Assembly: GCF_900156335.1 (NCBI RefSeq)
Contig: NZ_FTMZ01000001.1
Coordinates: 248,001-312,000 of the forward strand
Source: Sphaerotilus natans
Lineage (GTDB): Bacteria; Pseudomonadota; Gammaproteobacteria; Burkholderiales; Burkholderiaceae_C
Length of the DNA stretch: 64,000 bases
Direction of reading: 5' to 3'
Position numbers and translations under genes: made by a program. The notes under the pieces are model-generated. The model worked only from the letters and a program-made list of their open reading frames with translations, did not search any database and was not told the origin of the DNA. Shown piece after piece: positions 1-64,000 of this stretch; the first letter of the stretch is position 1, and the number at the start of each line of letters is the position of its first letter.

Positions 1-2190
1 GCGCAGGTGCTCGAGCACCATCCGGCCCAGCCCTTCACCGTGCATCTGGCCGGCGGCGGCAGCTTTGGCGGGGTCACGGTCGGGCATGTCGAGAACGAGG
101 TCGGGCTGTTCCTGTTCATGCCGCTGGACGACCGGGGCGCGGTCCAGTGCAGCCTGCTGCCGCGTGCGGCCTATGACCGGGCGGTGCTCGGCGAGCGGCT
201 CGGTGCGCTGCTGGTCGAGGAGGCTGCGGTCACGCCGGCGCAGGTCGAGCAGGCGATGCAGATCCAGAAGCGCTCGCGCGGGCAGAAGCTCGGCGAGATC
301 CTGGTCGCACGCCAGATCGTCACGCCCGACCAGCTGCTGGCCGCGCTCGACAAGCAGGCGCGCATGCCGATGGTGCGTCTGGGCGAGGCGCTGGTGGCGC
401 TGGGCTACCTGCGCGAGGAGCAGCTCCACGAGGTGCTCGGCCAGCAGGTCAGCGAGCGGGTGCAGCCGCTCGGCGAGGTGCTGCTCGAGCGCGACTGGGT
501 CACGCCGCAGCAGCTGCGGGTGGCGATGGCGCGCAAGATGGGCTATCCGGTCGTCAACCTGACGAATTTCCATCCGCAGAACGAGGCGTTGGCGCGGCTG
601 CCGCTGGAGACGGCCCGGGTGCTGGAGGTGCTGCCGCTGGTGCACCGCGCCGGCCGGCTGGTGGTGGCGATGCAGGACGTGTCGCGCCAGGCGGTGCTCG
701 AGCAGCTTGCCGAGCTCAGCGGCTGCGCGATCGCGCCGGCGCTGGCCGGTGCCGGCGACCTGAAGGCGGCGATCGAGCGCGCCTACGCCGATCTGCCGGT
801 GCCGGTCGATCCGGAGGCGGCCGACACGCCGGCCACCCTGCCGGCAGCCACCGCGCCAGCCTCCTCGGCGTCGACCGGCTCACCGGCCGACAGCTCCCGG
901 CCGGCGGGCGAACCGCGCGAGGCGGAGGGCGTGCGGGCCGGCCGCGACCATCCGGTGCAGCAACTGCTGGTCACGCTGGTGGCCGACGCGATGGGCAAGG
1001 GCGCCAGCGCCATCCACATCGAGAACCACCCGAGCGAGGACAAGCTGTGGGTGCGGCTGCGCCGCGACGGCCGCATGGAGCCGCACACCGAGCTGCCCGG
1101 GCGCTGGCGCACCGGGCTGATGGCGCGCATCAAGTCGCTGGCCGAGCTGGACGTGGCCGAGCACCGCCGGCCGCAGTCGGGTCGGCTGGCCTTCGCGCGG
1201 CTGATGCCGCAGCACCGCATCGAGTTGCGGGTGACCACGCTGCCGACCCACGGCGGGATGGAAGACATCGTCATCGGCCTGCCGACCCGGCTCAAGGCGC
1301 TGAAGTTCGAGGCCCTGGGCCTGAGCGCGCCTGACCAGGAGCGCCTGGGCGCGCTGCTGGAGCGCCCGGGCGGTGGCCTGATCCTGGGGGTCGGTCCGGC
1401 CGGATCCGGGCGCACCACCACGCTGCTGGCCGAGCTGAGCCGGCTCAACCAGCCCGAGCGCAAGATCGTCTCGCTGGGCGAGCGCCTGGAGGCGACGCTG
1501 CCGGGCGTGCGCCAGATCGAGGTCGATGCCCGCGCCGGCCGGCCGATGGCCGCCGCGCTGCAGGCGGTGCTGCAGGCCGATGCCGACGTGATCGCGATCG
1601 ACGGCCTGCGCGATGTCGACAGCGCGCAGCTCGCGCTGGAGGCGGCCGCCGCCGGCCGCCTGGTGCTGGCCACCACCACCGGCCGCAACACCGCTGAGGC
1701 GGTGCAGCGCCTGCTCGACCTGGGCGTCGATCGCTGGCTGCTGGGCGACACGCTGCAGGCGGTGCATGCGCAGCGCCTGATGCGCCGGCTCTGCAGCAGC
1801 TGCCGGATGAGCCGCTCCGCGCGCGAGCCCGAGATCGCCGAATGGATCGAGGGCCATTTTCACGGCGGCCATGTCGAAGCCGCCGAAGAGGCGCGCGAGC
1901 AGCTGCGCGCCGACTGGCTGATCCGCCACGGCCGCGACGGCAAGCTGCGCCGCTACCACAGCGCCGGCTGCGAGCGCTGCCGCGGCACCGGGCTGCGCGG
2001 GCGTGCGGTCGCGCATGAGCTGATGTTCGTCAGTCGCGAGCTGCGTCGCATGATTCGCGCCGGTGCGCCGGCCTGGAACCTGCACCGCCAGGCCCTGCAG
2101 GAAGGCCTGCGCACGCTGCGCCAGGATGCGGTCGAGAAGATGCTGGCCGGGCTGGTCAGCATCGACGAGGTGCGCACCGTCAGCGACTGA
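1..2190 (+). CDS. GspE/PilB-family secretion-pilus ATPase with altered active-site motifs (5' partial)
   Basis: The frame is open from the first base, so the gene starts upstream of the window. Two GspE N-terminal-like repeats (GERLGALLVEE, LGEILVARQIV, LGEVLLERDWV) occupy the first 250 residues. A Pro/Ala-rich linker follows, then a type II/IV secretion ATPase domain. The C-terminal part carries the two Cys pairs (CSSC, CERCRGTG) of the GspE/PilB zinc site. Family members drive assembly of type II secretion pseudopili or type IV pili from the cytoplasmic side of the inner membrane. Oddly, the Walker A motif reads GPAGSGRTTT, with Arg for the usual Lys. The Walker B region reads DADVIAIDGLRD, where the family has a Glu before the hydrophobic-Arg-Asp. 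Hydrolysis may be impaired, so a regulatory or partner-dependent role is possible. No other pilus or secretion gene is in view. Confidence 0.85.
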   Translation, partial: AQVLEHHPAQPFTVHLAGGGSFGGVTVGHVENEVGLFLFMPLDDRGAVQCSLLPRAAYDRAVLGERLGALLVEEAAVTPAQVEQAMQIQKRSRGQKLGEILVARQIVTPDQLLAALDKQARMPMVRLGEALVALGYLREEQLHEVLGQQVSERVQPLGEVLLERDWVTPQQLRVAMARKMGYPVVNLTNFHPQNEALARLPLETARVLEVLPLVHRAGRLVVAMQDVSRQAVLEQLAELSGCAIAPALAGAGDLKAAIERAYADLPVPVDPEAADTPATLPAATAPASSASTGSPADSSRPAGEPREAEGVRAGRDHPVQQLLVTLVADAMGKGASAIHIENHPSEDKLWVRLRRDGRMEPHTELPGRWRTGLMARIKSLAELDVAEHRRPQSGRLAFARLMPQHRIELRVTTLPTHGGMEDIVIGLPTRLKALKFEALGLSAPDQERLGALLERPGGGLILGVGPAGSGRTTTLLAELSRLNQPERKIVSLGERLEATLPGVRQIEVDARAGRPMAAALQAVLQADADVIAIDGLRDVDSAQLALEAAAAGRLVLATTTGRNTAEAVQRLLDLGVDRWLLGDTLQAVHAQRLMRRLCSSCRMSRSAREPEIAEWIEGHFHGGHVEAAEEAREQLRADWLIRHGRDGKLRRYHSAGCERCRGTGLRGRAVAHELMFVSRELRRMIRAGAPAWNLHRQALQEGLRTLRQDAVEKMLAGLVSIDEVRTVSD

Positions 2191-2228
2191 GCGCACGACT
2201 GCACGCGCGACTGCGCGTGCGTAGGGCC

Positions 2229-4166
2229 TCAGCGCCCGCGCAGGAACAGCGTGTCGAGCTCGCGCAGCGTGACCTGGCGCCAGGTCGGGCGGCCGTGGTT
2301 GCACAGGTCGGCGCGCTCGGTGCGCTCCATGTCGCGCAGCAGCGCGTTCATTTCCTCGATGGTGAGCCGGCGGCTGGCGCGCACCGCGCCGTGACAGGCC
2401 ATCGTCGCCAGCAGCTCGTCGCGGGCGCGCTGCACCAGGGTGCTGGCCTCGTGCTCGGCCAGATCCGCCAGCACCGAGCGCGCCAGCGCGGCGGCATCCG
2501 CCCCCTGCAGCGCCGCCGGCACCGCCCGCACCGCCAGCACGCCCGGCGACAGCGGCGCCACATCCAGCCCGAGCTGCTGCAGCGTGTCCGCATGGGTTTC
2601 CGCGGCCGCCACCTCGGCCGGCGTGGCCGCGAAGGTCGCGGCGATCAGCAGCGGCTGCGAGGCCAGCGCGCGATCCTGGCCGTCGCCGTGCGTCTCGGCC
2701 ACCGCCCGCTTGAGCCGCTCGTAGACGATGCGCTCGTGCGCGGCGTGCATGTCGACGACGATCAGGCCGTGGCGGTTCTCGGCCAGCACGTAGACGCCGC
2801 CGAGCTGCGCCAGCGCGCGGCCCAGCGGCCAGTCGCTATCGGTGGACTCGGGCGTGGGCGCGTGCGCGGGCACCGGGGGCGTGACGGGGGCGATGGCCCG
2901 GGCGGGTTCCGATGCGGCGGGCGCCGGCGCGGGCGCACGCCACGGCGCCGGCAGCTCGCGGGCGTGCAGCTGCGCGGCCTGTTCGAGCAGCAGCCGGCCC
3001 TGCACCGGCGCCGGCGCGTGCCAGGCGGGGGCGGGACGCGGCGCCGGTGCGGGCGAGCGCTCCGGTTCGGGCACCGACACGGGCGGCGCCTTCGGGGCCG
3101 GCAGGGGCGCCTCGGCCGCCGCGGCTTCGGCCGGCGCCGGGCTGCTGCGCGAGGGTGCCAGCGCCGCCTCGACCGCACGGCGCACCGCCTGGTGCACCTC
3201 GCGCGAATCGCGGAAACGCACCTCGGTCTTGGTCGGATGCACGTTCACGTCCACCCGCTCCGGCGCGATCTCCAGGAACAGCACATAGCTGGGCTGGCGG
3301 CTGCCGTGCAGCACGTCCTCGTAGGCGGCGCGCACGCCGTGCGCCAGCAGCCGGTCGCGCACATGGCGGCCGTTGACGTAGACGTACTGCAGGTCGGCGC
3401 GGGCGCGTGCGGTCTCCGGCAGGCCGGCACGGCCGCGCACCGACAGCGGCCCGAGCTGCAGCGCCACCTCGCGGCTGTCGCGCGCGAAGGCCTCGCCGAG
3501 CACGTCGCGCAGGCGCTGCTGCGCGTCGCCCGGGCGCCACTGCTCGACCAGCCGGCCCTCGTGCCAGACCTCGAAGCCGACCTCGGGCCGCGCCAGCGCA
3601 TGGCGGCGCACCGCCTCCAGGCAGTGCGCCAGCTCGGTGGCGTCGGACTTCAGGAACTTGCGCCGCGCCGGCGTCGAGAAGAAGAGCTCGCGCACCTCCA
3701 CCGTCGTGCCGACGGCGCGTGCGGCCGGCTGCAGCTCGCCGGTGCGGCCGTCGATGCGCTGGGCGTGCAAGGCCTCGGGCGTGCGGCTGGTGATCGACAG
3801 CTCGGCGATCGAGCCGATCGCCGCCAGCGCCTCGCCGCGAAAGCCCATCGTCATCACCTGCTCGAGCTCGCCCAGCGAGACGATCTTGCTGGTGGCGTGG
3901 CGGCGCAGCGCCAGCGGCAGCTCCTCGGGCGCGATGCCCTGGCCGTCGTCCTCGATGACGATCGAGCGCACGCCGCCGGCGATCAGCCGCACGGTGATGC
4001 GGGTGGCGCCGGCGTCCAGCGCGTTGTCGACCAGCTCGCGCACCACCGAGGCCGGGCGCTCGACCACCTCGCCGGCGGCGATCTGGCTGATCAGCTCGTC
4101 GGGCAGCTCGCGGATCGGGCGGCGGGAGGGTGGGGCCAGCGGGGCGGTCGTCGGGGGCAGGGTCAT
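2229..4166 (-). CDS. mutL: DNA mismatch repair protein MutL
   Basis: MutL couples mismatch recognition by MutS to strand incision. The 645-residue protein has the GHKL ATPase domain at residues 20-340, with motifs ELVDNALDAGATRI and IEDDGQGI. A Pro/Ala-rich linker spans about 340-440 and a C-terminal dimerisation/endonuclease domain follows. The motif DMHAAHERIVYE fits the metal-binding DQHA(X)2E(X)4E endonuclease signature with Met for Gln. ACHGAVRA and CNHGRPT complete the site. This is the nicking type of MutL found in bacteria without MutH, and no mutH is in the window. It converges on the ATPase gene and is followed by a short gap. mutS lies 43 kb away and is the gene touched by the prophage. 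Confidence 0.97.
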   Translation of the reverse strand: MTLPPTTAPLAPPSRRPIRELPDELISQIAAGEVVERPASVVRELVDNALDAGATRITVRLIAGGVRSIVIEDDGQGIAPEELPLALRRHATSKIVSLGELEQVMTMGFRGEALAAIGSIAELSITSRTPEALHAQRIDGRTGELQPAARAVGTTVEVRELFFSTPARRKFLKSDATELAHCLEAVRRHALARPEVGFEVWHEGRLVEQWRPGDAQQRLRDVLGEAFARDSREVALQLGPLSVRGRAGLPETARARADLQYVYVNGRHVRDRLLAHGVRAAYEDVLHGSRQPSYVLFLEIAPERVDVNVHPTKTEVRFRDSREVHQAVRRAVEAALAPSRSSPAPAEAAAAEAPLPAPKAPPVSVPEPERSPAPAPRPAPAWHAPAPVQGRLLLEQAAQLHARELPAPWRAPAPAPAASEPARAIAPVTPPVPAHAPTPESTDSDWPLGRALAQLGGVYVLAENRHGLIVVDMHAAHERIVYERLKRAVAETHGDGQDRALASQPLLIAATFAATPAEVAAAETHADTLQQLGLDVAPLSPGVLAVRAVPAALQGADAAALARSVLADLAEHEASTLVQRARDELLATMACHGAVRASRRLTIEEMNALLRDMERTERADLCNHGRPTWRQVTLRELDTLFLRGR

Positions 4167-4191
4167 GCCCCGGATTGTAGGAAGGTGCGCT

Positions 4192-5313
4192 TCAGCCCAG
4201 GTACCGGCCGGACTCGCTGCGCTGGACCAGATCGACGAAGCGCGAGCCGCCCAGGTCCTGGCGGCTGAAGTCGATCGCCATGCCGGCGACGAAGAGCTGC
4301 ATCACCCGCAGCGTCGCGGTCAGGCGCGGGCGCTGCAGCTGCCCGCCGCAGCGGCGCAGCGCCTCGATCAGCACCTGCGCGTCGATCCAGCCCGCCAGGC
4401 TGGCGTAGCCGATCTCCACCCCGGCAGCGCGCGCCTGCTGGCGGTAGAGCTCCATCTGCCGGTCGGTCTCCCGCCAGGGGTTGGGGGTGACCTGGGTCAG
4501 CGCCAGCCCGCGCGCCTGCGGGCCGATGCGGCGCATCGCCTCGTCGTCGCCGACGATCGACAGGCCGAAGAAGGCCGGATGGCGCTTCAGCCCGGTGGCG
4601 GTGGCCATCATGGCCGCGGCCTGGCTGCCGGGCACGAACAGCACCACCGCCTGGGGCGACAGCGCCATCAGCTTGCGCGAGGCCTCCTGCGCGGTGGCGT
4701 CCTCGGCGGTCAGCGCGGCCGATCCCACCACCTGCAGCCGCTGCGCGGCCAGCGCATCGCCGATCAGCTTCAGGCCTTCCTGGCCGAAGGGCGTGGCGGT
4801 GTGTGCGATCGCCACCCGCTGCAGCCCGACGGTGGCCAGGTGGCGCGCCAGCACCTCGGCTTCCTGGGCGTGGCTGGCACGAGGAAAGAAGCCGACGCCC
4901 CGGCACAGCGAGCGCACCGAATCGGCCACCGCCACCGCGCCGACCGCCGGCACGCCGTGCTCGCGCAGCAGCGGCTCGAGCGCGGCGAGGCTCGGGCTGC
5001 CGGCGCAGCCGAACAGCGCCAGCGCCTGCTGCTCGACGATCAGTGCGCGTGCCAGCGCCAGCGCACGCGCCGGATCGCCGCCATCATCCAGGTCCGCCCA
5101 GCGGATCGGCCGCCCGCTGATGCCGCCGGCCGCATTGCTGGCCTCGAAGGCCAGGTTCGCGCCGGTCGCATGGGCGCGCGCCATCGCCGCAGTCGGCCCC
5201 TGCTGCGGCGCGGTGCGCCCGATCAGGATCGGGGTGGCTGCGGCCCGCGCACGAGGCGGCAGCAGGCCCAGCGGCGCGGCAGCGCCCGCCAGGACAAGAC
5301 TTCTCCGGTGCAT
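4192..5313 (-). CDS. ABC transporter periplasmic substrate-binding protein (LivK type)
   Basis: A 373-residue type I periplasmic binding protein of the branched-chain amino acid (Peripla_BP_6) family. A signal peptide is visible (MHRRSLVLAGAAAPLGLLPPRARA, cleaved near ARA-AAT). The first strand ILIGRTAPQQGPTAAMARA matches the ligand-binding start of this family, and two Rossmann-like lobes follow. It is transcribed away from mutL with 25 bp between them and no permease or ATPase genes are adjacent, so it is an orphan receptor. The ligand could be an amino acid, an aromatic acid or a signal, and the sequence does not decide. Confidence 0.85.
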   Translation of the reverse strand: MHRRSLVLAGAAAPLGLLPPRARAAATPILIGRTAPQQGPTAAMARAHATGANLAFEASNAAGGISGRPIRWADLDDGGDPARALALARALIVEQQALALFGCAGSPSLAALEPLLREHGVPAVGAVAVADSVRSLCRGVGFFPRASHAQEAEVLARHLATVGLQRVAIAHTATPFGQEGLKLIGDALAAQRLQVVGSAALTAEDATAQEASRKLMALSPQAVVLFVPGSQAAAMMATATGLKRHPAFFGLSIVGDDEAMRRIGPQARGLALTQVTPNPWRETDRQMELYRQQARAAGVEIGYASLAGWIDAQVLIEALRRCGGQLQRPRLTATLRVMQLFVAGMAIDFSRQDLGGSRFVDLVQRSESGRYLG

Positions 5314-5459
5314 CGATTCGTGCTTTTCTGGGCGTCAACCCCGTGTTTCGTGGGGGCGAGTGTGCCCAGCGCAAAAAGTCCTGTCCCCTGCTGAAATTCG
5401 TGGATCCGGACCAGCGTGACGTAATGCGCACAACACTTCGGATGCTAATCTCGCCGCCC

Positions 5460-6113
5460 ATGGACATGATTCCCTTCCTGATCGACTTCATCCTCCATGT
5501 GGACAAGCACCTGGCCGAGTTCATCGCGGCCTACGGGGCCTGGGTGTACGCGCTGCTGTTCGCGATCATCTTCGTGGAGACCGGCCTGGTGGTGATGCCT
5601 TTCCTGCCCGGTGACTCCCTGCTGTTCGTCGTCGGCGCGATGTGCGGCGCCGGGCTGATGAACCTGCCGCTGGCGATGGCGCTGCTGCTGGTCGCGGCGG
5701 TGCTGGGCGATCAGGTGAACTACTCGATCGGTCGCCATTTCGGCCCGAAGGTCTTCCAGTGGGAGAACTCGCGCTTCTTCAACAAGCGCGCCTTCATGCA
5801 GGCGCACGACTTCTACGAGCGCCACGGCGGCGTGACGATCATCATCGCGCGCTTCATGCCCTTCATCCGCACCTTCGCGCCCTTCGTGGCGGGCGTGGCC
5901 GAGATGACGCGCGCGAAGTTCGTGATGTTCAATGTCGTCGGCGCGATGCTCTGGGTCATCGGCCTGACGCTGGCGGGCTACCTGTTCGGCAACCTGCCCT
6001 GGGTGCAGGCCAATCTCAGCAAGATCATCTGGGCGCTGATCATCATTCCGGGCCTGATCGCGATCTTCGGCGCCTGGAAGGCGCGTCGCAACGAGGCCCG
6101 CGCCGCGGCCTGA
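5460..6113 (+). CDS. DedA family inner-membrane protein
   Basis: DedA/VTT proteins are integral membrane proteins linked to lipid scrambling (undecaprenyl phosphate recycling) and envelope homeostasis. The 217-residue product has the family signatures: an ETGLVVMPFLPGDSLLF segment near residues 38-54, the GDQVNYSIGR motif, and FYERHGGVTIIIARFMPFIRTFAPFVAG, whose Arg residues are functionally important in the family. Hydrophobic helices lie at both ends. I chose the ATG at 5460 because MDMIPFLIDFILHVDKHL is the usual N-terminus in relatives; the frame extends upstream without a convincing ribosome site. The gene ends 4 bp from the opposing hydrolase gene. Confidence 0.92.
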   Translation: MDMIPFLIDFILHVDKHLAEFIAAYGAWVYALLFAIIFVETGLVVMPFLPGDSLLFVVGAMCGAGLMNLPLAMALLLVAAVLGDQVNYSIGRHFGPKVFQWENSRFFNKRAFMQAHDFYERHGGVTIIIARFMPFIRTFAPFVAGVAEMTRAKFVMFNVVGAMLWVIGLTLAGYLFGNLPWVQANLSKIIWALIIIPGLIAIFGAWKARRNEARAAA

Positions 6114-6117
6114 GCGC

Positions 6118-7563
6118 TCAGGGCCGGCGGATGCCGGCCGCCGGCGGCGGAAACTCCAGCGGCGACTGCGGTCCGCGCATCGGTACCCGCGCCTCCAGCG
6201 CGGCGGGCTGGTAGCTCGCCGCAAAGCGGCAGTCCTGCGTCGGATTCCAGCGAGACGGCAGCGCGCGGCAGCGCTGCTCGAGCGCCGCGCCATCCGGCCG
6301 GGCGCCACCGCCGGCCCAGTCCAGCAGCGCGTCGACCGCGCTGACATAGGCCGCATCCGACAGGTACTCGTGACCGGCATCGCGGGTGTAGGCCTGCGCG
6401 AGCCGCTCGGCTGCGCCGGCCTCGGTGACGGTGTCGCGGAAGCGGCTCTCCATCTCGACGAAGGCGACCGGGTCGTCGATGCCGTGCAGCGCCAGCGTCG
6501 GCAGCAGCAGCCGGCCGGTGGGGTCGCCGTCGCGGGCCAGCTCGGCACGGGCGGCCAGGTCGGCGCGCAGCCGCGGCACGCGCCGGTTCAGCGCCTCGTC
6601 GTCGGCGCTGCCGCTGTAGATCACGCCCTCGTTGGTGAAGGGATTGCGCGCACCGAGCTTGCGCACCGTCAGCTCGCGGAAATGCCAGGTCGCCCACTGC
6701 AGATGGCCGATCAGCGCGGTTTCTGGCAGGCGCAGCACGCGGGTGAGCGTGTCCAGGCGCTTCTGCTGCTCGGTGCTGCGCTCGGCGCGCGGACGCTGCA
6801 CGCCGGTGCAGTCGTCGACCCGTTGCGCGACATCAAGCCGGGTCAGCGTCGACTCCGGCGGCATGCCCATCCACAGCGGATAGACCGGCTCGTCCGGGCG
6901 CGGATGGTTGTTGCAGACCGCCTGGTAGACCGCGCGCAGGTCGACGCGCACGTCATAGGCGCGGGTGGCGCCGGCCAGCACGCCGCTGCTCAGCAGCACG
7001 CCGTCGTAGGGCTGCGGGCCCGGCGCGGTCTGGCCGGGGCGGATGTCGGGCGTGGTGTAGCGCTCGGCCATGCGCGCGGCCACCGACGCGCCCCAGCTCT
7101 GGCCGTGCAGCACGGTGCGCCGCGGCTGGCCCAGCGCCTCGACCGCGATGCGGCGCAGCCGGTCGACATCCTCGCCGGCGGCCAGCACCTCGAAGCCGCC
7201 CTGGCGGTAGCTGGTGCCGGCCCAGGCGTGGCCGGCCTGCAGCATGACCTTCCAGCGCTGCAGGTCGCCGGTGACGCGTGCCAGCGTCGGCTCGCCCAGC
7301 GACGGGCCGCCGTGCGCGTGCACCACCAGCACGCCGCTCCAGTCCTTCGGCACCGCGATCCAGTACCAGGCGCCGAGGTGGTCGCGCCCCGACAGGCAGC
7401 GTGTGGCCTCGGGCAGACCGGCGGGGCAGACCCGCTCGCTCGGCGCGGCGGGCCGCTCGGGCGCGGCGGCACGGGCCATGGGCAGCGACAGGGGCAGCAG
7501 CGCCGCCGCCGCAAGGGCGGTCAGCGCCGGACGAAAGAAGGGTGGGGCCATGCGGGAGCTCAT
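6118..7563 (-). CDS. Secreted alpha/beta hydrolase
   Basis: A 481-residue protein with an N-terminal signal peptide (hydrophobic ALTALAAAALLPLSLPMARA). The alpha/beta hydrolase features are an oxyanion segment VHAHGGPSLGE, a nucleophile elbow GQSWGAS with catalytic Ser, an acid in HGIDDPV and a His in RDAGHEYL. Several Cys residues in the mature part could form disulfides, which fits export to the periplasm. It resembles uncharacterised prolyl-peptidase/esterase-like enzymes; the substrate is unknown. It is convergent with dedA and lies just downstream of amiC on the same strand with a 43-bp gap. Confidence 0.75.
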   Translation of the reverse strand: MSSRMAPPFFRPALTALAAAALLPLSLPMARAAAPERPAAPSERVCPAGLPEATRCLSGRDHLGAWYWIAVPKDWSGVLVVHAHGGPSLGEPTLARVTGDLQRWKVMLQAGHAWAGTSYRQGGFEVLAAGEDVDRLRRIAVEALGQPRRTVLHGQSWGASVAARMAERYTTPDIRPGQTAPGPQPYDGVLLSSGVLAGATRAYDVRVDLRAVYQAVCNNHPRPDEPVYPLWMGMPPESTLTRLDVAQRVDDCTGVQRPRAERSTEQQKRLDTLTRVLRLPETALIGHLQWATWHFRELTVRKLGARNPFTNEGVIYSGSADDEALNRRVPRLRADLAARAELARDGDPTGRLLLPTLALHGIDDPVAFVEMESRFRDTVTEAGAAERLAQAYTRDAGHEYLSDAAYVSAVDALLDWAGGGARPDGAALEQRCRALPSRWNPTQDCRFAASYQPAALEARVPMRGPQSPLEFPPPAAGIRRP

Positions 7564-7606
7564 GCGCGCAGATTACTGCACCCGCATGACGTGGCCGCCC
7601 CCGGGT

Positions 7607-9106
7607 TCAGAGCATGCGCACCCGCGCCAGCGGTGGATTGCGCGCGAAGTAGCGGGTGATGCCGACATACAGCGCCCGGACCAGCTGCGACTGGTAGCCC
7701 GGATCGCGCAGCTTGTCTTCCTCTTCGGGGTTCGAGATGAAGGCGGTCTCGACCAGGATCGAGGGAATGTCGGGCGCCTTCAGCACCGCGAAGCCGGCCT
7801 GCTCGACCTGCTGCTTGTGCAGCCGGCCGACCTGGCCGATGTGGCCGAGCACCTCGCGGCCGATGCGCAGGCTGTCCTGGATCTGCGCGGTGGTGCTCAT
7901 GTCGAGCAGCGTGCGCATCACATGCGCATCCTTGCTGCGCACATTGATGCCGCCGATCGCGTCAGCCGCGTTCTCGCGCTGGGCCATCAGCCGGGCGGTG
8001 GTGCTGGTGGCGCCGGAATCCGACAGCGCGAACACCGACGCGCCGCGGGCCTTCGGCGTGATGAAGGCGTCGGCATGGATCGAGACGAACAGGTCGGCCT
8101 GCACCCGCCGGGCCTTGCGCACCCGCTCCTGCAGCGGCACGAAATAGTCGCCGTCGCGGGTCAGCATCGCGCGCATGCCCGGGCGGGCGTTGATGCGCTC
8201 CTGCAGCTGCCGGGCGATCGCCAGCACGACATCCTTCTCGCGCAGGCCGGTCGGTCCGATCGCGCCGGGATCCTCGCCGCCGTGGCCCGGGTCGATCGCG
8301 ACGATGACCAGCCGGTTGATGCCGCCACGACCGGGCGGCACCGCGGGTGCGCCTTCCGCCGGCGCCGGTGCGGGCGAGGCGGCCACACGCGGCGGCTGGG
8401 GCGATGCAGACGGCGGCACCGGTGCGCCGTCCTGCGGCGCCACCGGGCGATCGACCCGGCCGATGAATTCGCCCAGCGCATCCTCGATGTCGGAGGCCGC
8501 CCGCTGCGAGGCCTCCGCGCTGTCGGCGCTGTTCGCGCTGTTCATGCCGCTTGCGCTGACCGGCGCCTTCGCGACCGGTGCGCTCTCGCGCTCCTTGACC
8601 AGGCTCAGCAGCGGGTCGGGTGCCTTGCTCGGGTAGAGGTCGAAGACCAGCCGGTGGCGATAGGGCGAGATCGGCGCGAGCGTGAAGACCTGCGGCGCGA
8701 CCTGGCGCTTCAGGTCGAAGACCATGCGCACCCGGCGCGGCTGGTTCTGGCCGATGCGCACGCCGGCGATCTGCGGATCGTCGCTGCCGACGCGCGCCAC
8801 CAGCTCGCGCAGCTGCGCGCTGAGCTCCAGCCCGTCGATGTCGATGACCAGCCGCGCCGGGCCTTCGGTGATGAAATGCTGCGCTTCCAGCGCGACATCG
8901 GACTCGAGCGTGACCCGGGTGTAGTCGGCCGAGGGCCAGACCCGCACCGCCACCAGCGTCGCACCGAAGGCCAGATCGCCGGCGCCCAGCGTCAGCACCA
9001 GCGCGCCGGCCTGGCGCAGCCAGCGGCGGCGGTCGCTGGCCGGCTCCTCGGGAGCATCGGCGTGGCGGAGTGTTTCTTCCTGGGGGGCATGGAACGGGGT
9101 GGTCAT
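7607..9106 (-). CDS. amiC: N-acetylmuramoyl-L-alanine amidase with AMIN domain (AmiC type)
   Basis: This periplasmic zinc amidase cleaves the amide bond between muramic acid and L-Ala during daughter-cell separation. The 499-residue protein starts with a Tat-like signal (RRRWLRQAGALVLTLGAG). An AMIN targeting domain follows at residues 50-150. A Pro/Ala linker leads to an Amidase_3 domain at residues 270-490 carrying the zinc ligands in DPGHGGEDPGAIG, SIHAD and ETAFISN. The neighbour tsaE, 32 bp upstream on the same strand, commonly precedes amiC in betaproteobacteria, so the two are probably co-transcribed. Confidence 0.95.
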   Translation of the reverse strand: MTTPFHAPQEETLRHADAPEEPASDRRRWLRQAGALVLTLGAGDLAFGATLVAVRVWPSADYTRVTLESDVALEAQHFITEGPARLVIDIDGLELSAQLRELVARVGSDDPQIAGVRIGQNQPRRVRMVFDLKRQVAPQVFTLAPISPYRHRLVFDLYPSKAPDPLLSLVKERESAPVAKAPVSASGMNSANSADSAEASQRAASDIEDALGEFIGRVDRPVAPQDGAPVPPSASPQPPRVAASPAPAPAEGAPAVPPGRGGINRLVIVAIDPGHGGEDPGAIGPTGLREKDVVLAIARQLQERINARPGMRAMLTRDGDYFVPLQERVRKARRVQADLFVSIHADAFITPKARGASVFALSDSGATSTTARLMAQRENAADAIGGINVRSKDAHVMRTLLDMSTTAQIQDSLRIGREVLGHIGQVGRLHKQQVEQAGFAVLKAPDIPSILVETAFISNPEEEDKLRDPGYQSQLVRALYVGITRYFARNPPLARVRML

Positions 9107-9138
9107 GATCGGGTCCTCCTCGCGTCCGGTTCTTCAGT

Positions 9139-9636
9139 TCATCGGGCTGGGTTCATCAGGCCCAGGGCGTCCAGCAGCTGGCGGCCTTCGGGGCTGCCTG
9201 CCTGCCAGGTCACCTGGCGCCGTCCGTCGGTCTGCAGGTCCAGGGTCAGCACCAGATCGGGCTGGGGCAGCAGGCCGGCCGCCTTGTCGGGCCACTCGAC
9301 CAGCTTCAGCCCGGGGCTGGCGAACAGGTCGCGAAAGCCGGCATCTTCCCATTCCCGCGGGTCGCCGAAGCGATAGAAATCGAAGTGCCAGACGCCCAGA
9401 TCCGGCCAATCCGGCAATTCGTGCGGCTCGACGATCGCATAGCTGGGGCTCTTGATCCGCCCCTGCACGCCCAGCGCGCGCAGCAGGTGGCGCACGAAGG
9501 TGGTCTTGCCGGCACCGAGCGTGCCATGCAGGGCGATGCAGGCGCGGCGGACCTGCGGCGCGCGGGCCAGCGCCTGCGCGGCGGCCTCGCAGTCGGCCTC
9601 GTCGGCCCAGGTCTGGTGGCGGGTTTCTAGAATCAC
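9139..9636 (-). CDS. tsaE: tRNA threonylcarbamoyladenosine biosynthesis ATPase TsaE
   Basis: TsaE is the ATPase of the TsaBDE complex that makes t6A37 in ANN-decoding tRNAs. The Walker A motif GTLGAGKTTFVRHLL, the SPSYAIVEPHEL segment and the HFDFYRFGDPREWEDAG motif are diagnostic. The start is a GTG at 9636, giving 165 residues, close to the usual family length. The frame stays open far upstream, but that part is antisense to queG and not homologous. The divergent queG begins only 3 bp away, so the tsaE promoter must lie inside queG or the start is slightly internal. It is followed by amiC. Confidence 0.93.
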   Translation of the reverse strand: MILETRHQTWADEADCEAAAQALARAPQVRRACIALHGTLGAGKTTFVRHLLRALGVQGRIKSPSYAIVEPHELPDWPDLGVWHFDFYRFGDPREWEDAGFRDLFASPGLKLVEWPDKAAGLLPQPDLVLTLDLQTDGRRQVTWQAGSPEGRQLLDALGLMNPAR

Positions 9637-9639
9637 CGG

Positions 9640-10743
9640 ATGACGGATGACGATCGGAATGAGGGGCAGCCGGCCCTGGACGGGCCTCGGCTGGTGCGGC
9701 AGCTGCGCGAGTGGGCGCATGCGCTGGGATTTTCCCAGATCGGCGTGGCCGATGTACATCTGGCTACAGCCGAGCCGGGTCTTCTGGCCTGGCTGGAGGC
9801 GGGCTTTCACGGCTCGATGCAGTACATGGCCGCGCACGGCCTGCGCCGCGCGCGGCCGGCCGAGCTGGTGCCGGGCACGGTGCGGGTGATCAGCGTGGCC
9901 ATGCCCTATCTGCCGCCGGACACGGGCACCGACTGGCGCACGATCGAGCATGCCCGTGCGCAGCAGCCCGGCGAGGCGGTGATCTCGGTCTATGCCCGCG
10001 GGCGGGACTATCACAAGGTGGTGCGCGCGCGGCTGCAGCGCCTGGCCGACCGGCTCGCCGCCGAGATCGGCCCCTTTGGCCACCGGGTCTTCTGCGACTC
10101 GGCGCCGGTGCTCGAGGTCGAGCTGGCGGGGCGCGCCGGCCTGGGCTGGCGTGGCAAGCACACGCTGCTGCTGGACCGCTCGGCCGGCTCGATGTTCTTC
10201 CTGGGCGAGCTCTTCGTCGACCTGCCGCTGCCGGTGGACGCGCCGGCCGAGCCGCGCTGCGGGCGCTGCAGCGCCTGCATCGACGCCTGCCCGACCGCGG
10301 CCATCGTCGCGCCCTACCGGCTGGATGCGCGGCGCTGCATCAGCTACCTGACGATCGAGCACGACGGCCCGATTCCGGTCGAGCTGCGCGCGGCGATGGG
10401 CAACCGCATCTACGGCTGCGACGACTGCCAGCTGGTCTGCCCGTGGAACAAGTACGCGCGCACCAGCACGCTGGCCGACTTCGACGTGCGTCCCGGCATG
10501 GGCGGCGCGACGCTGCTGCAGCTCTGGGCCTGGGACGAGGCGAGCTTCCTGCGCCGCACCGAGGGCAGCCCGATCCGGCGCATCGGGCATGCGCGCTGGC
10601 GGCGCAATCTGGCGGTGGCGCTGGGCAATGCCTGGCGCGAGACGGGCGAGCCGGCGCTGGCCGAGGCGCTGCGCGCCGCCCGCGACGGCGCCGACGCGCT
10701 GCTGGCCGAGCACATCGACTGGGCGCTGGCGCAGCGGGCGTGA
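9640..10743 (+). CDS. queG: Epoxyqueuosine reductase QueG
   Basis: QueG performs the last step of queuosine synthesis in tRNA, reducing epoxyqueuosine with cobalamin and two 4Fe-4S clusters. The 367-residue protein has both cluster motifs: CGRCSACIDACP at about residue 207 with the partner Cys in RRCISYLTIE, and CDDCQLVCPWN at about residue 264. The N-terminal cobalamin-binding half contains YARGRDYHKVVR and the CDSAPVLE segment. It starts 3 bp from the divergent tsaE start, a pairing frequent in proteobacteria. It ends 21 bp before the opposing AEC transporter gene. Confidence 0.97.
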   Translation: MTDDDRNEGQPALDGPRLVRQLREWAHALGFSQIGVADVHLATAEPGLLAWLEAGFHGSMQYMAAHGLRRARPAELVPGTVRVISVAMPYLPPDTGTDWRTIEHARAQQPGEAVISVYARGRDYHKVVRARLQRLADRLAAEIGPFGHRVFCDSAPVLEVELAGRAGLGWRGKHTLLLDRSAGSMFFLGELFVDLPLPVDAPAEPRCGRCSACIDACPTAAIVAPYRLDARRCISYLTIEHDGPIPVELRAAMGNRIYGCDDCQLVCPWNKYARTSTLADFDVRPGMGGATLLQLWAWDEASFLRRTEGSPIRRIGHARWRRNLAVALGNAWRETGEPALAEALRAARDGADALLAEHIDWALAQRA

Positions 10744-10764
10744 AGGGCGCGCGCCGTGGGGTGC

Positions 10765-11676
10765 TCAGCCGCCGTGCAGCGCCTGGAAGGCCGCCAGCGC
10801 CAGCGGCAGGCCGATCATGCCCAGCAGCGTCGAGGCGGTGACCAGCCCGGCGACATACGGCCCGTCGCCGCCCATGCGCGCGGCCAGCACGAAGCAGCTC
10901 GACGCGGTGGGCATCGCGGCGAACAGCAGCAGCACCTGCGCCTGTCCGGTCGGCAGCCCGAGCAGCAGGCCCAGCCCCAGCCCGACGGCCGGCAGCAGCG
11001 CATGGCGGATCGACAGCAGCGCCGCCGCCAGGCCGGGCGCCTTGCGCAGCCCGCCGAACTGCAGGCCCGCGCCCACCGCCATCAGCCCCAGCGGCAGCGC
11101 CGCCGCGCCGATGCGCGAGAGCGTCGTGGCCACCGGCGTCGGCAGCTGCAGGCCGGCCAGATTGCAGACCAGTCCGGCCACGGTGGCCAGGATCAGCGGA
11201 TTGCGCACCAGCTCGGCGCCGATGCGGTGGCCGCCGTGGCGCGCCAGGCTCCAGACCGCGCCGACATTGCACACCGGCACGCACAGCGCGATCAGCAGCG
11301 CCACCCAGGCCAGCGCCTGCGCGCCGCCCAGACGCTCGGCCAGGGCCAGCGCGACATAGGAATTGAAGCGGAAGGCCACCTGCGCGCCGCTGGCCTGCAG
11401 CTTCGGGTCGATGCCCGGCAGCCCGCGCAGCGCGGTCGCCAGCGCGATGCCGGCCAGCACCGTCAGCACGCCGCCCGCCGCCAGGCCGGCGGTGGCGGCC
11501 GGCGCCAGCGGGCTGCGCACGATCGACACGAACAGCAGCACCGGGAACAGCAGCCAGTAGACCAGCCGCTCGACGCTGTCCCAGACCGGGCGGTTCAGCG
11601 CGGTGCGGTGGCAGATCGTCCAGCCGGCGACGATCAGCAGGAAGTCCGGGAGCAGCAGCAGGGCGGTGTCGAGCAT
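10765..11676 (-). CDS. AEC (auxin efflux carrier) family transporter
   Basis: A 303-residue membrane protein with about ten hydrophobic segments split into two halves around a loop near residue 140, as in the AEC/BASS-like fold. The segments MLDTALLLLPDFLLIVAGW at the N-terminus and GLGLGLLLGLPTGQAQVLLLFAAMPTAS near the C-terminus match the family. Bacterial AEC members export or import small carboxylates such as malate or malonate; the substrate here cannot be read from the sequence. It stands alone, convergent with queG. Confidence 0.85.
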   Translation of the reverse strand: MLDTALLLLPDFLLIVAGWTICHRTALNRPVWDSVERLVYWLLFPVLLFVSIVRSPLAPAATAGLAAGGVLTVLAGIALATALRGLPGIDPKLQASGAQVAFRFNSYVALALAERLGGAQALAWVALLIALCVPVCNVGAVWSLARHGGHRIGAELVRNPLILATVAGLVCNLAGLQLPTPVATTLSRIGAAALPLGLMAVGAGLQFGGLRKAPGLAAALLSIRHALLPAVGLGLGLLLGLPTGQAQVLLLFAAMPTASSCFVLAARMGGDGPYVAGLVTASTLLGMIGLPLALAAFQALHGG

Positions 11677-11743
11677 GACCGCAGCGTAGCCCGACGCTCG
11701 AGGTTTTCCACTACGCGCGATCCACAGCCGCGGCGGCGGCCTT

Positions 11744-11759
11744 AGGATCGCGCGATCCT
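11744..11759. promoter_or_regulatory. Perfect 16-bp palindrome upstream of the Bug gene
   Basis: AGGATCGCGCGATCCT is a perfect palindrome lying 34 bp before the start codon at 11793 and 67 bp upstream of the divergent AEC start. Its position between two divergent genes suggests an operator for a dimeric regulator. No regulator gene is adjacent, so the role is inferred. Confidence 0.35.
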
Positions 11760-11792
11760 TGTCCTTGCTGCCGCTTTCCTGGAGTCCGCTGA

Positions 11793-12767
11793 ATGAATCG
11801 TCGTCCGGTCCTTGCTGCCCTGGCCTCGCTGGCCGTCGCTCCGTTGTCGCTGCCGGTGCTGGCGCAGAGCTATCCGTCCAAGCCGGTGCGCGTCGTCGTG
11901 CCGTTCGCGCCGGGCGGCACCACCGACATCATCGCCCGCATCCTGTCCGAGCGCATGGGCGCGGCGCTCGGGCAGACGGTGGTGGTCGAGAACAAGGCCG
12001 GTGGCGGCGGCATCGTCGGTGCGGCCGAGCTGGTCAAGGCACCGGCCGACGGCCATGTGCTGGGCATGGCCACCGTCTCGACGGTGGCCTCGAACCCGGC
12101 GATCAATCCGCGCACGCCCTACAACCCGCTGAGCGACTTCACGCCGATCATCAATCTGGCGGCCACGCCCAATGTCATCGCGGTGCATCCGAGCTTTCCG
12201 GCGCGCGACTACAGGACGTTCCTCGAGGTGCTGAAGAAGAGCCCGGGCCGATATAGCTACGCCAGCTCCGGCACCGGCGGCATCGGGCATCTGCAGATGG
12301 AGCTCTACAAGAACCTGGCCGGTGTCTTTGTCACCCACATTCCGTACCGCGGCGCGGGACCGGCGCTCAATGACACGGTCGCCGGTCAGGTGCCGATCAT
12401 CTTCGACAACCTGCCCTCGGCGCTGCCCTTCATCCGCGAAGGGCGGCTGATCCCGATCGTGGTGGCCGCGCCCGAGCGTCTGGCGGTGCTGCCGAACGTG
12501 CCGACCTTCAAGGAGGTCGGGCTGGAGCCGGTCAACCGCATGGCCTTCTACGGCTTCGTCGGCCCGAAGGGGCTGTCGCGCGAGGTGGTCGACAAGGTTT
12601 CGGCCGCGGCACGGCGCACGCTCGAGGATGCGTCGGTCAGGAAGCGCATCGAGGACACCGGCTCGCTGATCGTGGCCAACACGCCCGAGCAGTTCGCCGC
12701 GCAGATCCGCTCGGAGTTCGAGGTCTACCGGCAGGTCGTGGAGAAGCAGAAGCTGACGCTGGAATGA
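11793..12767 (+). CDS. Bug-family (TctC-like) periplasmic solute-binding protein
   Basis: A 324-residue tripartite tricarboxylate receptor. The signal peptide ends near LPVLAQSYPSKP, and the next residues PVRVVVPFAPGGTTDIIARIL form the canonical Bug ligand-loop start. The later motif GHLQMELYKNLAGVFVTHIPYRGAGPA is also typical. Bug proteins are greatly expanded in Burkholderiales and bind small carboxylates or amides for TctAB-type import or sensing. No tctA or tctB is nearby, so it is an orphan receptor. A strong hairpin terminator begins right at its stop codon. Confidence 0.95.
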   Translation: MNRRPVLAALASLAVAPLSLPVLAQSYPSKPVRVVVPFAPGGTTDIIARILSERMGAALGQTVVVENKAGGGGIVGAAELVKAPADGHVLGMATVSTVASNPAINPRTPYNPLSDFTPIINLAATPNVIAVHPSFPARDYRTFLEVLKKSPGRYSYASSGTGGIGHLQMELYKNLAGVFVTHIPYRGAGPALNDTVAGQVPIIFDNLPSALPFIREGRLIPIVVAAPERLAVLPNVPTFKEVGLEPVNRMAFYGFVGPKGLSREVVDKVSAAARRTLEDASVRKRIEDTGSLIVANTPEQFAAQIRSEFEVYRQVVEKQKLTLE

Positions 12768-12797
12768 AGAAGGGCCGGTCGCGAGACCGGCCCTTCT
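12768..12797 (+). terminator. Hairpin terminator after the Bug gene
   Basis: A perfect 13-bp stem (12768-12780 with 12785-12797) around a GCGA loop starts immediately after the TGA stop. The stem is GC-rich in the middle with A/T at its base and could act on both strands between the convergent Bug and porin genes. Confidence 0.8.
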
Positions 12798-12815
12798 GCA
12801 TGGCTTGTCTTCTGA

Positions 12816-12836
12816 CGGACCGGCCGGGCCGGTCCG
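12816..12836 (-). terminator. Hairpin downstream of the porin gene
   Basis: CGGACCGGC and GCCGGTCCG form a 9-bp stem with a 3-base loop, 17 bp beyond the porin stop. It lacks a clear T-run, so it is a likely but not certain terminator or 3' stabiliser for the porin mRNA. Confidence 0.5.
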
Positions 12837-12853
12837 CGATCCCGAAGGATCGA

Positions 12854-13804
12854 TCAGAAGTTGTGGCGCACGCCGACGGCGACCGAGCTGAAGTCGGCGC
12901 CTTCGACACCGGTGGCGTAACCGACGTTGGCCTTGTTGTCGACCTTGGTCACGAAGCCGTAGACCTTGGTGCGCTTGCTCAGGTTGTAGTTGTAGCCGAG
13001 CGTGGCCTGGGTGGCTTGGGTGTTGGCCACGTCGCCGATCTTGCCGGCGTAGCCGACGTTGACGTGGAACTCCGAGGCGCCCAGGGTGTACATGCCGGCG
13101 ACGCGGAAGGCGTTGCGCGACACGTCATCGCTCTTGGTGCGCTGGGCGTAGGCGGCCAGCGTGAACGGGCCCATGCCGTAGGAAGCGCGCACGGCGAACT
13201 GGTTGTCCTGGTCGGCCTTGGTGTAGCCGGCGCCCAGTTGCAGCGCGCCCAGGTCGTAGTTCACGGCCAGGTCGACCGGACGCTTGCCGCCGGTGCCGGC
13301 GGTGGCTTCGGCGATCGAGGCTTCAGCCCACAGGCCCTTGACGAATTCCGGAGTGCGGTAGGCGACCTTGTTCACGTCGCTGCCGAAGTAGCTGTACAGC
13401 GCGTCGGCCGAGGTGCCGGTGTCGTGGTTGTGCATGCTCACCACGTCGGCGGTGGCATTGATCGATTCCTGGGTGAAGTTGCCCAGGCGCAGCATGCCCA
13501 GCTTGCTCGACAGGTAGACCTCGGACTGGCGGCCCCAGAAGGTCGAGGCAGCAGCGCCGGTCGTCGGGTCGAAGCCGTGCTCGATGATGAAGCCGGCCTT
13601 CAGGCCGCCGCCCAGATCTTCTTCGCCCTTGAAGCCGATGCGCGAAGCGGTGTTGTTCAGCTCGACCACGGCGTCGGCGCTGCCGACCTTCTGGCGCTCG
13701 GCGGTCACGTTCAGGCGGCCGTACAGGGTGACGGAGCTTTGGGCGAGAGCCGCACCGGAGGCCAGGGTGGCCAGCACGGCCAGAGCGATGGAGCGCTTGA
13801 TCAT
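12854..13804 (-). CDS. General outer-membrane porin (Porin_4 family)
   Basis: A trimeric beta-barrel porin for diffusion of small hydrophilic solutes. The 316-residue precursor has the signal peptide MIKRSIALAVLATLASGAALA, then QSSVTLYGRLNVTAE, the standard first strand of Burkholderiales porins. RIGFKGEEDLGGGLKAGFIIEHGF and FWGRQSEVYLSSKLG follow. The last residue is Phe (GVRHNF), as needed for BAM recognition. It is slightly shorter than many relatives. The start at 13804 gives the signal peptide; the longer open frame upstream is not coding. About 240 bp without genes lie upstream, and I see no defined operator there. Confidence 0.95.
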   Translation of the reverse strand: MIKRSIALAVLATLASGAALAQSSVTLYGRLNVTAERQKVGSADAVVELNNTASRIGFKGEEDLGGGLKAGFIIEHGFDPTTGAAASTFWGRQSEVYLSSKLGMLRLGNFTQESINATADVVSMHNHDTGTSADALYSYFGSDVNKVAYRTPEFVKGLWAEASIAEATAGTGGKRPVDLAVNYDLGALQLGAGYTKADQDNQFAVRASYGMGPFTLAAYAQRTKSDDVSRNAFRVAGMYTLGASEFHVNVGYAGKIGDVANTQATQATLGYNYNLSKRTKVYGFVTKVDNKANVGYATGVEGADFSSVAVGVRHNF

Positions 13805-14046
13805 GAGTTTCGTCCTAGAGGAGAGGAGTGAATTCGGGGTCCACGGCTTGCTCGAAAGGCGCCGATTGCGATCCATTCTAGGAGCGAAGATTCGGGGATA
13901 TGCTGATTTGACGCGCTTGACGTGACGGAAGACGGTGTGTTTCGTTGTGATGAAACAACGCGGCACAAGGCTTGTGCAGCCACCGCCTCCGTCCCGGGCG
14001 TGATGCACCACACAGGGCTTGAGGCGGTGCCGCCACGTCCGGCGTG

Positions 14047-14799
14047 TCAGCGGCCGCGCAGGTGTGCCGGGGCCTCCAGCCGCCGCGCCAGCATCGTCAG
14101 GACCAGGGTCAGGATCAGGTAGATCGCCGAGATCGCCAGATAGGGCTCCCAGTAGCGCGAGTAGGCGCCGGCGACGGTGCGTGCGGCCAGCGCCAGCTCG
14201 GCCAGGCCGATGGCCGACACCAGCGAGGAGTCCTTGATCAGCGTGACGCCCTCGTTGACCAGCGCTGGCACCATCCGCCGGAAGGCCTGCGGCAGGATCA
14301 CGAAGCGCATGCTCTGCGCGTGCGTGAAGCCCAGCGAGTAGGCCGCCTGCGTCTGGCCGAGGTGAATGCTCTGGATGCCGGCGCGGAAGATTTCCGAGAT
14401 GTAGGCGCCAGCATTCAGGCTCAGCGCCACGCAGCCGGAGAAGAAGGCGCCGTGCTCCTGGCGGAAGGTGCGCGCGACCTCGCCCGACAGCAGCAGGCCG
14501 GTCTCGGGATGGACCAGCGCCGGCATCAGCGCGAAATGCACCAGCAGGATCTGCACGAACAGCGGCGTGCCGCGGAAGAAGGTGACATAGGCGGTGGTCA
14601 GGCCGCGCAGCAGCTTCATCAGCAGGGCCGTCGTGCCCGAGCGGGGCTTCGGTGCGCTGGCCGAACTGCTGATCAGGCCGAAGGCCACGCCCAGCACCAG
14701 TCCGGCCAGGATGGCCACCAGGGTCAGCTTGATGGTGGTCACCACGCCAGCGGCGAACAGCGGGCCGTAGCCGGCGAGGATGTCCCAGCGAAGATCCAT
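14047..14799 (-). CDS. Polar amino-acid ABC transporter permease
   Basis: A 250-residue inner-membrane permease of the His/Glu/Gln/Arg class. It starts MDLRWDILAGYGPLFAAGVVTT and contains the ISEIFRAGIQSI segment and the EAA-loop GFTHAQSMRFVILPQAFRRM that contacts the ATPase. I chose the ATG at 14799 because it gives the family N-terminus. The binding protein on the same strand lies 2.4 kb upstream, with an opposing PAS-GGDEF-EAL gene in between. No second permease or ATPase gene is in the window. Confidence 0.9.
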   Translation of the reverse strand: MDLRWDILAGYGPLFAAGVVTTIKLTLVAILAGLVLGVAFGLISSSASAPKPRSGTTALLMKLLRGLTTAYVTFFRGTPLFVQILLVHFALMPALVHPETGLLLSGEVARTFRQEHGAFFSGCVALSLNAGAYISEIFRAGIQSIHLGQTQAAYSLGFTHAQSMRFVILPQAFRRMVPALVNEGVTLIKDSSLVSAIGLAELALAARTVAGAYSRYWEPYLAISAIYLILTLVLTMLARRLEAPAHLRGR

Positions 14800-15079
14800 G
14801 ATCGGGAAGGAAGGAAAAGAGGGTGGAAGGTTCGGGACGGGCGGGTCGTGCCCGTGGCAGGTGCGCGAGTCTACGCGCCACGCCGGTCGATGTTGAGCCG
14901 GACCCACCCTGAGCGGCAGGGGCCCGTCTCGGCACAGCCCGTGCATGGCGCCGCCATGACTTCAGCGAGCAAGAGGGGTGCCATCGCAGAATATGTCACG
15001 AAAAGGAGCAATTTCTCTTGGGCGCGACCGCTTCCTGAGGTCTACTGCAGTGCATCAATTTCTCGAGGTCGTCGGCATC

Positions 15080-17266
15080 ATGGACGCTCAGGGAGTCGGA
15101 GCAGACGCGCGTGGCGCCAGCGGCGTCGCGGCGCAGGACGGGGGCAGCCTCTGGGCCGCCGGGGCCGATCTTGCGCGGATTCTTTTCCGGGGCCTGCCGG
15201 ATCTGGCCTGGCTGAAGGATCCGCAAGGGCGCTATCTCAGCTGCAACGCCGCCTTCGAGCGCATCGTCGGCTGCAGCGAGGCCGAGCTGCGCGGTCGCAC
15301 CGATGTGGATGTCTTTTCCGCCGAGGAGGCCGCCTTCTTCCGCAGCAACGACCGCGGCGCGCTCGAGCGCGACGGGCTGCATGTCAACGAGGAATGGCTG
15401 ACCTTTCGCGATACCGGCGAGCGCCGCCGCTACGAGGTGCTGAAGACGCCGCTGCGCGGTCAGGACGAGGTGCTGATCGGCGTGCTGGGCGTGGCGCGCG
15501 ACATCACCCGCCAGCATCACCAGGACGAGGCGCTGCGGCTGGCCGCGCGCATCTTCGAGTCGGTCGGCGAGTCCATCCTGGTGACCGACGCGGCAGGCGA
15601 CATCGTCGCGGTCAATGCCGCCTTCAGCCGGATTTCCGGCTATCCGGCCCAGGAGGTGATCGGCCGCAATCCGCGCCTGCTGCGCTCCGGCCGCCAGGGG
15701 CCGGCCTTCGCGGCCCGGATGTGGCGCCAGCTGGCGGTGCACGACCGATTCCAGGGCGAGTTCTGGAACCGGGCGCGCGACGGCCGGCTGTATCCGCTGC
15801 TGCAGACCATCACCGTGCTGCGCGACGAGGTCGGGCGCATCACCCACTATGTCGGCGTCGGCGCCGATCTGTCGCGCCTGCACGAGGCCGAGCAGCGCTC
15901 GCATCACCTGCGGCTGCATGACACGCTGACCGATCTGCCCAACCGCCAGGTGATCGCCACCCGGCTGCACGAGGCGATCGAGACTCGGCGCGGCAGCGAT
16001 CGCTCCGGCGGGGTGACGCTGCTGGTCATCGGACTCGATGGCTTCAAGTCGATCAACGACTCGCTGGGCCACGCCGCCGGCGACCGGGTACTGGTCGAGA
16101 TGGCCGAGCGGCTGCGGGTGCTGGCCGGCGGCCAGAGCTTCGTCGGCCGGCTCGGCGGCGATGAGTTCGTGGTGATGCGGGTCGATGCCGGGCTGGAGCG
16201 GGTGCAGGCCGAGGCGCGCGACTGGCTGGCCGCGCTGGCCGAGCCGATCGAGCTGCAGGGCCATGCGGTGACCATCACCGTCTCGATCGGTCTGGGGCAT
16301 TTTCCGGAGGACGGCGACAGCGCCGACACGCTGCTGCGCCACGCCGAGAGCGCCTTGCGTGGCGCCAAGGGCGAGGGCCGCAACACGCTGCGCCGCTACG
16401 ACCCGCTGCAGCACCAGGCCTCGCTGGAGCGGCTGCTGCTGCTGTCGTCGCTGCGCCGGGCTGTGCCGGCCGGCGAGCTGCACGCCTGGTACCAGCCCAA
16501 GCTCGACCTGCACAGCCGCGAGCTGGTCGGGGCCGAGGCGCTGGTGCGCTGGCTGCATCCTGAGCTGGGCTGGGTGTCGCCGGCGCAGTTCATCCCGGTG
16601 GCCGAGCAGACCGACCTGATCGTGGCGATCGGCGAGCGCATGCTCGACACCGTCGCGGCGCAGGTCGCGCGCTGGCACGCGCAAGGCCGCGGCTGGCTGC
16701 CGGTGGCGGTCAATCTGGGCGCGCGCCATTTCGCCGACGCCGGCCTGCCGGCGCGGCTGCAGGCGCTGCGCGAGCGCCACGGCCTGCCGCCGGGCGTGCT
16801 GGAGCTGGAGATCACCGAGTCGATGCTGATGACCGCCGGCGGCGCGCCCGAGCAGCGTCTGGCCGAGCTGCGCCAGGCCGGCGTGAAGCTGTCGATCGAC
16901 GACTTCGGCACCGGCTACTCGAGCCTGTCCTACCTGAAGCGACTGCCGGTCGACACGCTGAAGATCGACCGCAGCTTCGTCGCGGCGATCGAGAGCGACC
17001 GCCGTGACCTGAGCATCGCCACCACCATCATCGCGCTGGCGCGCGGCCTGGGCCTGACGGTGGTCGCCGAGGGCGTCGAGACCGAGGGCCAGCGCGAGCT
17101 GCTCGAGCAGGAAGGCTGTGCCCAGGGCCAGGGCTGGCTGTTCGCGCACGCGATGCCACCGGCCGAGTTCGAGACCTGGTGGCAGGTCTGGGCCCCGTCA
17201 CCGGGGCGGCAGGATCACTTCGATGCGGAAGCGGCGGCCGGCGCGGCGCCGAACCAGCTGGCGTAG
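15080..17266 (+). CDS. PAS-PAS-GGDEF-EAL cyclic-di-GMP enzyme
   Basis: A 728-residue soluble signalling protein. Two PAS domains lie at about residues 30-130 and 145-265; the second has ILVTDAAGDIVAVNAAFSRI. A GGDEF domain follows at 275-440 with an intact RLGGDEF active site, so cyclase activity is possible. No RxxD inhibitory site is visible upstream of it. The EAL domain (450-700) keeps EALVRW, ITESMLM, DDFGTGYSS and AEGVET, so phosphodiesterase activity is likely. There is no membrane segment. A GAGGT at 15065 supports the ATG at 15080. The last 52 bp overlap the opposing binding-protein gene. Confidence 0.93.
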   Translation: MDAQGVGADARGASGVAAQDGGSLWAAGADLARILFRGLPDLAWLKDPQGRYLSCNAAFERIVGCSEAELRGRTDVDVFSAEEAAFFRSNDRGALERDGLHVNEEWLTFRDTGERRRYEVLKTPLRGQDEVLIGVLGVARDITRQHHQDEALRLAARIFESVGESILVTDAAGDIVAVNAAFSRISGYPAQEVIGRNPRLLRSGRQGPAFAARMWRQLAVHDRFQGEFWNRARDGRLYPLLQTITVLRDEVGRITHYVGVGADLSRLHEAEQRSHHLRLHDTLTDLPNRQVIATRLHEAIETRRGSDRSGGVTLLVIGLDGFKSINDSLGHAAGDRVLVEMAERLRVLAGGQSFVGRLGGDEFVVMRVDAGLERVQAEARDWLAALAEPIELQGHAVTITVSIGLGHFPEDGDSADTLLRHAESALRGAKGEGRNTLRRYDPLQHQASLERLLLLSSLRRAVPAGELHAWYQPKLDLHSRELVGAEALVRWLHPELGWVSPAQFIPVAEQTDLIVAIGERMLDTVAAQVARWHAQGRGWLPVAVNLGARHFADAGLPARLQALRERHGLPPGVLELEITESMLMTAGGAPEQRLAELRQAGVKLSIDDFGTGYSSLSYLKRLPVDTLKIDRSFVAAIESDRRDLSIATTIIALARGLGLTVVAEGVETEGQRELLEQEGCAQGQGWLFAHAMPPAEFETWWQVWAPSPGRQDHFDAEAAAGAAPNQLA

Positions 17267-18054
17267 ATCTTGTCGTAGGTGCCGTCGGCCTTGATGTCGG
17301 CCAGGCCCTTGTTGATCTTCTCCAGCAGCTCGGCATTGCCCTTCTTGACGACGATGCCGTACTGCTCGGGCGTGAAGGAGGTGTCGCTGACGGTCTTGAA
17401 CTTCGAGCCGGCGTTGTTGGCCACATAGTGGATGACCACGCCGTTGTCGGCCACGACCGCGTCGACGCCGCCCGACTCCAGCTCCTTCAGCGCCAGCGGG
17501 GTCGACTCGAAGCGCTTGATCGCGGTGCTTTCCTTGCCGATCAGCTTGGTCACCACCTCGTCGCCGGTGGTACCGGTCTGCACGCCGACCTTCAGCGTCT
17601 TCAGGTCCTCGAACTTGGCGACCTTGGAATCTTCCTTCACCGCGATCAGCTGCTGCGCGTCGAAGTAGGGCGCCGAGAAGTCCATCGTCTGCTTGCGCTC
17701 ATCGGTGATGGTGATCGCCGACACCAGCAGGTCGCGGTCGCCCTGGGCGACGGTGTTGAACATGCCCTCCCAGGGCGTGTTGACGAACTTGACCTGGATG
17801 CCGGCCTTCTGCGCCACCGCCGAGACCACGTCGATGTCGAAGCCGACGATCTCGCCCTTCTCGTTCTGCGACTCGAACGGCGCGTAGGCGGCATCGGTGC
17901 CGACCACATAGACCCGTGCGGGCGGCGCATCCGCGGCCGAGGCGGCCGCCGCCGGCGCGGCTTCTTCCTTCTTGCCGCAGGCGGCCAGGGTCAGCGCGAC
18001 GGCCAGGGCGGCGCCGGTCTTCAGGAAACGTCGGGTGGTCAGGGAGATCGTCAT
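17215..18054 (-). CDS. Amino-acid ABC transporter substrate-binding lipoprotein
   Basis: A 279-residue SBP_bac_3 family receptor for polar or basic amino acids. The N-terminus has a Tat/Sec-like signal with the lipobox LAAC, so it should be a lipoprotein. The mature part starts VYVVGTDAAYAPFES and includes GFDIDVVSAVA and KVGVQTGTTGD, all standard for the family. It most likely serves the permease at 14047-14799. The 3' end overlaps the GGDEF-EAL gene tail to tail by 52 bp. The 225 bp upstream, towards hslO, show nothing I can name. Confidence 0.93.
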   Translation of the reverse strand: MTISLTTRRFLKTGAALAVALTLAACGKKEEAAPAAAASAADAPPARVYVVGTDAAYAPFESQNEKGEIVGFDIDVVSAVAQKAGIQVKFVNTPWEGMFNTVAQGDRDLLVSAITITDERKQTMDFSAPYFDAQQLIAVKEDSKVAKFEDLKTLKVGVQTGTTGDEVVTKLIGKESTAIKRFESTPLALKELESGGVDAVVADNGVVIHYVANNAGSKFKTVSDTSFTPEQYGIVVKKGNAELLEKINKGLADIKADGTYDKIYASWFGAAPAAASASK

Positions 18055-18279
18055 GGAAGTCCTTCTGGGAATACAGGAGTACCTTGCAGTTTAGGGGCCG
18101 TCCGCACGGGTGGCCACTGCCCGGAGCTGGAGTCCTGACTCAACGCAGATTCCATGCCGGGGCCGGATGCGGCCTGCGGTGTTTCCCGATCGCCCGGATC
18201 GCACGGAAAACCGTCCGGTGCGGGCGGCCTGGCGTCCCGCGGGGCGGATCTCCGCGCGCACGACGCTCCGGGCGCGGCC

Positions 18280-19248
18280 TCACTGCACCGTGCCGCTGCT
18301 GCTCGGATGATCGGCGGCCGGCACGAACAGCGCGCTGGCGTCGATGCTGTCGAAGGCGTACTTGGCCCCGCAGAAGTCGCAGCCGACCTCGATCTCGCCG
18401 CGCTCGGCGATGACCGATTCCACCTCCTCGCGGCCCAGGCCGACGAGCATGCGCGCGACCCGCTCGCGCGAACAGGTGCAGCCGAAGCGCGGCGTCTGCG
18501 GCTCGAACAGGCGCAGGTCTTCTTCCCAGAACAGCCGGCGCAGGATGGTCGGGGTGTCGAGCGAGAGCAGCTCCTCGCGCTTGAGCGTCGCGGCCAGGTG
18601 GGCGATGCGGTTGTAGCCCTCGTGCAGCCGGGCCTCCTCGTCCTCGGAGCGCACCTCGAGGTTGCCGGCGCCCTCCAGCGGCAGGCGCTGGATCAGCAGC
18701 CCGGCGGCGACCTGGTCGTCGGCGGCCAGGATCAGGCGGGTCTCGAGCTGCTCGGACTGCAGCATGTAGTGCTCGAGCACTTCGGAGAGCTGCTGCATCG
18801 GCTCGCCGTGCTCGCCGTGCAGCGGCACGACGCCCTGGTAGGGCTGCTGGCCGGGCTGGCGGTCCTTGGGGTCGAGCGTGATGACGCAGCGGCCCTGGCG
18901 GTGGGCGTCGAGCATGGACTTCAGGCTCGCCTCGACCGGCACGTCGCCCACGACCTTGGCGGTGGCGCGCACCGTCAGGTCGGGCTGGGCCTCGGCCACC
19001 GCCAGCTTGACCGGGCCGTCGCCCTGGATCTGCAGCACCAGCGCGCCGTTGAACTTGATGTTGGCCTGCATCAGCGTGGCCGCGGCGCTCATCTCGCCCA
19101 GCAGCTGCTGCACCGGCGCGGGGTAGCCGCCGGCGCCCTGGCGCCGCGCCAGCATCTCGGTCCAGGCGCCGGTCAGGCGCACCAGCACGCCGCGCACCGG
19201 CAGGCCTTCGAAGATGAACTTGTGCAGCTCGCCGCCGTGGATGGTCAT
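18280..19248 (-). CDS. hslO: Redox-regulated chaperone Hsp33
   Basis: Hsp33 is a cytoplasmic holdase activated by oxidation of a zinc centre. The 322-residue protein has the fold segment MTIHGGELHKFIFEGLPVRG, then TGAWTEML and the GEMSAAATLMQANIKFNGAL region. Near the C-terminus are the four zinc-ligand Cys as CTCS and CDFC. The start at 19248 gives the known N-terminus; the long open frame upstream is antisense. The gene sits downstream of the gamma-carbonic anhydrase gene on the same strand with a 62-bp gap. Confidence 0.96.
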   Translation of the reverse strand: MTIHGGELHKFIFEGLPVRGVLVRLTGAWTEMLARRQGAGGYPAPVQQLLGEMSAAATLMQANIKFNGALVLQIQGDGPVKLAVAEAQPDLTVRATAKVVGDVPVEASLKSMLDAHRQGRCVITLDPKDRQPGQQPYQGVVPLHGEHGEPMQQLSEVLEHYMLQSEQLETRLILAADDQVAAGLLIQRLPLEGAGNLEVRSEDEEARLHEGYNRIAHLAATLKREELLSLDTPTILRRLFWEEDLRLFEPQTPRFGCTCSRERVARMLVGLGREEVESVIAERGEIEVGCDFCGAKYAFDSIDASALFVPAADHPSSSGTVQ

Positions 19249-19310
19249 GGACAGGTCCTTGTTCGGAAAGAAAGGGGAGGCAGGTGCGGGCACCGGGGCG
19301 CAAGTCAAGG

Positions 19311-19838
19311 TCAGCGGTCGATGCGGCGCAGCTGCGTGCGGTGGCGCTGCGCGTTCTCGACGTAGTGCGCCGCGCCGTGCTGGAAGCGCTCGGCCTCCTC
19401 GGGGCTGAGCGTCTTCACCACCTTGGCCGGGCTGCCCAGGATCATCGCGTAGTCGGGAAACTCCTTGCCTTCGGTGACCAGGGCGCCCGCGCCGACGACG
19501 CAGTGCCGGCCGATGCGCGCGCGGTTGAGCACGATCGCGCCGATGCCGATCAGCGAGCCGTCGCCGATGCTGCAGCCGTGCAGCATGCACTGGTGGCCGA
19601 CGGTGACGTTCTCGCCGATGACCAGCTCGATGCCGGCGTCGGTGTGCAGCACCGTGTTGTCCTGGATGTTGCTGCCGCGGCCGATGCGGATGCGGTCGGT
19701 GTCGGCACGCACCACGACGCCATACCAGACGCTGCTGTGCTCGGCCATCTCGACCTGGCCGATGACGTCGGCGCTGTCGGCGATGTGCGCCGTCTCGTGG
19801 ATCTGCGGAATGTGCTCGCCGAGCTGATAGAGGGCCAT
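19311..19838 (-). CDS. Gamma-carbonic anhydrase family protein (left-handed beta-helix)
   Basis: A 175-residue hexapeptide-repeat protein of the YrdA/PaaY group. It contains SSVWYGVVVRADTDRIRIG, NIQDNTVLHTD and VGHQCMLHGC, carrying the His ligands of the trimer-interface metal site. IGIGAIVLNRARIG and the C-terminal helix follow. Members are metal-binding trimers with carbonic anhydrase or thioesterase activity; the precise substrate is unknown. It is probably co-transcribed with hslO. Confidence 0.92.
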   Translation of the reverse strand: MALYQLGEHIPQIHETAHIADSADVIGQVEMAEHSSVWYGVVVRADTDRIRIGRGSNIQDNTVLHTDAGIELVIGENVTVGHQCMLHGCSIGDGSLIGIGAIVLNRARIGRHCVVGAGALVTEGKEFPDYAMILGSPAKVVKTLSPEEAERFQHGAAHYVENAQRHRTQLRRIDR

Positions 19839-19889
19839 CGTCTCTCCTTGAAACGGAACGGTGCGGCGGGAGGGGGCAGAATTCTACGG

Positions 19890-20714
19890 ATGGACCTGAG
19901 ACAGATGGCCCTGGAGGCCTTGTGCGTGACCGATCCGGTGCGCAAAGCATACGCGCTGCAGTCGCTGTGGGCGCGCCTGGAGGCACGCGATCCGGGCCTG
20001 CGCATCGACACCGAGGCGGTGATCGCCGACCCCGGCGACCTGCCCGGCCGGCCTGAGCGGCCGCCACTGGTGCCGGCGGTGGAGGTGCCGCAGCGCTCGC
20101 CCTTCACGCCGCAGGGGCGCGCGGCGCTGCTGCACGCCATCGCGCACATCGAGTTCAACGCGCAAAATCTGGCCGCCGATGCCGTTTTTCGCTTTTCGGG
20201 CCTGCCGGAGGCGTTCTACATCGACTGGATGCGGGTCGCGGCGGAAGAGGCCAAGCATTACCTGCTGCTGGCCGGGCATCTGGCCACGCTCGGCCATGCC
20301 TACGGCGACTTTCCGGCGCATGACGGGCTGTGGACGATGACCTGGAAGACCCGCGAGGACTTCGTCGCCCGCATGGCGCTGGTGCCGCGCACGCTGGAGG
20401 CCCGCGGACTCGACGCCACGCCGCTCATCCAGGCCAAGCTGCGCCGTGCGGGCGACCTGCGTGCGGTCGAGATCCTCGACGTGATCCTGCGCGAGGAGAT
20501 CGGCCATGTCGCCATCGGCAATCACTGGTACCGATGGGCCTGCGAGCGCGAGGGGCTCGAGCCGGTGAGCCACTACCGCGAGCTGGTGCGCCAGTACGTG
20601 CCGCCGCGGCTGCGCCCGCCCTTCAATCGTCAGGCGCGGCTGGACGCCGGCTTCAGCGAGACCGAGCTGGCCTGGCTCGAGTCAGGATCCCCCACGGACG
20701 TGCCGGCGCCCTGA
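19890..20714 (+). CDS. Ferritin-like DUF455 protein
   Basis: A 274-residue protein with a ferritin-like four-helix fold. Di-iron ligand motifs are visible as HIEFNAQNLAADA, EEAKHYLLL and REEIGHVAIG. DUF455 proteins are related to the MiaE-type diiron hydroxylases, but no reaction is established. It is divergent from the carbonic anhydrase gene (51 bp between starts). Its last 62 bp overlap the 3' end of the opposing acyltransferase gene. Confidence 0.85.
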   Translation: MDLRQMALEALCVTDPVRKAYALQSLWARLEARDPGLRIDTEAVIADPGDLPGRPERPPLVPAVEVPQRSPFTPQGRAALLHAIAHIEFNAQNLAADAVFRFSGLPEAFYIDWMRVAAEEAKHYLLLAGHLATLGHAYGDFPAHDGLWTMTWKTREDFVARMALVPRTLEARGLDATPLIQAKLRRAGDLRAVEILDVILREEIGHVAIGNHWYRWACEREGLEPVSHYRELVRQYVPPRLRPPFNRQARLDAGFSETELAWLESGSPTDVPAP

Positions 20715-22011
20715 AGTCGCGCCGGCGTGCCGCATCCGCCCGGCCGCGCGCCACCGCCGAGGTGGCGCGGTCGAGCGGCGGCGCTGCGGGGGCGGGGGCC
20801 TGCGCGATCTGCGCCGGCGCCGGGCGTGACAGCCAGTGCCGGCGCAGCGCCAGCGCCGGGCGCTCGATCAGTCGCCACGACAGCCAGCCGATCGCCCAGC
20901 ACAGCGTGCCGCTGGCCAGCAGGTAGAGCAGCGCCACCGCCGGATCGGCGCTGCTGTCGCTGCCGGTGAGCTGGCGCAGCAGCGGCAGGCCGATCAGGTC
21001 ATGCACCGGCTTGTGGAAGAGGTAGATCGCGTAGCTGTAGCGGCCGAAGCTGGCCAGCACCCGGCCGCGCAGCAGCCGGCTGGCGCCGCCCTGCAGCGCG
21101 CCGCGGGCGTGGGCGCGGTCCACCAGGATGGCCCAGGCGATGATCGCGGTGCAGCTCAGCGTCAGCAGCGTGTAGCCGCCGATCTGCGCCGCGTCGCCCA
21201 GGCGCCGGAAGCCGCCGCTGAAGGCCGCGGTCAGCAGCAGCAGCACGATCGCCAGCCGCAGCAGATGCGCGCTGCGCCAGCGGGTCGCGCCGTGCAGCGC
21301 GCGGCCGGCGTCCCAGACCGCCAGCGCGGCGCCGGCGGCCAGCGCGTCGATGCGGCTGACGGTGAAGGTGTAGACCGCCTCCTGCGGCAGGCCCAGGTTG
21401 AGCATCAGCAGCCGTGCCAGCGGGCTGGCGGCGATCAGCACCAGGCACAGCAGCCAGACATCGCGCAGGCCCATGCGCCACAGCAGCAGCGGCCACAGCA
21501 GATAGAACTGCTCCTCCACCGACAGCGACCAGACATGCGGCAGCGGCCCGCCGCCGGGCTCGAAGGGCGTGGTCCAGTTCGACAGATGCAGCCACAGCCA
21601 GGCGGTGCTGAAGTGCGAGGGGTGCGGCAGCGTCACGCCCAGCAGCGGCAGCACGACGGTCAGCAGCAGCAGCGCGATCCAGTACAGCGGCAGGATGCGC
21701 AGGCCGCGCTTGACCAGGAAGTCGCGCATCCAGCCGGGCTGGCCGCGGCTGGCCAGCAGACCGCGGGTGATCAGGTAGCCGCTGAGCACGAAGAAGAGCT
21801 GCACGCCGATCCAGCCGACATAGAGCGTCTCCTTCAGCAGCGCCACCGCCAGCGGCCGGTCGGCGGCCGGCGCCAGCACGTCGAGGTTGTGCAGCAGCAC
21901 CAGCACGATCGCCAGGCCGCGCAGGCCGTCGAGCGAGGGCAGGTGCTCCGGCAGGCCGCCCAGGGCAGGGCGGGCGGCGTTCGAGGTGGAGGGCAGGGCG
22001 GTCGACTTCAC
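20653..22011 (-). CDS. Acyltransferase 3 (OafA/YrhL) membrane protein
   Basis: A 452-residue integral membrane O-acyltransferase with about ten transmembrane segments. The N-terminal motif SLDGLRGLAIVLVLLHN carries the Arg and His conserved in the family; HVWSLSVEEQFYLLWP is equally characteristic. Such enzymes acetylate O-antigen, capsule, peptidoglycan or glycans. I prefer the GTG at 22011 as the start. The C-terminal 50 residues are Ala/Pro/Arg-rich and the last 62 bp overlap the ferritin-like gene, so the tail may be an extension by read-through of a lost stop. No glycan cluster is nearby. Confidence 0.85.
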   Translation of the reverse strand: MKSTALPSTSNAARPALGGLPEHLPSLDGLRGLAIVLVLLHNLDVLAPAADRPLAVALLKETLYVGWIGVQLFFVLSGYLITRGLLASRGQPGWMRDFLVKRGLRILPLYWIALLLLTVVLPLLGVTLPHPSHFSTAWLWLHLSNWTTPFEPGGGPLPHVWSLSVEEQFYLLWPLLLWRMGLRDVWLLCLVLIAASPLARLLMLNLGLPQEAVYTFTVSRIDALAAGAALAVWDAGRALHGATRWRSAHLLRLAIVLLLLTAAFSGGFRRLGDAAQIGGYTLLTLSCTAIIAWAILVDRAHARGALQGGASRLLRGRVLASFGRYSYAIYLFHKPVHDLIGLPLLRQLTGSDSSADPAVALLYLLASGTLCWAIGWLSWRLIERPALALRRHWLSRPAPAQIAQAPAPAAPPLDRATSAVARGRADAARRRDFRAPARPWGILTRARPARSR

Positions 22012-22034
22012 CCGATCGATGCTGCCACACCCTG

Positions 22035-22703
22035 TTACATCCGGGCTGATTGTCCGAGACCGTGCCGCTCGCATGCGGGGTCGCCGCAGCGGCCGCAGAC
22101 ATGATTCCACCGGATCTTCGGCTTCGGGCTGCGCCCGCGCTGCCAGGCTTCCCAGGCCGACAGCGCCGCCTGCAGCCGCGCCTCGCCCTGGCCGGCGATC
22201 ACCGAGAAGCCCAGCCCCGCGCCCAGCAGCAGCCCGCGCAGCAGCCGGTCCACCGGCGCGCGCACCTGCGGGCCGTCGCGCTGCAGCCCGTCGGCGACCC
22301 AGGGCAGGTCGGTGGCCATCAGCAGCGTCAGGTCGGCCTGGCGGTGCGCGGCCAGTGCAGCCTCGTGCAGCGAGCGGTCATCGAAGATCAGCTCGCTGTA
22401 GACCGCGGTCATCAGCGCGGTGGTGTCGGCCACCACCACGTCGACCGGCAGCAGCCGCGACTGCCGCGCCGCCGCGATGCGCCGGCTCTGCTCGGCGGCG
22501 ATCGCGGCCTGCTCGTCGGGGCGGGGCGTGCGGCCGTGCTGCTCGCAGAACTCGCGCAGGTATTCGTCGATGCAGACGGCTTCCAGCCCGTCGGCGCGCA
22601 GCCGCGCGGTCAGCGCGCGTGCCAGCGTCGACTTGCCGCAGCTCTCGGCGCCGACGATGGCGATCAGCGCCGCCGGCCGCGCCGCGCGCAGGCCCGGGTT
22701 CAC
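22035..22703 (-). CDS. NadR-like ATPase/kinase with C-terminal Cys motif
   Basis: A 222-residue P-loop protein with Walker A GAESCGKSTLARAL and the NadR-type segment IDEYLREFCEQHGRTP. The motif VVADTTALMTAVYSELIF matches the C-terminal ribosylnicotinamide kinase domain of NadR. The GTG start overlaps the pnuC stop (GTGA), so the two are translationally coupled. Pairing a PnuC transporter with this kinase suggests nicotinamide riboside salvage: import, then trapping by phosphorylation. Unusually, the C-terminus carries CGRCGDPACERHG, a possible metal site. A role on another vitamin cannot be excluded. Confidence 0.82.
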   Translation of the reverse strand: MNPGLRAARPAALIAIVGAESCGKSTLARALTARLRADGLEAVCIDEYLREFCEQHGRTPRPDEQAAIAAEQSRRIAAARQSRLLPVDVVVADTTALMTAVYSELIFDDRSLHEAALAAHRQADLTLLMATDLPWVADGLQRDGPQVRAPVDRLLRGLLLGAGLGFSVIAGQGEARLQAALSAWEAWQRGRSPKPKIRWNHVCGRCGDPACERHGLGQSARM

Positions 22704-23341
22704 GGCTGGCGGACCTGCGCGCGCCAAGCCTTCCAGCCCAGCACCGACAGCACGACGAAGATCGCGTACAGGATGACGGTCAGGTACAGGCCCTTGTAGG
22801 CGAACAGCGCGGTCGCCACCAGGTTGACGCCGATCCAGGTCGGCCAGTTCTCCACATACTTGCGCGCCAGCAGCCACTGGCCGATCAGGCTGAAGGCGGT
22901 CGGGAAGGCATCCCAGTACGGCACGTCGGTGGGCGTGCGGGTGTCGAGGAACCAGCCGATGGCCGGCCACAGCAGCAGTCCGGCGCCGAAGACCGGCAGC
23001 CAGGCGCGGCGCGGCAGATGGCGCACCTGCAGCGGTGCGCCCTGGTCGGTGCCGCGCAGCCACTGCCACCAGCCCCACAGCGAGACCACCGCGAAGAAGA
23101 TCTGCAGCGAGCCGTCGCCGTAGAGCTGGTAGCTCCAGAACAGCCCGAAATACAGCAGCGAGGACACGATGGCCAGCGGCCAGGCCACCGGCATCACCCG
23201 CATGTTGGCCGCCACCATCGCCAGCGACAGCACGAAGGCCACCATTTCCAGCCAGGTGAAGGGCGCCTCCCACAGCGTGAAAGCGGGAATCATCAGCGGC
23301 TGCAGGGCCACGGTCAGGGCATCGGGGGCAGGCGTCGTCAT
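22700..23341 (-). CDS. pnuC: Nicotinamide riboside transporter PnuC family
   Basis: A 213-residue membrane protein with about seven transmembrane helices. The family signatures SLWGWWQWLRG and SLIGQWLLARKYVENWPTW are present. PnuC carriers work by facilitated diffusion and need an intracellular kinase, which fits the NadR-like gene that overlaps its stop codon. The start at 23341 (MTTPAPDAL) is preferred to a longer frame beginning upstream. It is divergent from glcD, with 151 bp between starts; I see no thiamine or NAD riboswitch in that gap. Confidence 0.9.
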   Translation of the reverse strand: MTTPAPDALTVALQPLMIPAFTLWEAPFTWLEMVAFVLSLAMVAANMRVMPVAWPLAIVSSLLYFGLFWSYQLYGDGSLQIFFAVVSLWGWWQWLRGTDQGAPLQVRHLPRRAWLPVFGAGLLLWPAIGWFLDTRTPTDVPYWDAFPTAFSLIGQWLLARKYVENWPTWIGVNLVATALFAYKGLYLTVILYAIFVVLSVLGWKAWRAQVRQP

Positions 23342-23492
23342 GCGCGGATCGGGTTCGTTGGGGCCGAAATCATGGCACGGCGGCGAACCGTGGCGGGGGA
23401 TGGCTTGAAAAAGCTTCATCGTCGGCCCCAACAACTCTCAATCCGCGCCCCGGAGGCAGCCTTGAAGATCGGCCTCCCGTTCGGGAGGAGAC

Positions 23493-24968
23493 ATGAGCGA
23501 TCCCACCAATTCCACTGACGCCGCCCAGGTGCTGGCGCGCCTGCGCGAGGTGCTGCCGGCGCACGCGCTGCTGTCGCGCCGCGGCGAGCTGACCCCTTAC
23601 GAGTGCGACGGCCTGACCGCCTACCGCGAGCGCCCGCTGCTGGTCGCCCTGCCCGAGACCGAAGACCAGGTCGCCGCGGTGCTCAAGGCCTGCCACGCGA
23701 TGGGCGTGCCGGTGGTGGCGCGCGGCGCCGGCACCGGCCTGTCGGGCGGGGCGATGCCGCACCGCGACGGCGTCACGCTGTCGCTGGCGAAGTTCAGCCG
23801 CATCCTGCGGCTCGATGCCCAGGCCGGTCTGGCGGTCGTGCAGTGCGGCGTGCGCAACCTCGCCATCAGCGAGGCCGCCGCCCCCTACGGGCTTTACTAC
23901 GCGCCCGATCCGTCCAGCCAGATCGCCTGCACCATCGGCGGCAACGTCGCCGAGAACTCCGGCGGCGTGCATTGCCTGAAATACGGCCTGACGCTGCACA
24001 ACGTGCTCAAGGTGCGCGGCTTCACCGCCGAGGGCGAGCGGGTCGAGTTCGGCGGCGAGGCGCCCGACATGCCGGGGCTGGACCTGCTGAGCGTGGTCGT
24101 CGGCAGCGAGGGCATGCTGGCGGTCATCACCGAGGTGACGGTCAAGCTGGTCCCGAAGCCCCAGCTCGCGCGCTGCATCATGGCGAGCTTCCCCACGGTG
24201 GAGGCCGCCGGCGACGCGGTGGCGGCGGTGATCGCCGCCGGCATCATCCCGGCCGGGCTGGAAATGATGGACAAGCCGATGACCGCCGCGGTCGAGGACT
24301 ATGTGCACGCCGGCTACGACCTGGACGCCGCCGCCATCCTGCTGTGCGAGAGCGACGGCACGCCCGAGGAGGTCGAGGAGGAGATCGGCCGCATGAGCGC
24401 GGTGCTGACGCGCTGCGGCGCCAGCCGCATCGAGGTCAGCCGCGACGAGGCGCAGCGCCTGCGCTTCTGGTCGGGCCGCAAGAACGCCTTCCCGGCCTCG
24501 GGGCGCATCAGCCCCGACTACATGTGCATGGACTCGACCATCCCGCGCAAGCGCCTGGCCGACATCCTGCGCGCCATCGCCGAGATGGAGCGCAAGTACC
24601 AGCTGCGCTGCTGCAACGTCTTCCACGCCGGCGACGGCAACCTGCACCCGCTGATCCTGTTCGATGCGCAGGACCCGGACCAGCTGCGCCGCTGCGAGCT
24701 CTTCGGCGCCGACATCCTGGAGACCAGCGTCGCCATGGGCGGCACCGTCACCGGCGAGCACGGCGTGGGCGTGGAGAAGCTCAACTCGATGTGCGTGCAG
24801 TTCTCGCCCGCCGAGCGCGAGGCGATGCTGGCGCTGAAGACCGCCTTCGATCCGGCCGGTCTGCTCAACCCCGGCAAGGTCATCCCGACGCTGCATCGCT
24901 GCGCCGAGTACGGCCGTCTGCATGTGCGTCGCGGCCTGCTGCCGTTTCCCGAACTGGAGCGTTTCTGA
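23493..24968 (+). CDS. glcD: Glycolate oxidase subunit GlcD (FAD-linked)
   Basis: GlcD is the flavoprotein subunit that oxidises glycolate to glyoxylate at the inner membrane. The 491-residue protein has a PCMH-type FAD-binding domain, with VPVVARGAGTGLSGGAMPHR and CTIGGNVAENSGGVHCLKYG. The C-terminal FAD-oxidase domain has CCNVFHAGDGNLHPLILFD and TGEHGVGVEKL. A GGAG ribosome site precedes the ATG. The stop overlaps the glcE start (TGATG), so the genes are coupled. Confidence 0.96.
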   Translation: MSDPTNSTDAAQVLARLREVLPAHALLSRRGELTPYECDGLTAYRERPLLVALPETEDQVAAVLKACHAMGVPVVARGAGTGLSGGAMPHRDGVTLSLAKFSRILRLDAQAGLAVVQCGVRNLAISEAAAPYGLYYAPDPSSQIACTIGGNVAENSGGVHCLKYGLTLHNVLKVRGFTAEGERVEFGGEAPDMPGLDLLSVVVGSEGMLAVITEVTVKLVPKPQLARCIMASFPTVEAAGDAVAAVIAAGIIPAGLEMMDKPMTAAVEDYVHAGYDLDAAAILLCESDGTPEEVEEEIGRMSAVLTRCGASRIEVSRDEAQRLRFWSGRKNAFPASGRISPDYMCMDSTIPRKRLADILRAIAEMERKYQLRCCNVFHAGDGNLHPLILFDAQDPDQLRRCELFGADILETSVAMGGTVTGEHGVGVEKLNSMCVQFSPAEREAMLALKTAFDPAGLLNPGKVIPTLHRCAEYGRLHVRRGLLPFPELERF

Positions 24969-26098
24969 TGAGCGCCGCAACTTCCTCCGCCGTCACGCAC
25001 GACGATCCCGCGCTGGCGCGGCTGCGCGAGCGCATCCTGGCCGCCGGCCGTGCCCGCACGCCGCTGGCGATCTGCGGCCACGGCTCGAAGGCGGGCCTGG
25101 TGCCCGATGACGCGCGCCCGGCCGACGGCGCCGAGCCGCTCGACCTGACGCCCTTGTCGGGCATCAGCGCCCACGAGCCCAGCGAGCTGGTGGTGACGGT
25201 GCGCGCCGGCACGCCGATCGAGGTGCTGGAGGCTGCGCTGGCCGCCGAGGGCCAGCATCTGGCCTTCGAGCCGCCGCGGCTGCAGACGCCGCGCGCGCGC
25301 GGGCGCGGCACGGTGGGCGGCATGGTCGCCGCCGGCCTGTCGGGCCCGGCGCGCATGGCCGCCGGCTCGGTGCGCGACCATGTGCTGGGCGTGACGATGC
25401 TCGACGGTCGCGGCGAGCTGCTGAGCTTCGGCGGCCAGGTGATGAAGAACGTCGCCGGCTACGACGTCTCGCGGCTGATGGCCGGCTCCTGGGGCCGGCT
25501 GGGCGTGCTGTGCGAGGTCTCGCTGAAGGTGCTGCCCGAGCCGGTGGCGGGCCTGACGCTGCGCTTCGCGATGGGCCAGGCCGAGGCACTGGCGGCGCTG
25601 ACCGGCTGGTCGCGCCGACCGCTGCCGCTGCAGGCCAGCGCCTGGCACGAGGGCGTGCTGATGCTGCGCCTGGCCGGCGCGCAGGCGGCGGTGGACGCGG
25701 CGCGGCGCGAGCTCGGCGGCGAGCCGGTGCCGACGGCCGAGGCGCAGACCTTCTGGACCGCGCTGCGCGACCGCCGCCATGCGCTGTGGCAGTTCGCGGC
25801 CCAGGGCCTGCCGGCGGGGCAGCGGCTGTGGCGTCTGGCGGTGGCGCCGCATGCGCCGACGCTGAAGCTGCGCGGCAGCGGCCTGATCGAGTGGCACGGC
25901 GGCCAGCGCTGGTGGCTCAGCGACGAGCCGGCCGAGGCGGTGCACGCCGCTGCCCGTGAGGCCGGCGGCCATGCCGAGCTGCAGGCCGGCGGCGCGCCGG
26001 GCCAGACCCGCGCCGCGCCGCTGCCGGCGGTGCAGGCGCAGATCGAGCGCCGCCTGCGCCAGACCTTCGACCCGCACGGCCTGTTCACCCGCGATTGA
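24968..26098 (+). CDS. glcE: Glycolate oxidase subunit GlcE (FAD-binding)
   Basis: The second FAD-binding subunit of glycolate oxidase, 376 residues. It has a shorter PCMH domain (LAICGHGSKAGLVPDD, RGRGTVGGMVAAGLSGPARM, GGQVMKNVAGYDVSRLM) and a short C-terminal cap ending FDPHGLFTRD. The ATG overlaps the glcD stop by one base and glcF starts 13 bp downstream. GlcD and GlcE pass electrons to the Fe-S subunit GlcF. Confidence 0.95.
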   Translation: MSAATSSAVTHDDPALARLRERILAAGRARTPLAICGHGSKAGLVPDDARPADGAEPLDLTPLSGISAHEPSELVVTVRAGTPIEVLEAALAAEGQHLAFEPPRLQTPRARGRGTVGGMVAAGLSGPARMAAGSVRDHVLGVTMLDGRGELLSFGGQVMKNVAGYDVSRLMAGSWGRLGVLCEVSLKVLPEPVAGLTLRFAMGQAEALAALTGWSRRPLPLQASAWHEGVLMLRLAGAQAAVDAARRELGGEPVPTAEAQTFWTALRDRRHALWQFAAQGLPAGQRLWRLAVAPHAPTLKLRGSGLIEWHGGQRWWLSDEPAEAVHAAAREAGGHAELQAGGAPGQTRAAPLPAVQAQIERRLRQTFDPHGLFTRD

Positions 26099-26111
26099 TC
26101 CCGAGCCTGTC

Positions 26112-27347
26112 ATGCACACCGAACTGTCTCCTGAACACGCCGGCACCGCCGACGGCGAGGCCGCGAAGGCCCTGCTGCAGAAATGCGTGCACTGCGGCTT
26201 CTGCACCGCCACCTGCCCGACCTACCAGCTGCTGGGCGACGAGCTCGACGGCCCGCGCGGGCGGATCTACCAGATCAAGAACCTGCTCGAAGGCGAGGCG
26301 CCCACCCGCGAGCTGCAGACCCACCTCGACCGCTGCCTGACCTGCCGCAACTGCGAGAGCACCTGCCCGTCGGGCGTGCAGTATGGCGAGCTGGCCGAGA
26401 TCGGCCGCCGGCTGGTGGATGCGCGCGTCGAGCGCCCGGCCACCGAGCGCCTGGTGCGCTGGGCGTTGAAGGAAGGCCTGACCTCGCCGCTGTTCGCGCC
26501 GGCACTGCAGCTTGGCCAGGTGATGCGCCCGCTGCTGCCCGAGACGCTCCAGGCCAAGGTGCCCGAGCGCCGCGAGGCCGATGCGCGCGGCTGGCCCCAG
26601 AAGCGCCATGCGCGGCGCATGCTGATGCTGGCCGGCTGCGTGCAGCCGGCGATGTCGCCCGAGATCAACCCGGCGACCGCGCGGGTGCTCGACGCCGCGG
26701 GCATCGAGGTGGTGGTGCCGGCGGGCGCGGGCTGCTGCGGCGCGATCCGCGCACACCTGAACGACCGCGACGGCGGCCTGGCCGACATGCGCCGCAACAT
26801 CGACGCCTGGTGGCCGCTGATCGAGCGCGGCGAGGTCGAGGCGATCGTCATGAACGCCTCGGGCTGCGGCGCCACCGTCAAGGAATACGGCCACCATCTG
26901 GCCGGCGACGCGGCCTACGCGGCCAAGGCGGCGAAGGTCAGCGCGATGACGCGCGACCTCAGCGAGCTGCTGCCCGCGCTGGTGCCGGTGCTCAAGCCGA
27001 AGCTGGCGGCGGCCGCGCAGGCCGGGCGGCTGGCGCTGCATCCGCCGTGCACGCTGCAGCATGCGCAGAAGCTCAAGGGCGGTCTGGAGGCGGGCCTGCG
27101 CGAGCTGGGCTTCACCGTGGCGCTGCCGGCCGACAGCCACCTGTGCTGCGGCTCGGCCGGCACCTACTCGGTGCTGCAGCCGGCGCTCTCGAAGCAGCTG
27201 CGCGAGCGCAAGCAGGCCAACCTGGCGGCGCTGTCGCCCGACACCATCGTGTCGGCCAACATCGGTTGCATCACGCACCTGCAGGCCGGCTGCGCGACGC
27301 CGGTGCGGCACTGGGTGGAAGTGCTCGACGCTGCGCTGCGCGGCTGA
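26112..27347 (+). CDS. glcF: Glycolate oxidase iron-sulfur subunit GlcF
   Basis: A 411-residue electron-transfer subunit with two 4Fe-4S ferredoxin motifs, CVHCGFCTATCP at about residue 25 and CLTCRNCESTCP at about 75. Two CCG-type domains follow (GAGCCGAIRAHL and LCCGSAGTYS). It delivers electrons from GlcDE to quinone. It is the last gene of glcDEF. No glcC-type regulator or malate synthase is adjacent. Confidence 0.96.
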   Translation: MHTELSPEHAGTADGEAAKALLQKCVHCGFCTATCPTYQLLGDELDGPRGRIYQIKNLLEGEAPTRELQTHLDRCLTCRNCESTCPSGVQYGELAEIGRRLVDARVERPATERLVRWALKEGLTSPLFAPALQLGQVMRPLLPETLQAKVPERREADARGWPQKRHARRMLMLAGCVQPAMSPEINPATARVLDAAGIEVVVPAGAGCCGAIRAHLNDRDGGLADMRRNIDAWWPLIERGEVEAIVMNASGCGATVKEYGHHLAGDAAYAAKAAKVSAMTRDLSELLPALVPVLKPKLAAAAQAGRLALHPPCTLQHAQKLKGGLEAGLRELGFTVALPADSHLCCGSAGTYSVLQPALSKQLRERKQANLAALSPDTIVSANIGCITHLQAGCATPVRHWVEVLDAALRG

Positions 27348-27377
27348 CACGAGTCGCTGCCACCGCCATCGCGCCGA

Positions 27378-27962
27378 TCAGGCCTGCAGCGCGCCGATGA
27401 TCAGCTGCACCAGCTCGCCGCCTTCGGGCGTGGCCCAGGTGCCGGCCAGTTCGGCGATCAGCTGGTTGGTGGTGGTGATCGTGGCGCCGTGGCGCTCCAT
27501 GCGACGCAGCGACACCTCATCGGCCAGCTTGGTGGGCGAACCGCCGGCGTCGGCCACCACCTGCACGTCGTAGCCCTGGTCGATCAGGGTCAGCACCGGG
27601 TAGACCGTGCAGACGTCGTTGGTCACGCCGGCCACGACCACCTTCCTGCGGCCCGTGGCGGTCACCGCGGCGGCGAAGTTGGCGTCGTCCATGGCGTTGA
27701 CGATGCCCATGCGCTTGATGCGTTGCTCGAAGGCCTGGGGCAGCGACTTCTGCAGCTCGCTCAGCAGCGGGCCCTGGGTGTATTCCTCCATGCTGGACGT
27801 CAGCACGGTGGGGATCTTCAGGATGCGGGCGGTTTCGGCCAGCATCACGGCGTTGCGCTTCATCTCGTCGAACGAGATGGACTTGACCCAGCCCATGGTG
27901 CCGACCTGGTGGTCGATCAGCAGGAGGGCGGTGTCGGCGGCGGTGAACTTGTTGAAGGCCAT
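27378..27962 (-). CDS. Isochorismatase-family hydrolase (YcaC-like)
   Basis: A 194-residue cysteine hydrolase. The catalytic Asp is in ALLLIDHQVGTM and the nucleophile Cys in VVAGVTNDVCTVYPVL. The overall sequence follows E. coli YcaC, whose substrate is unknown. It converges on glcF with a 30-bp gap, and pirin lies upstream on the same strand. Pairs of YcaC-like and pirin genes are often induced by aromatic or electrophilic stress. Confidence 0.9.
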   Translation of the reverse strand: MAFNKFTAADTALLLIDHQVGTMGWVKSISFDEMKRNAVMLAETARILKIPTVLTSSMEEYTQGPLLSELQKSLPQAFEQRIKRMGIVNAMDDANFAAAVTATGRRKVVVAGVTNDVCTVYPVLTLIDQGYDVQVVADAGGSPTKLADEVSLRRMERHGATITTTNQLIAELAGTWATPEGGELVQLIIGALQA

Positions 27963-28043
27963 GTGATTGCTCCTTGGGATTCAGGGGTGACGTGAACGTC
28001 GGGGGTGGGGGAGTCGGGGCCTGTGCGCCGGCCCCATCGCGGA

Positions 28044-28865
28044 TCAGATCTGTCCGAATTCGCCGCGCCGGTAAGCGCTGAGGGCCTGCTGCAGCGCCCC
28101 GGCCGAGGCCATGGCCAGCGGTCCCTGCCAGAACACCGGCTGATTCAAGGGCTGGCCCGCAAAGAGCACGGCCTGGGCGGGGCCACCGATGGCGTGCAGG
28201 CGGGTGCTGCTGGCCACTGCCTGCGCCACCTGCACCGGCACCGGTGCACCGGTGCTGCTGTCCAACACATGGTCATTGATCGCCACCCGGCCAGAGATCG
28301 GCAGCACGAAGTGGGTCAGGCCGGCGGCCACCGGCACGCTCAGCTCGGCGTCGGCGTCCAGCGCGATGTCGAGCAGCTGCACCTCGGTGGGCGGGCGCAG
28401 CGGCGAGCGCTGGCCCGCAAACTCGCCCAGCGGCACGCGCACCTGGGCGCCGGGCCGCGTGACCACCGGCACGTCCTGCGGTGCCAGGGCCAGTGCGAAG
28501 GGCGCGTCGCCCTGCCGGTGCTGCGGCAGGTTCACGAAGATCTGCAGCATGTGCACCGTCTGGCCGGGCTCGGCCGGGTTCTCCTCGTGCACCACGCCGC
28601 GGCCGGCGGCCGTCCAGTGCAGGCCGCCCGGCAGGATCTTCTGGCGCCCGCCCAGCGAGTCGCGGTTCTCGATCCAGGTCTGCGAGTCCAGGAACAGGTA
28701 GGACACCGCAGAAAAGCCGGCATGCGGATGCGGCGGAAAGGTCGGGCCGCTCATCCAGGCGTGGTCGATGCCCAGGAAGGGATTGGTCAGCTCCGCGGCA
28801 TGCAGTCCATAGGCATGGAACTGGCGGCCGTGGTTCATGCGCTGCTGGCGTGCGAAGGCGGTCAT
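28044..28865 (-). CDS. Pirin family protein
   Basis: A 273-residue bicupin with the metal ligands in FPPHPHAGFSAVSYLF and the motif TAAGRGVVHEENPAE. Bacterial pirins show quercetinase activity or act as metabolic regulators; the role here is not determined. It is divergent from the LysR regulator gene (135 bp between starts), a layout in which a LysR protein usually controls its divergent neighbour. Confidence 0.9.
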   Translation of the reverse strand: MTAFARQQRMNHGRQFHAYGLHAAELTNPFLGIDHAWMSGPTFPPHPHAGFSAVSYLFLDSQTWIENRDSLGGRQKILPGGLHWTAAGRGVVHEENPAEPGQTVHMLQIFVNLPQHRQGDAPFALALAPQDVPVVTRPGAQVRVPLGEFAGQRSPLRPPTEVQLLDIALDADAELSVPVAAGLTHFVLPISGRVAINDHVLDSSTGAPVPVQVAQAVASSTRLHAIGGPAQAVLFAGQPLNQPVFWQGPLAMASAGALQQALSAYRRGEFGQI

Positions 28866-29000
28866 GGCGCGGGTCTCCGGTGGTGTGTGCGGTGCCGGTG
28901 CCGGGGCGCCGCGGTGTCGATGGCGAGATCTTCTGGGTAATCAACAGTGGGATAAAGACGGCACAATGGAAGTGACCAATCCATATTTGCAGCAATCCAC

Positions 29001-29900
29001 ATGGACCTCCTGAACGACATGGCGCTGTTCGTGGAAGTGGCGCGGGCGATGAGCTTTCGCCGCGCGGCCGAGGCCCTCGGCATGCCCAACTCCACGCTGT
29101 CGCGGCGCGTCAGCGCGCTGGAGAAGGCCATCGGCCTGCGCCTGATGCACCGCACCACCCGCCGCCTGGAGCTCACCGAGGCCGGCCAGCTCTACTACGA
29201 GCGCTGCAAGCGCATCGTCGAGGAGGCGCGGCTGGCGCACGAGCAGCTGGGCGAGCTGCTGGCCCAGCCCAGCGGCGTGCTGCGCGCTTCGCTGCCGGTG
29301 GACTTTGCCAACAGCACGCTGGCGCCGCTGATCGCCGAATTCGCCCGCCGCCACCCCGGCATCCGCTTCGAGTTCGACCTCACGCCGCGGCGGGTGGACC
29401 TGGTCAGCGAGCCGTTTGACGTGGCCATCCGCATGGGCGCGTCGCAAGACTCCACCCTGGTGGCCCGGCTGCTGGCCACGCTGGACACCCACCTGTACGC
29501 CTCACCGGCCTATGTGAGCCGGGTGGGCCCGCCGCGCCAGCCCGCCGATCTGGCCCGGCACGAGGGGCTGCTGTTCAAGGCCGGCGGGGGGCGGTCCACC
29601 TGGCGCTTGTCGCGCACGAACGGCAGCGCCGAGGAGGTGGAGATCGAGGTCGGTGGCCGCTTCCAGCTCAACAGCGTGGGCCTGCTGCGGCGCCTGGCCA
29701 TGCAGGACCTGGGCGTGGCGCTGCTGGCCGATGTGGTGGTCGCGGACGACCTGGCCGCCGGCCGGCTGCAACGCGTGCTGCCGGACTGGCAGGGGCCGCC
29801 AATACCGGTCTATGCGATGACCGAGACCCGCCTGCTGCCGGCCAAGACCCAGCGTTTCATCGAGTTCCTGCGCGAGAAGCTGGGTCAGGCAGCGGCCTGA
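29001..29900 (+). CDS. LysR-family transcriptional regulator
   Basis: A 299-residue LTTR with an N-terminal winged helix-turn-helix (FVEVARAMSFRRAAEALG, STLSRRVSALEKAIGLRLMHRTTRR). The effector domain follows from about residue 90 and places it in the AaeR/DmlR-like subgroup. It sits between the divergent pirin/YcaC pair and the downstream Old Yellow Enzyme gene. Inverted repeats of LysR type lie between it and the latter. An electrophile or quinone response is a reasonable inference. Confidence 0.92.
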   Translation: MDLLNDMALFVEVARAMSFRRAAEALGMPNSTLSRRVSALEKAIGLRLMHRTTRRLELTEAGQLYYERCKRIVEEARLAHEQLGELLAQPSGVLRASLPVDFANSTLAPLIAEFARRHPGIRFEFDLTPRRVDLVSEPFDVAIRMGASQDSTLVARLLATLDTHLYASPAYVSRVGPPRQPADLARHEGLLFKAGGGRSTWRLSRTNGSAEEVEIEVGGRFQLNSVGLLRRLAMQDLGVALLADVVVADDLAAGRLQRVLPDWQGPPIPVYAMTETRLLPAKTQRFIEFLREKLGQAAA

Positions 29901-29933
29901 TTGCTGCGGCAATGGATCAATGATTTCCAATCA
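29900..29933. promoter_or_regulatory. Putative LysR-type operator before the Old Yellow Enzyme gene
   Basis: Two inverted repeats lie here: ATTGC-N4-GCAAT (29900-29913) and TGATT-TCC-AATCA (29921-29933). The second fits the T-N11-A LysR box with perfect 5-bp arms. They sit 72-105 bp before the start codon at 30006, a normal distance for LysR activation. Confidence 0.45.
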
Positions 29934-30005
29934 GATGGATTTATCTCAAGGCTGAATTTCCAGACACTGCCGCTCATCGTCACCCGCCCCTTGTCGGAGC
30001 CCACC

Positions 30006-31067
30006 ATGAGCGCCAGTCCCCTGTTCACTCCTGCCACCGTCGGCGATCTCGCCCTGCGCAACCGCCTGGTCATGGCGCCGATGACGCGCTCGCGCGCCGA
30101 CGATGCCGGCGTGCCCGGTGAACTCACCGCCCTGTACTACGCCCAGCGCGCCAGCGCCGGCCTGATCATCAGCGAGGGCGTGTTCCCCAGTGCCATGGGC
30201 AAGGGCTATGTGCGCACGCCGGGCATCGAGACCGATGCACAGGTGGCCGGCTGGAAGCGGGTGGCTGATGCCGTGCACGCCCAGGGCGGCCGCATCGTCA
30301 TGCAGCTGATGCACGCCGGGCGCATCTCGCACCCGTCGCTGTTGCCGGGCGGCGCCCTGCCGGTGGCCCCCTCGGCCATCCCGCCCAAGGGCCAGACCTG
30401 GACCGACCAGGGCCTGCAGGACATGGTGACCCCGCATGCGCTGAGCACCGACGAGATTGCCCAGGTGGTGGCTGAGTACCGCGCCGCCACCCGCCGCGCG
30501 CTGGACGCCGGCTTCGACGGCGTCGAGCTGCACGCCGCCTCGGGCTATCTGCCCGAGCAGTTCCTGTCCTCGGGCAGCAACCAGCGCACCGACGCCTATG
30601 GCGGCTCGGTGGCGAACCGCGCGCGCTTCGTGCTGGAGGTGTTGGCCGCCATGGTGGCCGAGGCCGGCGCCGGCCGCGTGGGCCTGAAGATCGCGCCGGA
30701 GATGGGCTACAACGACATCGTCGACGCCACGCCGCAGGACACCTATGGGCACCTCGTCGAGCAGATCGCGCCGCTGAATCTGGCCTACCTGCATGTGGCC
30801 CTGTTCGGCACCGCGGTGGACTACCACGGCCTGCTGCGCCCGCGCTTCAAAGGCGCCTACCTGGTGGGTGGCGGCCTGGACCAGGCCCGTGCCGAGGCCC
30901 TGCTGGGCAGCGGCCAGGCCGATGCGGCCGTGTTCGGCAGCGCCTTCCTGGCCAACCCCGACCTGCCCGAGCGCTTTCGCCGCGGCGCACCGCTGAACGC
31001 GCCCGACAAGGCCACGTTCTTCGCGCCGGGTGCCCAGGGCTACACCGACTATCCCGCACTGGGCTGA
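30006..31067 (+). CDS. Old Yellow Enzyme family alkene reductase
   Basis: A 353-residue FMN-dependent, NAD(P)H-using reductase of activated alkenes, quinones, N-ethylmaleimide or nitro compounds (NemA/OYE class). Motifs include RLVMAPMTRSRAD at the FMN site, QLMHAGRISHPSLLPGG, the FDGVELHAASGYLPEQFLS segment with the substrate-binding region, and NQRTDAYGGSVANRARF. The ATG at 30006 follows a LysR-like operator. It is 50 bp from the export operon, consistent with a joint detoxification role. Confidence 0.93.
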   Translation: MSASPLFTPATVGDLALRNRLVMAPMTRSRADDAGVPGELTALYYAQRASAGLIISEGVFPSAMGKGYVRTPGIETDAQVAGWKRVADAVHAQGGRIVMQLMHAGRISHPSLLPGGALPVAPSAIPPKGQTWTDQGLQDMVTPHALSTDEIAQVVAEYRAATRRALDAGFDGVELHAASGYLPEQFLSSGSNQRTDAYGGSVANRARFVLEVLAAMVAEAGAGRVGLKIAPEMGYNDIVDATPQDTYGHLVEQIAPLNLAYLHVALFGTAVDYHGLLRPRFKGAYLVGGGLDQARAEALLGSGQADAAVFGSAFLANPDLPERFRRGAPLNAPDKATFFAPGAQGYTDYPALG

Positions 31068-31117
31068 GCCCACCGCCGGCGCGCGCCCACCGCGCGCCGA
31101 TCCGAGCCCGTCACACC

Positions 31118-32665
31118 ATGGCCATGAACCCCATGCCGTGCCCCACCGTGCGGCAGCCCCTGCGGCGCGGAACCGGCCCGATGCTGCTGGTCACCATGCT
31201 GGCGCTGGCCCTGACGGGCTGCGCCACGCCGGTGGCCGGCCCTGATCTGCAGGCCGCGACCCAGCCGGGCGAGGCCCGATGGACCTGGCGCACACCGCGC
31301 GGTCTACCGGGGCCATCGGTTCTGCCCGGCACCACCCCCCCGCCGGCCCTGAGCCCGCAGCCCGTGCCCGGCACCTGGTGGTCGCTGTTCGACGACCCGC
31401 AGCTGTCGGCCCTGCAGACGCAGGCGATCGATGGCAACCTGGACCTGCAGGCGGCCCTGCTGCGCATCGCCGAAAGCCAGGCGCGGCTGGGCATGACCGA
31501 GGCCACCGGCCTGCCGCGCGTGAACGTCGATGCCGGCTACAGCCGCGCGGCCCTCAGTGCCGACTCGCCGCTGGCCCGGCTGGGCCTGCCGACGCGGCCC
31601 CATGACCAGTACCAGTGGGGCGGCCAGGCGAGTTGGGAAATCGACCTGTGGGGCCACCACCAGCAGCTGACCGAGTCGGCTCGCGCCCAGCTTGAGGCAA
31701 CCCATTGGGCCGCCCGTGCTGCGCGGGTGAGCCTGTCCGCCGAGGTGGCGCGCCAGTACCTGCTGCTGCGCGGGGTGCAGGCTCAGCAGCGCCTGGTGGA
31801 CGAACACCGCCAGATCGCCGCTGAACTGCTGCGCCTGACCGAAAGCCGTGAACGCCACGGCGTGGCCACCCGCTTCGATTTGGCTGCCGCCCGTGCCGAA
31901 CAAGCCACGGTGGAGGCTCGCACTATCCAGTTGGGCCAGCAACGCGATGTGTTGATGAACGCGCTGGCTCTGCTGCTGGGCCAGCCGCCCCATGCGCTGG
32001 ATGAGCGCCTGTTGGCCGGTGCGATGCTGCCGCCCCTGCCGCGCGAGCTGCCTGTTGGCGTGCCCAGCGACCTGGTGCGCCAGCGTCCCGACATCCTGCA
32101 GGCCGAGGCCCAGTTGCGGGCGGCCACCGCCGACAAGGGAGCCGCACAGGCAGACTTCTATCCCAGGGTGAGCCTGAACGCCGGTTGGAGCATCAGCACC
32201 GCGCGCAGCAGTGAACTGGGCAACTGGGACATGCGCCAATTCAGCGTGGGTCCGGTGGTGCACCTCCCGCTGTTCGATGGCGGCCTGCTCCAACGCACGC
32301 TGGTCTTGACCGACGCTCGGCAGTGTTCTGCCGCCCTGGCTTGGCGGTCCACCGTGCTGCGCGCTTGGCATGAGGTGGGTGCGGCGCTGGACGCCAGCCT
32401 CAGCGAGCAAGCCAAGCAGGCCCGGCAGCAGGAGGCCGTGGCCCACAGCAGTCAGGCGCTGGACAGTGCCCGCAATGCCTGGAAGGCCGGCAGCGCCGAG
32501 TTCACCACCGTGCTGGTGGCGCAGCGCAGCTTGCTGAATGCCCAGTCAGCCCTGACCGACACGACCACCGCCGCGGGCCTGACCGTGGTGTCGCTCTACC
32601 GCGCTTTGGGCGGCGGCTTGGCGGAGGTGCAGTCCACTCGGCAGGTGGCCGAGGTGCAGCCATGA
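31118..32665 (+). CDS. Outer-membrane efflux factor, OprM/NodT type lipoprotein
   Basis: A 515-residue TolC-like channel. The N-terminus carries a lipobox (LALTGCATP). WWSLFDDPQLSALQTQAIDGNLDLQAALLRI and the repeated helical hairpins are typical of the NodT subgroup. Such lipoproteins form the outer-membrane exit duct of tripartite pumps. Its stop overlaps the MFS start (ATGA). The putative signal is preceded by about 20 extra residues, so a start a few codons downstream is possible. Confidence 0.92.
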   Translation: MAMNPMPCPTVRQPLRRGTGPMLLVTMLALALTGCATPVAGPDLQAATQPGEARWTWRTPRGLPGPSVLPGTTPPPALSPQPVPGTWWSLFDDPQLSALQTQAIDGNLDLQAALLRIAESQARLGMTEATGLPRVNVDAGYSRAALSADSPLARLGLPTRPHDQYQWGGQASWEIDLWGHHQQLTESARAQLEATHWAARAARVSLSAEVARQYLLLRGVQAQQRLVDEHRQIAAELLRLTESRERHGVATRFDLAAARAEQATVEARTIQLGQQRDVLMNALALLLGQPPHALDERLLAGAMLPPLPRELPVGVPSDLVRQRPDILQAEAQLRAATADKGAAQADFYPRVSLNAGWSISTARSSELGNWDMRQFSVGPVVHLPLFDGGLLQRTLVLTDARQCSAALAWRSTVLRAWHEVGAALDASLSEQAKQARQQEAVAHSSQALDSARNAWKAGSAEFTTVLVAQRSLLNAQSALTDTTTAAGLTVVSLYRALGGGLAEVQSTRQVAEVQP

Positions 32666-34236
32666 ACGCCGCAGTGCTCCCACAGGGCGCCAATCAAGGG
32701 ACACCCGGTCCTGCCGCGACTGCCCCCGCAGCGACCGGCCCGGTCTTCGGCCCGCGCCTGGCCGTCGGCATGGCTGGCGTGCTGCTGGCCGCCATGGTGG
32801 CGGGCCTGAACGCGCGCGTGCCGGCCCTGGCCCTGCCTGACACGCGCGGCGCACTGGGCCTGGGACTGGACGATGCCTCGTGGCTGAGCACGGCCTACAC
32901 CGCGGGCGAGTTGTCGGTCATGCCCTTTGCCACCTGGTTCGCCGTCACCCTGTCGCTGCGGCGTTTTCACAGCGGGATGCTGGCCGGGGCCTTGCTGCTG
33001 GCCGGCATCATTCCGCTGGTCAGTGATCTGAACTGGCTGCTGCCGCTGCGCTTTGTGCACGGCCTTTTCGCCGGCGCGCTGATTCCCATGCTGATGATGG
33101 CGGCGTTGCGCTTCCTGCCCACACCGGTTCGGCTGCATGGCCTGGCGCTGTATGCGTTGACCGCCACCTTCGCACCCAACGTCGCGCTGTGGATCGCTAG
33201 CCAGTGGCTGGACCGGCTGGAGGACTGGCGCTGGGCCTACTGGCACCTGATTCCCCTCGGGGTCGTGGCCATGGGGCTGGTGCTGTGGGGGATCCCGAAG
33301 ATGCCTCCAGCTCTGCCGCGGCTGAAGCAGGCCAATTGGCCCGGCATGGTGCTGGGCATACCCGGCCTGGCCTTGCTCAGCGTGGGCCTGGACCAAGGCC
33401 AGCGGCTCGATTGGCTGCAGTCGCCGCTGATCGTGGCGGCACTGGCTGCCGGCGGTGTGCTGACCAGCCTGTTCCTGCTGAGCGAATGGTTCCACCCCGG
33501 CCCGTTCATCAAGCTGCAGTTGCTGGCTCGGCGCAACCTGGGTCTGGGCTTCGTGGTTTTCTTTCTGCTGCTGGTGGCGATGTCCTCCGGCGTGGCGCTG
33601 CCGTCGCTGAACCTGACGCAGCAGCATGGCTTCCGGGTCGAGCAACTCGTGCCCTTGGGGCTGGTCGTTGGCCTGCCTCAGCTGGTGCTCGGTCCGCTGG
33701 TGGCGCTGCTGCTGTACCAGCGCTGGGTGGATGCCCGCCACCTCTTCGCGCTGGGCCTGGTGCTGATCGCCGCAGCCTGCTGGACGGCGGCCCGCGTCGA
33801 TGTTGATTGGATGGCGCCGCAGTTCCTCACCGCCCAGGTGCTGCAGGCACTTGGCCAGCCGCTGGCCGTCGTCTCGCTGCTGTTCCTCAGCACCAGCGTG
33901 GTCCAGCCCATGGAGGGGCCCTTCGTGTCGGGCATCGTCAACACCTTGCGTGCCTTTGGCACCCTGGTGGGCAGCGCGCTGGTGAGCCGCCAGATGAGCG
34001 AGCGCAGCAGCTTCCATGCCGACGTGCTGATCGGCGAGCTGGGCCATCGCCTGGGCCAAGGTCTTGAGCCTGCCGAGGCCAGCAGCCTGGGCACCCTGCT
34101 GAGCCACCACGCCAGCGTGCTGGCGGTGGCCGATGTCTACCGCATGCTGGGCGTTCTGGCCCTGCTGCTGGTGCCCTTGGTGCTGATGCTGCAGCACATC
34201 CCCGCGCCGATGGCTGTGCGTCAGCCGCCCACCTGA
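32662..34236 (+). CDS. DHA2-type MFS efflux transporter (EmrB-like)
   Basis: A 524-residue inner-membrane drug:H+ antiporter with about 14 hydrophobic helices. DDASWLSTAYTAGELSVMPFATW in the first helices and PMEGPFVSGIVNTLRAFGTLVGSAL towards the end follow the EmrB family. It lies between the outer-membrane factor (overlapping ATGA) and the HlyD-type adaptor (56-bp gap), so all three parts of an Emr-type pump are encoded. The substrate is unknown. Confidence 0.9.
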   Translation: MNAAVLPQGANQGTPGPAATAPAATGPVFGPRLAVGMAGVLLAAMVAGLNARVPALALPDTRGALGLGLDDASWLSTAYTAGELSVMPFATWFAVTLSLRRFHSGMLAGALLLAGIIPLVSDLNWLLPLRFVHGLFAGALIPMLMMAALRFLPTPVRLHGLALYALTATFAPNVALWIASQWLDRLEDWRWAYWHLIPLGVVAMGLVLWGIPKMPPALPRLKQANWPGMVLGIPGLALLSVGLDQGQRLDWLQSPLIVAALAAGGVLTSLFLLSEWFHPGPFIKLQLLARRNLGLGFVVFFLLLVAMSSGVALPSLNLTQQHGFRVEQLVPLGLVVGLPQLVLGPLVALLLYQRWVDARHLFALGLVLIAAACWTAARVDVDWMAPQFLTAQVLQALGQPLAVVSLLFLSTSVVQPMEGPFVSGIVNTLRAFGTLVGSALVSRQMSERSSFHADVLIGELGHRLGQGLEPAEASSLGTLLSHHASVLAVADVYRMLGVLALLLVPLVLMLQHIPAPMAVRQPPT

Positions 34237-34292
34237 GCCGTTCACGATCTTCGCCTCCACCCTTCGCCTCCCCGATCTCCTGGACAACGCCC

Positions 34293-35384
34293 ATGGCTTT
34301 CTCTCTCCCAGCGCGCTTGGTTGGCGCAACCCTGCTCGTCAGCGCCACGGCCTCCGCAGCCTGGGTGTACAGCCGCAGCACCCCTGAGGTCGCCTGGCAA
34401 GCCACCGATGACGCCTATGTCGAGGCGGACTACACCCAGGTTGCCTCGCGCTTGGCCGGCACCGTGGCCCAGGTGCTGGTAGCGGACAACCAGACCGTGC
34501 ATGCTGGCGACCTGCTGGCCGTGCTGGACGACCGCGATGCACGCGTGGCGCTGGACAGCGCCAAGGCACAAGTGCTCAGTGCCGAGGCGGCCTTGAGCAG
34601 CTTGCAGGCCCAGCTGGCGCGCCAGAACAGCCTGCGGGCCCAGGCCCGCGCCACCCTGGCAGCCGACGAGGCCGCCATCGCGCTGGCCGACGCCAACCGC
34701 CACCGCTTTGCCAACATGGCGCGCGACGGCTCCGGCACCCTGCAGGCTCAACAGCAGGCCGATGCGCAATGGCAGGTGCAGCAAGCCAACCACGACAAGG
34801 ACCAGGCCGCACTGCAAGGTGTCGATCAGCAAAGCGCCGTGATCCAGGCCGAGGTGGAGAAGGCCCGCGCTGCGGTGCTGGCCGCCCAAAGCCAGCTCAA
34901 GGGTGCTGAGCTGAACCTGTCGTACACACAGATCAAGGCTCCGGCCGACGGCGTGGTGGCTCAGTTCAGTGTGCGCGTGGGCGCTTATGTGCAGCCCGGC
35001 AAGGCGCTGCTGGCCGTGGTGCCGCTGCGCGACGTCTACGTGACGGCCAACTTCCGCGAGACGCAGCTGGCGCGCATGCGCCCTGGCCAGGCCGTGCGGC
35101 TGACGGTGGATGCCCTGCCGGGCGTTCCTTTTACCGGCAAGGTCAGCAGCTTGGCACCCGCCAGTGGCTTGAGCTTCTCGCCGCTGCCGGCGCACAACGC
35201 CACGGGCAACTTCACCAAGATCGTGCAACGCCTGCCGGTGCGCATCAAGATCGACGAGAACAACCCCCAGCGCGCGTTGCTGCGTGTGGGCATGTCGGTG
35301 CGGCCCGAAGTGGATGTGCGTGCGCCCGCGCAGGCCGACAGTCTCAGACAGCACGAGGGTGCCATGCGTCTGAGCCTGCGCTGA
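34293..35384 (+). CDS. HlyD/EmrA-type membrane fusion protein
   Basis: A 363-residue periplasmic adaptor with one N-terminal membrane anchor. Barrel-sandwich halves are DDAYVEADYTQVASRLAGTV and LSYTQIKAPADGVVAQFSVR, separated by a long alpha-helical hairpin (residues 90-210). A beta-barrel domain with VTANFRETQLARMRPGQ follows, as in EmrA. It completes the tripartite pump with the two preceding genes. Confidence 0.92.
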   Translation: MAFSLPARLVGATLLVSATASAAWVYSRSTPEVAWQATDDAYVEADYTQVASRLAGTVAQVLVADNQTVHAGDLLAVLDDRDARVALDSAKAQVLSAEAALSSLQAQLARQNSLRAQARATLAADEAAIALADANRHRFANMARDGSGTLQAQQQADAQWQVQQANHDKDQAALQGVDQQSAVIQAEVEKARAAVLAAQSQLKGAELNLSYTQIKAPADGVVAQFSVRVGAYVQPGKALLAVVPLRDVYVTANFRETQLARMRPGQAVRLTVDALPGVPFTGKVSSLAPASGLSFSPLPAHNATGNFTKIVQRLPVRIKIDENNPQRALLRVGMSVRPEVDVRAPAQADSLRQHEGAMRLSLR

Positions 35385-35416
35385 GTACCTTGCGGCACGA
35401 CGACAGGAGCAGCCCG

Positions 35417-35764
35417 ATGCAAGGCTACCAAGTCACCTTCTTCACGCAGCAGGACCGCGTGCATGACCATGAACCGCTGGCGCAATGGCTGCTCGCCCAG
35501 GCACGCGCGCTGGGCATCCGGGGCGCTACCCTCAACGGCTCGTTGCAGGGCCTGGGCCATGACGGCCATGTCCATGCGGTCACGATGTTCGACCTGGGCG
35601 ACCAGCCGGTGCAGGTGACGATGGTCGTGAATGACGCCGAAAATGAGCGGCTGTTTGCGCATCTGGCCGCCAGCGGCGTGCAGATCTTCTACATGCGCAG
35701 CGCCGTCGAGTTCGGCACGCTGGGCATGCCCGCCGAGGCCTCTGGCGCCCGCGCACAGCGCTGA
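35417..35764 (+). CDS. DUF190 family protein
   Basis: A 115-residue protein starting MQGYQVTFFTQQDR, with HDHEPLAQWLLAQARALGIRGATL and a beta-rich C-terminal half. DUF190 members adopt a PII-like ferredoxin fold and often accompany transporters such as CrcB or efflux systems. An AGGAG 7 bp before the ATG at 35417 supports this start. It lies 32 bp after the adaptor gene and is probably the last intact gene of the pump operon. Confidence 0.7.
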   Translation: MQGYQVTFFTQQDRVHDHEPLAQWLLAQARALGIRGATLNGSLQGLGHDGHVHAVTMFDLGDQPVQVTMVVNDAENERLFAHLAASGVQIFYMRSAVEFGTLGMPAEASGARAQR

Positions 35765-35771
35765 CCCAGTC

Positions 35772-36057
35772 ATGGGCAGCACACCCCCCATCGCCATCGT
35801 CGGTGCCTCGCTGGCCGGGCTCACCCTGGCACTGGCCTGTGCCAGCGATGACCGGAAACGGTTTCTCCGCTGGCGTGGACGATGCTGCCGCGCTGGCGGG
35901 CTTGCTGGCCGCCCAGCCGCATCCGTCATCGGTGCCCGCGGTCCTGGACCGGTACCAGTCGGTGCGCCTGCCCGACATCCACACTCTGGTGGGCCACTCG
36001 ATGAGGCTGAGCACCGAGTTCGTGCGTTATGCGGCGGGTATCCGCTCGGTGCGGTAG
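35772..36057 (+). pseudogene. Flavin-dependent monooxygenase remnant with internal deletion
   Basis: The first 28 codons (frame of 35772) encode PIAIVGASLAGLTLALACA, an FAD-binding Rossmann start. From about 35850 the homology continues in another frame with GNGFSAGVDDAAALAGLLA and then VLDRYQSVRLPDIHTLVGHS, which resembles the C-terminal end of PheA/TfdB-like flavin monooxygenases. The roughly 280 residues normally between the two are missing. This is a deletion plus frame change, so no functional enzyme can be made. It marks the end of the accessory block. Confidence 0.7.
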
Positions 36058-36082
36058 TCGGAACTTGCCCAGCATCATCGGG

Positions 36083-36101
36083 GCCGCCCCGCCGGGGCGG
36101 C
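36083..36101 (-). terminator. Hairpin next to the ftsB stop codon
   Basis: GCCGCCCC-GCC-GGGGCGGC is a perfect 8-bp GC stem with a 3-base loop directly after the ftsB stop. There is no T-run, so it may be a weak or bidirectional terminator between ftsB and the pseudogene. Confidence 0.5.
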
Positions 36102-36395
36102 TCAGGGCGAGGCCGTCGCGGCGCTGCCCTGCGGATACTGGACCAGGATCTCGTCGGGCTTGACCATGCCGAGCTCGCGGCGGGCGCGCTCCTCGATGAT
36201 CTCGGTGCCCTCGCGCAGGTCGCGGATCTCGGCCCGCAGCTGCTCGTTGCGCACCCGCGCCTCGGCATTGCGGGCCTGCCGTTCGGCGACCAGCGCCGAG
36301 AGCTCGTCCACGCGCGGCATGCCGTGTTCACCGAACCAGAGTCCGGCCTGGGTCAGCCCCAGCAGGGCCACAAGGGTCACGGTCACGATGCGCAT
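36102..36395 (-). CDS. ftsB: Cell-division protein FtsB
   Basis: A 97-residue bitopic divisome protein that forms the FtsQLB complex. It has a short N-terminal tail, one transmembrane helix (VTVTLVALLGLTQAGLWF), a coiled coil (ELSALVAERQARNAEARVR) and the conserved end EERARRELGMVKPDEILVQ. It follows eno by 16 bp on the same strand, a gene pair conserved through proteobacteria. Confidence 0.95.
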   Translation of the reverse strand: MRIVTVTLVALLGLTQAGLWFGEHGMPRVDELSALVAERQARNAEARVRNEQLRAEIRDLREGTEIIEERARRELGMVKPDEILVQYPQGSAATASP

Positions 36396-36411
36396 GGCGA
36401 GCCGGGACCGT

Positions 36412-37710
<1,299 letters not shown>

Positions 37711-37718
37711 TCAACTGT

Positions 37719-37746
37719 CGAATATCGAATACCGAATATCGAGTTC
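37719..37746. repeat. Heptanucleotide tandem repeat (CGAATAT/C) before eno
   Basis: Four adjacent 7-bp units read CGAATAT, CGAATAC, CGAATAT, CGAGTTC. They lie about 25 bp upstream of the eno start in its leader and are AT-rich in a GC-rich setting. Function is unknown; copy number could differ between strains. Confidence 0.7.
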
Positions 37747-37813
37747 GGGGAAGCGGAACGGCGTGCATGGTGCCCGCACGCCGTTACCCGTGCTGAACAT
37801 TCCTGCCGCAGCT

Positions 37814-38671
<858 letters not shown>

Positions 38672-38706
38672 GATGGTGGAGCCTGCCTGGCCTCGGATTG
38701 CGGGTT

Positions 38707-40419
<1,713 letters not shown>

Positions 40420-40446
40420 TCAGGAGGGCCGTGGTGGTAAAACGAG

Positions 40447-40452
40447 ATTATA
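40447..40452 (-). promoter_or_regulatory. Perfect -10 box upstream of pyrG
   Basis: On the minus strand this reads TATAAT, a consensus -10 element, 88 bp before the pyrG start. The matching -35 region (around 40471-40476) is poor, reading TTCGCC at 18-bp spacing, and lies inside a hairpin. It is the best candidate promoter for the pyrG-kdsA-eno-ftsB operon. Confidence 0.45.
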
Positions 40453-40465
40453 GGCGGCAGGCCGC

Positions 40466-40497
40466 GCCCCGGCGAAGGGCGTCCTTCGCGCCGGGGC
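40466..40497 (-). terminator. Long hairpin between panC and pyrG
   Basis: A 13-bp stem with a 2-base bulge pairs 40466-40478 with 40483-40497 around a GCGT loop. It follows the panC stop by about 20 bp on the minus strand. It is very stable but has no T-run, so it may be an intrinsic-like or 3'-protective structure for panBC mRNA. Confidence 0.55.
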
Positions 40498-40519
40498 TTG
40501 GGGCCGCGCGGTCAGGCCC

Positions 40520-41410
<891 letters not shown>

Positions 41411-42268
41411 TCAGTCGGCGGAATACGCGTGCGCGACCCGGTCGGGGAAGGTGCCGTCCTTGACCGCGGCGACATAGCGCCGCATCGCGTCGCCGATGCT
41501 GCCGCCCTCGAGCATGAAGTTGCGCACGAAGCGCGGCAGTCTGCCACGGGTGGCGCCGAGCATGTCGTGCATCACCAGCACCTGGCCGGCGGTGTCGGGG
41601 CCGGCGCCGATGCCGATGGTCATCAGGCCGGGGCTGTCGGCCTGCACCGCGGCGGCGACCTCGGTGGGCATCAGCTCCAGCACCATCATCGCGGCGCCGG
41701 CGTCGGCCAGCTCCTTGGCCTGGCGACGCAGCACCGCCGCGCCGTCGGCGTCGCGGCCCTGCACCCGGTAGCCGCCCAGCGCATGCACGCTCTGCGGCGT
41801 CAGGCCCAGGTGCGCGCACACCGGCACGCCGCGCTCGACCAGGAAGCGGGTCGTCTCGGCGGTCCAGCCGCCGCCTTCGAGCTTGACCATCTGCGCGCCG
41901 GCCTGCATCAGCATCTCGGCCGAGGCCATGGCCTGCGACGGGCCCTGCTGGTAGCTGCCGAAGGGCAGGTCGGCGATCAGCCAGGCCGCGCCGCCGTGCT
42001 GCAGGCCGCGTGCCACGCAGCGGGTGTGGTAGGCCATCTCGGCCAGCGTGACCGGCAGCGTGCTGCTGTGGCCCTGCAGCAACATGCCCAGCGAATCGCC
42101 GACCAGCAGCGTGTCCAGGCCGGATTCATCGGCCAGACGCGCGAAAGTGGCATCGTAGGCGGTCAGCATCGTGATCTTTTCACGGCGGGCATGCATCGCG
42201 CGCAGTGAATGCAGCGTCACCGGCTTGCGCTGACCGGGGTTCGCGGTGGGCTGGACATGGGAACTCAA
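41411..42268 (-). CDS. panB: 3-methyl-2-oxobutanoate hydroxymethyltransferase
   Basis: A 285-residue TIM-barrel enzyme that makes ketopantoate, the first step of pantothenate synthesis. It has [18 protein letters not shown], the metal-binding [21 protein letters not shown] and the [20 protein letters not shown] segment. It is the first gene of panBC, divergent from the DUF938 gene with 138 bp between starts. Confidence 0.97.
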
Positions 42269-42406
42269 ATCTGTCTCCAGACGAAATTGTGCGAGAACCG
42301 GCCCTCTTTTTCGAGGACCGCGGCATTCTAGTCAGGCGTGCTGCGCTGCAGCAGTGGTACCTTTCCGGGCCCGTACCGATCATCACCGCCGACCGATACC
42401 GCCATC

Positions 42407-43024
42407 ATGACCGTGGACAAGCCCCATGCGCCCGCCTGCGACCGCAATCGCGAGCCCATTCTGGCGGTGCTGCGCGCCCTGTACGCCGACCGCCGCTCGG
42501 TGCTGGAGATCGGCAGCGGCACCGGACAGCACGCGGTGCATTTTGCCGCCGCGCTGCCGCACCTGCGCTGGCAGACCTCCGACCTGAAGGCTCAGCTGCC
42601 CGGCATCTGCCTGTGGCTGGCCGACCGGATGCTGCCCAACACGCCGCCGCCGATCTGTCTCGATGTCGACAGCCTCTGGCCGGCGCGCCGCTTCGACGCG
42701 GTCTACACCGCCAACACGCTGCACATCCTGTCCTGGGCCCAGGTGCAGGCGCTGTTCGAGCATCTGCCGGCTGTCCTCGAGGCCGACGGCCTCTTCACGG
42801 TGTACGGCCCGTTTCGTTATGACGGCGCGCACACCAGCGACAGCAATGCCGCCTTCGACGCGGCGCTGCGCGCGGCCGATCCGCTGCGGGGCGTGCGCGA
42901 CTTCGAGGCGGTGGCCGCGCTGGCCCGCGAGGCTGGCCTCGAACTGCTCGAGGACCGCGCGATGCCGGCCCACAACCGCTGCATCACCTGGCGGCGCAGC
43001 GTCCCCGCCGCCACGGATCTGTGA
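42407..43024 (+). CDS. DUF938 SAM-dependent methyltransferase
   Basis: A 205-residue class I methyltransferase-like protein. It has the SAM motif VLEIGSGTGQHAVHFA, followed by WQTSDLKAQLPGI, and then FDAVYTANTLHILSW. The family is widespread in proteobacteria but its substrate is unknown. The ATG at 42407 (MTVDKPHAPACDRN) gives the family start. A 422-bp region without genes follows. Confidence 0.88.
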   Translation: MTVDKPHAPACDRNREPILAVLRALYADRRSVLEIGSGTGQHAVHFAAALPHLRWQTSDLKAQLPGICLWLADRMLPNTPPPICLDVDSLWPARRFDAVYTANTLHILSWAQVQALFEHLPAVLEADGLFTVYGPFRYDGAHTSDSNAAFDAALRAADPLRGVRDFEAVAALAREAGLELLEDRAMPAHNRCITWRRSVPAATDL

Positions 43025-43446
43025 GATTTCCTGTTTCTGAGGGATTTCTGAAGTCCTCCGCAATGATCTGCGCCGAATCGGTCTGATCCACATCAAACGC
43101 GCAGGAATTCACGCCACCGTCCTCGACTTGAGGCGCACTGGTGAGAATCGCTCTCGCCTCGAAACGCCGCTTGCCACTGCTTACCGCCGGTGTCGAGACG
43201 TGCGGTCACACCTGCCGCTGCCTGCTCACCAGTGGCCTACAGCGCTGATACAGATGCTTTCCAGAATCCGGCCTCGCTGATCACGGCGGCCCTCCAGTTC
43301 CGATGGGGCGCGCCGAAACACCGGTAATTTCACCGGATTCGATAAATCAATCGGCTGGAAGATGCCCTGTCGCCCGCTGTCCACCCAGGTGCGGGATTGC
43401 AGGAATTGCATGCGTGCATGCAGCAGTAGTTGAGCTGAGGCCCGAA
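43025..43446 (+). other. Gene-free 422-bp region upstream of the HzsA-related gene
   Basis: No coding frame here looks real. It contains a CTGAT-CCAC-ATCAA site (43083-43096), a Fur-like TGAGAAT-C-GCTCTCG segment (43142-43156), and a TGCATGC direct repeat (43408-43420) about 25 bp before the next start. It therefore probably serves as a long regulatory leader for the lipoprotein gene. Confidence 0.5.
43083..43096 (+). promoter_or_regulatory. FNR/Anr-like box
   Basis: CTGAT-CCAC-ATCAA differs by one base from the TTGAT-N4-ATCAA consensus of oxygen-sensing FNR/Anr regulators. It is about 350 bp from the next start codon, far for direct control unless the transcript has a long leader. Confidence 0.4.
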
Positions 43447-45780
43447 ATGTCCACCCTTCTTTTCCCGTCCCAACGTCGTCCTGCCGTGCTGGCGCTGACC
43501 CTCTGCCAGATCGCGGTGCTGAGCGCCTGTGGCGGCGGCAGCGGCGATGACGAGATCCCCCTGGCCAGCGCGTCGAGCGCCACGGCCGAGACCCTGGCTG
43601 CGCCCGAGGCGCAGGCGCAGGCGGTGCGCACGGTCTCGACCCGCACCAGCACCGTGACGCTCACGCCGGTCAGCACCAGCACCACGGTGACGACGCCTGC
43701 CGCCACCACGCCTGCGGCGACCACCTCCACCACGGTCGCTGCCGCGGCCACTGGCACGCTGACCAACCCGATCCTGTTCGTCACCCAGGTGCCGTTCACC
43801 ACCACGGTCGACATGGCGACCCGGCTGGGCACCTTCGCCAACCACATCCCGCAGATCCAGCGTGCGCCCCGTGGCGGCGACCTGATGATCCGCTACCCCG
43901 ACGGCACGCTGCGCAACCTGACCAAGGAGGCCGGCTTTGGCATGGACGGCCTGCAGGGCGACAAGGCGATCGCGGTGCGCGAGCCCAGCGTGCACTGGAG
44001 CGGCACCAAGGCGCTGATCAGCATGGTGGTCGGCGCGCCGACCCGCCAGTACTACGACGTCGACGTGAAGTGGCAGATCTACGAGGTCACCGGTCTGGCC
44101 AAGGGCGCGACCGTCAAGATCACCAAGGTCGCCAACCAGCCGGCCGCCTACAACAATGTCTCGCCGCTGTACGGCACCGACGACCGCATCCTGTTCACCT
44201 CCGACCGTCCGCGCGGTGGCGAGGCGCATCTGTATCCGCAGCTCGACGAGTACGAGAGCACGCCGACCAACACCGGCGTGTGGCGCCTGAACCCCACCAC
44301 GGCGGAGCTCAAGCTGCTGAGCCACTCGGTCAGCGGCGCCTTCACGCCCTTCATCGACAGCGCCGGGCGCATCGTCTTCACCCGCTGGGATCACCTCAAG
44401 CGCGACCAGAACACCAGCGGCCTGGGTGCGGTGAACTACGCCAGCGAGGCCTCGGGTGCCGCGAAGCTGGCCAGCGCCAGCGAGGTCTTCCCCGAGCCGC
44501 TGGGCAGCAGCGCCAGCAGCTACGGCCCGGTCAACGGCCATGACTTCAATCTGTTCTCGCCCTGGCAGATGAACGAGGACGGCACCGGCGAAGAGACCCT
44601 CAACCACATCGGCCGCCACGAGCTGACGCCGACGCTGTTCACCCGCAGCTTCTCCAGCGACAGCGCGCTGCGCGACTACTACAGCGACGGCTACGCGGCC
44701 AACAAGAAGACCATCCGCCATGACGGCGGCGTCTACCAGATCCGCGAGGATCTGCGCAATCCCGGCACCTTCTACGGCATCTACGGCCGCGAGTTCAACG
44801 AGCTGGGCGCGAGCCAGATCGTGCGCTTCACCGGCGGCGTCGGCATGAATGCCGAGCAGATGGTGTTCACCGATGCCAGCGATTCCACGCTGGCGACCGG
44901 CCGCTACCGCTCGCCCACGCCGCTGGCCGACGGCCAGATGGTGGCCAGCTATGCGCCGAGCGTGACGGTGGGTGCCTTCCAGAACGCCCGCTTCACCGTG
45001 CGGCTGCTGGGCTACAACGCCACCACGGCCCAGTACACCTCGGGCACCTCGCTGACCGGCGGCATCAGCAAGACGGTGAGCTGGTGGGATCCGGACACCA
45101 AGAAGAGCTACAGCGGTCCGCTGTGGGAGCTCGATCCGGTCGAGGTCGTCGCCCGCACCCGCCCGACGATGCGCACCGAGTCGGCCCTGTCGGCGCCCGA
45201 GAAGGCCATCCTGGCCGAGGAGGGCATCAGCGAGACCGCGCTGCGCGCCTGGATGAAGACCAACAACCTGGCGCTGATCGTCACCCGCAACCAGACCTCG
45301 CGCGACCGCGCCGACAAGCAGCAGCCCTACAACCTGCAGGTGCCCGGCGGCACGAAGCGGGTCGGCAACACCGGCAAGGTCTACGACATCGCGCATTACC
45401 AGATCCTGCAGGCCGATTCGGTGCGTGGCTACACCAGCCGCTCGGGGCGTCGTCCGATCGCGCAGCCGATTCCCGCGACGGTGACCGGCAAGAACGTGCC
45501 CAACACCTCCGGCCCGAGCGGCAGCGTGAAGATCGCCGCCGATGGCTCGACCGCGGCCTTCGTGCCGGCCAACCGCGCGGTGACCTGGCAGACGACCGAC
45601 ACCGTCGGCACGCCGGTGGTTCGCGAGCGGGTCTGGATCACCTTCCAGCCGGGCGAGGTGCGGGTCTGCGCCTCCTGCCACGGCGTCAACAAGGCCGACC
45701 AGGCTGGTCTGGCCGCGCCGGTCAACAAGCCCGAGGCGCTGCGTGCGCTGGTGCGCTACTGGAACACGCTGCCCAAGTGA
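43447..45780 (+). CDS. HzsA-related lipoprotein with C-terminal haem c motif
   Basis: A 777-residue exported protein. It has a lipobox (LSACGGGSGDD) and a Thr/Ser/Pro/Ala-rich linker of about 60 residues. A large domain follows with beta-propeller-like DDRILFTSDRP and IVFTRWDHLKRDQN motifs, which resembles the middle domain of hydrazine synthase alpha. Near the C-terminus VRVCASCHGVN is a single CxxCH haem c site. The relation to HzsA is remote; anammox chemistry is not implied and the reaction is unknown. A periplasmic electron-transfer role is inferred. The 3' end overlaps the opposing hydrolase gene by 25 bp. I chose the ATG at 43447 because the lipoprotein signal starts there. Confidence 0.75.
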   Translation: MSTLLFPSQRRPAVLALTLCQIAVLSACGGGSGDDEIPLASASSATAETLAAPEAQAQAVRTVSTRTSTVTLTPVSTSTTVTTPAATTPAATTSTTVAAAATGTLTNPILFVTQVPFTTTVDMATRLGTFANHIPQIQRAPRGGDLMIRYPDGTLRNLTKEAGFGMDGLQGDKAIAVREPSVHWSGTKALISMVVGAPTRQYYDVDVKWQIYEVTGLAKGATVKITKVANQPAAYNNVSPLYGTDDRILFTSDRPRGGEAHLYPQLDEYESTPTNTGVWRLNPTTAELKLLSHSVSGAFTPFIDSAGRIVFTRWDHLKRDQNTSGLGAVNYASEASGAAKLASASEVFPEPLGSSASSYGPVNGHDFNLFSPWQMNEDGTGEETLNHIGRHELTPTLFTRSFSSDSALRDYYSDGYAANKKTIRHDGGVYQIREDLRNPGTFYGIYGREFNELGASQIVRFTGGVGMNAEQMVFTDASDSTLATGRYRSPTPLADGQMVASYAPSVTVGAFQNARFTVRLLGYNATTAQYTSGTSLTGGISKTVSWWDPDTKKSYSGPLWELDPVEVVARTRPTMRTESALSAPEKAILAEEGISETALRAWMKTNNLALIVTRNQTSRDRADKQQPYNLQVPGGTKRVGNTGKVYDIAHYQILQADSVRGYTSRSGRRPIAQPIPATVTGKNVPNTSGPSGSVKIAADGSTAAFVPANRAVTWQTTDTVGTPVVRERVWITFQPGEVRVCASCHGVNKADQAGLAAPVNKPEALRALVRYWNTLPK

Positions 45781-46622
45781 GCGTCCGCGGCCGTGGCCTG
45801 CCGGCCCGGCAGGCCCGCCAGCATCTCCAGCACCCGCCGGGCGGCCTCGCCCGGCTTTTCCATGGGGAATAGATGGCTGCCCTCGATCCACTGCAGCCGC
45901 TCGCCCACCAGCCGGCGGGTGGCGGCCAGTCCGGCCTGGCGCAGCTCGCGCGATTCGGTGCCGGCCAGGAAGGCGATCGGGCAGCGCGGCGGGTGGCGCG
46001 ACAGCAGCCGCTCCAGCGTGTGGGGCAGCGTGTCGTAGATGCGCGCCTCGATCTGGCGGTCGAAGGCCAGCCGCACGCCGTCCGCGTCGGTGCGGCCGGC
46101 CGCCACCAGGCCGCAGGCCAGGTAGTCGTCGAGCACGCCCGGCGCCCAGCGCGCGAAGATCGACTTGGCGCCGAAATGCGCCCGCGCGGCATCCACCGAG
46201 GGCCAGTGCATGCGCCGTCGTGCGGCGATGCGCCCCGGCGAGACCCGCGCGATCAGCCGGGTCGCCTTGGCCAGCCGCACGCTCTGCGCGCGCCAGCCGC
46301 CGACCACCGGCGCGTCCAGCAGCAGCACCGCGTCGGCCAGATCCGGGCGATGCAGGGCGGCCTTCAGGCTGAGCAGCCCGCCCATCGAGTGCCCGATCAG
46401 CACCCGCGGTCCTGGCGTGACCGGCAGGCCGCTGGCGAAGCCGATCAGCTGGTCGCGCAGCCGCGGCCAGTTGCTGCTGACCGGATGCGCCGGATCGTGG
46501 CCGTACATCGGCAGCGCCTCGACCCGCCAGCCGGCCTCGCGCCAGACCTCGAGCATCTGGCGGTAGGTGCCGGCGGGAAAGCCGTTGCCGTGGCTGAAGA
46601 TGATCGTGCCGGGCGCTTCCAT
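45756..46622 (-). CDS. Alpha/beta hydrolase
   Basis: A 288-residue cytoplasmic hydrolase with oxyanion segment FSHGNGFPAGTYRQ, nucleophile elbow IGHSMGGL and a late His in IEGSHLFPMEKP. The HGNG start is like that of esterases and haloperoxidase-related enzymes; the substrate is unknown. It is the last gene of the mutS-Anbu-hydrolase run, 5 bp after the Anbu stop. Confidence 0.88.
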   Translation of the reverse strand: MEAPGTIIFSHGNGFPAGTYRQMLEVWREAGWRVEALPMYGHDPAHPVSSNWPRLRDQLIGFASGLPVTPGPRVLIGHSMGGLLSLKAALHRPDLADAVLLLDAPVVGGWRAQSVRLAKATRLIARVSPGRIAARRRMHWPSVDAARAHFGAKSIFARWAPGVLDDYLACGLVAAGRTDADGVRLAFDRQIEARIYDTLPHTLERLLSRHPPRCPIAFLAGTESRELRQAGLAATRRLVGERLQWIEGSHLFPMEKPGEAARRVLEMLAGLPGRQATAADAHLGSVFQ

Positions 46623-46627
46623 CGCGC

Positions 46628-47457
46628 TCAGACGATCTTCTCGCCCGGGTGGGTGATCTTGCGCATCGTCTCGTAGCGCTCGGACTCGACCATCAGCGGG
46701 AACTCGGCCGTGGTGCCGTCGCCGTTCCAGGCCGGGTGCTCGATGCCCTCGAACACCTCGCGCAGGCGCTGGCCCCAGGTGTCGTGGATCATCTTGAAGT
46801 ACGGATTCTTCTCGTCGATGCAGACGATGCGCTCGGCCTTCAGGTCGCCGTTGCGGTAGACCAGCAGGTCCAGCGGCAGGCCGACCGACAGGTTGGACTT
46901 CAGCGTCGAGTCCATCGACACCAGCGCGCACTTGGCCGCCTCGTCCAGCGGCGTGCTGGGCGTGAGCACGCGGTCCAGGATCGGCTTGCCGTACTTCGAT
47001 TCGCCCACCTGGAAGAAGCAGGTCTCGCGGGTGGCCTCGATGAAGTTGCCGGCCGAGTAGACCAGGAACAGGCGCATGCCTTCCTCGCCGATCTGGCCGC
47101 CGAAGATCATCGAGCAGTTGAAGTCGATGCCGGCCGCGCGCAGCGCCGGGCCGTCGGTCTCGTAGACCCGGCGCACCGCCGCGCCCAGCACCCGGGTGGC
47201 GTCGAACATGCTCTTGGCGTTCCAGATGGTGATCGGCTCGCCGCCGTCGGCCGCCGGGATCTTCTCGACCTGCAGGATCTCTCGCACCGACTGCGAGATC
47301 GACAGGTTGCCTGCCGACAGCAGCACCATGCAGCGGTCGCCGGCCTTCTCGTAGACCATCATCTTGCGGAAGGTGCTGATCGCGTCGAGTCCGGCGTTGG
47401 TGCGCGAATCGGAGAGGAAGACGAGGCCGGCGTTGAGCCGGATGCCGACACAGTAGG

Positions 47458-47461
<4 letters not shown>
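46628..47461 (-). CDS. Anbu (proteasome-like ancestral beta-subunit) protein
   Basis: A 277-residue Ntn-hydrolase of the proteasome superfamily. The N-terminus [24 protein letters not shown] is typical: after Met removal, Thr would be the nucleophile, and Asp and Ser follow in [18 protein letters not shown] is also a family segment. Anbu assembles into open helical or ring-like oligomers with weak or unproven peptidase activity. Its usual partners (an ATP-grasp protein, an alpha-E protein and a transglutaminase) are absent. Here the start codon overlaps the mutS stop (ATGA), so translation is coupled to the mismatch-repair gene. Confidence 0.93.
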
Positions 47462-50097
<2,636 letters not shown>

Positions 50098-50396
50098 CGT
50101 CGTTTTTCTTATTGCGTAGATTTTTCGAGCTGTTCTGACAATCTCATTGGAGAACACCCCAATCGCATAGCTGTGCGATGGTGGCGATCTGTGGCTTTGC
50201 CTCTAGGGTCGTCAAAGAACAAATCAGCATGCATAAGAACAAAAATCCACCAATGCGCCTCACTGCGCCTTTGGCCTCTGCGTAGGTAATGGATGCGATG
50301 AATTTGGAAGCTACGCGGCTCGTTCTTGCCGGTGCGTAGCTTTTCGGCGTCCTACAATCGACCGCGAAACTTCACGCCGATTGAAGGAGGACGATT
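50098..50396. other. AT-rich gene-free segment between mutS and the integrase (attachment region)
   Basis: About 300 bp, clearly AT-richer than both flanks, without a credible coding frame. It contains the near-palindrome at 50162-50179. It would hold the left attachment site arm-binding sequences, the integrase promoter and whatever promoter now drives mutS. Confidence 0.5.
50162..50179. promoter_or_regulatory. 18-bp near-palindrome in the attachment region
   Basis: ATCGCA-TAGCTG-TGCGAT has perfect 6-bp arms and a partly symmetric centre. It resembles the TGCGA-type operators near the phage repressor. It may bind the repressor, the excisionase or the integrase. Confidence 0.4.
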
Positions 50397-51740
50397 ATGG
50401 TGTTCGACGCCCGTGCCGCGAAGATGCTTGCGCACGGAGAGCACATCGTAGTCCCGGAGTGTCCGGGTCTGCGACTGGTTGCGACTGAGAGTCGCAAGAG
50501 CTGGATCTACCGCTACCGCTCGCCTGAGGACGGGCGGATGCGGCAGATCAAGCTGGGCGAGTGGCCGGCAATGCCGATCGCACGCGCCATGGCACTGTGG
50601 GACGATGCCCGCCAGCAGCGCGAGGCAGGAATCGACCTGGCGAAGCGCCGCAAGGAGGCGCGCGCCCAAGAGAAGCTGGCTCGCCAGTCTGCCCGACAGC
50701 CTGGCACTCCTGCGCGGCCTGGCGTAGCTGTGACCGTGCTGGGACTGGCCTTGCAGTACGCCGAGCTGTACGCCAAGCCGCGGCGCAAGGAGAAGGGCTA
50801 CAAGGAGCTGGTCAGGCTCGTGAACAGCCTGCTTGGTGATGTCGGGATGCTTGAGCCGACCGAAGTCACTCGCGGCATTGCCTTCGATCTGATCGATCGG
50901 CACTCCAAGGAGCGGCCGGTGTTGGCCATGTCGCTGCGCCGCGAACTCGGGTCAACCTGGGAGTGGGCCATCGACAGCGGCAGGCTTCCCGAAGACACGC
51001 CGAACTGGTGGCGCATCGTCCTGAAAGGGAAGATCTCAAGCAAGGGCAGGGTGATCGACGGCGTGCACCAAGGCGCACCAGTGAAGCGGGCGCTTTCGTT
51101 CCGCGAGGTCGGGACCATCCTGCGCGAAATGCGATTCATCTCCCCAGTCATCCGCGACCTGCTGACGCTCTACCTGTGGACAGGGTGTCGGGGCGCAGAG
51201 ATCGTCCAGATGGAGGGCGCAGAGATCTCCCGCGATGAGCGCGGGGCGCTGTGGTGGGTCATCCCGCGGGCCAAGATCAAGATGGCCCGGAACCCGCTGG
51301 CGATGGACCTTCGCGTGCCGCTGATCGGGCGCGCGTGCGAAATCGTCGTGGCGCGCGTTGAGCAGTACGGGCAGGGCTACCTGTTCCCGGCCCGCCCAGG
51401 GGCTCGGATCGGGCACGTCGCCCAGAAGAACGTGGGTGTCGCGGTCTACAACCACGCCAAGCGCTGCAGGATCAGGCCTGAGCTGGAGCGCATGCGGTGG
51501 TCGGTTGACGACTGGGCGCCCCACGATCTCAGGCGCACCGTCCGGACCTGCCTGTCATCGATCGGATGCAGCAGTGATGTTGCAGAGGCGGTCCTTGGCC
51601 ACCTGCCCGGCGGTGATGAGGCGGTCTACGATCGGCACGACTACAGCGAGAGTCGTCGAGAGTGGCTCACCAAGCTCGTCGCCGAGTTCGAGCGGCACGA
51701 GGCAGACCCAGATGCCGTGATGGCGCGGCCTGCGGCCTGA
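50397..51740 (+). CDS. int: Tyrosine-recombinase integrase (P4-like)
   Basis: A 447-residue phage integrase. The N-terminal DUF4102-like arm-binding region has RLVATESRKSWIYRYRSPEDG and IKLGEWPAMPIARA. A core-binding SAM-like domain and the catalytic domain follow. Catalytic residues visible are Arg in WTGCRGAEIVQ (about residue 264), His-x-x-Arg in APHDLRRTVRT (about 377), His in LGHLPGG, and the nucleophile Tyr in VYDRHDY (about 416). A GGAGG ribosome site precedes the start. It lies next to the presumed left attachment site in mutS, as expected for an integrase. Confidence 0.96.
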   Translation: MVFDARAAKMLAHGEHIVVPECPGLRLVATESRKSWIYRYRSPEDGRMRQIKLGEWPAMPIARAMALWDDARQQREAGIDLAKRRKEARAQEKLARQSARQPGTPARPGVAVTVLGLALQYAELYAKPRRKEKGYKELVRLVNSLLGDVGMLEPTEVTRGIAFDLIDRHSKERPVLAMSLRRELGSTWEWAIDSGRLPEDTPNWWRIVLKGKISSKGRVIDGVHQGAPVKRALSFREVGTILREMRFISPVIRDLLTLYLWTGCRGAEIVQMEGAEISRDERGALWWVIPRAKIKMARNPLAMDLRVPLIGRACEIVVARVEQYGQGYLFPARPGARIGHVAQKNVGVAVYNHAKRCRIRPELERMRWSVDDWAPHDLRRTVRTCLSSIGCSSDVAEAVLGHLPGGDEAVYDRHDYSESRREWLTKLVAEFERHEADPDAVMARPAA

Positions 51741-51796
51741 TCGCCCTCGCTTGAGGGTGGTGGGGGCGCCGGCAGCGCCCCCATCCCGTGATCCGC

Positions 51797-53191
51797 TTAG
51801 CTGCGGGTCTGGTTCGCGGCCAGCCGCTCAATCTCGTCGGCACCAGAGATGACCGCCGAGTGCGCCATCGCCGCGAGGTCGTGCGTGATCCCGGCCGGCA
51901 TGTCGGGGCGCGTTGCAGCGGACAGCAGCGTCACAGCATCCCGCAGGTACCCCAGGGACAAGTTGATCGCCTCCCCATGGTTGATGCCCTTGGACGGCCG
52001 CGCAGCCGGGGGCAGCGCCACAGATGGCGGCGCTGCCGGTGCAGGGCTCGGCGGGTTCACTGCAGACTGCCCCCGACCCATCCAACGGTCAACGATCTCT
52101 GCACGGGCCTTGGTGTCGTAGCCCGCGAACAGGATCATGCACTCGCGCTGGGGCAGCCGGTAGATCTTGTGAACCTGGCTGTTCTCCGGGTAGTAGTGGG
52201 TGTCCTCGAATCTGGAGGGGGCCAGCGGCCCGTACAGCTCGATCAGCATCAGCCGGATGTCCCGCATGATGTAGTCGTGACGCTTGCCCGTCAGGTCGCG
52301 GATCTCCACGCTGGACATGGTGGCCTGGCCCGAGCCGAACACCTTGGACAGGGTGGCGATGTACTGCGTCGTGCCCTCAGGCGCCGGACTGGCCTGCATG
52401 ACGGCCTCGTGCGCCATCGCGGCATCCATGTCGCCGAACAACTTGTGGACCTGCGCCCCGAAGCGAAGGTCAATCCACGCCGCGTAGCGCAGGGCAACGA
52501 GACGGGAACCGTATGACCCGCCGGCTCGGCCCTGCTGAGTGTGAACTGCGCAGATCGCTTGGGGCTCACCACGCGCTCCGCGGTCCAGAGCCGCGACAAA
52601 CGCCTGAGTCTCTGCAGCACGAAGAAAGCTGCTGGGCCGGTGTGCCTCGGTGGCGCATCCGTCAGCCATGGCGACCTTGTGCAGGTCGTTCAGGGAGTAG
52701 CGGCCGTGCCCGTCCTGGCGGACGCTGATGCCAATGATCGTGATGGCCGGCGAATCGGCGTGCGCGGTGCGCTCCGATCCCTCCACCGTCTGTTCTGGCG
52801 GGACCAGCTGCAGGACGCCCTGTTCGGCCTCGGGCCGGCTCAGGCCGAAGTGACGCGCCAGCACCGCGTAGCACTCGCGCCTGTACCAGTTCATCCGCTC
52901 GCGCAGCTCTTCGCGAACACGGGCCACGTCCACGCCGAACAGCCAGCCGTTCAGGCGGTCGAGGGGAAGAAAAACAATCCTGCGAGTTTGGGCGTCACTG
53001 GGGAGCTGCGTGGTCATCATGACCACGCAGCTCATCAGCTCGGGGTCACGGTGAATGCGCTTGCGCTGACTGGGCCAGTCCAAGCCCAGCGCCTCGCAGA
53101 TGGGACGGATCGCCACGAAGGGCGCCCCGTTGACCAGGACGGCCGACAGGCTCATGTCGTGGAAGGGGATGGTCTGGATGACGCCGTTCAT
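51797..53191 (-). CDS. Phage antirepressor with P22_AR_N, KilA-N and pRha-like domains
   Basis: A 464-residue regulator that combines three antirepressor modules. Residues 1-125 are a P22 Ant N-terminal domain (FVAIRPICEALGLDWPSQRK, then LPLDRLNGWLFGVDVARVRE). Residues 150-245 are KilA-N-like (GRYSLNDLHKVAMADG and ALRYAAWIDLRFGAQVHKLF). Residues 285-375 resemble pRha (MSSVEIRDLTGKRHDYIMRD, KIYRLPQRECMILFAGYD). An antirepressor would inactivate the phage repressor and trigger induction. It is the distal gene of the C4 RNA-controlled transcript; its ATG overlaps the stop of the small upstream ORF (ATGA). Codons 75-108 are duplicated in inverted orientation at 53870-53970. Confidence 0.88.
   Translation of the reverse strand: MNGVIQTIPFHDMSLSAVLVNGAPFVAIRPICEALGLDWPSQRKRIHRDPELMSCVVMMTTQLPSDAQTRRIVFLPLDRLNGWLFGVDVARVREELRERMNWYRRECYAVLARHFGLSRPEAEQGVLQLVPPEQTVEGSERTAHADSPAITIIGISVRQDGHGRYSLNDLHKVAMADGCATEAHRPSSFLRAAETQAFVAALDRGARGEPQAICAVHTQQGRAGGSYGSRLVALRYAAWIDLRFGAQVHKLFGDMDAAMAHEAVMQASPAPEGTTQYIATLSKVFGSGQATMSSVEIRDLTGKRHDYIMRDIRLMLIELYGPLAPSRFEDTHYYPENSQVHKIYRLPQRECMILFAGYDTKARAEIVDRWMGRGQSAVNPPSPAPAAPPSVALPPAARPSKGINHGEAINLSLGYLRDAVTLLSAATRPDMPAGITHDLAAMAHSAVISGADEIERLAANQTRS
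52869..52969 (-). repeat. Left arm of a 101-bp inverted repeat (inside the antirepressor gene)
   Basis: This segment is the reverse complement of 53870-53970 with 6 mismatches in 101 positions; the first 54 bases of the repeat are identical. It encodes the end of the P22_AR_N domain (LPLDRLNGWLFGVDVARV). Confidence 0.9.
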
Positions 53192-53415
53192 TGCGCACCC
53201 CCGGTACGGTCAGAGGTGATCAGCTCGAAGGCGCGGGCCTTCAGCTCGGCACGACGTGCAGCCCGGCGGGCAGCGTTGCGCTCGGCAAGCTTGCGAGCCA
53301 GCCGCAGGGCATAGGCACGAGCGTACTCGGCAACAGGGGCAGGGCGGGGGGTGGGTTGCGCAGGAAGGCGCAGCGTGATGCGGCCCGATGCGGGCGCGGT
53401 GGTGGTGTCAGCCAT
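53188..53415 (-). CDS. Small basic ORF in the icd position of a c4-icd-ant operon
   Basis: A 75-residue, Arg/Ala-rich protein (RLARKLAERNAARRAARRAE). I recognise no domain. It lies between the C4-type RNA and the antirepressor and overlaps the latter by ATGA, exactly where phage P1 has icd, whose product interferes with cell division and whose translation is needed for ant. The sequence just before its ATG (53416-53435) is complementary to the antisense loop of the RNA, so its translation is a likely control point. The function is inferred from position only. Confidence 0.6.
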   Translation of the reverse strand: MADTTTAPASGRITLRLPAQPTPRPAPVAEYARAYALRLARKLAERNAARRAARRAELKARAFELITSDRTGGAQ

Positions 53416-53435
53416 GACGGTTCCATTTCTACGGG
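53416..53435 (-). promoter_or_regulatory. C4 RNA target site before the small ORF
   Basis: On the minus strand CCCGTAGAAATGGAACCGTC is complementary to the loop of the upstream RNA: GAAATGG, CCG and ACCG can pair with 53487-53512. It lies directly before the ATG at 53415, so pairing would also cover the ribosome-binding region. Confidence 0.6.
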
Positions 53436-53466
53436 TGTTGAACCTGCCGCCACTCACGCCAATGAG

Positions 53467-53542
53467 GGGCGGCAGACCGTGTGGGGTTGGCGTACCGGGA
53501 AATGGGACCGGCGCATCCGAAGATGCCCCCACACGGCCCGCC
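53467..53542 (-). ncRNA. C4-type antisense RNA controlling the antirepressor
   Basis: About 76 nt on the minus strand fold well. A perfect outer stem pairs CCGTGTGGGG (53536-53527) with CCCCACACGG (53486-53477), extended by GGCGG/CCGCC. Inside is a GCATC-TTCG-GATGC hairpin (53526-53513) with a UUCG tetraloop. The remaining loop (53512-53487) is complementary to an upstream site (53615-53639) and to a downstream site (53416-53435). Phage P1/P7 C4 RNA is a similar processed leader RNA of about 77 nt that pairs with its own operon mRNA and shuts down icd-ant. P4 CI RNA works alike. Exact ends are uncertain. Confidence 0.75.
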
Positions 53543-53584
53543 ATAGACGGAACCATGCAGCACAGCATCACGCCATCAGGACGT

Positions 53585-53608
53585 GAAAAAGCCGCGTCGG
53601 GCGCGGCT
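53585..53608 (-). terminator. Leader terminator upstream of the C4 RNA
   Basis: On the minus strand AGCCGCG-CCC-GACGCGGCT-like pairing (stem 53602-53607 with 53591-53596) is followed by TTTTTC. It stands between the promoter and the RNA/antirepressor genes, so most transcripts should stop here unless the structure is remodelled. Confidence 0.65.
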
Positions 53609-53614
53609 GCTGCG

Positions 53615-53639
53615 CCATTTCTACCGGGACGCCAATCCC
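53615..53639 (-). promoter_or_regulatory. Upstream C4 RNA pairing site
   Basis: This 25-nt segment is nearly the reverse complement of the C4 loop region 53483-53505; it differs at two positions and by a 2-nt bulge. It directly precedes the leader terminator, so C4 RNA binding here could favour termination. Confidence 0.6.
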
Positions 53640-53668
53640 GTATCACTGTTTTTTGCAGTGACGGCGAG

Positions 53669-53698
53669 AATTTAGCCCGATTGGCGCAGATGTGTCAA
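53669..53698 (-). promoter_or_regulatory. Promoter of the c4-icd-ant-like operon
   Basis: On the minus strand a consensus TTGACA (53693-53698) is followed after 18 bp by TAAATT (53669-53674). Transcription would start near 53660 and run through a short CACTG/CAGTG hairpin, the pairing site, the terminator and the C4 RNA. Confidence 0.65.
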
Positions 53699-53782
53699 CG
53701 ATCTTCGTTGGAACTTGCAACGCGATGCCGACGGGCAGTTTAGGCGAATTTTCGCCATAAAAGAATGTTGGGATAGTCTTTT

Positions 53783-53971
53783 TTGATCGTGATGCTGACG
53801 CCGGGCGGCATCATCGCGCGTGTCATGCACTCGACTGGCTCCGACGGCAAGCAGTACCGGATGCCGTGCCTTCCCCTCGACCGCCTGAACGGCTGGCTGT
53901 TCGGCGTGGACGTGGCCCGTGTTTGCGAAGAGCTGCGCGAGCGGCTGGTCTGGTGCCGGCGCGAGTGCTAG
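53783..53971 (+). pseudogene. Remnant of a second antirepressor gene (P22_AR_N fragment)
   Basis: The plus strand encodes TGSDGKQYRMPCLPLDRL and then NGWLFGVDVARVCEELRERL, clearly the end of a P22_AR_N domain and nearly the same as residues 75-108 of the antirepressor. The frame is cut by a stop at 53774 upstream and ends in a TAG created exactly where homology stops (53969-53971). The first 50 or so residues of the domain and everything downstream are missing. Confidence 0.75.
53870..53970 (+). repeat. Right arm of the 101-bp inverted repeat
   Basis: Inverted copy of 52869-52969, about 94 percent identical by direct count (6 mismatches). The arms flank about 900 bp with the antirepressor 5' part, the small ORF, the C4 RNA and its promoter. 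Confidence 0.9.
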
Positions 53972-54210
53972 GAGCCTGTCGGCGGGGGCAGGAGGCTGCT
54001 GGTCGGCAGGTTGCGCAGGCAGTCTGCCAGCTCTTCGACCAGCCACAGGGCGCTGCCGCCAAGCTGTCGCGCCTGAGGCAGCAGGCCGGCGGCCACATAC
54101 CGCTCGAAGGAACTGAGGCCGACCCCGATCATCGCGGCAGCTTCTTCCCGGCGCACCGACAGCGGAGTGATCGGGCGAGTCTGCTTGTTCTGGCTTTTCT
54201 TTGTGCTCAT
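53968..54210 (-). CDS. AlpA/excisionase-like DNA-binding protein
   Basis: An 80-residue protein with one MerR/AlpA-type helix-turn-helix: PLSVRREEAAAMIGVGLSSFERYVAAGLLPQARQLGG, in which SVRREEAAAMIGV and SSFERYVAAGLLP are the two helices. Such proteins act as excisionases or as activators of integrase genes. It is the last gene of the leftward operon, 23 bp after rdgC. Its stop codon is formed at the edge of the inverted repeat. Confidence 0.75.
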   Translation of the reverse strand: MSTKKSQNKQTRPITPLSVRREEAAAMIGVGLSSFERYVAAGLLPQARQLGGSALWLVEELADCLRNLPTSSLLPPPTGS

Positions 54211-54233
54211 GTTGAGAGGCCCTGGCGGCTATG

Positions 54234-55151
54234 TCAGGCCTCCGGATAGATGCTGTCCAGCTCGAACCCGAGCGCTGCAGAGAGATCCGCTACGGCCTGC
54301 GCCAGCTCTGCGTTGATGATGGTCAGGTACCCGGCGATGTCCTTCGGATCGATGTCCGAAGGGATGACGCCGGACATCTTCAACCCGGTGAGCTTCAGGT
54401 CGTTCGTCAGCGTGAACGTCAGGCGCTCGTTCCACGTCATCTTCAGTCTGGTGGGGTGCTGCCCAGCGGAGAGCAGGTCGGTGATCGGCTCGCTCGAAAG
54501 GGCTGCGTCCTTGATCGTCACGACGCTCACCTTGTCGCCGACCGTGCCCGACAACTGGCAGCAGCGATCCGCGACCAGGTTGGCGGGGGATTCGCCTCCC
54601 ATCATGTCGGCCATGAGTGCTGCGACCTTGTGCGGGGCGACAGCGTGACTCATCTGCTTCATCCGCACCCCAGGCATGCAGCCCGACAGGATCGTCAGCA
54701 GCTCATCAGAGAGCTTGGAGGATGTCGTTGCGATGAACAGCATCCGATGCTTGACGGAGATCCACATCGGGATCACCGAAGCGCGCACGAACGCCTTGGG
54801 GATGAGTTCCGCGAGCGCATCGTCTTTCAGGCTCTTGCGCATCTTCTTGCCCGGCTTCATTCCGGTCTCGCGCTCGAACTTCTCAGCCATCTCGTCTGCC
54901 CGCGCCTGCACCACCGAGCCCGGCAGGATCCGGCGTTCCTTGCGTGCGTGCATCAGCCACACGCCCGAGATGTCTTCGACCAGGTTGCAGACCACCCCTG
55001 GCACTTTCGTCAGGCCGATCGATTCCGTCGCAAGCCCCTGGCACCCTTTGGCGACGAACTCTTGCGCCGCCGCGTTGATCTGCTCGATGCTCGGCAGGCT
55101 GTCGAGCATCCACACCGTGATGGCCTTGGGGTTGAACTTCGGGTTCTTCAT
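54234..55151 (-). CDS. rdgC: RdgC-family recombination-associated protein
   Basis: A 305-residue protein related to RdgC, a ring-shaped DNA-binding protein that restrains RecA. Matching segments are SGVWLMHARKERRILPGSVV, KPGKKMRKSLKDDALAELIP, ANLVADRCCQLSGTV and LKMTWNERLTFTLTNDLKL. The N-terminal region (MKNPKFNPKAITVWML) is more divergent than host RdgC. It overlaps the preceding gene by ATGA. In a phage operon it probably tunes recombination or protects replicating DNA. Confidence 0.82.
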   Translation of the reverse strand: MKNPKFNPKAITVWMLDSLPSIEQINAAAQEFVAKGCQGLATESIGLTKVPGVVCNLVEDISGVWLMHARKERRILPGSVVQARADEMAEKFERETGMKPGKKMRKSLKDDALAELIPKAFVRASVIPMWISVKHRMLFIATTSSKLSDELLTILSGCMPGVRMKQMSHAVAPHKVAALMADMMGGESPANLVADRCCQLSGTVGDKVSVVTIKDAALSSEPITDLLSAGQHPTRLKMTWNERLTFTLTNDLKLTGLKMSGVIPSDIDPKDIAGYLTIINAELAQAVADLSAALGFELDSIYPEA

Positions 55152-55651
55152 GATTCCGTGCTTCCAAGTAGTTCTTGCTGTAGCTCGCTCGTCATGCGCT
55201 CCATGCGCATTCGAGCGGCCTTCTTCAGTTCTCTGACTCTGACCAGGTGCCGTCCGCTGGTGCTGGCCACGTCGCTGATCTCGTTCAGCGCCCGGATCTC
55301 GGTCGAGATCAGCTCCCACAGGTCCATGCCTTCGCATCCGACCCGTGCGCAGTGGCCCTGATAGATCCGGATGACGTGCAGTGCGAAATCCTGGCTCGCC
55401 CACATCGCGTAGCCGATGGCCACCGCCTCATCGGCCCACAGCACGCCAAAGTCATCTTTCTGCACTGGCGGCGGCGTTCCGGCGGCCAGTGCCCGCTCGA
55501 ACGCCACATGAGCTGCGCGGCGGCCCCCGTTCGTCGCGAAGTACGCAGCCGGCGTGCTGAGCGAGTGGCAGCCGAGGATTGCCTGCACTTCCGACAGATT
55601 CAGCCGACCGGCTTCGTCTCGCGTTGCATCCTTCGGCTGCAGGTGCGTCAT
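55148..55651 (-). CDS. KilA-N-like phage protein
   Basis: A 167-residue protein. LNLSEVQAILG and the later DEAVAIGYAMWASQDFALHVIRIYQG resemble the second half of KilA-N DNA-binding domains. A basic helical tail follows (RVRELKKAARMRMERMTSEL). It overlaps both neighbours by ATGA in the leftward operon. A regulatory DNA-binding role is possible; the assignment is tentative. Confidence 0.55.
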   Translation of the reverse strand: MTHLQPKDATRDEAGRLNLSEVQAILGCHSLSTPAAYFATNGGRRAAHVAFERALAAGTPPPVQKDDFGVLWADEAVAIGYAMWASQDFALHVIRIYQGHCARVGCEGMDLWELISTEIRALNEISDVASTSGRHLVRVRELKKAARMRMERMTSELQQELLGSTES

Positions 55652-56595
55652 GTCCGGACGTAGAGCTTCGTGACGGGGTAGACGGTCACACCGGGGAGTT
55701 CCGTCTTCTCGCCGTACTGGTCAACCAAGCGCTTGATTTCTCCCCGGACAGGGGCGATCAGATCCGCCATGCTGGGGTTCTCCGACACGAACTTGCACAG
55801 GGCGACGACATCGTGAACGGTGAAGTCCCAGCCTTCTCGGCTCGAAACGCCTTTCACCGGATCAGGTGCTGCCGTTGCAGTGACTGCGATCCCCATTGAT
55901 GCCAGTCCTGCGGACTCTTCGATCTGCTGGGCGCGATCTGTCGCTGCCTGGCGCACTGCAGCCGAGCGAGCCATGTGCTCGGCCTGGCGCTGCAGTGCCT
56001 CCTGGGCTTGGCGGGCCAGTTCGGTCGCGTCGTCTGCGCGCCCCTCGCGTGACGCTGTTTCGGCGGCGATCGTCAGTTGGGTTGCGCGCCGCGACTCGTC
56101 TTCAGCGTCTCGCTGAGCGGCTGCAGCTTCGTCATCGGCCTTGGCCGTGATCGCCTCAGATGAGGCTCGCGCTTCGCTTGCTGCCTTCTCTTCGACAGAT
56201 CGTGCCGCGGCCTGGCGGATGTCAGCCAGACGCTTCTGTTCTGCCTCCAGAGCCATCTGGGCCTGCCGGCGAGCCGTCATGTACGACTCGATCAGCTTGG
56301 TCAGCGACTGGTCGATCTGTTCGAGCGTCGTCGATGCCGGCTTGAATCGCTCGCGCACCTGCTTCTCGGCCGCTCGGAGCGGATCGGTGTAGCCCTTGAG
56401 GGTCGTGGTGAGCTGCTTGCCTGCGCGACGGACCGCGACAAGCTCGGCTTGCCAGTACGACAGATCCTCGTCCGACGAGATCGATGCCGTGTTGACCAGC
56501 TTCAGCAGGCCCTGCACGCGCTTGAGTGTGGCGTCCGCTTCGGGGTACTGCATCGGCTGCTGCTGTTGCGCCTGAACCTTCTTGACTGCACTCAT
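55648..56595 (-). CDS. Coiled-coil phage protein of the recombination operon
   Basis: A 315-residue protein I cannot name. Residues 1-100 are helical. Residues 105-225 are an Ala/Glu/Gln/Arg-rich coiled coil (RQAQMALEAEQKRLADIRQ). The C-terminal 70 residues form a compact domain (REGWDFTVHDVVALCKFV and PGVTVYPVTKLYVRT). The ATG at 56595 overlaps the exonuclease stop (ATGA); a start at 56619 is also open. Its place between exonuclease and RdgC genes suggests an accessory role in DNA metabolism. Confidence 0.7.
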   Translation of the reverse strand: MSAVKKVQAQQQQPMQYPEADATLKRVQGLLKLVNTASISSDEDLSYWQAELVAVRRAGKQLTTTLKGYTDPLRAAEKQVRERFKPASTTLEQIDQSLTKLIESYMTARRQAQMALEAEQKRLADIRQAAARSVEEKAASEARASSEAITAKADDEAAAAQRDAEDESRRATQLTIAAETASREGRADDATELARQAQEALQRQAEHMARSAAVRQAATDRAQQIEESAGLASMGIAVTATAAPDPVKGVSSREGWDFTVHDVVALCKFVSENPSMADLIAPVRGEIKRLVDQYGEKTELPGVTVYPVTKLYVRT

Positions 56596-57182
56596 GATTT
56601 CCTTCTCTTTCGTTCCCATCGCCCGTACGCCAGAAGCCCTCTGAAGGCATCCCAGTCGTCAGGGTCCGACCATTGGTCTACGTGATAGCCGCCGGGGGTC
56701 AGCCTGACCGTCATCCGTGCTGCGTCCGGCACGCCTGCGGCATGCGAGTACGCGGCTGTCTGCATCCCCCAGCTGGGGTGTGCCACCTTGGAGGTCTTGA
56801 TGTCGATGCACCAGACCTTCCCGCCGATGTCCGCGAATCTGTCGGCTGTCCCGGCATAGCCGAGGGTGCGGTGGTATAGGCGGGATTCGATTCCCAGCCA
56901 CCTGGGGCGGAAGTCCTTTCGGAACTTGCGCCACCCCTGCAGCAGCGCATCGATCTGCGGCGACAGGGATTCCTCGTCGAGGTCGCCCTGATCGTCGAAC
57001 TCGCATGCGAGGTGCGCCGCCGTTCCGCGCTGCTGGGCGGGCTCCAGAATCGACTTCGGCACGCCGTCGAAGCTGTGAGCAACCGACAGGACTCGCGTCA
57101 CGCTTTCGACCAGGCGGCCATCCATCCTGTACTCGTGCTGGTCTTCGTCGAAGACCAGCCCACTGGGGTTGAGCGTCAGCAC
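56592..57182 (-). CDS. PD-(D/E)XK phage exonuclease
   Basis: A 196-residue RecB/Cas4-like nuclease. The core is GYAGTADRFADIGGKVWCIDIKTSK, with catalytic Asp, then Asp-x-Lys in IDIKTSK, and a following Gln-x-x-Ala-Tyr (MQTAAYSHA) typical of the RecB nuclease family. It overlaps the recT stop by 7 bp. With RecT it forms an exonuclease/annealase pair like RecE/RecT or lambda Red. Confidence 0.85.
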   Translation of the reverse strand: MLTLNPSGLVFDEDQHEYRMDGRLVESVTRVLSVAHSFDGVPKSILEPAQQRGTAAHLACEFDDQGDLDEESLSPQIDALLQGWRKFRKDFRPRWLGIESRLYHRTLGYAGTADRFADIGGKVWCIDIKTSKVAHPSWGMQTAAYSHAAGVPDAARMTVRLTPGGYHVDQWSDPDDWDAFRGLLAYGRWERKRRKS

Positions 57183-58084
57183 GACATCAGCGCATCGTTG
57201 ATCCGATCAACCGCTGCCGCGCTCATGCCGATCTCCACCACCTGAACGCCGCAACGCACCAGGATCGCTGCGCGCTCTGCTTCGTCCTCCACCATGGCGT
57301 CGAGCTTCGCCTGCAGCATCTGCACTGCGCGATCGGAGGCGGCAGGCCCGTCGTCAGTTCGGACGATCGTCACCGGCTCATGCGGTGCGGCGGGTGCCTG
57401 CGCGGGCTGATCCTCGCCCGGCGCTGCAGCGGCGGCGGCGCGACGACGGCGCGGGCGCTGCTCTGCCGGCGGAGTCTCTGCCTGCGGCTGGTGTGCCGCG
57501 CGGTAATCGCGATCTGAGGTCGGAGCCGGCATCTGAGGCGCCGCCGGCTGCGCATCGCCTTCCGCGGCAGACCGTGCGACCTCATCAACACCGCAGGGCA
57601 GGCCCAGAGCCACGCGAGCGCATTGCACCAGCGCACGATGACGCAGCATCCGGTTCGGCATCGACCACCCGGCACCGCCGGCCTCATAGCAGTCTTCGAT
57701 GTACTCCCGGATTACCGTCGGTCGAGTGCGATCTTTGCGCCAGATCGTGCAGGAGATCCACTCATGCGCCTGCCTGCTGCCGACCATGATCCGGCTGTCG
57801 GAGTAGTCGAACTCGATGCCGTCGAGAGACGGGTTCCTGTTGATGATGTCCATCCAGCCATCCAGCGGGATGTAGGGGGCACCATCTGCCCCGATCCGCA
57901 CCAGGCCGGAGTCGGGCGGGACGCCCACGCGCACAGCCAGATCGGCCGCGCGCACCAGCTCTTCCACCGATGCCGGCCCCATGGCTGCAGTCAGCAGCGC
58001 GACCGCCTCCTCCTCGGTGACGACGTGCCCAGAGCGGCGCATCGCAGCGGCAAGCGTTTGATTGGGTTGTTGGCGTGCTTCCAT
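57176..58084 (-). CDS. recT: RecT/Bet-family single-strand annealing protein
   Basis: A 302-residue annealase. The core at residues 80-175 carries DGWMDIINRNPSLDGIEFDY, EWISCTIWRKDRTRPTVIREY and MLRHRALVQCARVALGLPCG, all lambda Bet/RecT signatures. A Pro/Ala/Arg-rich low-complexity linker and a short helical tail follow. It is the first gene of the leftward operon. A leader with promoter and terminator lies upstream of its ATG at 58084. Confidence 0.9.
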   Translation of the reverse strand: MEARQQPNQTLAAAMRRSGHVVTEEEAVALLTAAMGPASVEELVRAADLAVRVGVPPDSGLVRIGADGAPYIPLDGWMDIINRNPSLDGIEFDYSDSRIMVGSRQAHEWISCTIWRKDRTRPTVIREYIEDCYEAGGAGWSMPNRMLRHRALVQCARVALGLPCGVDEVARSAAEGDAQPAAPQMPAPTSDRDYRAAHQPQAETPPAEQRPRRRRAAAAAAPGEDQPAQAPAAPHEPVTIVRTDDGPAASDRAVQMLQAKLDAMVEDEAERAAILVRCGVQVVEIGMSAAAVDRINDALMSC

Positions 58085-58122
58085 GTGAATTTTCCTTCTT
58101 AAAAGGTCTTTTTGAGGGCGAG

Positions 58123-58149
58123 AAAAAGCGGCAGACCGCATGATCTGCC
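58123..58149 (-). terminator. Leader terminator before recT
   Basis: On the minus strand GGCAGA-TCATGCGG-TCTGCC is followed by GCTTTTTC. It lies between the leftward promoter (58171-58199) and the recT start. It would limit the operon unless read-through occurs. Confidence 0.55.
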
Positions 58150-58170
58150 TGCCTTGTGCAAGATGTAGAG

Positions 58171-58199
58171 ATCTTATGTTCTTGTTCGTGCTTGTGCAA
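58171..58199 (-). promoter_or_regulatory. Leftward early promoter
   Basis: On the minus strand TTGCAC (58194-58199) and TAAGAT (58171-58176) are spaced by 17 bp. A TGCGAA inverted repeat sits 7 bp upstream of the -35 element, consistent with repressor control. Confidence 0.5.
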
Positions 58200-58205
58200 T
58201 AGCTT

Positions 58206-58221
58206 TTCGCACATCTGCGAA
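58206..58221. promoter_or_regulatory. Putative repressor operator (left)
   Basis: TTCGCA-CATC-TGCGAA is a perfect inverted repeat next to the leftward promoter. The TGCGAA half-site recurs around the repressor gene, at 58804, 58848, 58856 and 59029. Confidence 0.5.
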
Positions 58222-58333
58222 TGGCGCAGCTGGCCGAACAGAACATCAGCCCCGTGGGCTCACCCGGCATGGAGCGGGCAAGGGGCGCGCGCGGCTCGAA
58301 CGGATCAGGTCCGCCCAGGCCGGCGGAGAGGCA

Positions 58334-58786
58334 TCACGGCAGCGCCGGGGATGGCGCGTTGCGAATCATGCTGCTCAGGAAACCCATCGAGCTGCCGTCC
58401 TTCGGGTTGGCTCGGATCATTCGCAGCAGTGCCTCGAACATCTCCATCTGGTGATCAGGGATCACGACGATCGCCCGCCCGATGACTTGGGCGATCAGCT
58501 CAGGGTCAGACAGCACTGTGCGCACAGCGTCAGTGTTGTCGTTGCCCAGCTTGGCGCCGGGCAGGAGCCTGTCCAGGGCTCCCTGTTCAAGCCCGATGCG
58601 CCGCTCGAAGTTCCGGGCGGCCAGGTTGCCCATCGGCTTGGATGACTCGCAGTGCTCGGCTGCGTATCGGTTGACATGCGACTGATGCATGCCGTACTTC
58701 GATGCGAACTTCGTCGCGTTGCCCTCGGCCTCAGTCCAGACCAGGTGCTGCAGGTTGGCTCGGCGGATCGCCTCGATCTTGTTCAT
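58334..58786 (-). CDS. Phage repressor-like helix-turn-helix protein
   Basis: A 150-residue protein. The N-terminal half (EAIRRANLQHLVWTEAEG, FASKYGMHQSHVNRYAAEH and AARNFERRIGLEQGALDRL) follows the Cro/C1-type HTH of small phage repressors. There is no S24 peptidase domain, so RecA-driven self-cleavage is not expected. Release would instead depend on the antirepressor. It sits between divergent promoters with TGCGAA repeats. The start at 58786 is chosen; an ATG at 58822 is also in frame. Confidence 0.75.
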   Translation of the reverse strand: MNKIEAIRRANLQHLVWTEAEGNATKFASKYGMHQSHVNRYAAEHCESSKPMGNLAARNFERRIGLEQGALDRLLPGAKLGNDNTDAVRTVLSDPELIAQVIGRAIVVIPDHQMEMFEALLRMIRANPKDGSSMGFLSSMIRNAPSPALP

Positions 58787-58846
58787 TGCTGCCTCGTCAT
58801 GTTTGCGAAGCGCTATGGGCATGAGTCATGCCCTACGCCCGCGAGA

Positions 58847-58862
58847 ATGCGAAGTTTCGCAT
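58847..58862. promoter_or_regulatory. Putative repressor operator (right)
   Basis: ATGCGAA-GT-TTCGCAT is a perfect inverted repeat 60 bp upstream of the repressor start. It is in the intergenic switch region and its half-sites match those at 58206-58221 and 59029-59034. Confidence 0.55.
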
Positions 58863-59011
58863 AAAAAAGACCGTCATACCACATAAGCGACTGTAAAAGA
58901 CACCCCCTATTTGAGCTTTGATGTCTTTTGGAGGCATGCCTTGTCGATGCCTGTGCATGGTACCAATGGGGGTGTTCGGCTACAAACAAGCACGCGAAAG
59001 CGAAAAACATA

Positions 59012-59040
59012 GCGACATGTTCCAATGTTTCGCATAAGAT
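59012..59040 (+). promoter_or_regulatory. Rightward early promoter
   Basis: GCGACA (59012-59017) and TAAGAT (59035-59040) are 17 bp apart, with a TTCGCA half-site overlapping the -10 region. The first gene starts at 59075. Confidence 0.5.
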
Positions 59041-59074
59041 TGTTCTTGTTTGTTCTTCATCCAAGGGATCATCA

Positions 59075-59398
59075 ATGACTGACAAGATCACGATAGACGT
59101 TCGCGTGGCGCACCGCGTCGGTCTTAGCGAGGCTGTGGTCTTCGAGCACCTGCGCCTGCAGAGTGGCGGCGCCTGGTTCCACCCGAACATCGACAGCCTT
59201 CAGGGCACCATGCCGTACCTGACCCATCACGCGATTCGCACCGCCATCGCGCGCCTGCGCAACTTCGGCCTGCTGGCGGAGTCGCTCTACGGCCGGGTCT
59301 CGCCCAGCGGCTCTGACATGAGCAAGCGGCGCTGTGTCTACCGCACCGTCTCTCCCGAGCAGGCAGGCCTCGTGGCACCGAAGGGTGGTGCTGCATGA
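59075..59398 (+). CDS. Phage winged-helix protein, first gene of the rightward operon
   Basis: A 107-residue protein with a replication-initiator-like winged helix: VGLSEAVVFEHLRLQSGG, then HHAIRTAIARLRNFGLLAESLY. The frame extends upstream into the switch region, but the ATG at 59075 follows a GGGAT 6 bp before it and lies just after the promoter. It overlaps the next gene by ATGA. The exact role is unknown; DNA binding at the phage origin or control is likely. Confidence 0.7.
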   Translation: MTDKITIDVRVAHRVGLSEAVVFEHLRLQSGGAWFHPNIDSLQGTMPYLTHHAIRTAIARLRNFGLLAESLYGRVSPSGSDMSKRRCVYRTVSPEQAGLVAPKGGAA

Positions 59399-60618
59399 GC
59401 ATTCGCGTCATGTCTCTGGTCTGGGATGGGATGGACGTTGGTGGTACAGAAATGCTCTGCCTTCTGGCGCTCGCCGACTGGTGTGATGACACGGGCGGCA
59501 GCTTGTTCCCGTCCATCAGGACAGTGGCGCTGAAGATCCGCTGTAGTGAAAAACAGGCGCGTCGGACGCTGCACAAGCTCGCCGAGCGAGGCCTCATCCA
59601 GTGCGTCAGCAGGGCGACGGGCGGCAGTGGCACGAGACGCTGGCGGTTGGATGTCGAGATGCTGCAGGGCATGGCTGCCCGCCGCCTGTCGGAGATCAAG
59701 CGGCCCACGGTCCATCAGCGCCCGGTCGATGATGACGCGGGCGAGACCGATGAATTCGACTCGACCTCGGACTTAGATGCCCTCGCCGGTGTCACCCCTC
59801 CCGTGGATGTCACCCCTCCCGCCGGTGTCACCCCTCCCGTGGATGTCACCCCTCCCGCCGGTGTCACCCCTCCCGTGGATGTCACCCCTCCCGCCGGTGT
59901 CACCCCTCCCATGGGTGTCCCTCTACCCCTCCCATGGATGTCCCTCTACCCCTCCCATGGATGTCCCTCTACCCCTCCCATGGGTGGGAGTCAATACACC
60001 ATATATCCACCATATATCCACCAGTTGAACCGTCAGCAGTACAGGCAACTTCAGAAAAACGATCCAGGGGTCAAGCCGGATCCCGAGGACAAAGCGGGTG
60101 CGCAGGACTCCAAGCCGGATCCAGAGGACAAGGCCAAGGACAAGGCCAAGGGCAAGACCAAGGCCAAGGCGAAGGCGAAGGACAAGCTGAATCCCGCCGA
60201 TCCGAAGGATGAGCCGCCGGCTCCGAAGGGCAAGGGCGTTGTCATCGACACGGACGGGTTGGTCGCAGACGGCGTTGATCGGCAGCAGGCCGCGGACTGG
60301 CTGATGCTGAGGGCCACTCGCAGACTGCCGCTCACTGCATCGGCATGGAACTCGATCAAGGCAGATGGCGCAAAGCTGGGCATGGATGCTGGGCAGGTCG
60401 TCCGAGAGTGCAACTCGCGCTCCTGGTGCGGGTTCAAGGCCTCATGGATCGAACGTGAAAGACGTGAAGACCCTGTGCGGCCCGAGGGGCGCCGCGGTGC
60501 TGGTGGCAGCGTGGATCGCCGTGCTGAGCTGATGGCGAAGCTGTCCGGCTCCGTGCCGGCCAAGCACATGGGCGATGTGATTGAGGGGGAAGCGCGAGAT
60601 GGAGGCCTCTGTGACTGA
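59395..60618 (+). CDS. Phage replication-type winged-helix protein with repeat region
   Basis: A 407-residue protein. Residues 1-75 form an HTH_36-type winged helix (MLCLLALADWCDD, FPSIRTVALKIRCSEKQARR). Residues 131-200 come from tandem DNA repeats (GVTPPVDVTPPA units, then a Pro/Leu/Ser stretch). A Lys/Ala-rich segment with Asp follows, and then a conserved C-terminal domain (ADWLMLRATRRLPLTASAW and AGQVVRECNSRSWCGFKASWI). That domain resembles the helicase-loading end of phage O-like replication proteins. It overlaps both neighbours. The repeat includes a 23-bp unit that is not a multiple of three. Confidence 0.8.
   Translation: MSIRVMSLVWDGMDVGGTEMLCLLALADWCDDTGGSLFPSIRTVALKIRCSEKQARRTLHKLAERGLIQCVSRATGGSGTRRWRLDVEMLQGMAARRLSEIKRPTVHQRPVDDDAGETDEFDSTSDLDALAGVTPPVDVTPPAGVTPPVDVTPPAGVTPPVDVTPPAGVTPPMGVPLPLPWMSLYPSHGCPSTPPMGGSQYTIYPPYIHQLNRQQYRQLQKNDPGVKPDPEDKAGAQDSKPDPEDKAKDKAKGKTKAKAKAKDKLNPADPKDEPPAPKGKGVVIDTDGLVADGVDRQQAADWLMLRATRRLPLTASAWNSIKADGAKLGMDAGQVVRECNSRSWCGFKASWIERERREDPVRPEGRRGAGGSVDRRAELMAKLSGSVPAKHMGDVIEGEARDGGLCD
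59785..59910 (+). repeat. Seven 18-bp tandem repeats inside the replication gene
   Basis: Alternating units GCCGGTGTCACCCCTCCC and GTGGATGTCACCCCTCCC, seven in total with no other variation. Each adds six residues (AGVTPP or VDVTPP) in frame. Confidence 0.95.
59911..59979 (+). repeat. Three 23-bp tandem repeats that read in three frames
   Basis: Units at 59911-59933, 59934-59956 and 59957-59979 differ by at most one base. They look like the 18-bp unit with a 5-base insertion (CCTCT). Because 23 is not a multiple of 3, consecutive units are read in different frames; only three (or 3n) copies keep the gene open. Confidence 0.95.
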
Positions 60619-61441
60619 TGATGACCTGATCGCGTTCGCGGATGCGTACTGCGAGGCACTGGACTTCCTCGACAAGGTTCCGACTGAGCATCGTGTCCGT
60701 GCGGTGTTCGACATCTTTCGCCCGTACCCGGTGGAGGTCGTCACCGCGGCCATTCGTGCGCACACGCTGGATTCGGAGCGCGGCAACTACCCGGTCACGC
60801 CGGCAGACATCAAACGCCACATCGATCGGATGGACGGCCGGCCGACGGCTGAAGAGGCATGGGCGACGGCATCGAAGTTCGCGGGTGACGAGACCAGCAC
60901 CTTCGTGTGGTCCACCGAGACGGCGGAAGCCTGGGGAGCGGCCAAGACCGTCTACCGGCGTGATCCCGTTGGTGCGCGCATGGTCTTCCGCGACACCTAC
61001 AACCGAATCGTCACCGATGCGCGATCCCGCTGCCTGCCCGTGGTCTGGGTGGTGTCTGCTGGGACTGATCCCGCTCGGCGTGAAGCGGTGCTGAGGCAGT
61101 CTGCGCGCCTCATTGGGCGCAATGCGGCGCTGCAGGTGATGCCGTCACCGTCTCGGCTCACGCCGCTGCCTGGCGCTGCGTCACAGCTCGCGCTGGAGGG
61201 GCCGCGGAGTGCGGGTGCCGGTGTGGCTGATGCTGTCGGGGGGCTGTTGGCCAAGGCGCCTGCCAAGTGGCGGCCGGTGCTTGAGGCCAGCCTGAAGCGT
61301 GTGCGTGCTCAGGCTGAGCGAGATGAGCGGCTCTCCCGGCTCAGACCGCGGCTGGAGGCGAGGCGAATGCGTGAGCGCAAGCGGCTCATGGATCAGAAGG
61401 TTCAGAGCTACCTGCGGAGCGGATCCGCGCAAGAACCGTGA
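60599..61441 (+). CDS. Phage replication accessory protein (helicase-loader-like)
   Basis: A 280-residue protein. LIAFADAYCEALDFLDKVP, VEVVTAAIRAHTLDSERG and YPVTPADIKRHIDRM resemble the N-terminal part of phage helicase-loader proteins, where a helical domain is followed by a P-x-x-P/A-D-I motif. The C-terminal half is basic and Arg-rich (RRMRERKRLMDQK). It overlaps the preceding gene by 20 bp. The loader role is inferred from context and weak similarity. Confidence 0.6.
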   Translation: MEASVTDDDLIAFADAYCEALDFLDKVPTEHRVRAVFDIFRPYPVEVVTAAIRAHTLDSERGNYPVTPADIKRHIDRMDGRPTAEEAWATASKFAGDETSTFVWSTETAEAWGAAKTVYRRDPVGARMVFRDTYNRIVTDARSRCLPVVWVVSAGTDPARREAVLRQSARLIGRNAALQVMPSPSRLTPLPGAASQLALEGPRSAGAGVADAVGGLLAKAPAKWRPVLEASLKRVRAQAERDERLSRLRPRLEARRMRERKRLMDQKVQSYLRSGSAQEP

Positions 61442-61522
61442 GTTTTTTCGCGTCCGAAGAAAGACGGAAAAAGAACGTCAAAAAAGTCAAAAATGTATAA
61501 AATGTCGATCTCTGGAAGATTC

Positions 61523-61921
61523 ATGCACAGAAAAGACCGAAATTTTAGCGCTCAATCGGGCCTGAAGGCCTTGGGGCGACTCAAGGCTGGGGAGATGAAC
61601 AAGACCGAAGCCGCCTATGCCGCATCACTGGAAGAGCGCCGCCTGGCTGGGGATGTCCTTAGCTGGCAGTTTGAGTCGGTGACGCTGGCCATTGGCGGTG
61701 GTGTGCGCTACACGCCCGACTTCATGGTGATGACGAGTGATCGGGAGATCCAGTTCCACGAGGTCAAAGGCTCGCGCGCCATCTTCGAGGATGACGCCAA
61801 GGTGAAGTTCAAGGTGGCTGCTTCGGCATTCCCGATGTTCCACTTCTTCGTGGCCTTCTCGCGGAGCAAGTCCAGCGGCGGCGGATTCGATGTCGAGGAG
61901 GCTGCATGCCGGATCGCGTGA
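61523..61921 (+). CDS. DUF1064 PD-(D/E)XK-type phage nuclease
   Basis: A protein of about 132 residues with the DUF1064 core: MNKTEAAYAASLEERRLAG, then RYTPDFMVMTSDREIQFHEVKG, with Asp, Glu and Lys of a PD-(D/E)XK fold, then DDAKVKFKVAASAFPMFHF. The family is usual in phage replication/recombination regions and is thought to be an endonuclease. A GGAAG before the ATG at 61523 supports that start; in-frame ATGs at 61493 and 61502 are alternatives. The 80 bp upstream are unusually A-rich. Confidence 0.8.
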   Translation: MHRKDRNFSAQSGLKALGRLKAGEMNKTEAAYAASLEERRLAGDVLSWQFESVTLAIGGGVRYTPDFMVMTSDREIQFHEVKGSRAIFEDDAKVKFKVAASAFPMFHFFVAFSRSKSSGGGFDVEEAACRIA

Positions 61922-62124
61922 AGTCCCCGCCTAGCCCGGTCGATCTGAGCTGCTGGGGGCGCGTTGTCTCTGTGCGGCGAGGCTCGCTCAAGACACATCC
62001 CCAGTGCGTGACCTGTGCCCTGCGTCGGTGTGCGCCAGCCGCTGATCCCGCTGCCTGGCTGTCTCCGGACATCTCTGCCGATGGTCAGTGCGCTGACCGT
62101 GTGCAAGGAGGCCTTCATGAGTGA
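61906..62124 (+). CDS. Small Cys-containing phage ORF
   Basis: A 72-residue frame overlapping the ends of both neighbours. It contains CVTCALRRCAPA, so a metal-binding site is possible. No family is recognised. Tight overlaps fit phage gene packing, but it could be spurious. Confidence 0.45.
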   Translation: MPDRVKSPPSPVDLSCWGRVVSVRRGSLKTHPQCVTCALRRCAPAADPAAWLSPDISADGQCADRVQGGLHE

Positions 62125-62602
62125 TCTTGGCGTGATCCTGATGCGCGTTCACCCGTCCAGGACGGCACTGATCCCTGCCGACACGACTCAAGCCGCTGCG
62201 CTGCAGGAGATGCGGCTGCGCGGGATCGTCGCGGTTCAGGTCAAGCAGGAGCGTGTTCTTGCTGCGCATCGAAAGCTGTTCGCGCTGTTCGGGTACCTGT
62301 ACGACCTCTGGGAGCCCGGCGCCGACCAGACCGACGACGGTGTGCCGATCAAGCGCAGCAGAACAGCGTTTCGGCAGCATCTGACGGTGCTGGCAGGCCA
62401 CTACAGGCAAGTCTTCCGGCCGGATGGCTCGTTCACTCTGGAGCCCGGATCCCTCTCCTATGAGTGCATGGACCAAGCGGAATTCGAGCAGCTCTACGGC
62501 CGCGTGATCGACATTGCCCTGACGCGAGTAGCCGCACTCAGGGGGATGACGGTTGACGACGTGGATGAGCAGGTACTTCGGATCGTCAACTTCATCTCCT
62601 GA
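62117..62602 (+). CDS. DUF1367 family phage protein
   Basis: A 161-residue protein with the DUF1367 pattern: ALQEMRLRGIVAVQVKQERV, followed by AAHRKLFALFGYLYDLWEP, which matches the family His-Arg-Lys-x-Phe-Ala-Leu motif. The ribosome site AAGGAGG precedes the ATG at 62117. DUF1367 members occur next to phage recombination genes; their function is unknown. Confidence 0.75.
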   Translation: MSDLGVILMRVHPSRTALIPADTTQAAALQEMRLRGIVAVQVKQERVLAAHRKLFALFGYLYDLWEPGADQTDDGVPIKRSRTAFRQHLTVLAGHYRQVFRPDGSFTLEPGSLSYECMDQAEFEQLYGRVIDIALTRVAALRGMTVDDVDEQVLRIVNFIS

Positions 62603-62604
62603 CC

Positions 62605-62934
62605 ATGGCAGCAGAACCGATGAATGCCGTTGAATCGGCATGGGTGAGTCTCGCGATGCGCCTTTCCTGCGCGTCGTGTTTCGAGCGTGGCTTGGACACG
62701 CCTTCGGATGAGTGGCACCACATCCGTGAAGGTGCCGGCGCTGGCCGGCGTGCCCCGCACCTCTGCGGGATTCCGCTGTGTCGGCCATGCCACCAGGGCA
62801 TTGAGGGGATTCACGGCATGGGGACTCGCGCCTTCGCGGCGCTGAGGGGCGTCGATGAGATCGACCTGCTGGGCGAGACGCTGGTCCGATTCGCCTTGCT
62901 GGTCGGCGTGCGGGGGATCGCTCGTGGCCGATGA
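62605..62934 (+). CDS. Ref-like RecA-dependent nuclease
   Basis: A 109-residue HNH-like protein. CASCFERG, the WHHIREG motif, CGIPLCRPCHQG and GIHGMGTRAFAAL follow the P1 Ref family, whose members cut D-loops made by RecA. Zinc-ligand Cys and the catalytic His-His pair are present. It is 2 bp after the DUF1367 gene and overlaps the next gene, whose GTG start lies at 62924. Confidence 0.78.
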   Translation: MAAEPMNAVESAWVSLAMRLSCASCFERGLDTPSDEWHHIREGAGAGRRAPHLCGIPLCRPCHQGIEGIHGMGTRAFAALRGVDEIDLLGETLVRFALLVGVRGIARGR

Positions 62935-63574
62935 TGACCGCCCCTTGACCGACGGCCAGCGTTCCGCACTCAAGCTGATGTACGGGCCTGGCATCGAAAC
63001 CGCGGCAGACCTCCGGGTGGTGCTGGGACAGAGGCTGCAGCTGGCCCGCGAGATCAACGGCATGGACGGTGCCACTGTCGCCCGAATGATCGGCCACGCG
63101 AACGGCACTCAGCTGTCTCTGTGGGAGCGAGGGGCGCGCATGCCGCCGCTGCTGCCCATCGTGATGCTCTCGGCGATCTATGACGTTCCGACGGACTACC
63201 TGCTGTGCCTGACGGCGGAGTCCGACCGAGACACGCGAGTCGCTGCGCGCATGCAGGTGGCGAAATCCGTGCTCTCGCGTGTCGATGCGGCCGTGAACTC
63301 GATCGTCGATGCCGTCTATGTCGAGATCCAGGCTGCGCAGCCCATCCGCGAGGGCTGGGAGGCGATGCTGCCTGCGCTCGTCGAGCTGACTGAGGCGACC
63401 GCGAGGTTCCGAGAACTGAATGCCGAATCTTTCATTGACATGCGGGGTGGCGCGCGACTCGTGGCCGCCATTGAGGGGATTGCGGATGTGGTTGCAGATC
63501 TGCCAAGGCGGGCTGCTGGAGACCCAGAAATGAAGAAAGCCGTAGAGGCTGCAGTGTTAAGGATTCGCCAATAA
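62924..63574 (+). CDS. XRE-family helix-turn-helix protein
   Basis: A 216-residue protein. LRVVLGQRLQLAREINGMDGATVARMIGH and QLSLWERGARMP form an XRE-type HTH at residues 35-85. The rest is helical. The GTG start overlaps the Ref-like stop. Since the main repressor lies elsewhere, this may be a late-switch regulator or a second Cro-like control. Confidence 0.7.
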   Translation: MADDDRPLTDGQRSALKLMYGPGIETAADLRVVLGQRLQLAREINGMDGATVARMIGHANGTQLSLWERGARMPPLLPIVMLSAIYDVPTDYLLCLTAESDRDTRVAARMQVAKSVLSRVDAAVNSIVDAVYVEIQAAQPIREGWEAMLPALVELTEATARFRELNAESFIDMRGGARLVAAIEGIADVVADLPRRAAGDPEMKKAVEAAVLRIRQ

Positions 63575-63628
63575 TTGCATGAAAGACATAAAATTCGCAT
63601 TCTTCGTGAACAAAAAAGACGAATTGAC

Positions 63629-63886
63629 ATGAATCAACATGATGTCCGCCTGGGTGGTTTTTCTGACAAAGATGCAGCATCTTTCCATGAGATGAGTGCG
63701 TATGGGGTCATCTCTTTGGCGATCAGGAACGCAGGTGCGGACGGTCTTTTCAGTGCTTCAGGTGAATGCTGCTGCGATCTGCGCATGCTTGCACCGTGCT
63801 GCGAAGTGCGGCCCGACTGCACCATGGGCGTGCGCGTCCCCGACGGGGATCACTGGAAGATCGTGCCGGCCAAGCGGGAGGGCTGA
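63629..63886 (+). CDS. Cys-rich small phage protein
   Basis: An 85-residue protein. RNAGADGLFSASGECCCDL and APCCEVRPDCTMG follow a motif known in many phage accessory proteins (a Gly-Leu-Phe/Tyr segment, a Cys cluster and then Asp-Cys), probably a zinc site. The function is unknown. The preceding 50 bp are AT-rich and may hold a promoter. Confidence 0.65.
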   Translation: MNQHDVRLGGFSDKDAASFHEMSAYGVISLAIRNAGADGLFSASGECCCDLRMLAPCCEVRPDCTMGVRVPDGDHWKIVPAKREG

Positions 63887-64000
63887 TGTCCGTCGGGCAT
63901 AGCTTGAAGGCCAGGGTCGTCAGCCTGAGGGACTTGGTTGGTTCTCTTGAGGTTGGAGCCGCGGGCGTCACCGCGGACCGATTCGAGCTTGGGCGTATCC
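63886..64000 (+). CDS. Phage ORF cut by the window end
   Basis: The ATG at 63886 overlaps the previous stop (TGATG). The frame stays open for 38 codons to the window end (MSVGHSLKARVVSLRDLVG). It is too short to identify. Confidence 0.5.
   Translation, partial: MSVGHSLKARVVSLRDLVGSLEVGAAGVTADRFELGRI

Follow-up and report, generated by a model that had tools for sequence, protein, structure and literature searches.

The leader studied here precedes a phage antirepressor gene of Sphaerotilus natans, and it raises the question of whether an RNA cut from the operon's own transcript keeps that gene off. The first-pass annotation of the sequence had proposed such a circuit, following the c4-icd-ant logic of phages P1 and P7. 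In the window, by which we mean the whole 64-kb stretch of DNA analysed, the leader runs from 53698 to 53416 on the minus strand, and its elements follow in the order promoter, 5′ hairpin, a1 in a hairpin loop, b1, terminator, C4, a2 and b2 (Table 1).

The C4 RNA and the operon it precedes

We confirmed that the locus is a C4 antisense RNA, a real member of a known family. The first-pass annotation had suggested a covariance search and RNA folding as checks, and both agreed with a C4 RNA. The Rfam C4 model (RF01695) matched in cmscan with 79.5 bits against a gathering threshold of 45 (E 6e-14), the sole Rfam match at gathering level in the window, and the predicted fold reached −48.2 kcal/mol (z −3.88), with none of 200 shuffles equally good. 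The foldable RNA that had been described was thus present with its UUCG inner hairpin, and its outer stem was corrected from 10 to 16 pairs. Two further models matched the leader below their gathering thresholds, namely isrK (RF01394; 53662-53585, minus strand; 42.4 bits against 50), which makes the leader isrK-like only, and c4-a1b1 (RF03163; 53675-53621, minus strand; 40.3 bits against 46.7), for which the a1 and b1 pairing itself is present.

Table 1. Features of the C4 locus in the window and a nearby gene
Feature	Position	Strand	Remarks
Sigma-70-like promoter	53669..53698	-	TTGACA 53698-53693, TAAATT 53674-53669
5′ hairpin of leader	53642..53662	-	First hairpin in both the isrK and the c4-a1b1 model, each matched below gathering
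Hairpin with a1 in loop	53625..53640	-	a1 = TTGGCGT, 53635-53629
C4 target site b1 (GAAATGG)	53615..53621	-	Complement of C4 loop b′
Proposed antiterminator hairpin GGCGC(7)GCGCC	53600..53616	-	Sequence and folding
Intrinsic terminator AGCCGCG(5)CGCGGCT + TTTT	53586..53608	-	Custom rule; hairpin itself 53608-53590
C4 antisense RNA (Rfam match)	53465..53548	-	Paired core 53542-53471
C4 loop b′ CCATTTC	53505-53499	-	Within C4
C4 segment a′ ACGCCAA	53493-53487	-	Within C4
Possible a2 hairpin	53444..53475	-	C4 3′ strand 53475-53468 pairs with 53451-53444, a2 in loop
C4 target site a2 (TTGGCGT)	53456..53462	-	Pairing with C4, co-variation
C4 target site b2 (GAAATGG)	53423..53429	-	Directly before first start codon; pairing, co-variation
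Leader ORF, 75 aa	53188..53415	-	Open reading frame
Antirepressor ant, 464 aa	51797..53191	-	P22_AR_N, KilA-N and Phage_pRha domains
Tyrosine integrase	50397-51740		Near ant

The flanking signals named in the first-pass annotation were also recovered. The TTGACA/TAAATT promoter matches 10 of 12 consensus positions with a spacer of 18, and between 53300 and 54300 there was one promoter-like site, where shuffled sequences had 0.2 on average; transcription would start near 53662. The terminator hairpin with its TTTT tract was detected by a separate custom rule only, the consensus scan having left it out of its output. Downstream, the stop of the leader ORF overlaps the start of ant as ATGA, and ant carries the P22-type domain, just as had been claimed.

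In P1 the order is likewise promoter, a1, b1, C4, a2, b2, a small ORF and ant with an overlapping start; the C4 model matched there as well, and the custom rule found an antiterminator/terminator pair. Unlike in P1, the small ORF of the window is not similar to Icd (13 aligned residues, E 0.45, so that homology was rejected), and ant combines P22_AR_N, KilA-N and Rha domains. At the thresholds applied, neither Pfam nor PHROG matched the leader ORF, which resembles Icd in its position only, and no relatives of ant were confirmed in the scan of the genome collection. Of the proposed P1/P7 logic, the C4 match, the co-varying sites described below and the overlap of ant with a small ORF hold, while the likeness of that ORF to Icd does not. 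The loops of the window C4 differ from those of P1, so their specificity should differ too.

Altogether, these results support the interpretation of the first-pass annotation, and it is very likely that the locus forms a C4 antisense circuit that controls a prophage antirepressor operon, in which C4 probably keeps its own antirepressor gene off. This would extend the immunity logic of P1 to a Burkholderiales prophage with a different antirepressor. In the passages of PMC5320573 used here, RNase P is described as processing the operon transcript to a C4 RNA of about 77 nt. The group 1 sRNAs of Acinetobacter baumannii share the C4 fold with the window and show apparent processing starting at GG; they occur in many copies with, according to the authors, other targets (PMC5320573, same passages), whereas the window copy has clear cognate sites.

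Target sites across C4 relatives

The loops of the window C4 pair over 7 + 7 nt with a1/b1 and again over 7 + 7 nt with a2/b2. Dinucleotide shuffles scored as high in 10 of 2000 cases for a1/b1 and in 13 of 2000 for a2/b2. Given that these values are unusual and not extreme, it is the comparison with relatives that settles the target sites.

In genome samples that partly overlap, the share of genomes with C4 at E ≤ 0.001 was 29/200 for the host's family, 24/369 for a class sample, 62/398 for a phylum sample, and 32/147 and 3/24 for two further families. The best matches listed per search, at most 30 each and thus not all matches, gave 122 C4 loci, P1 and Gifsy-1 included. Two loci without flanks and four with loops identical to another's were removed, which left 116; in 13 loci the borders of the loops were placed manually.

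The loops of other loci equalled the window's own at each site in 1 of 58 cases in a first set and in 0 of 115 in the full set. Across the 116 loci, own loops scored on average 36.70 against own a1/b1 and 26.05 when permuted (z 39.3), and 36.20 against own a2/b2 and 25.52 when permuted (z 34.2). The 10,000 permutations, which leave relatedness among the loci in, reached maxima of 27.06 upstream and 26.65 downstream. Target sites and C4 loops change together across many loop sequences, which bears out the earlier claim that the RNA loop is complementary to one site before the terminator and to another before the first start codon. The same scoring rule, which allowed a gap between −1 and 15 for the upstream pair and between 10 and 40 for the downstream pair, recovered the annotated a1, b1, a2 and b2 of P1. 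When this tight gap rule was lifted, most loci had 5-10 nt between a1 and b1 and most had 20-30 nt between a2 and b2, although there were exceptions.

A possible hairpin around a2 is incompatible with part of the C4 outer stem. Its arms co-vary (swap z 9.6, n = 83 loci), and in P1 it is weak, the arms of 44 other loci doing equally well. The host genome carries three C4 copies with different loops (L001, L002 and L003), which scored 34-36.5 on their own sites and 21.5-27 on each other's; without cross-fit, these copies should not cross-regulate.

The two pairs of sites were not kept to the same degree. Both ranked at 5 or better in 80 of the 116 loci, a1/b1 only in 24, the downstream pair only in 1 and neither in 2, the remaining 9 being intermediates between thresholds. 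The 24 loci, called a1/b1-only in the sense that no downstream site appeared under the scoring used, showed an upstream fit of z 15.2 and no downstream fit (z −1.8), even with 300 nt downstream and gaps of 0-60; in at least one of them, L112, an a2 match and an imperfect b2 are visible by eye. Having C4 and a good site in the leader alone seems to be a stable condition, and since 20 of the 24 loci belong to one host family, it may go back to one event.

These counts bear on the classical account of P1. In P1, mRNA left untranslated after the C4 translation block is ended by Rho. On a purely classical reading, C4 at a2/b2 blocks translation, Rho ends the mRNA and a1/b1 has no role of its own. 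The P1 record, in which a2/b2 is labelled as the site of repression and a1/b1 are called 'putative' target sites, agrees with this, as does the finished window terminator, whose formation is independent of C4 in the folding model below. We nevertheless regard this reading as unlikely, because a1/b1 is no less well preserved than a2/b2 (rank above 10 in 4 of 116 loci upstream and in 27 of 116 downstream) and a1/b1 stands alone in the 24 loci, even if 20 of these come from one host family. In our view the comparison matters more than the single locus, in that it reveals loci where a1/b1 are the only good sites and gives these 'putative' sites a testable job.

Proposed leader attenuation and the IsrK RNA of Gifsy-1

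We propose that transcripts from the one promoter would pass through the leader with a1 and b1 and then reach the intrinsic terminator, and that those reading through would carry C4, a2/b2, the leader ORF and ant. C4 would be released from the transcript by processing, as suggested by P1 and Acinetobacter, and the freed RNA would pair with a2/b2, covering the start region of the leader ORF and blocking both this ORF and the coupled ant. C4 would also pair with a1/b1 of nascent transcripts, prevent an antiterminator and drive the leader into the terminator, thereby limiting its own synthesis and ant and keeping the prophage silent. The short terminated leader bears a1/b1 and could in turn soak up C4.

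The antiterminator of which b1 may be a part goes beyond the interpretation of the first-pass annotation. We found that a short arm at the b1 end (GGCGC in the window) is complementary to the 5′ half of the terminator; in the proposed hairpin, the 5′ arm has GG in common with b1, and 3 nt of the 3′ arm also belong to the 5′ arm of the terminator. The terminator was detected and a1/b1 was good in 92 loci, of which 77 have a stem of 4 or more pairs that overlaps the terminator arm and 74 one of 5 or more pairs (L010 and L034 scored as misses, L021 dropped for its poor a1/b1 rank). In a scan of offsets from the b1 end, −2 stood out, with 79% of the 89 loci scoring at least 12 there and 0-27% elsewhere, and swapping the arms between loci gave z 7.5 (n = 80), or 5.6 for the 30 loci without GGCGC (L010, L021 and L034 being excluded by hand from the offset and arm-swap analysis). 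The pair types at this offset were G-C in 66, A-U in 6, C-G in 2 and U-A in 1, indicating that both sides vary. By the custom rules, the antiterminator was missing in 15 of the 92 loci, Gifsy-1 among them, and the terminator in 23 of the 122, including L003 of the host genome.

Given that the last bases of b1 start the proposed antiterminator hairpin, which excludes the terminator, C4 binding should favour termination. Folding models, restricted to loci possessing the antiterminator stem, pointed the same way. In 77 stem-bearing loci, occupying a1-b1 raised the predicted mean probability of the full-length terminator from 0.60 to 0.99. Occupying just the final 5 nt of b1 gave 0.97, and occupying everything except these gave 0.54. 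Among 81 loci modelled, occupation raised the full-length terminator by more than 0.2 in 41 and not in 40; with the 3′ arm of the terminator half transcribed, 58 loci rose by this margin. Falls of more than 0.2 occurred in no locus at full length and in one at the half stage. The modelled value for P1 rose from 0.60 to 1.0. The finished terminators of the window and of Gifsy-1 were predicted at 1.0 with or without C4, and at the half stage they rose from 0.03 to 0.89 and from 0.60 to 0.98, respectively. Co-variation and modelling suggest that attenuation is fairly well supported for the group and less so for the window copy, and we consider it somewhat probable that C4 at a1/b1 pushes the leader into the terminator. 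The CI RNA of phage P4 with seqA/seqC is comparable by its description in the passages of PMC4825925 used here, being an antisense RNA that is processed from its own transcript, with sites on both sides and a termination outcome.

In the Gifsy-1 record, the C4 (69 bits), isrK (79.3) and c4-a1b1 (48.1) models match side by side, all over gathering. Judged from its sequence, the isrK-orf45 region is a C4 locus. As in the window, the order is leader, terminator, C4, a2 and b2, the window leader matching isrK below gathering. Unlike in the window, b2 lies directly before anrP and orf45 runs over C4, where the window has a separate 75-aa ORF after b2, and the custom rule finds no overlapping antiterminator, of which the window has one. 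All 12 checked nucleotides named in the passages of PMC4825925 that we used agree with the record (isrK nucleotide 1 = 1). In that numbering, G28 and G31 fall within a1, and C159 and C162 within a′, which makes both published pairs, G28-C162 and G31-C159, pairings between a1 and a′. The 5′ strand of C4 contains A107 and the second AUG, and C18 belongs to the 5′ hairpin of the leader. G114-C175 is a C4 outer-stem pair, which structure B of that paper therefore has in common with the C4 fold.

The published model is one of refolding in cis, in which the short leader RNA frees its own mRNA from an inactive fold and thereby allows the ORF over C4 to be translated into the antirepressor. It rests on reporter, gel and ribosome-footprint work in Salmonella (PMC4825925, as used here), including the compensatory C18U/G173A, outside a1, with an activity of 341 with wild-type IsrK and 576 with C18U; this shows IsrK pairing beyond a1, which may extend the same duplex and also suits the authors' model. 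In the window, too, an open frame spans C4, where it shares the reading frame of the leader ORF. We rejected such an ORF as a general coding feature, since among 91 loci with an ATG there its end overlaps the next ATG in 10 and it shares the frame of that ATG in 16, and in P1 it has 14 codons. Basal activity in the same passages was 4 for the wild type, 93 and 218 for a1 mutants and 484 and 926 for a′ mutants; the doubles fell to 224 and 327 and did not return to 4, as expected with a2 still mismatched. The doubles restore a1:a′ and not a2:a′, so their staying far above the wild type agrees with the C4 reading. We judge refolding in cis quite improbable as the explanation of the window locus.

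IsrK would instead act as a decoy for C4. In the passages used, IsrK supplied in trans increased the activity of a transcription fusion 8-fold and that of a translation fusion 139-fold, as would be expected from C4 titration, and added only 2-3-fold on a′ mutants (PMC4825925). Three further observations sit less easily with this (same source): mutations of the G114/C175 stem pair had only mild effects, which does not favour the C4 reading; a short processed species was reported from the orf45 plasmid too, which the C4 reading does not explain; and co-expressed orf45 RNA failed to relieve IsrK toxicity, which does not favour the decoy view. The co-expression plasmid starts at the second ATG and thus lacks the 5′ strand of the C4 stem, and the orf45 piece on it does not fold as C4.

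Decoy action might also be the main function of the terminated leader, the antiterminator hairpin being merely structural. The predicted pairing of the C4 loop arm, with the opening cost of C4 ignored, is stronger at a1/b1 (−37.3 kcal/mol) than at a2/b2 (−26.9 kcal/mol), and the fusion data above point in this direction; the co-varying antiterminator arm at the b1 end argues against it, as does the co-expression result, with the plasmid's truncation in mind. This reading seems possible and rather doubtful.

We consider about as likely as not the broader proposal that C4 RNAs in general regulate an attenuator of a1/b1 and antiterminator, that the a2/b2 block is a dispensable second arm, and that the terminated leader, IsrK in Gifsy-1, is a C4 decoy switching the antirepressor on, so that the two named systems would be one. 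It would give one reading for IsrK, STnc1160 and C4, with predictions that differ from those of the published cis-refolding model. The authors of PMC4825925, in the passages used, weighed the possibility that STnc1160 is a termination factor of the P4 CI kind, and a text search of that paper gave no match for 'C4 RNA' or 'C4 antisense'. In the cited parts of two other sources, C4 and isrK stand in adjacent rows for Xylella, without comment (PMC12189769), and c4-a1b1 is listed as a motif (PMC2864571). Among the papers listed in literature searches, none gave a C4 antiterminator or joined IsrK with C4. The attenuator role of a1/b1 and the unifying reading of IsrK, which we infer from sequence together with published data, would be what this analysis adds.

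Neighbours of C4 and the surrounding prophage

C4 copies can lie in runs, with four within 1.4 kb (G458:C9:1700-3092) and three within 1.5 kb (G607:C237:13851-15365), and the C4-rich genomes G969, G995 and G038 have 19, 16 and 12 matches. Proteins downstream, picked by a crude longest-ORF choice with 11 of the 122 loci left out, included the antirepressor families Bro-N (7/91), AntA (5/91) and Rha (3/91), and also Toprim (3/91 and 1/20 in alignments A1 and A2). Single loci precede VapE-like or Derepression-family proteins; together with Toprim, these neighbours may point to satellites. A T-loop-like motif, GGTTCRA, was seen by eye between a2 and b2 in several loci of the host's family.

The surroundings of the window locus are those of a prophage, which we take to adjoin mutS. 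Among the best 80 of 571 MutS relatives listed, those at the top were mostly 69-73% identical and belonged to Aquabacterium, Rhizobacter, Ideonella, Roseateles and Rubrivivax, a circle of Burkholderiales in which the host probably belongs. In addition to the integrase, RdgC, a Bet/RecT-like annealing protein, an O-like replication protein and a weak repressor match lie nearby. An inverted partial copy of ant upstream of the locus could indicate a decayed, silent relic, which is very improbable given that the promoter, the four target sites, the C4 fold, the terminator and an uninterrupted 464-aa ant have all been kept.

The C4 leader is flanked by a 101-nt inverted repeat (52869-52969 and 53870-53970, 94% identical), and the right arm of this repeat falls within a 59-aa ORF on the plus strand (53792-53971) with a match to the C-terminal half of P22_AR_N. 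Recombination at the repeat would invert the promoter-C4 cassette, and read-through from upstream would run antisense to ant. As a shared invertible switch the repeat was rejected, being found in 1 of the 122 loci (flanks up to 1.5 kb). Within the O-like replication gene, two 64-bp direct repeats (59784-59919, 97% identical) encode a VTPPVDVTPPAG-type repeat.
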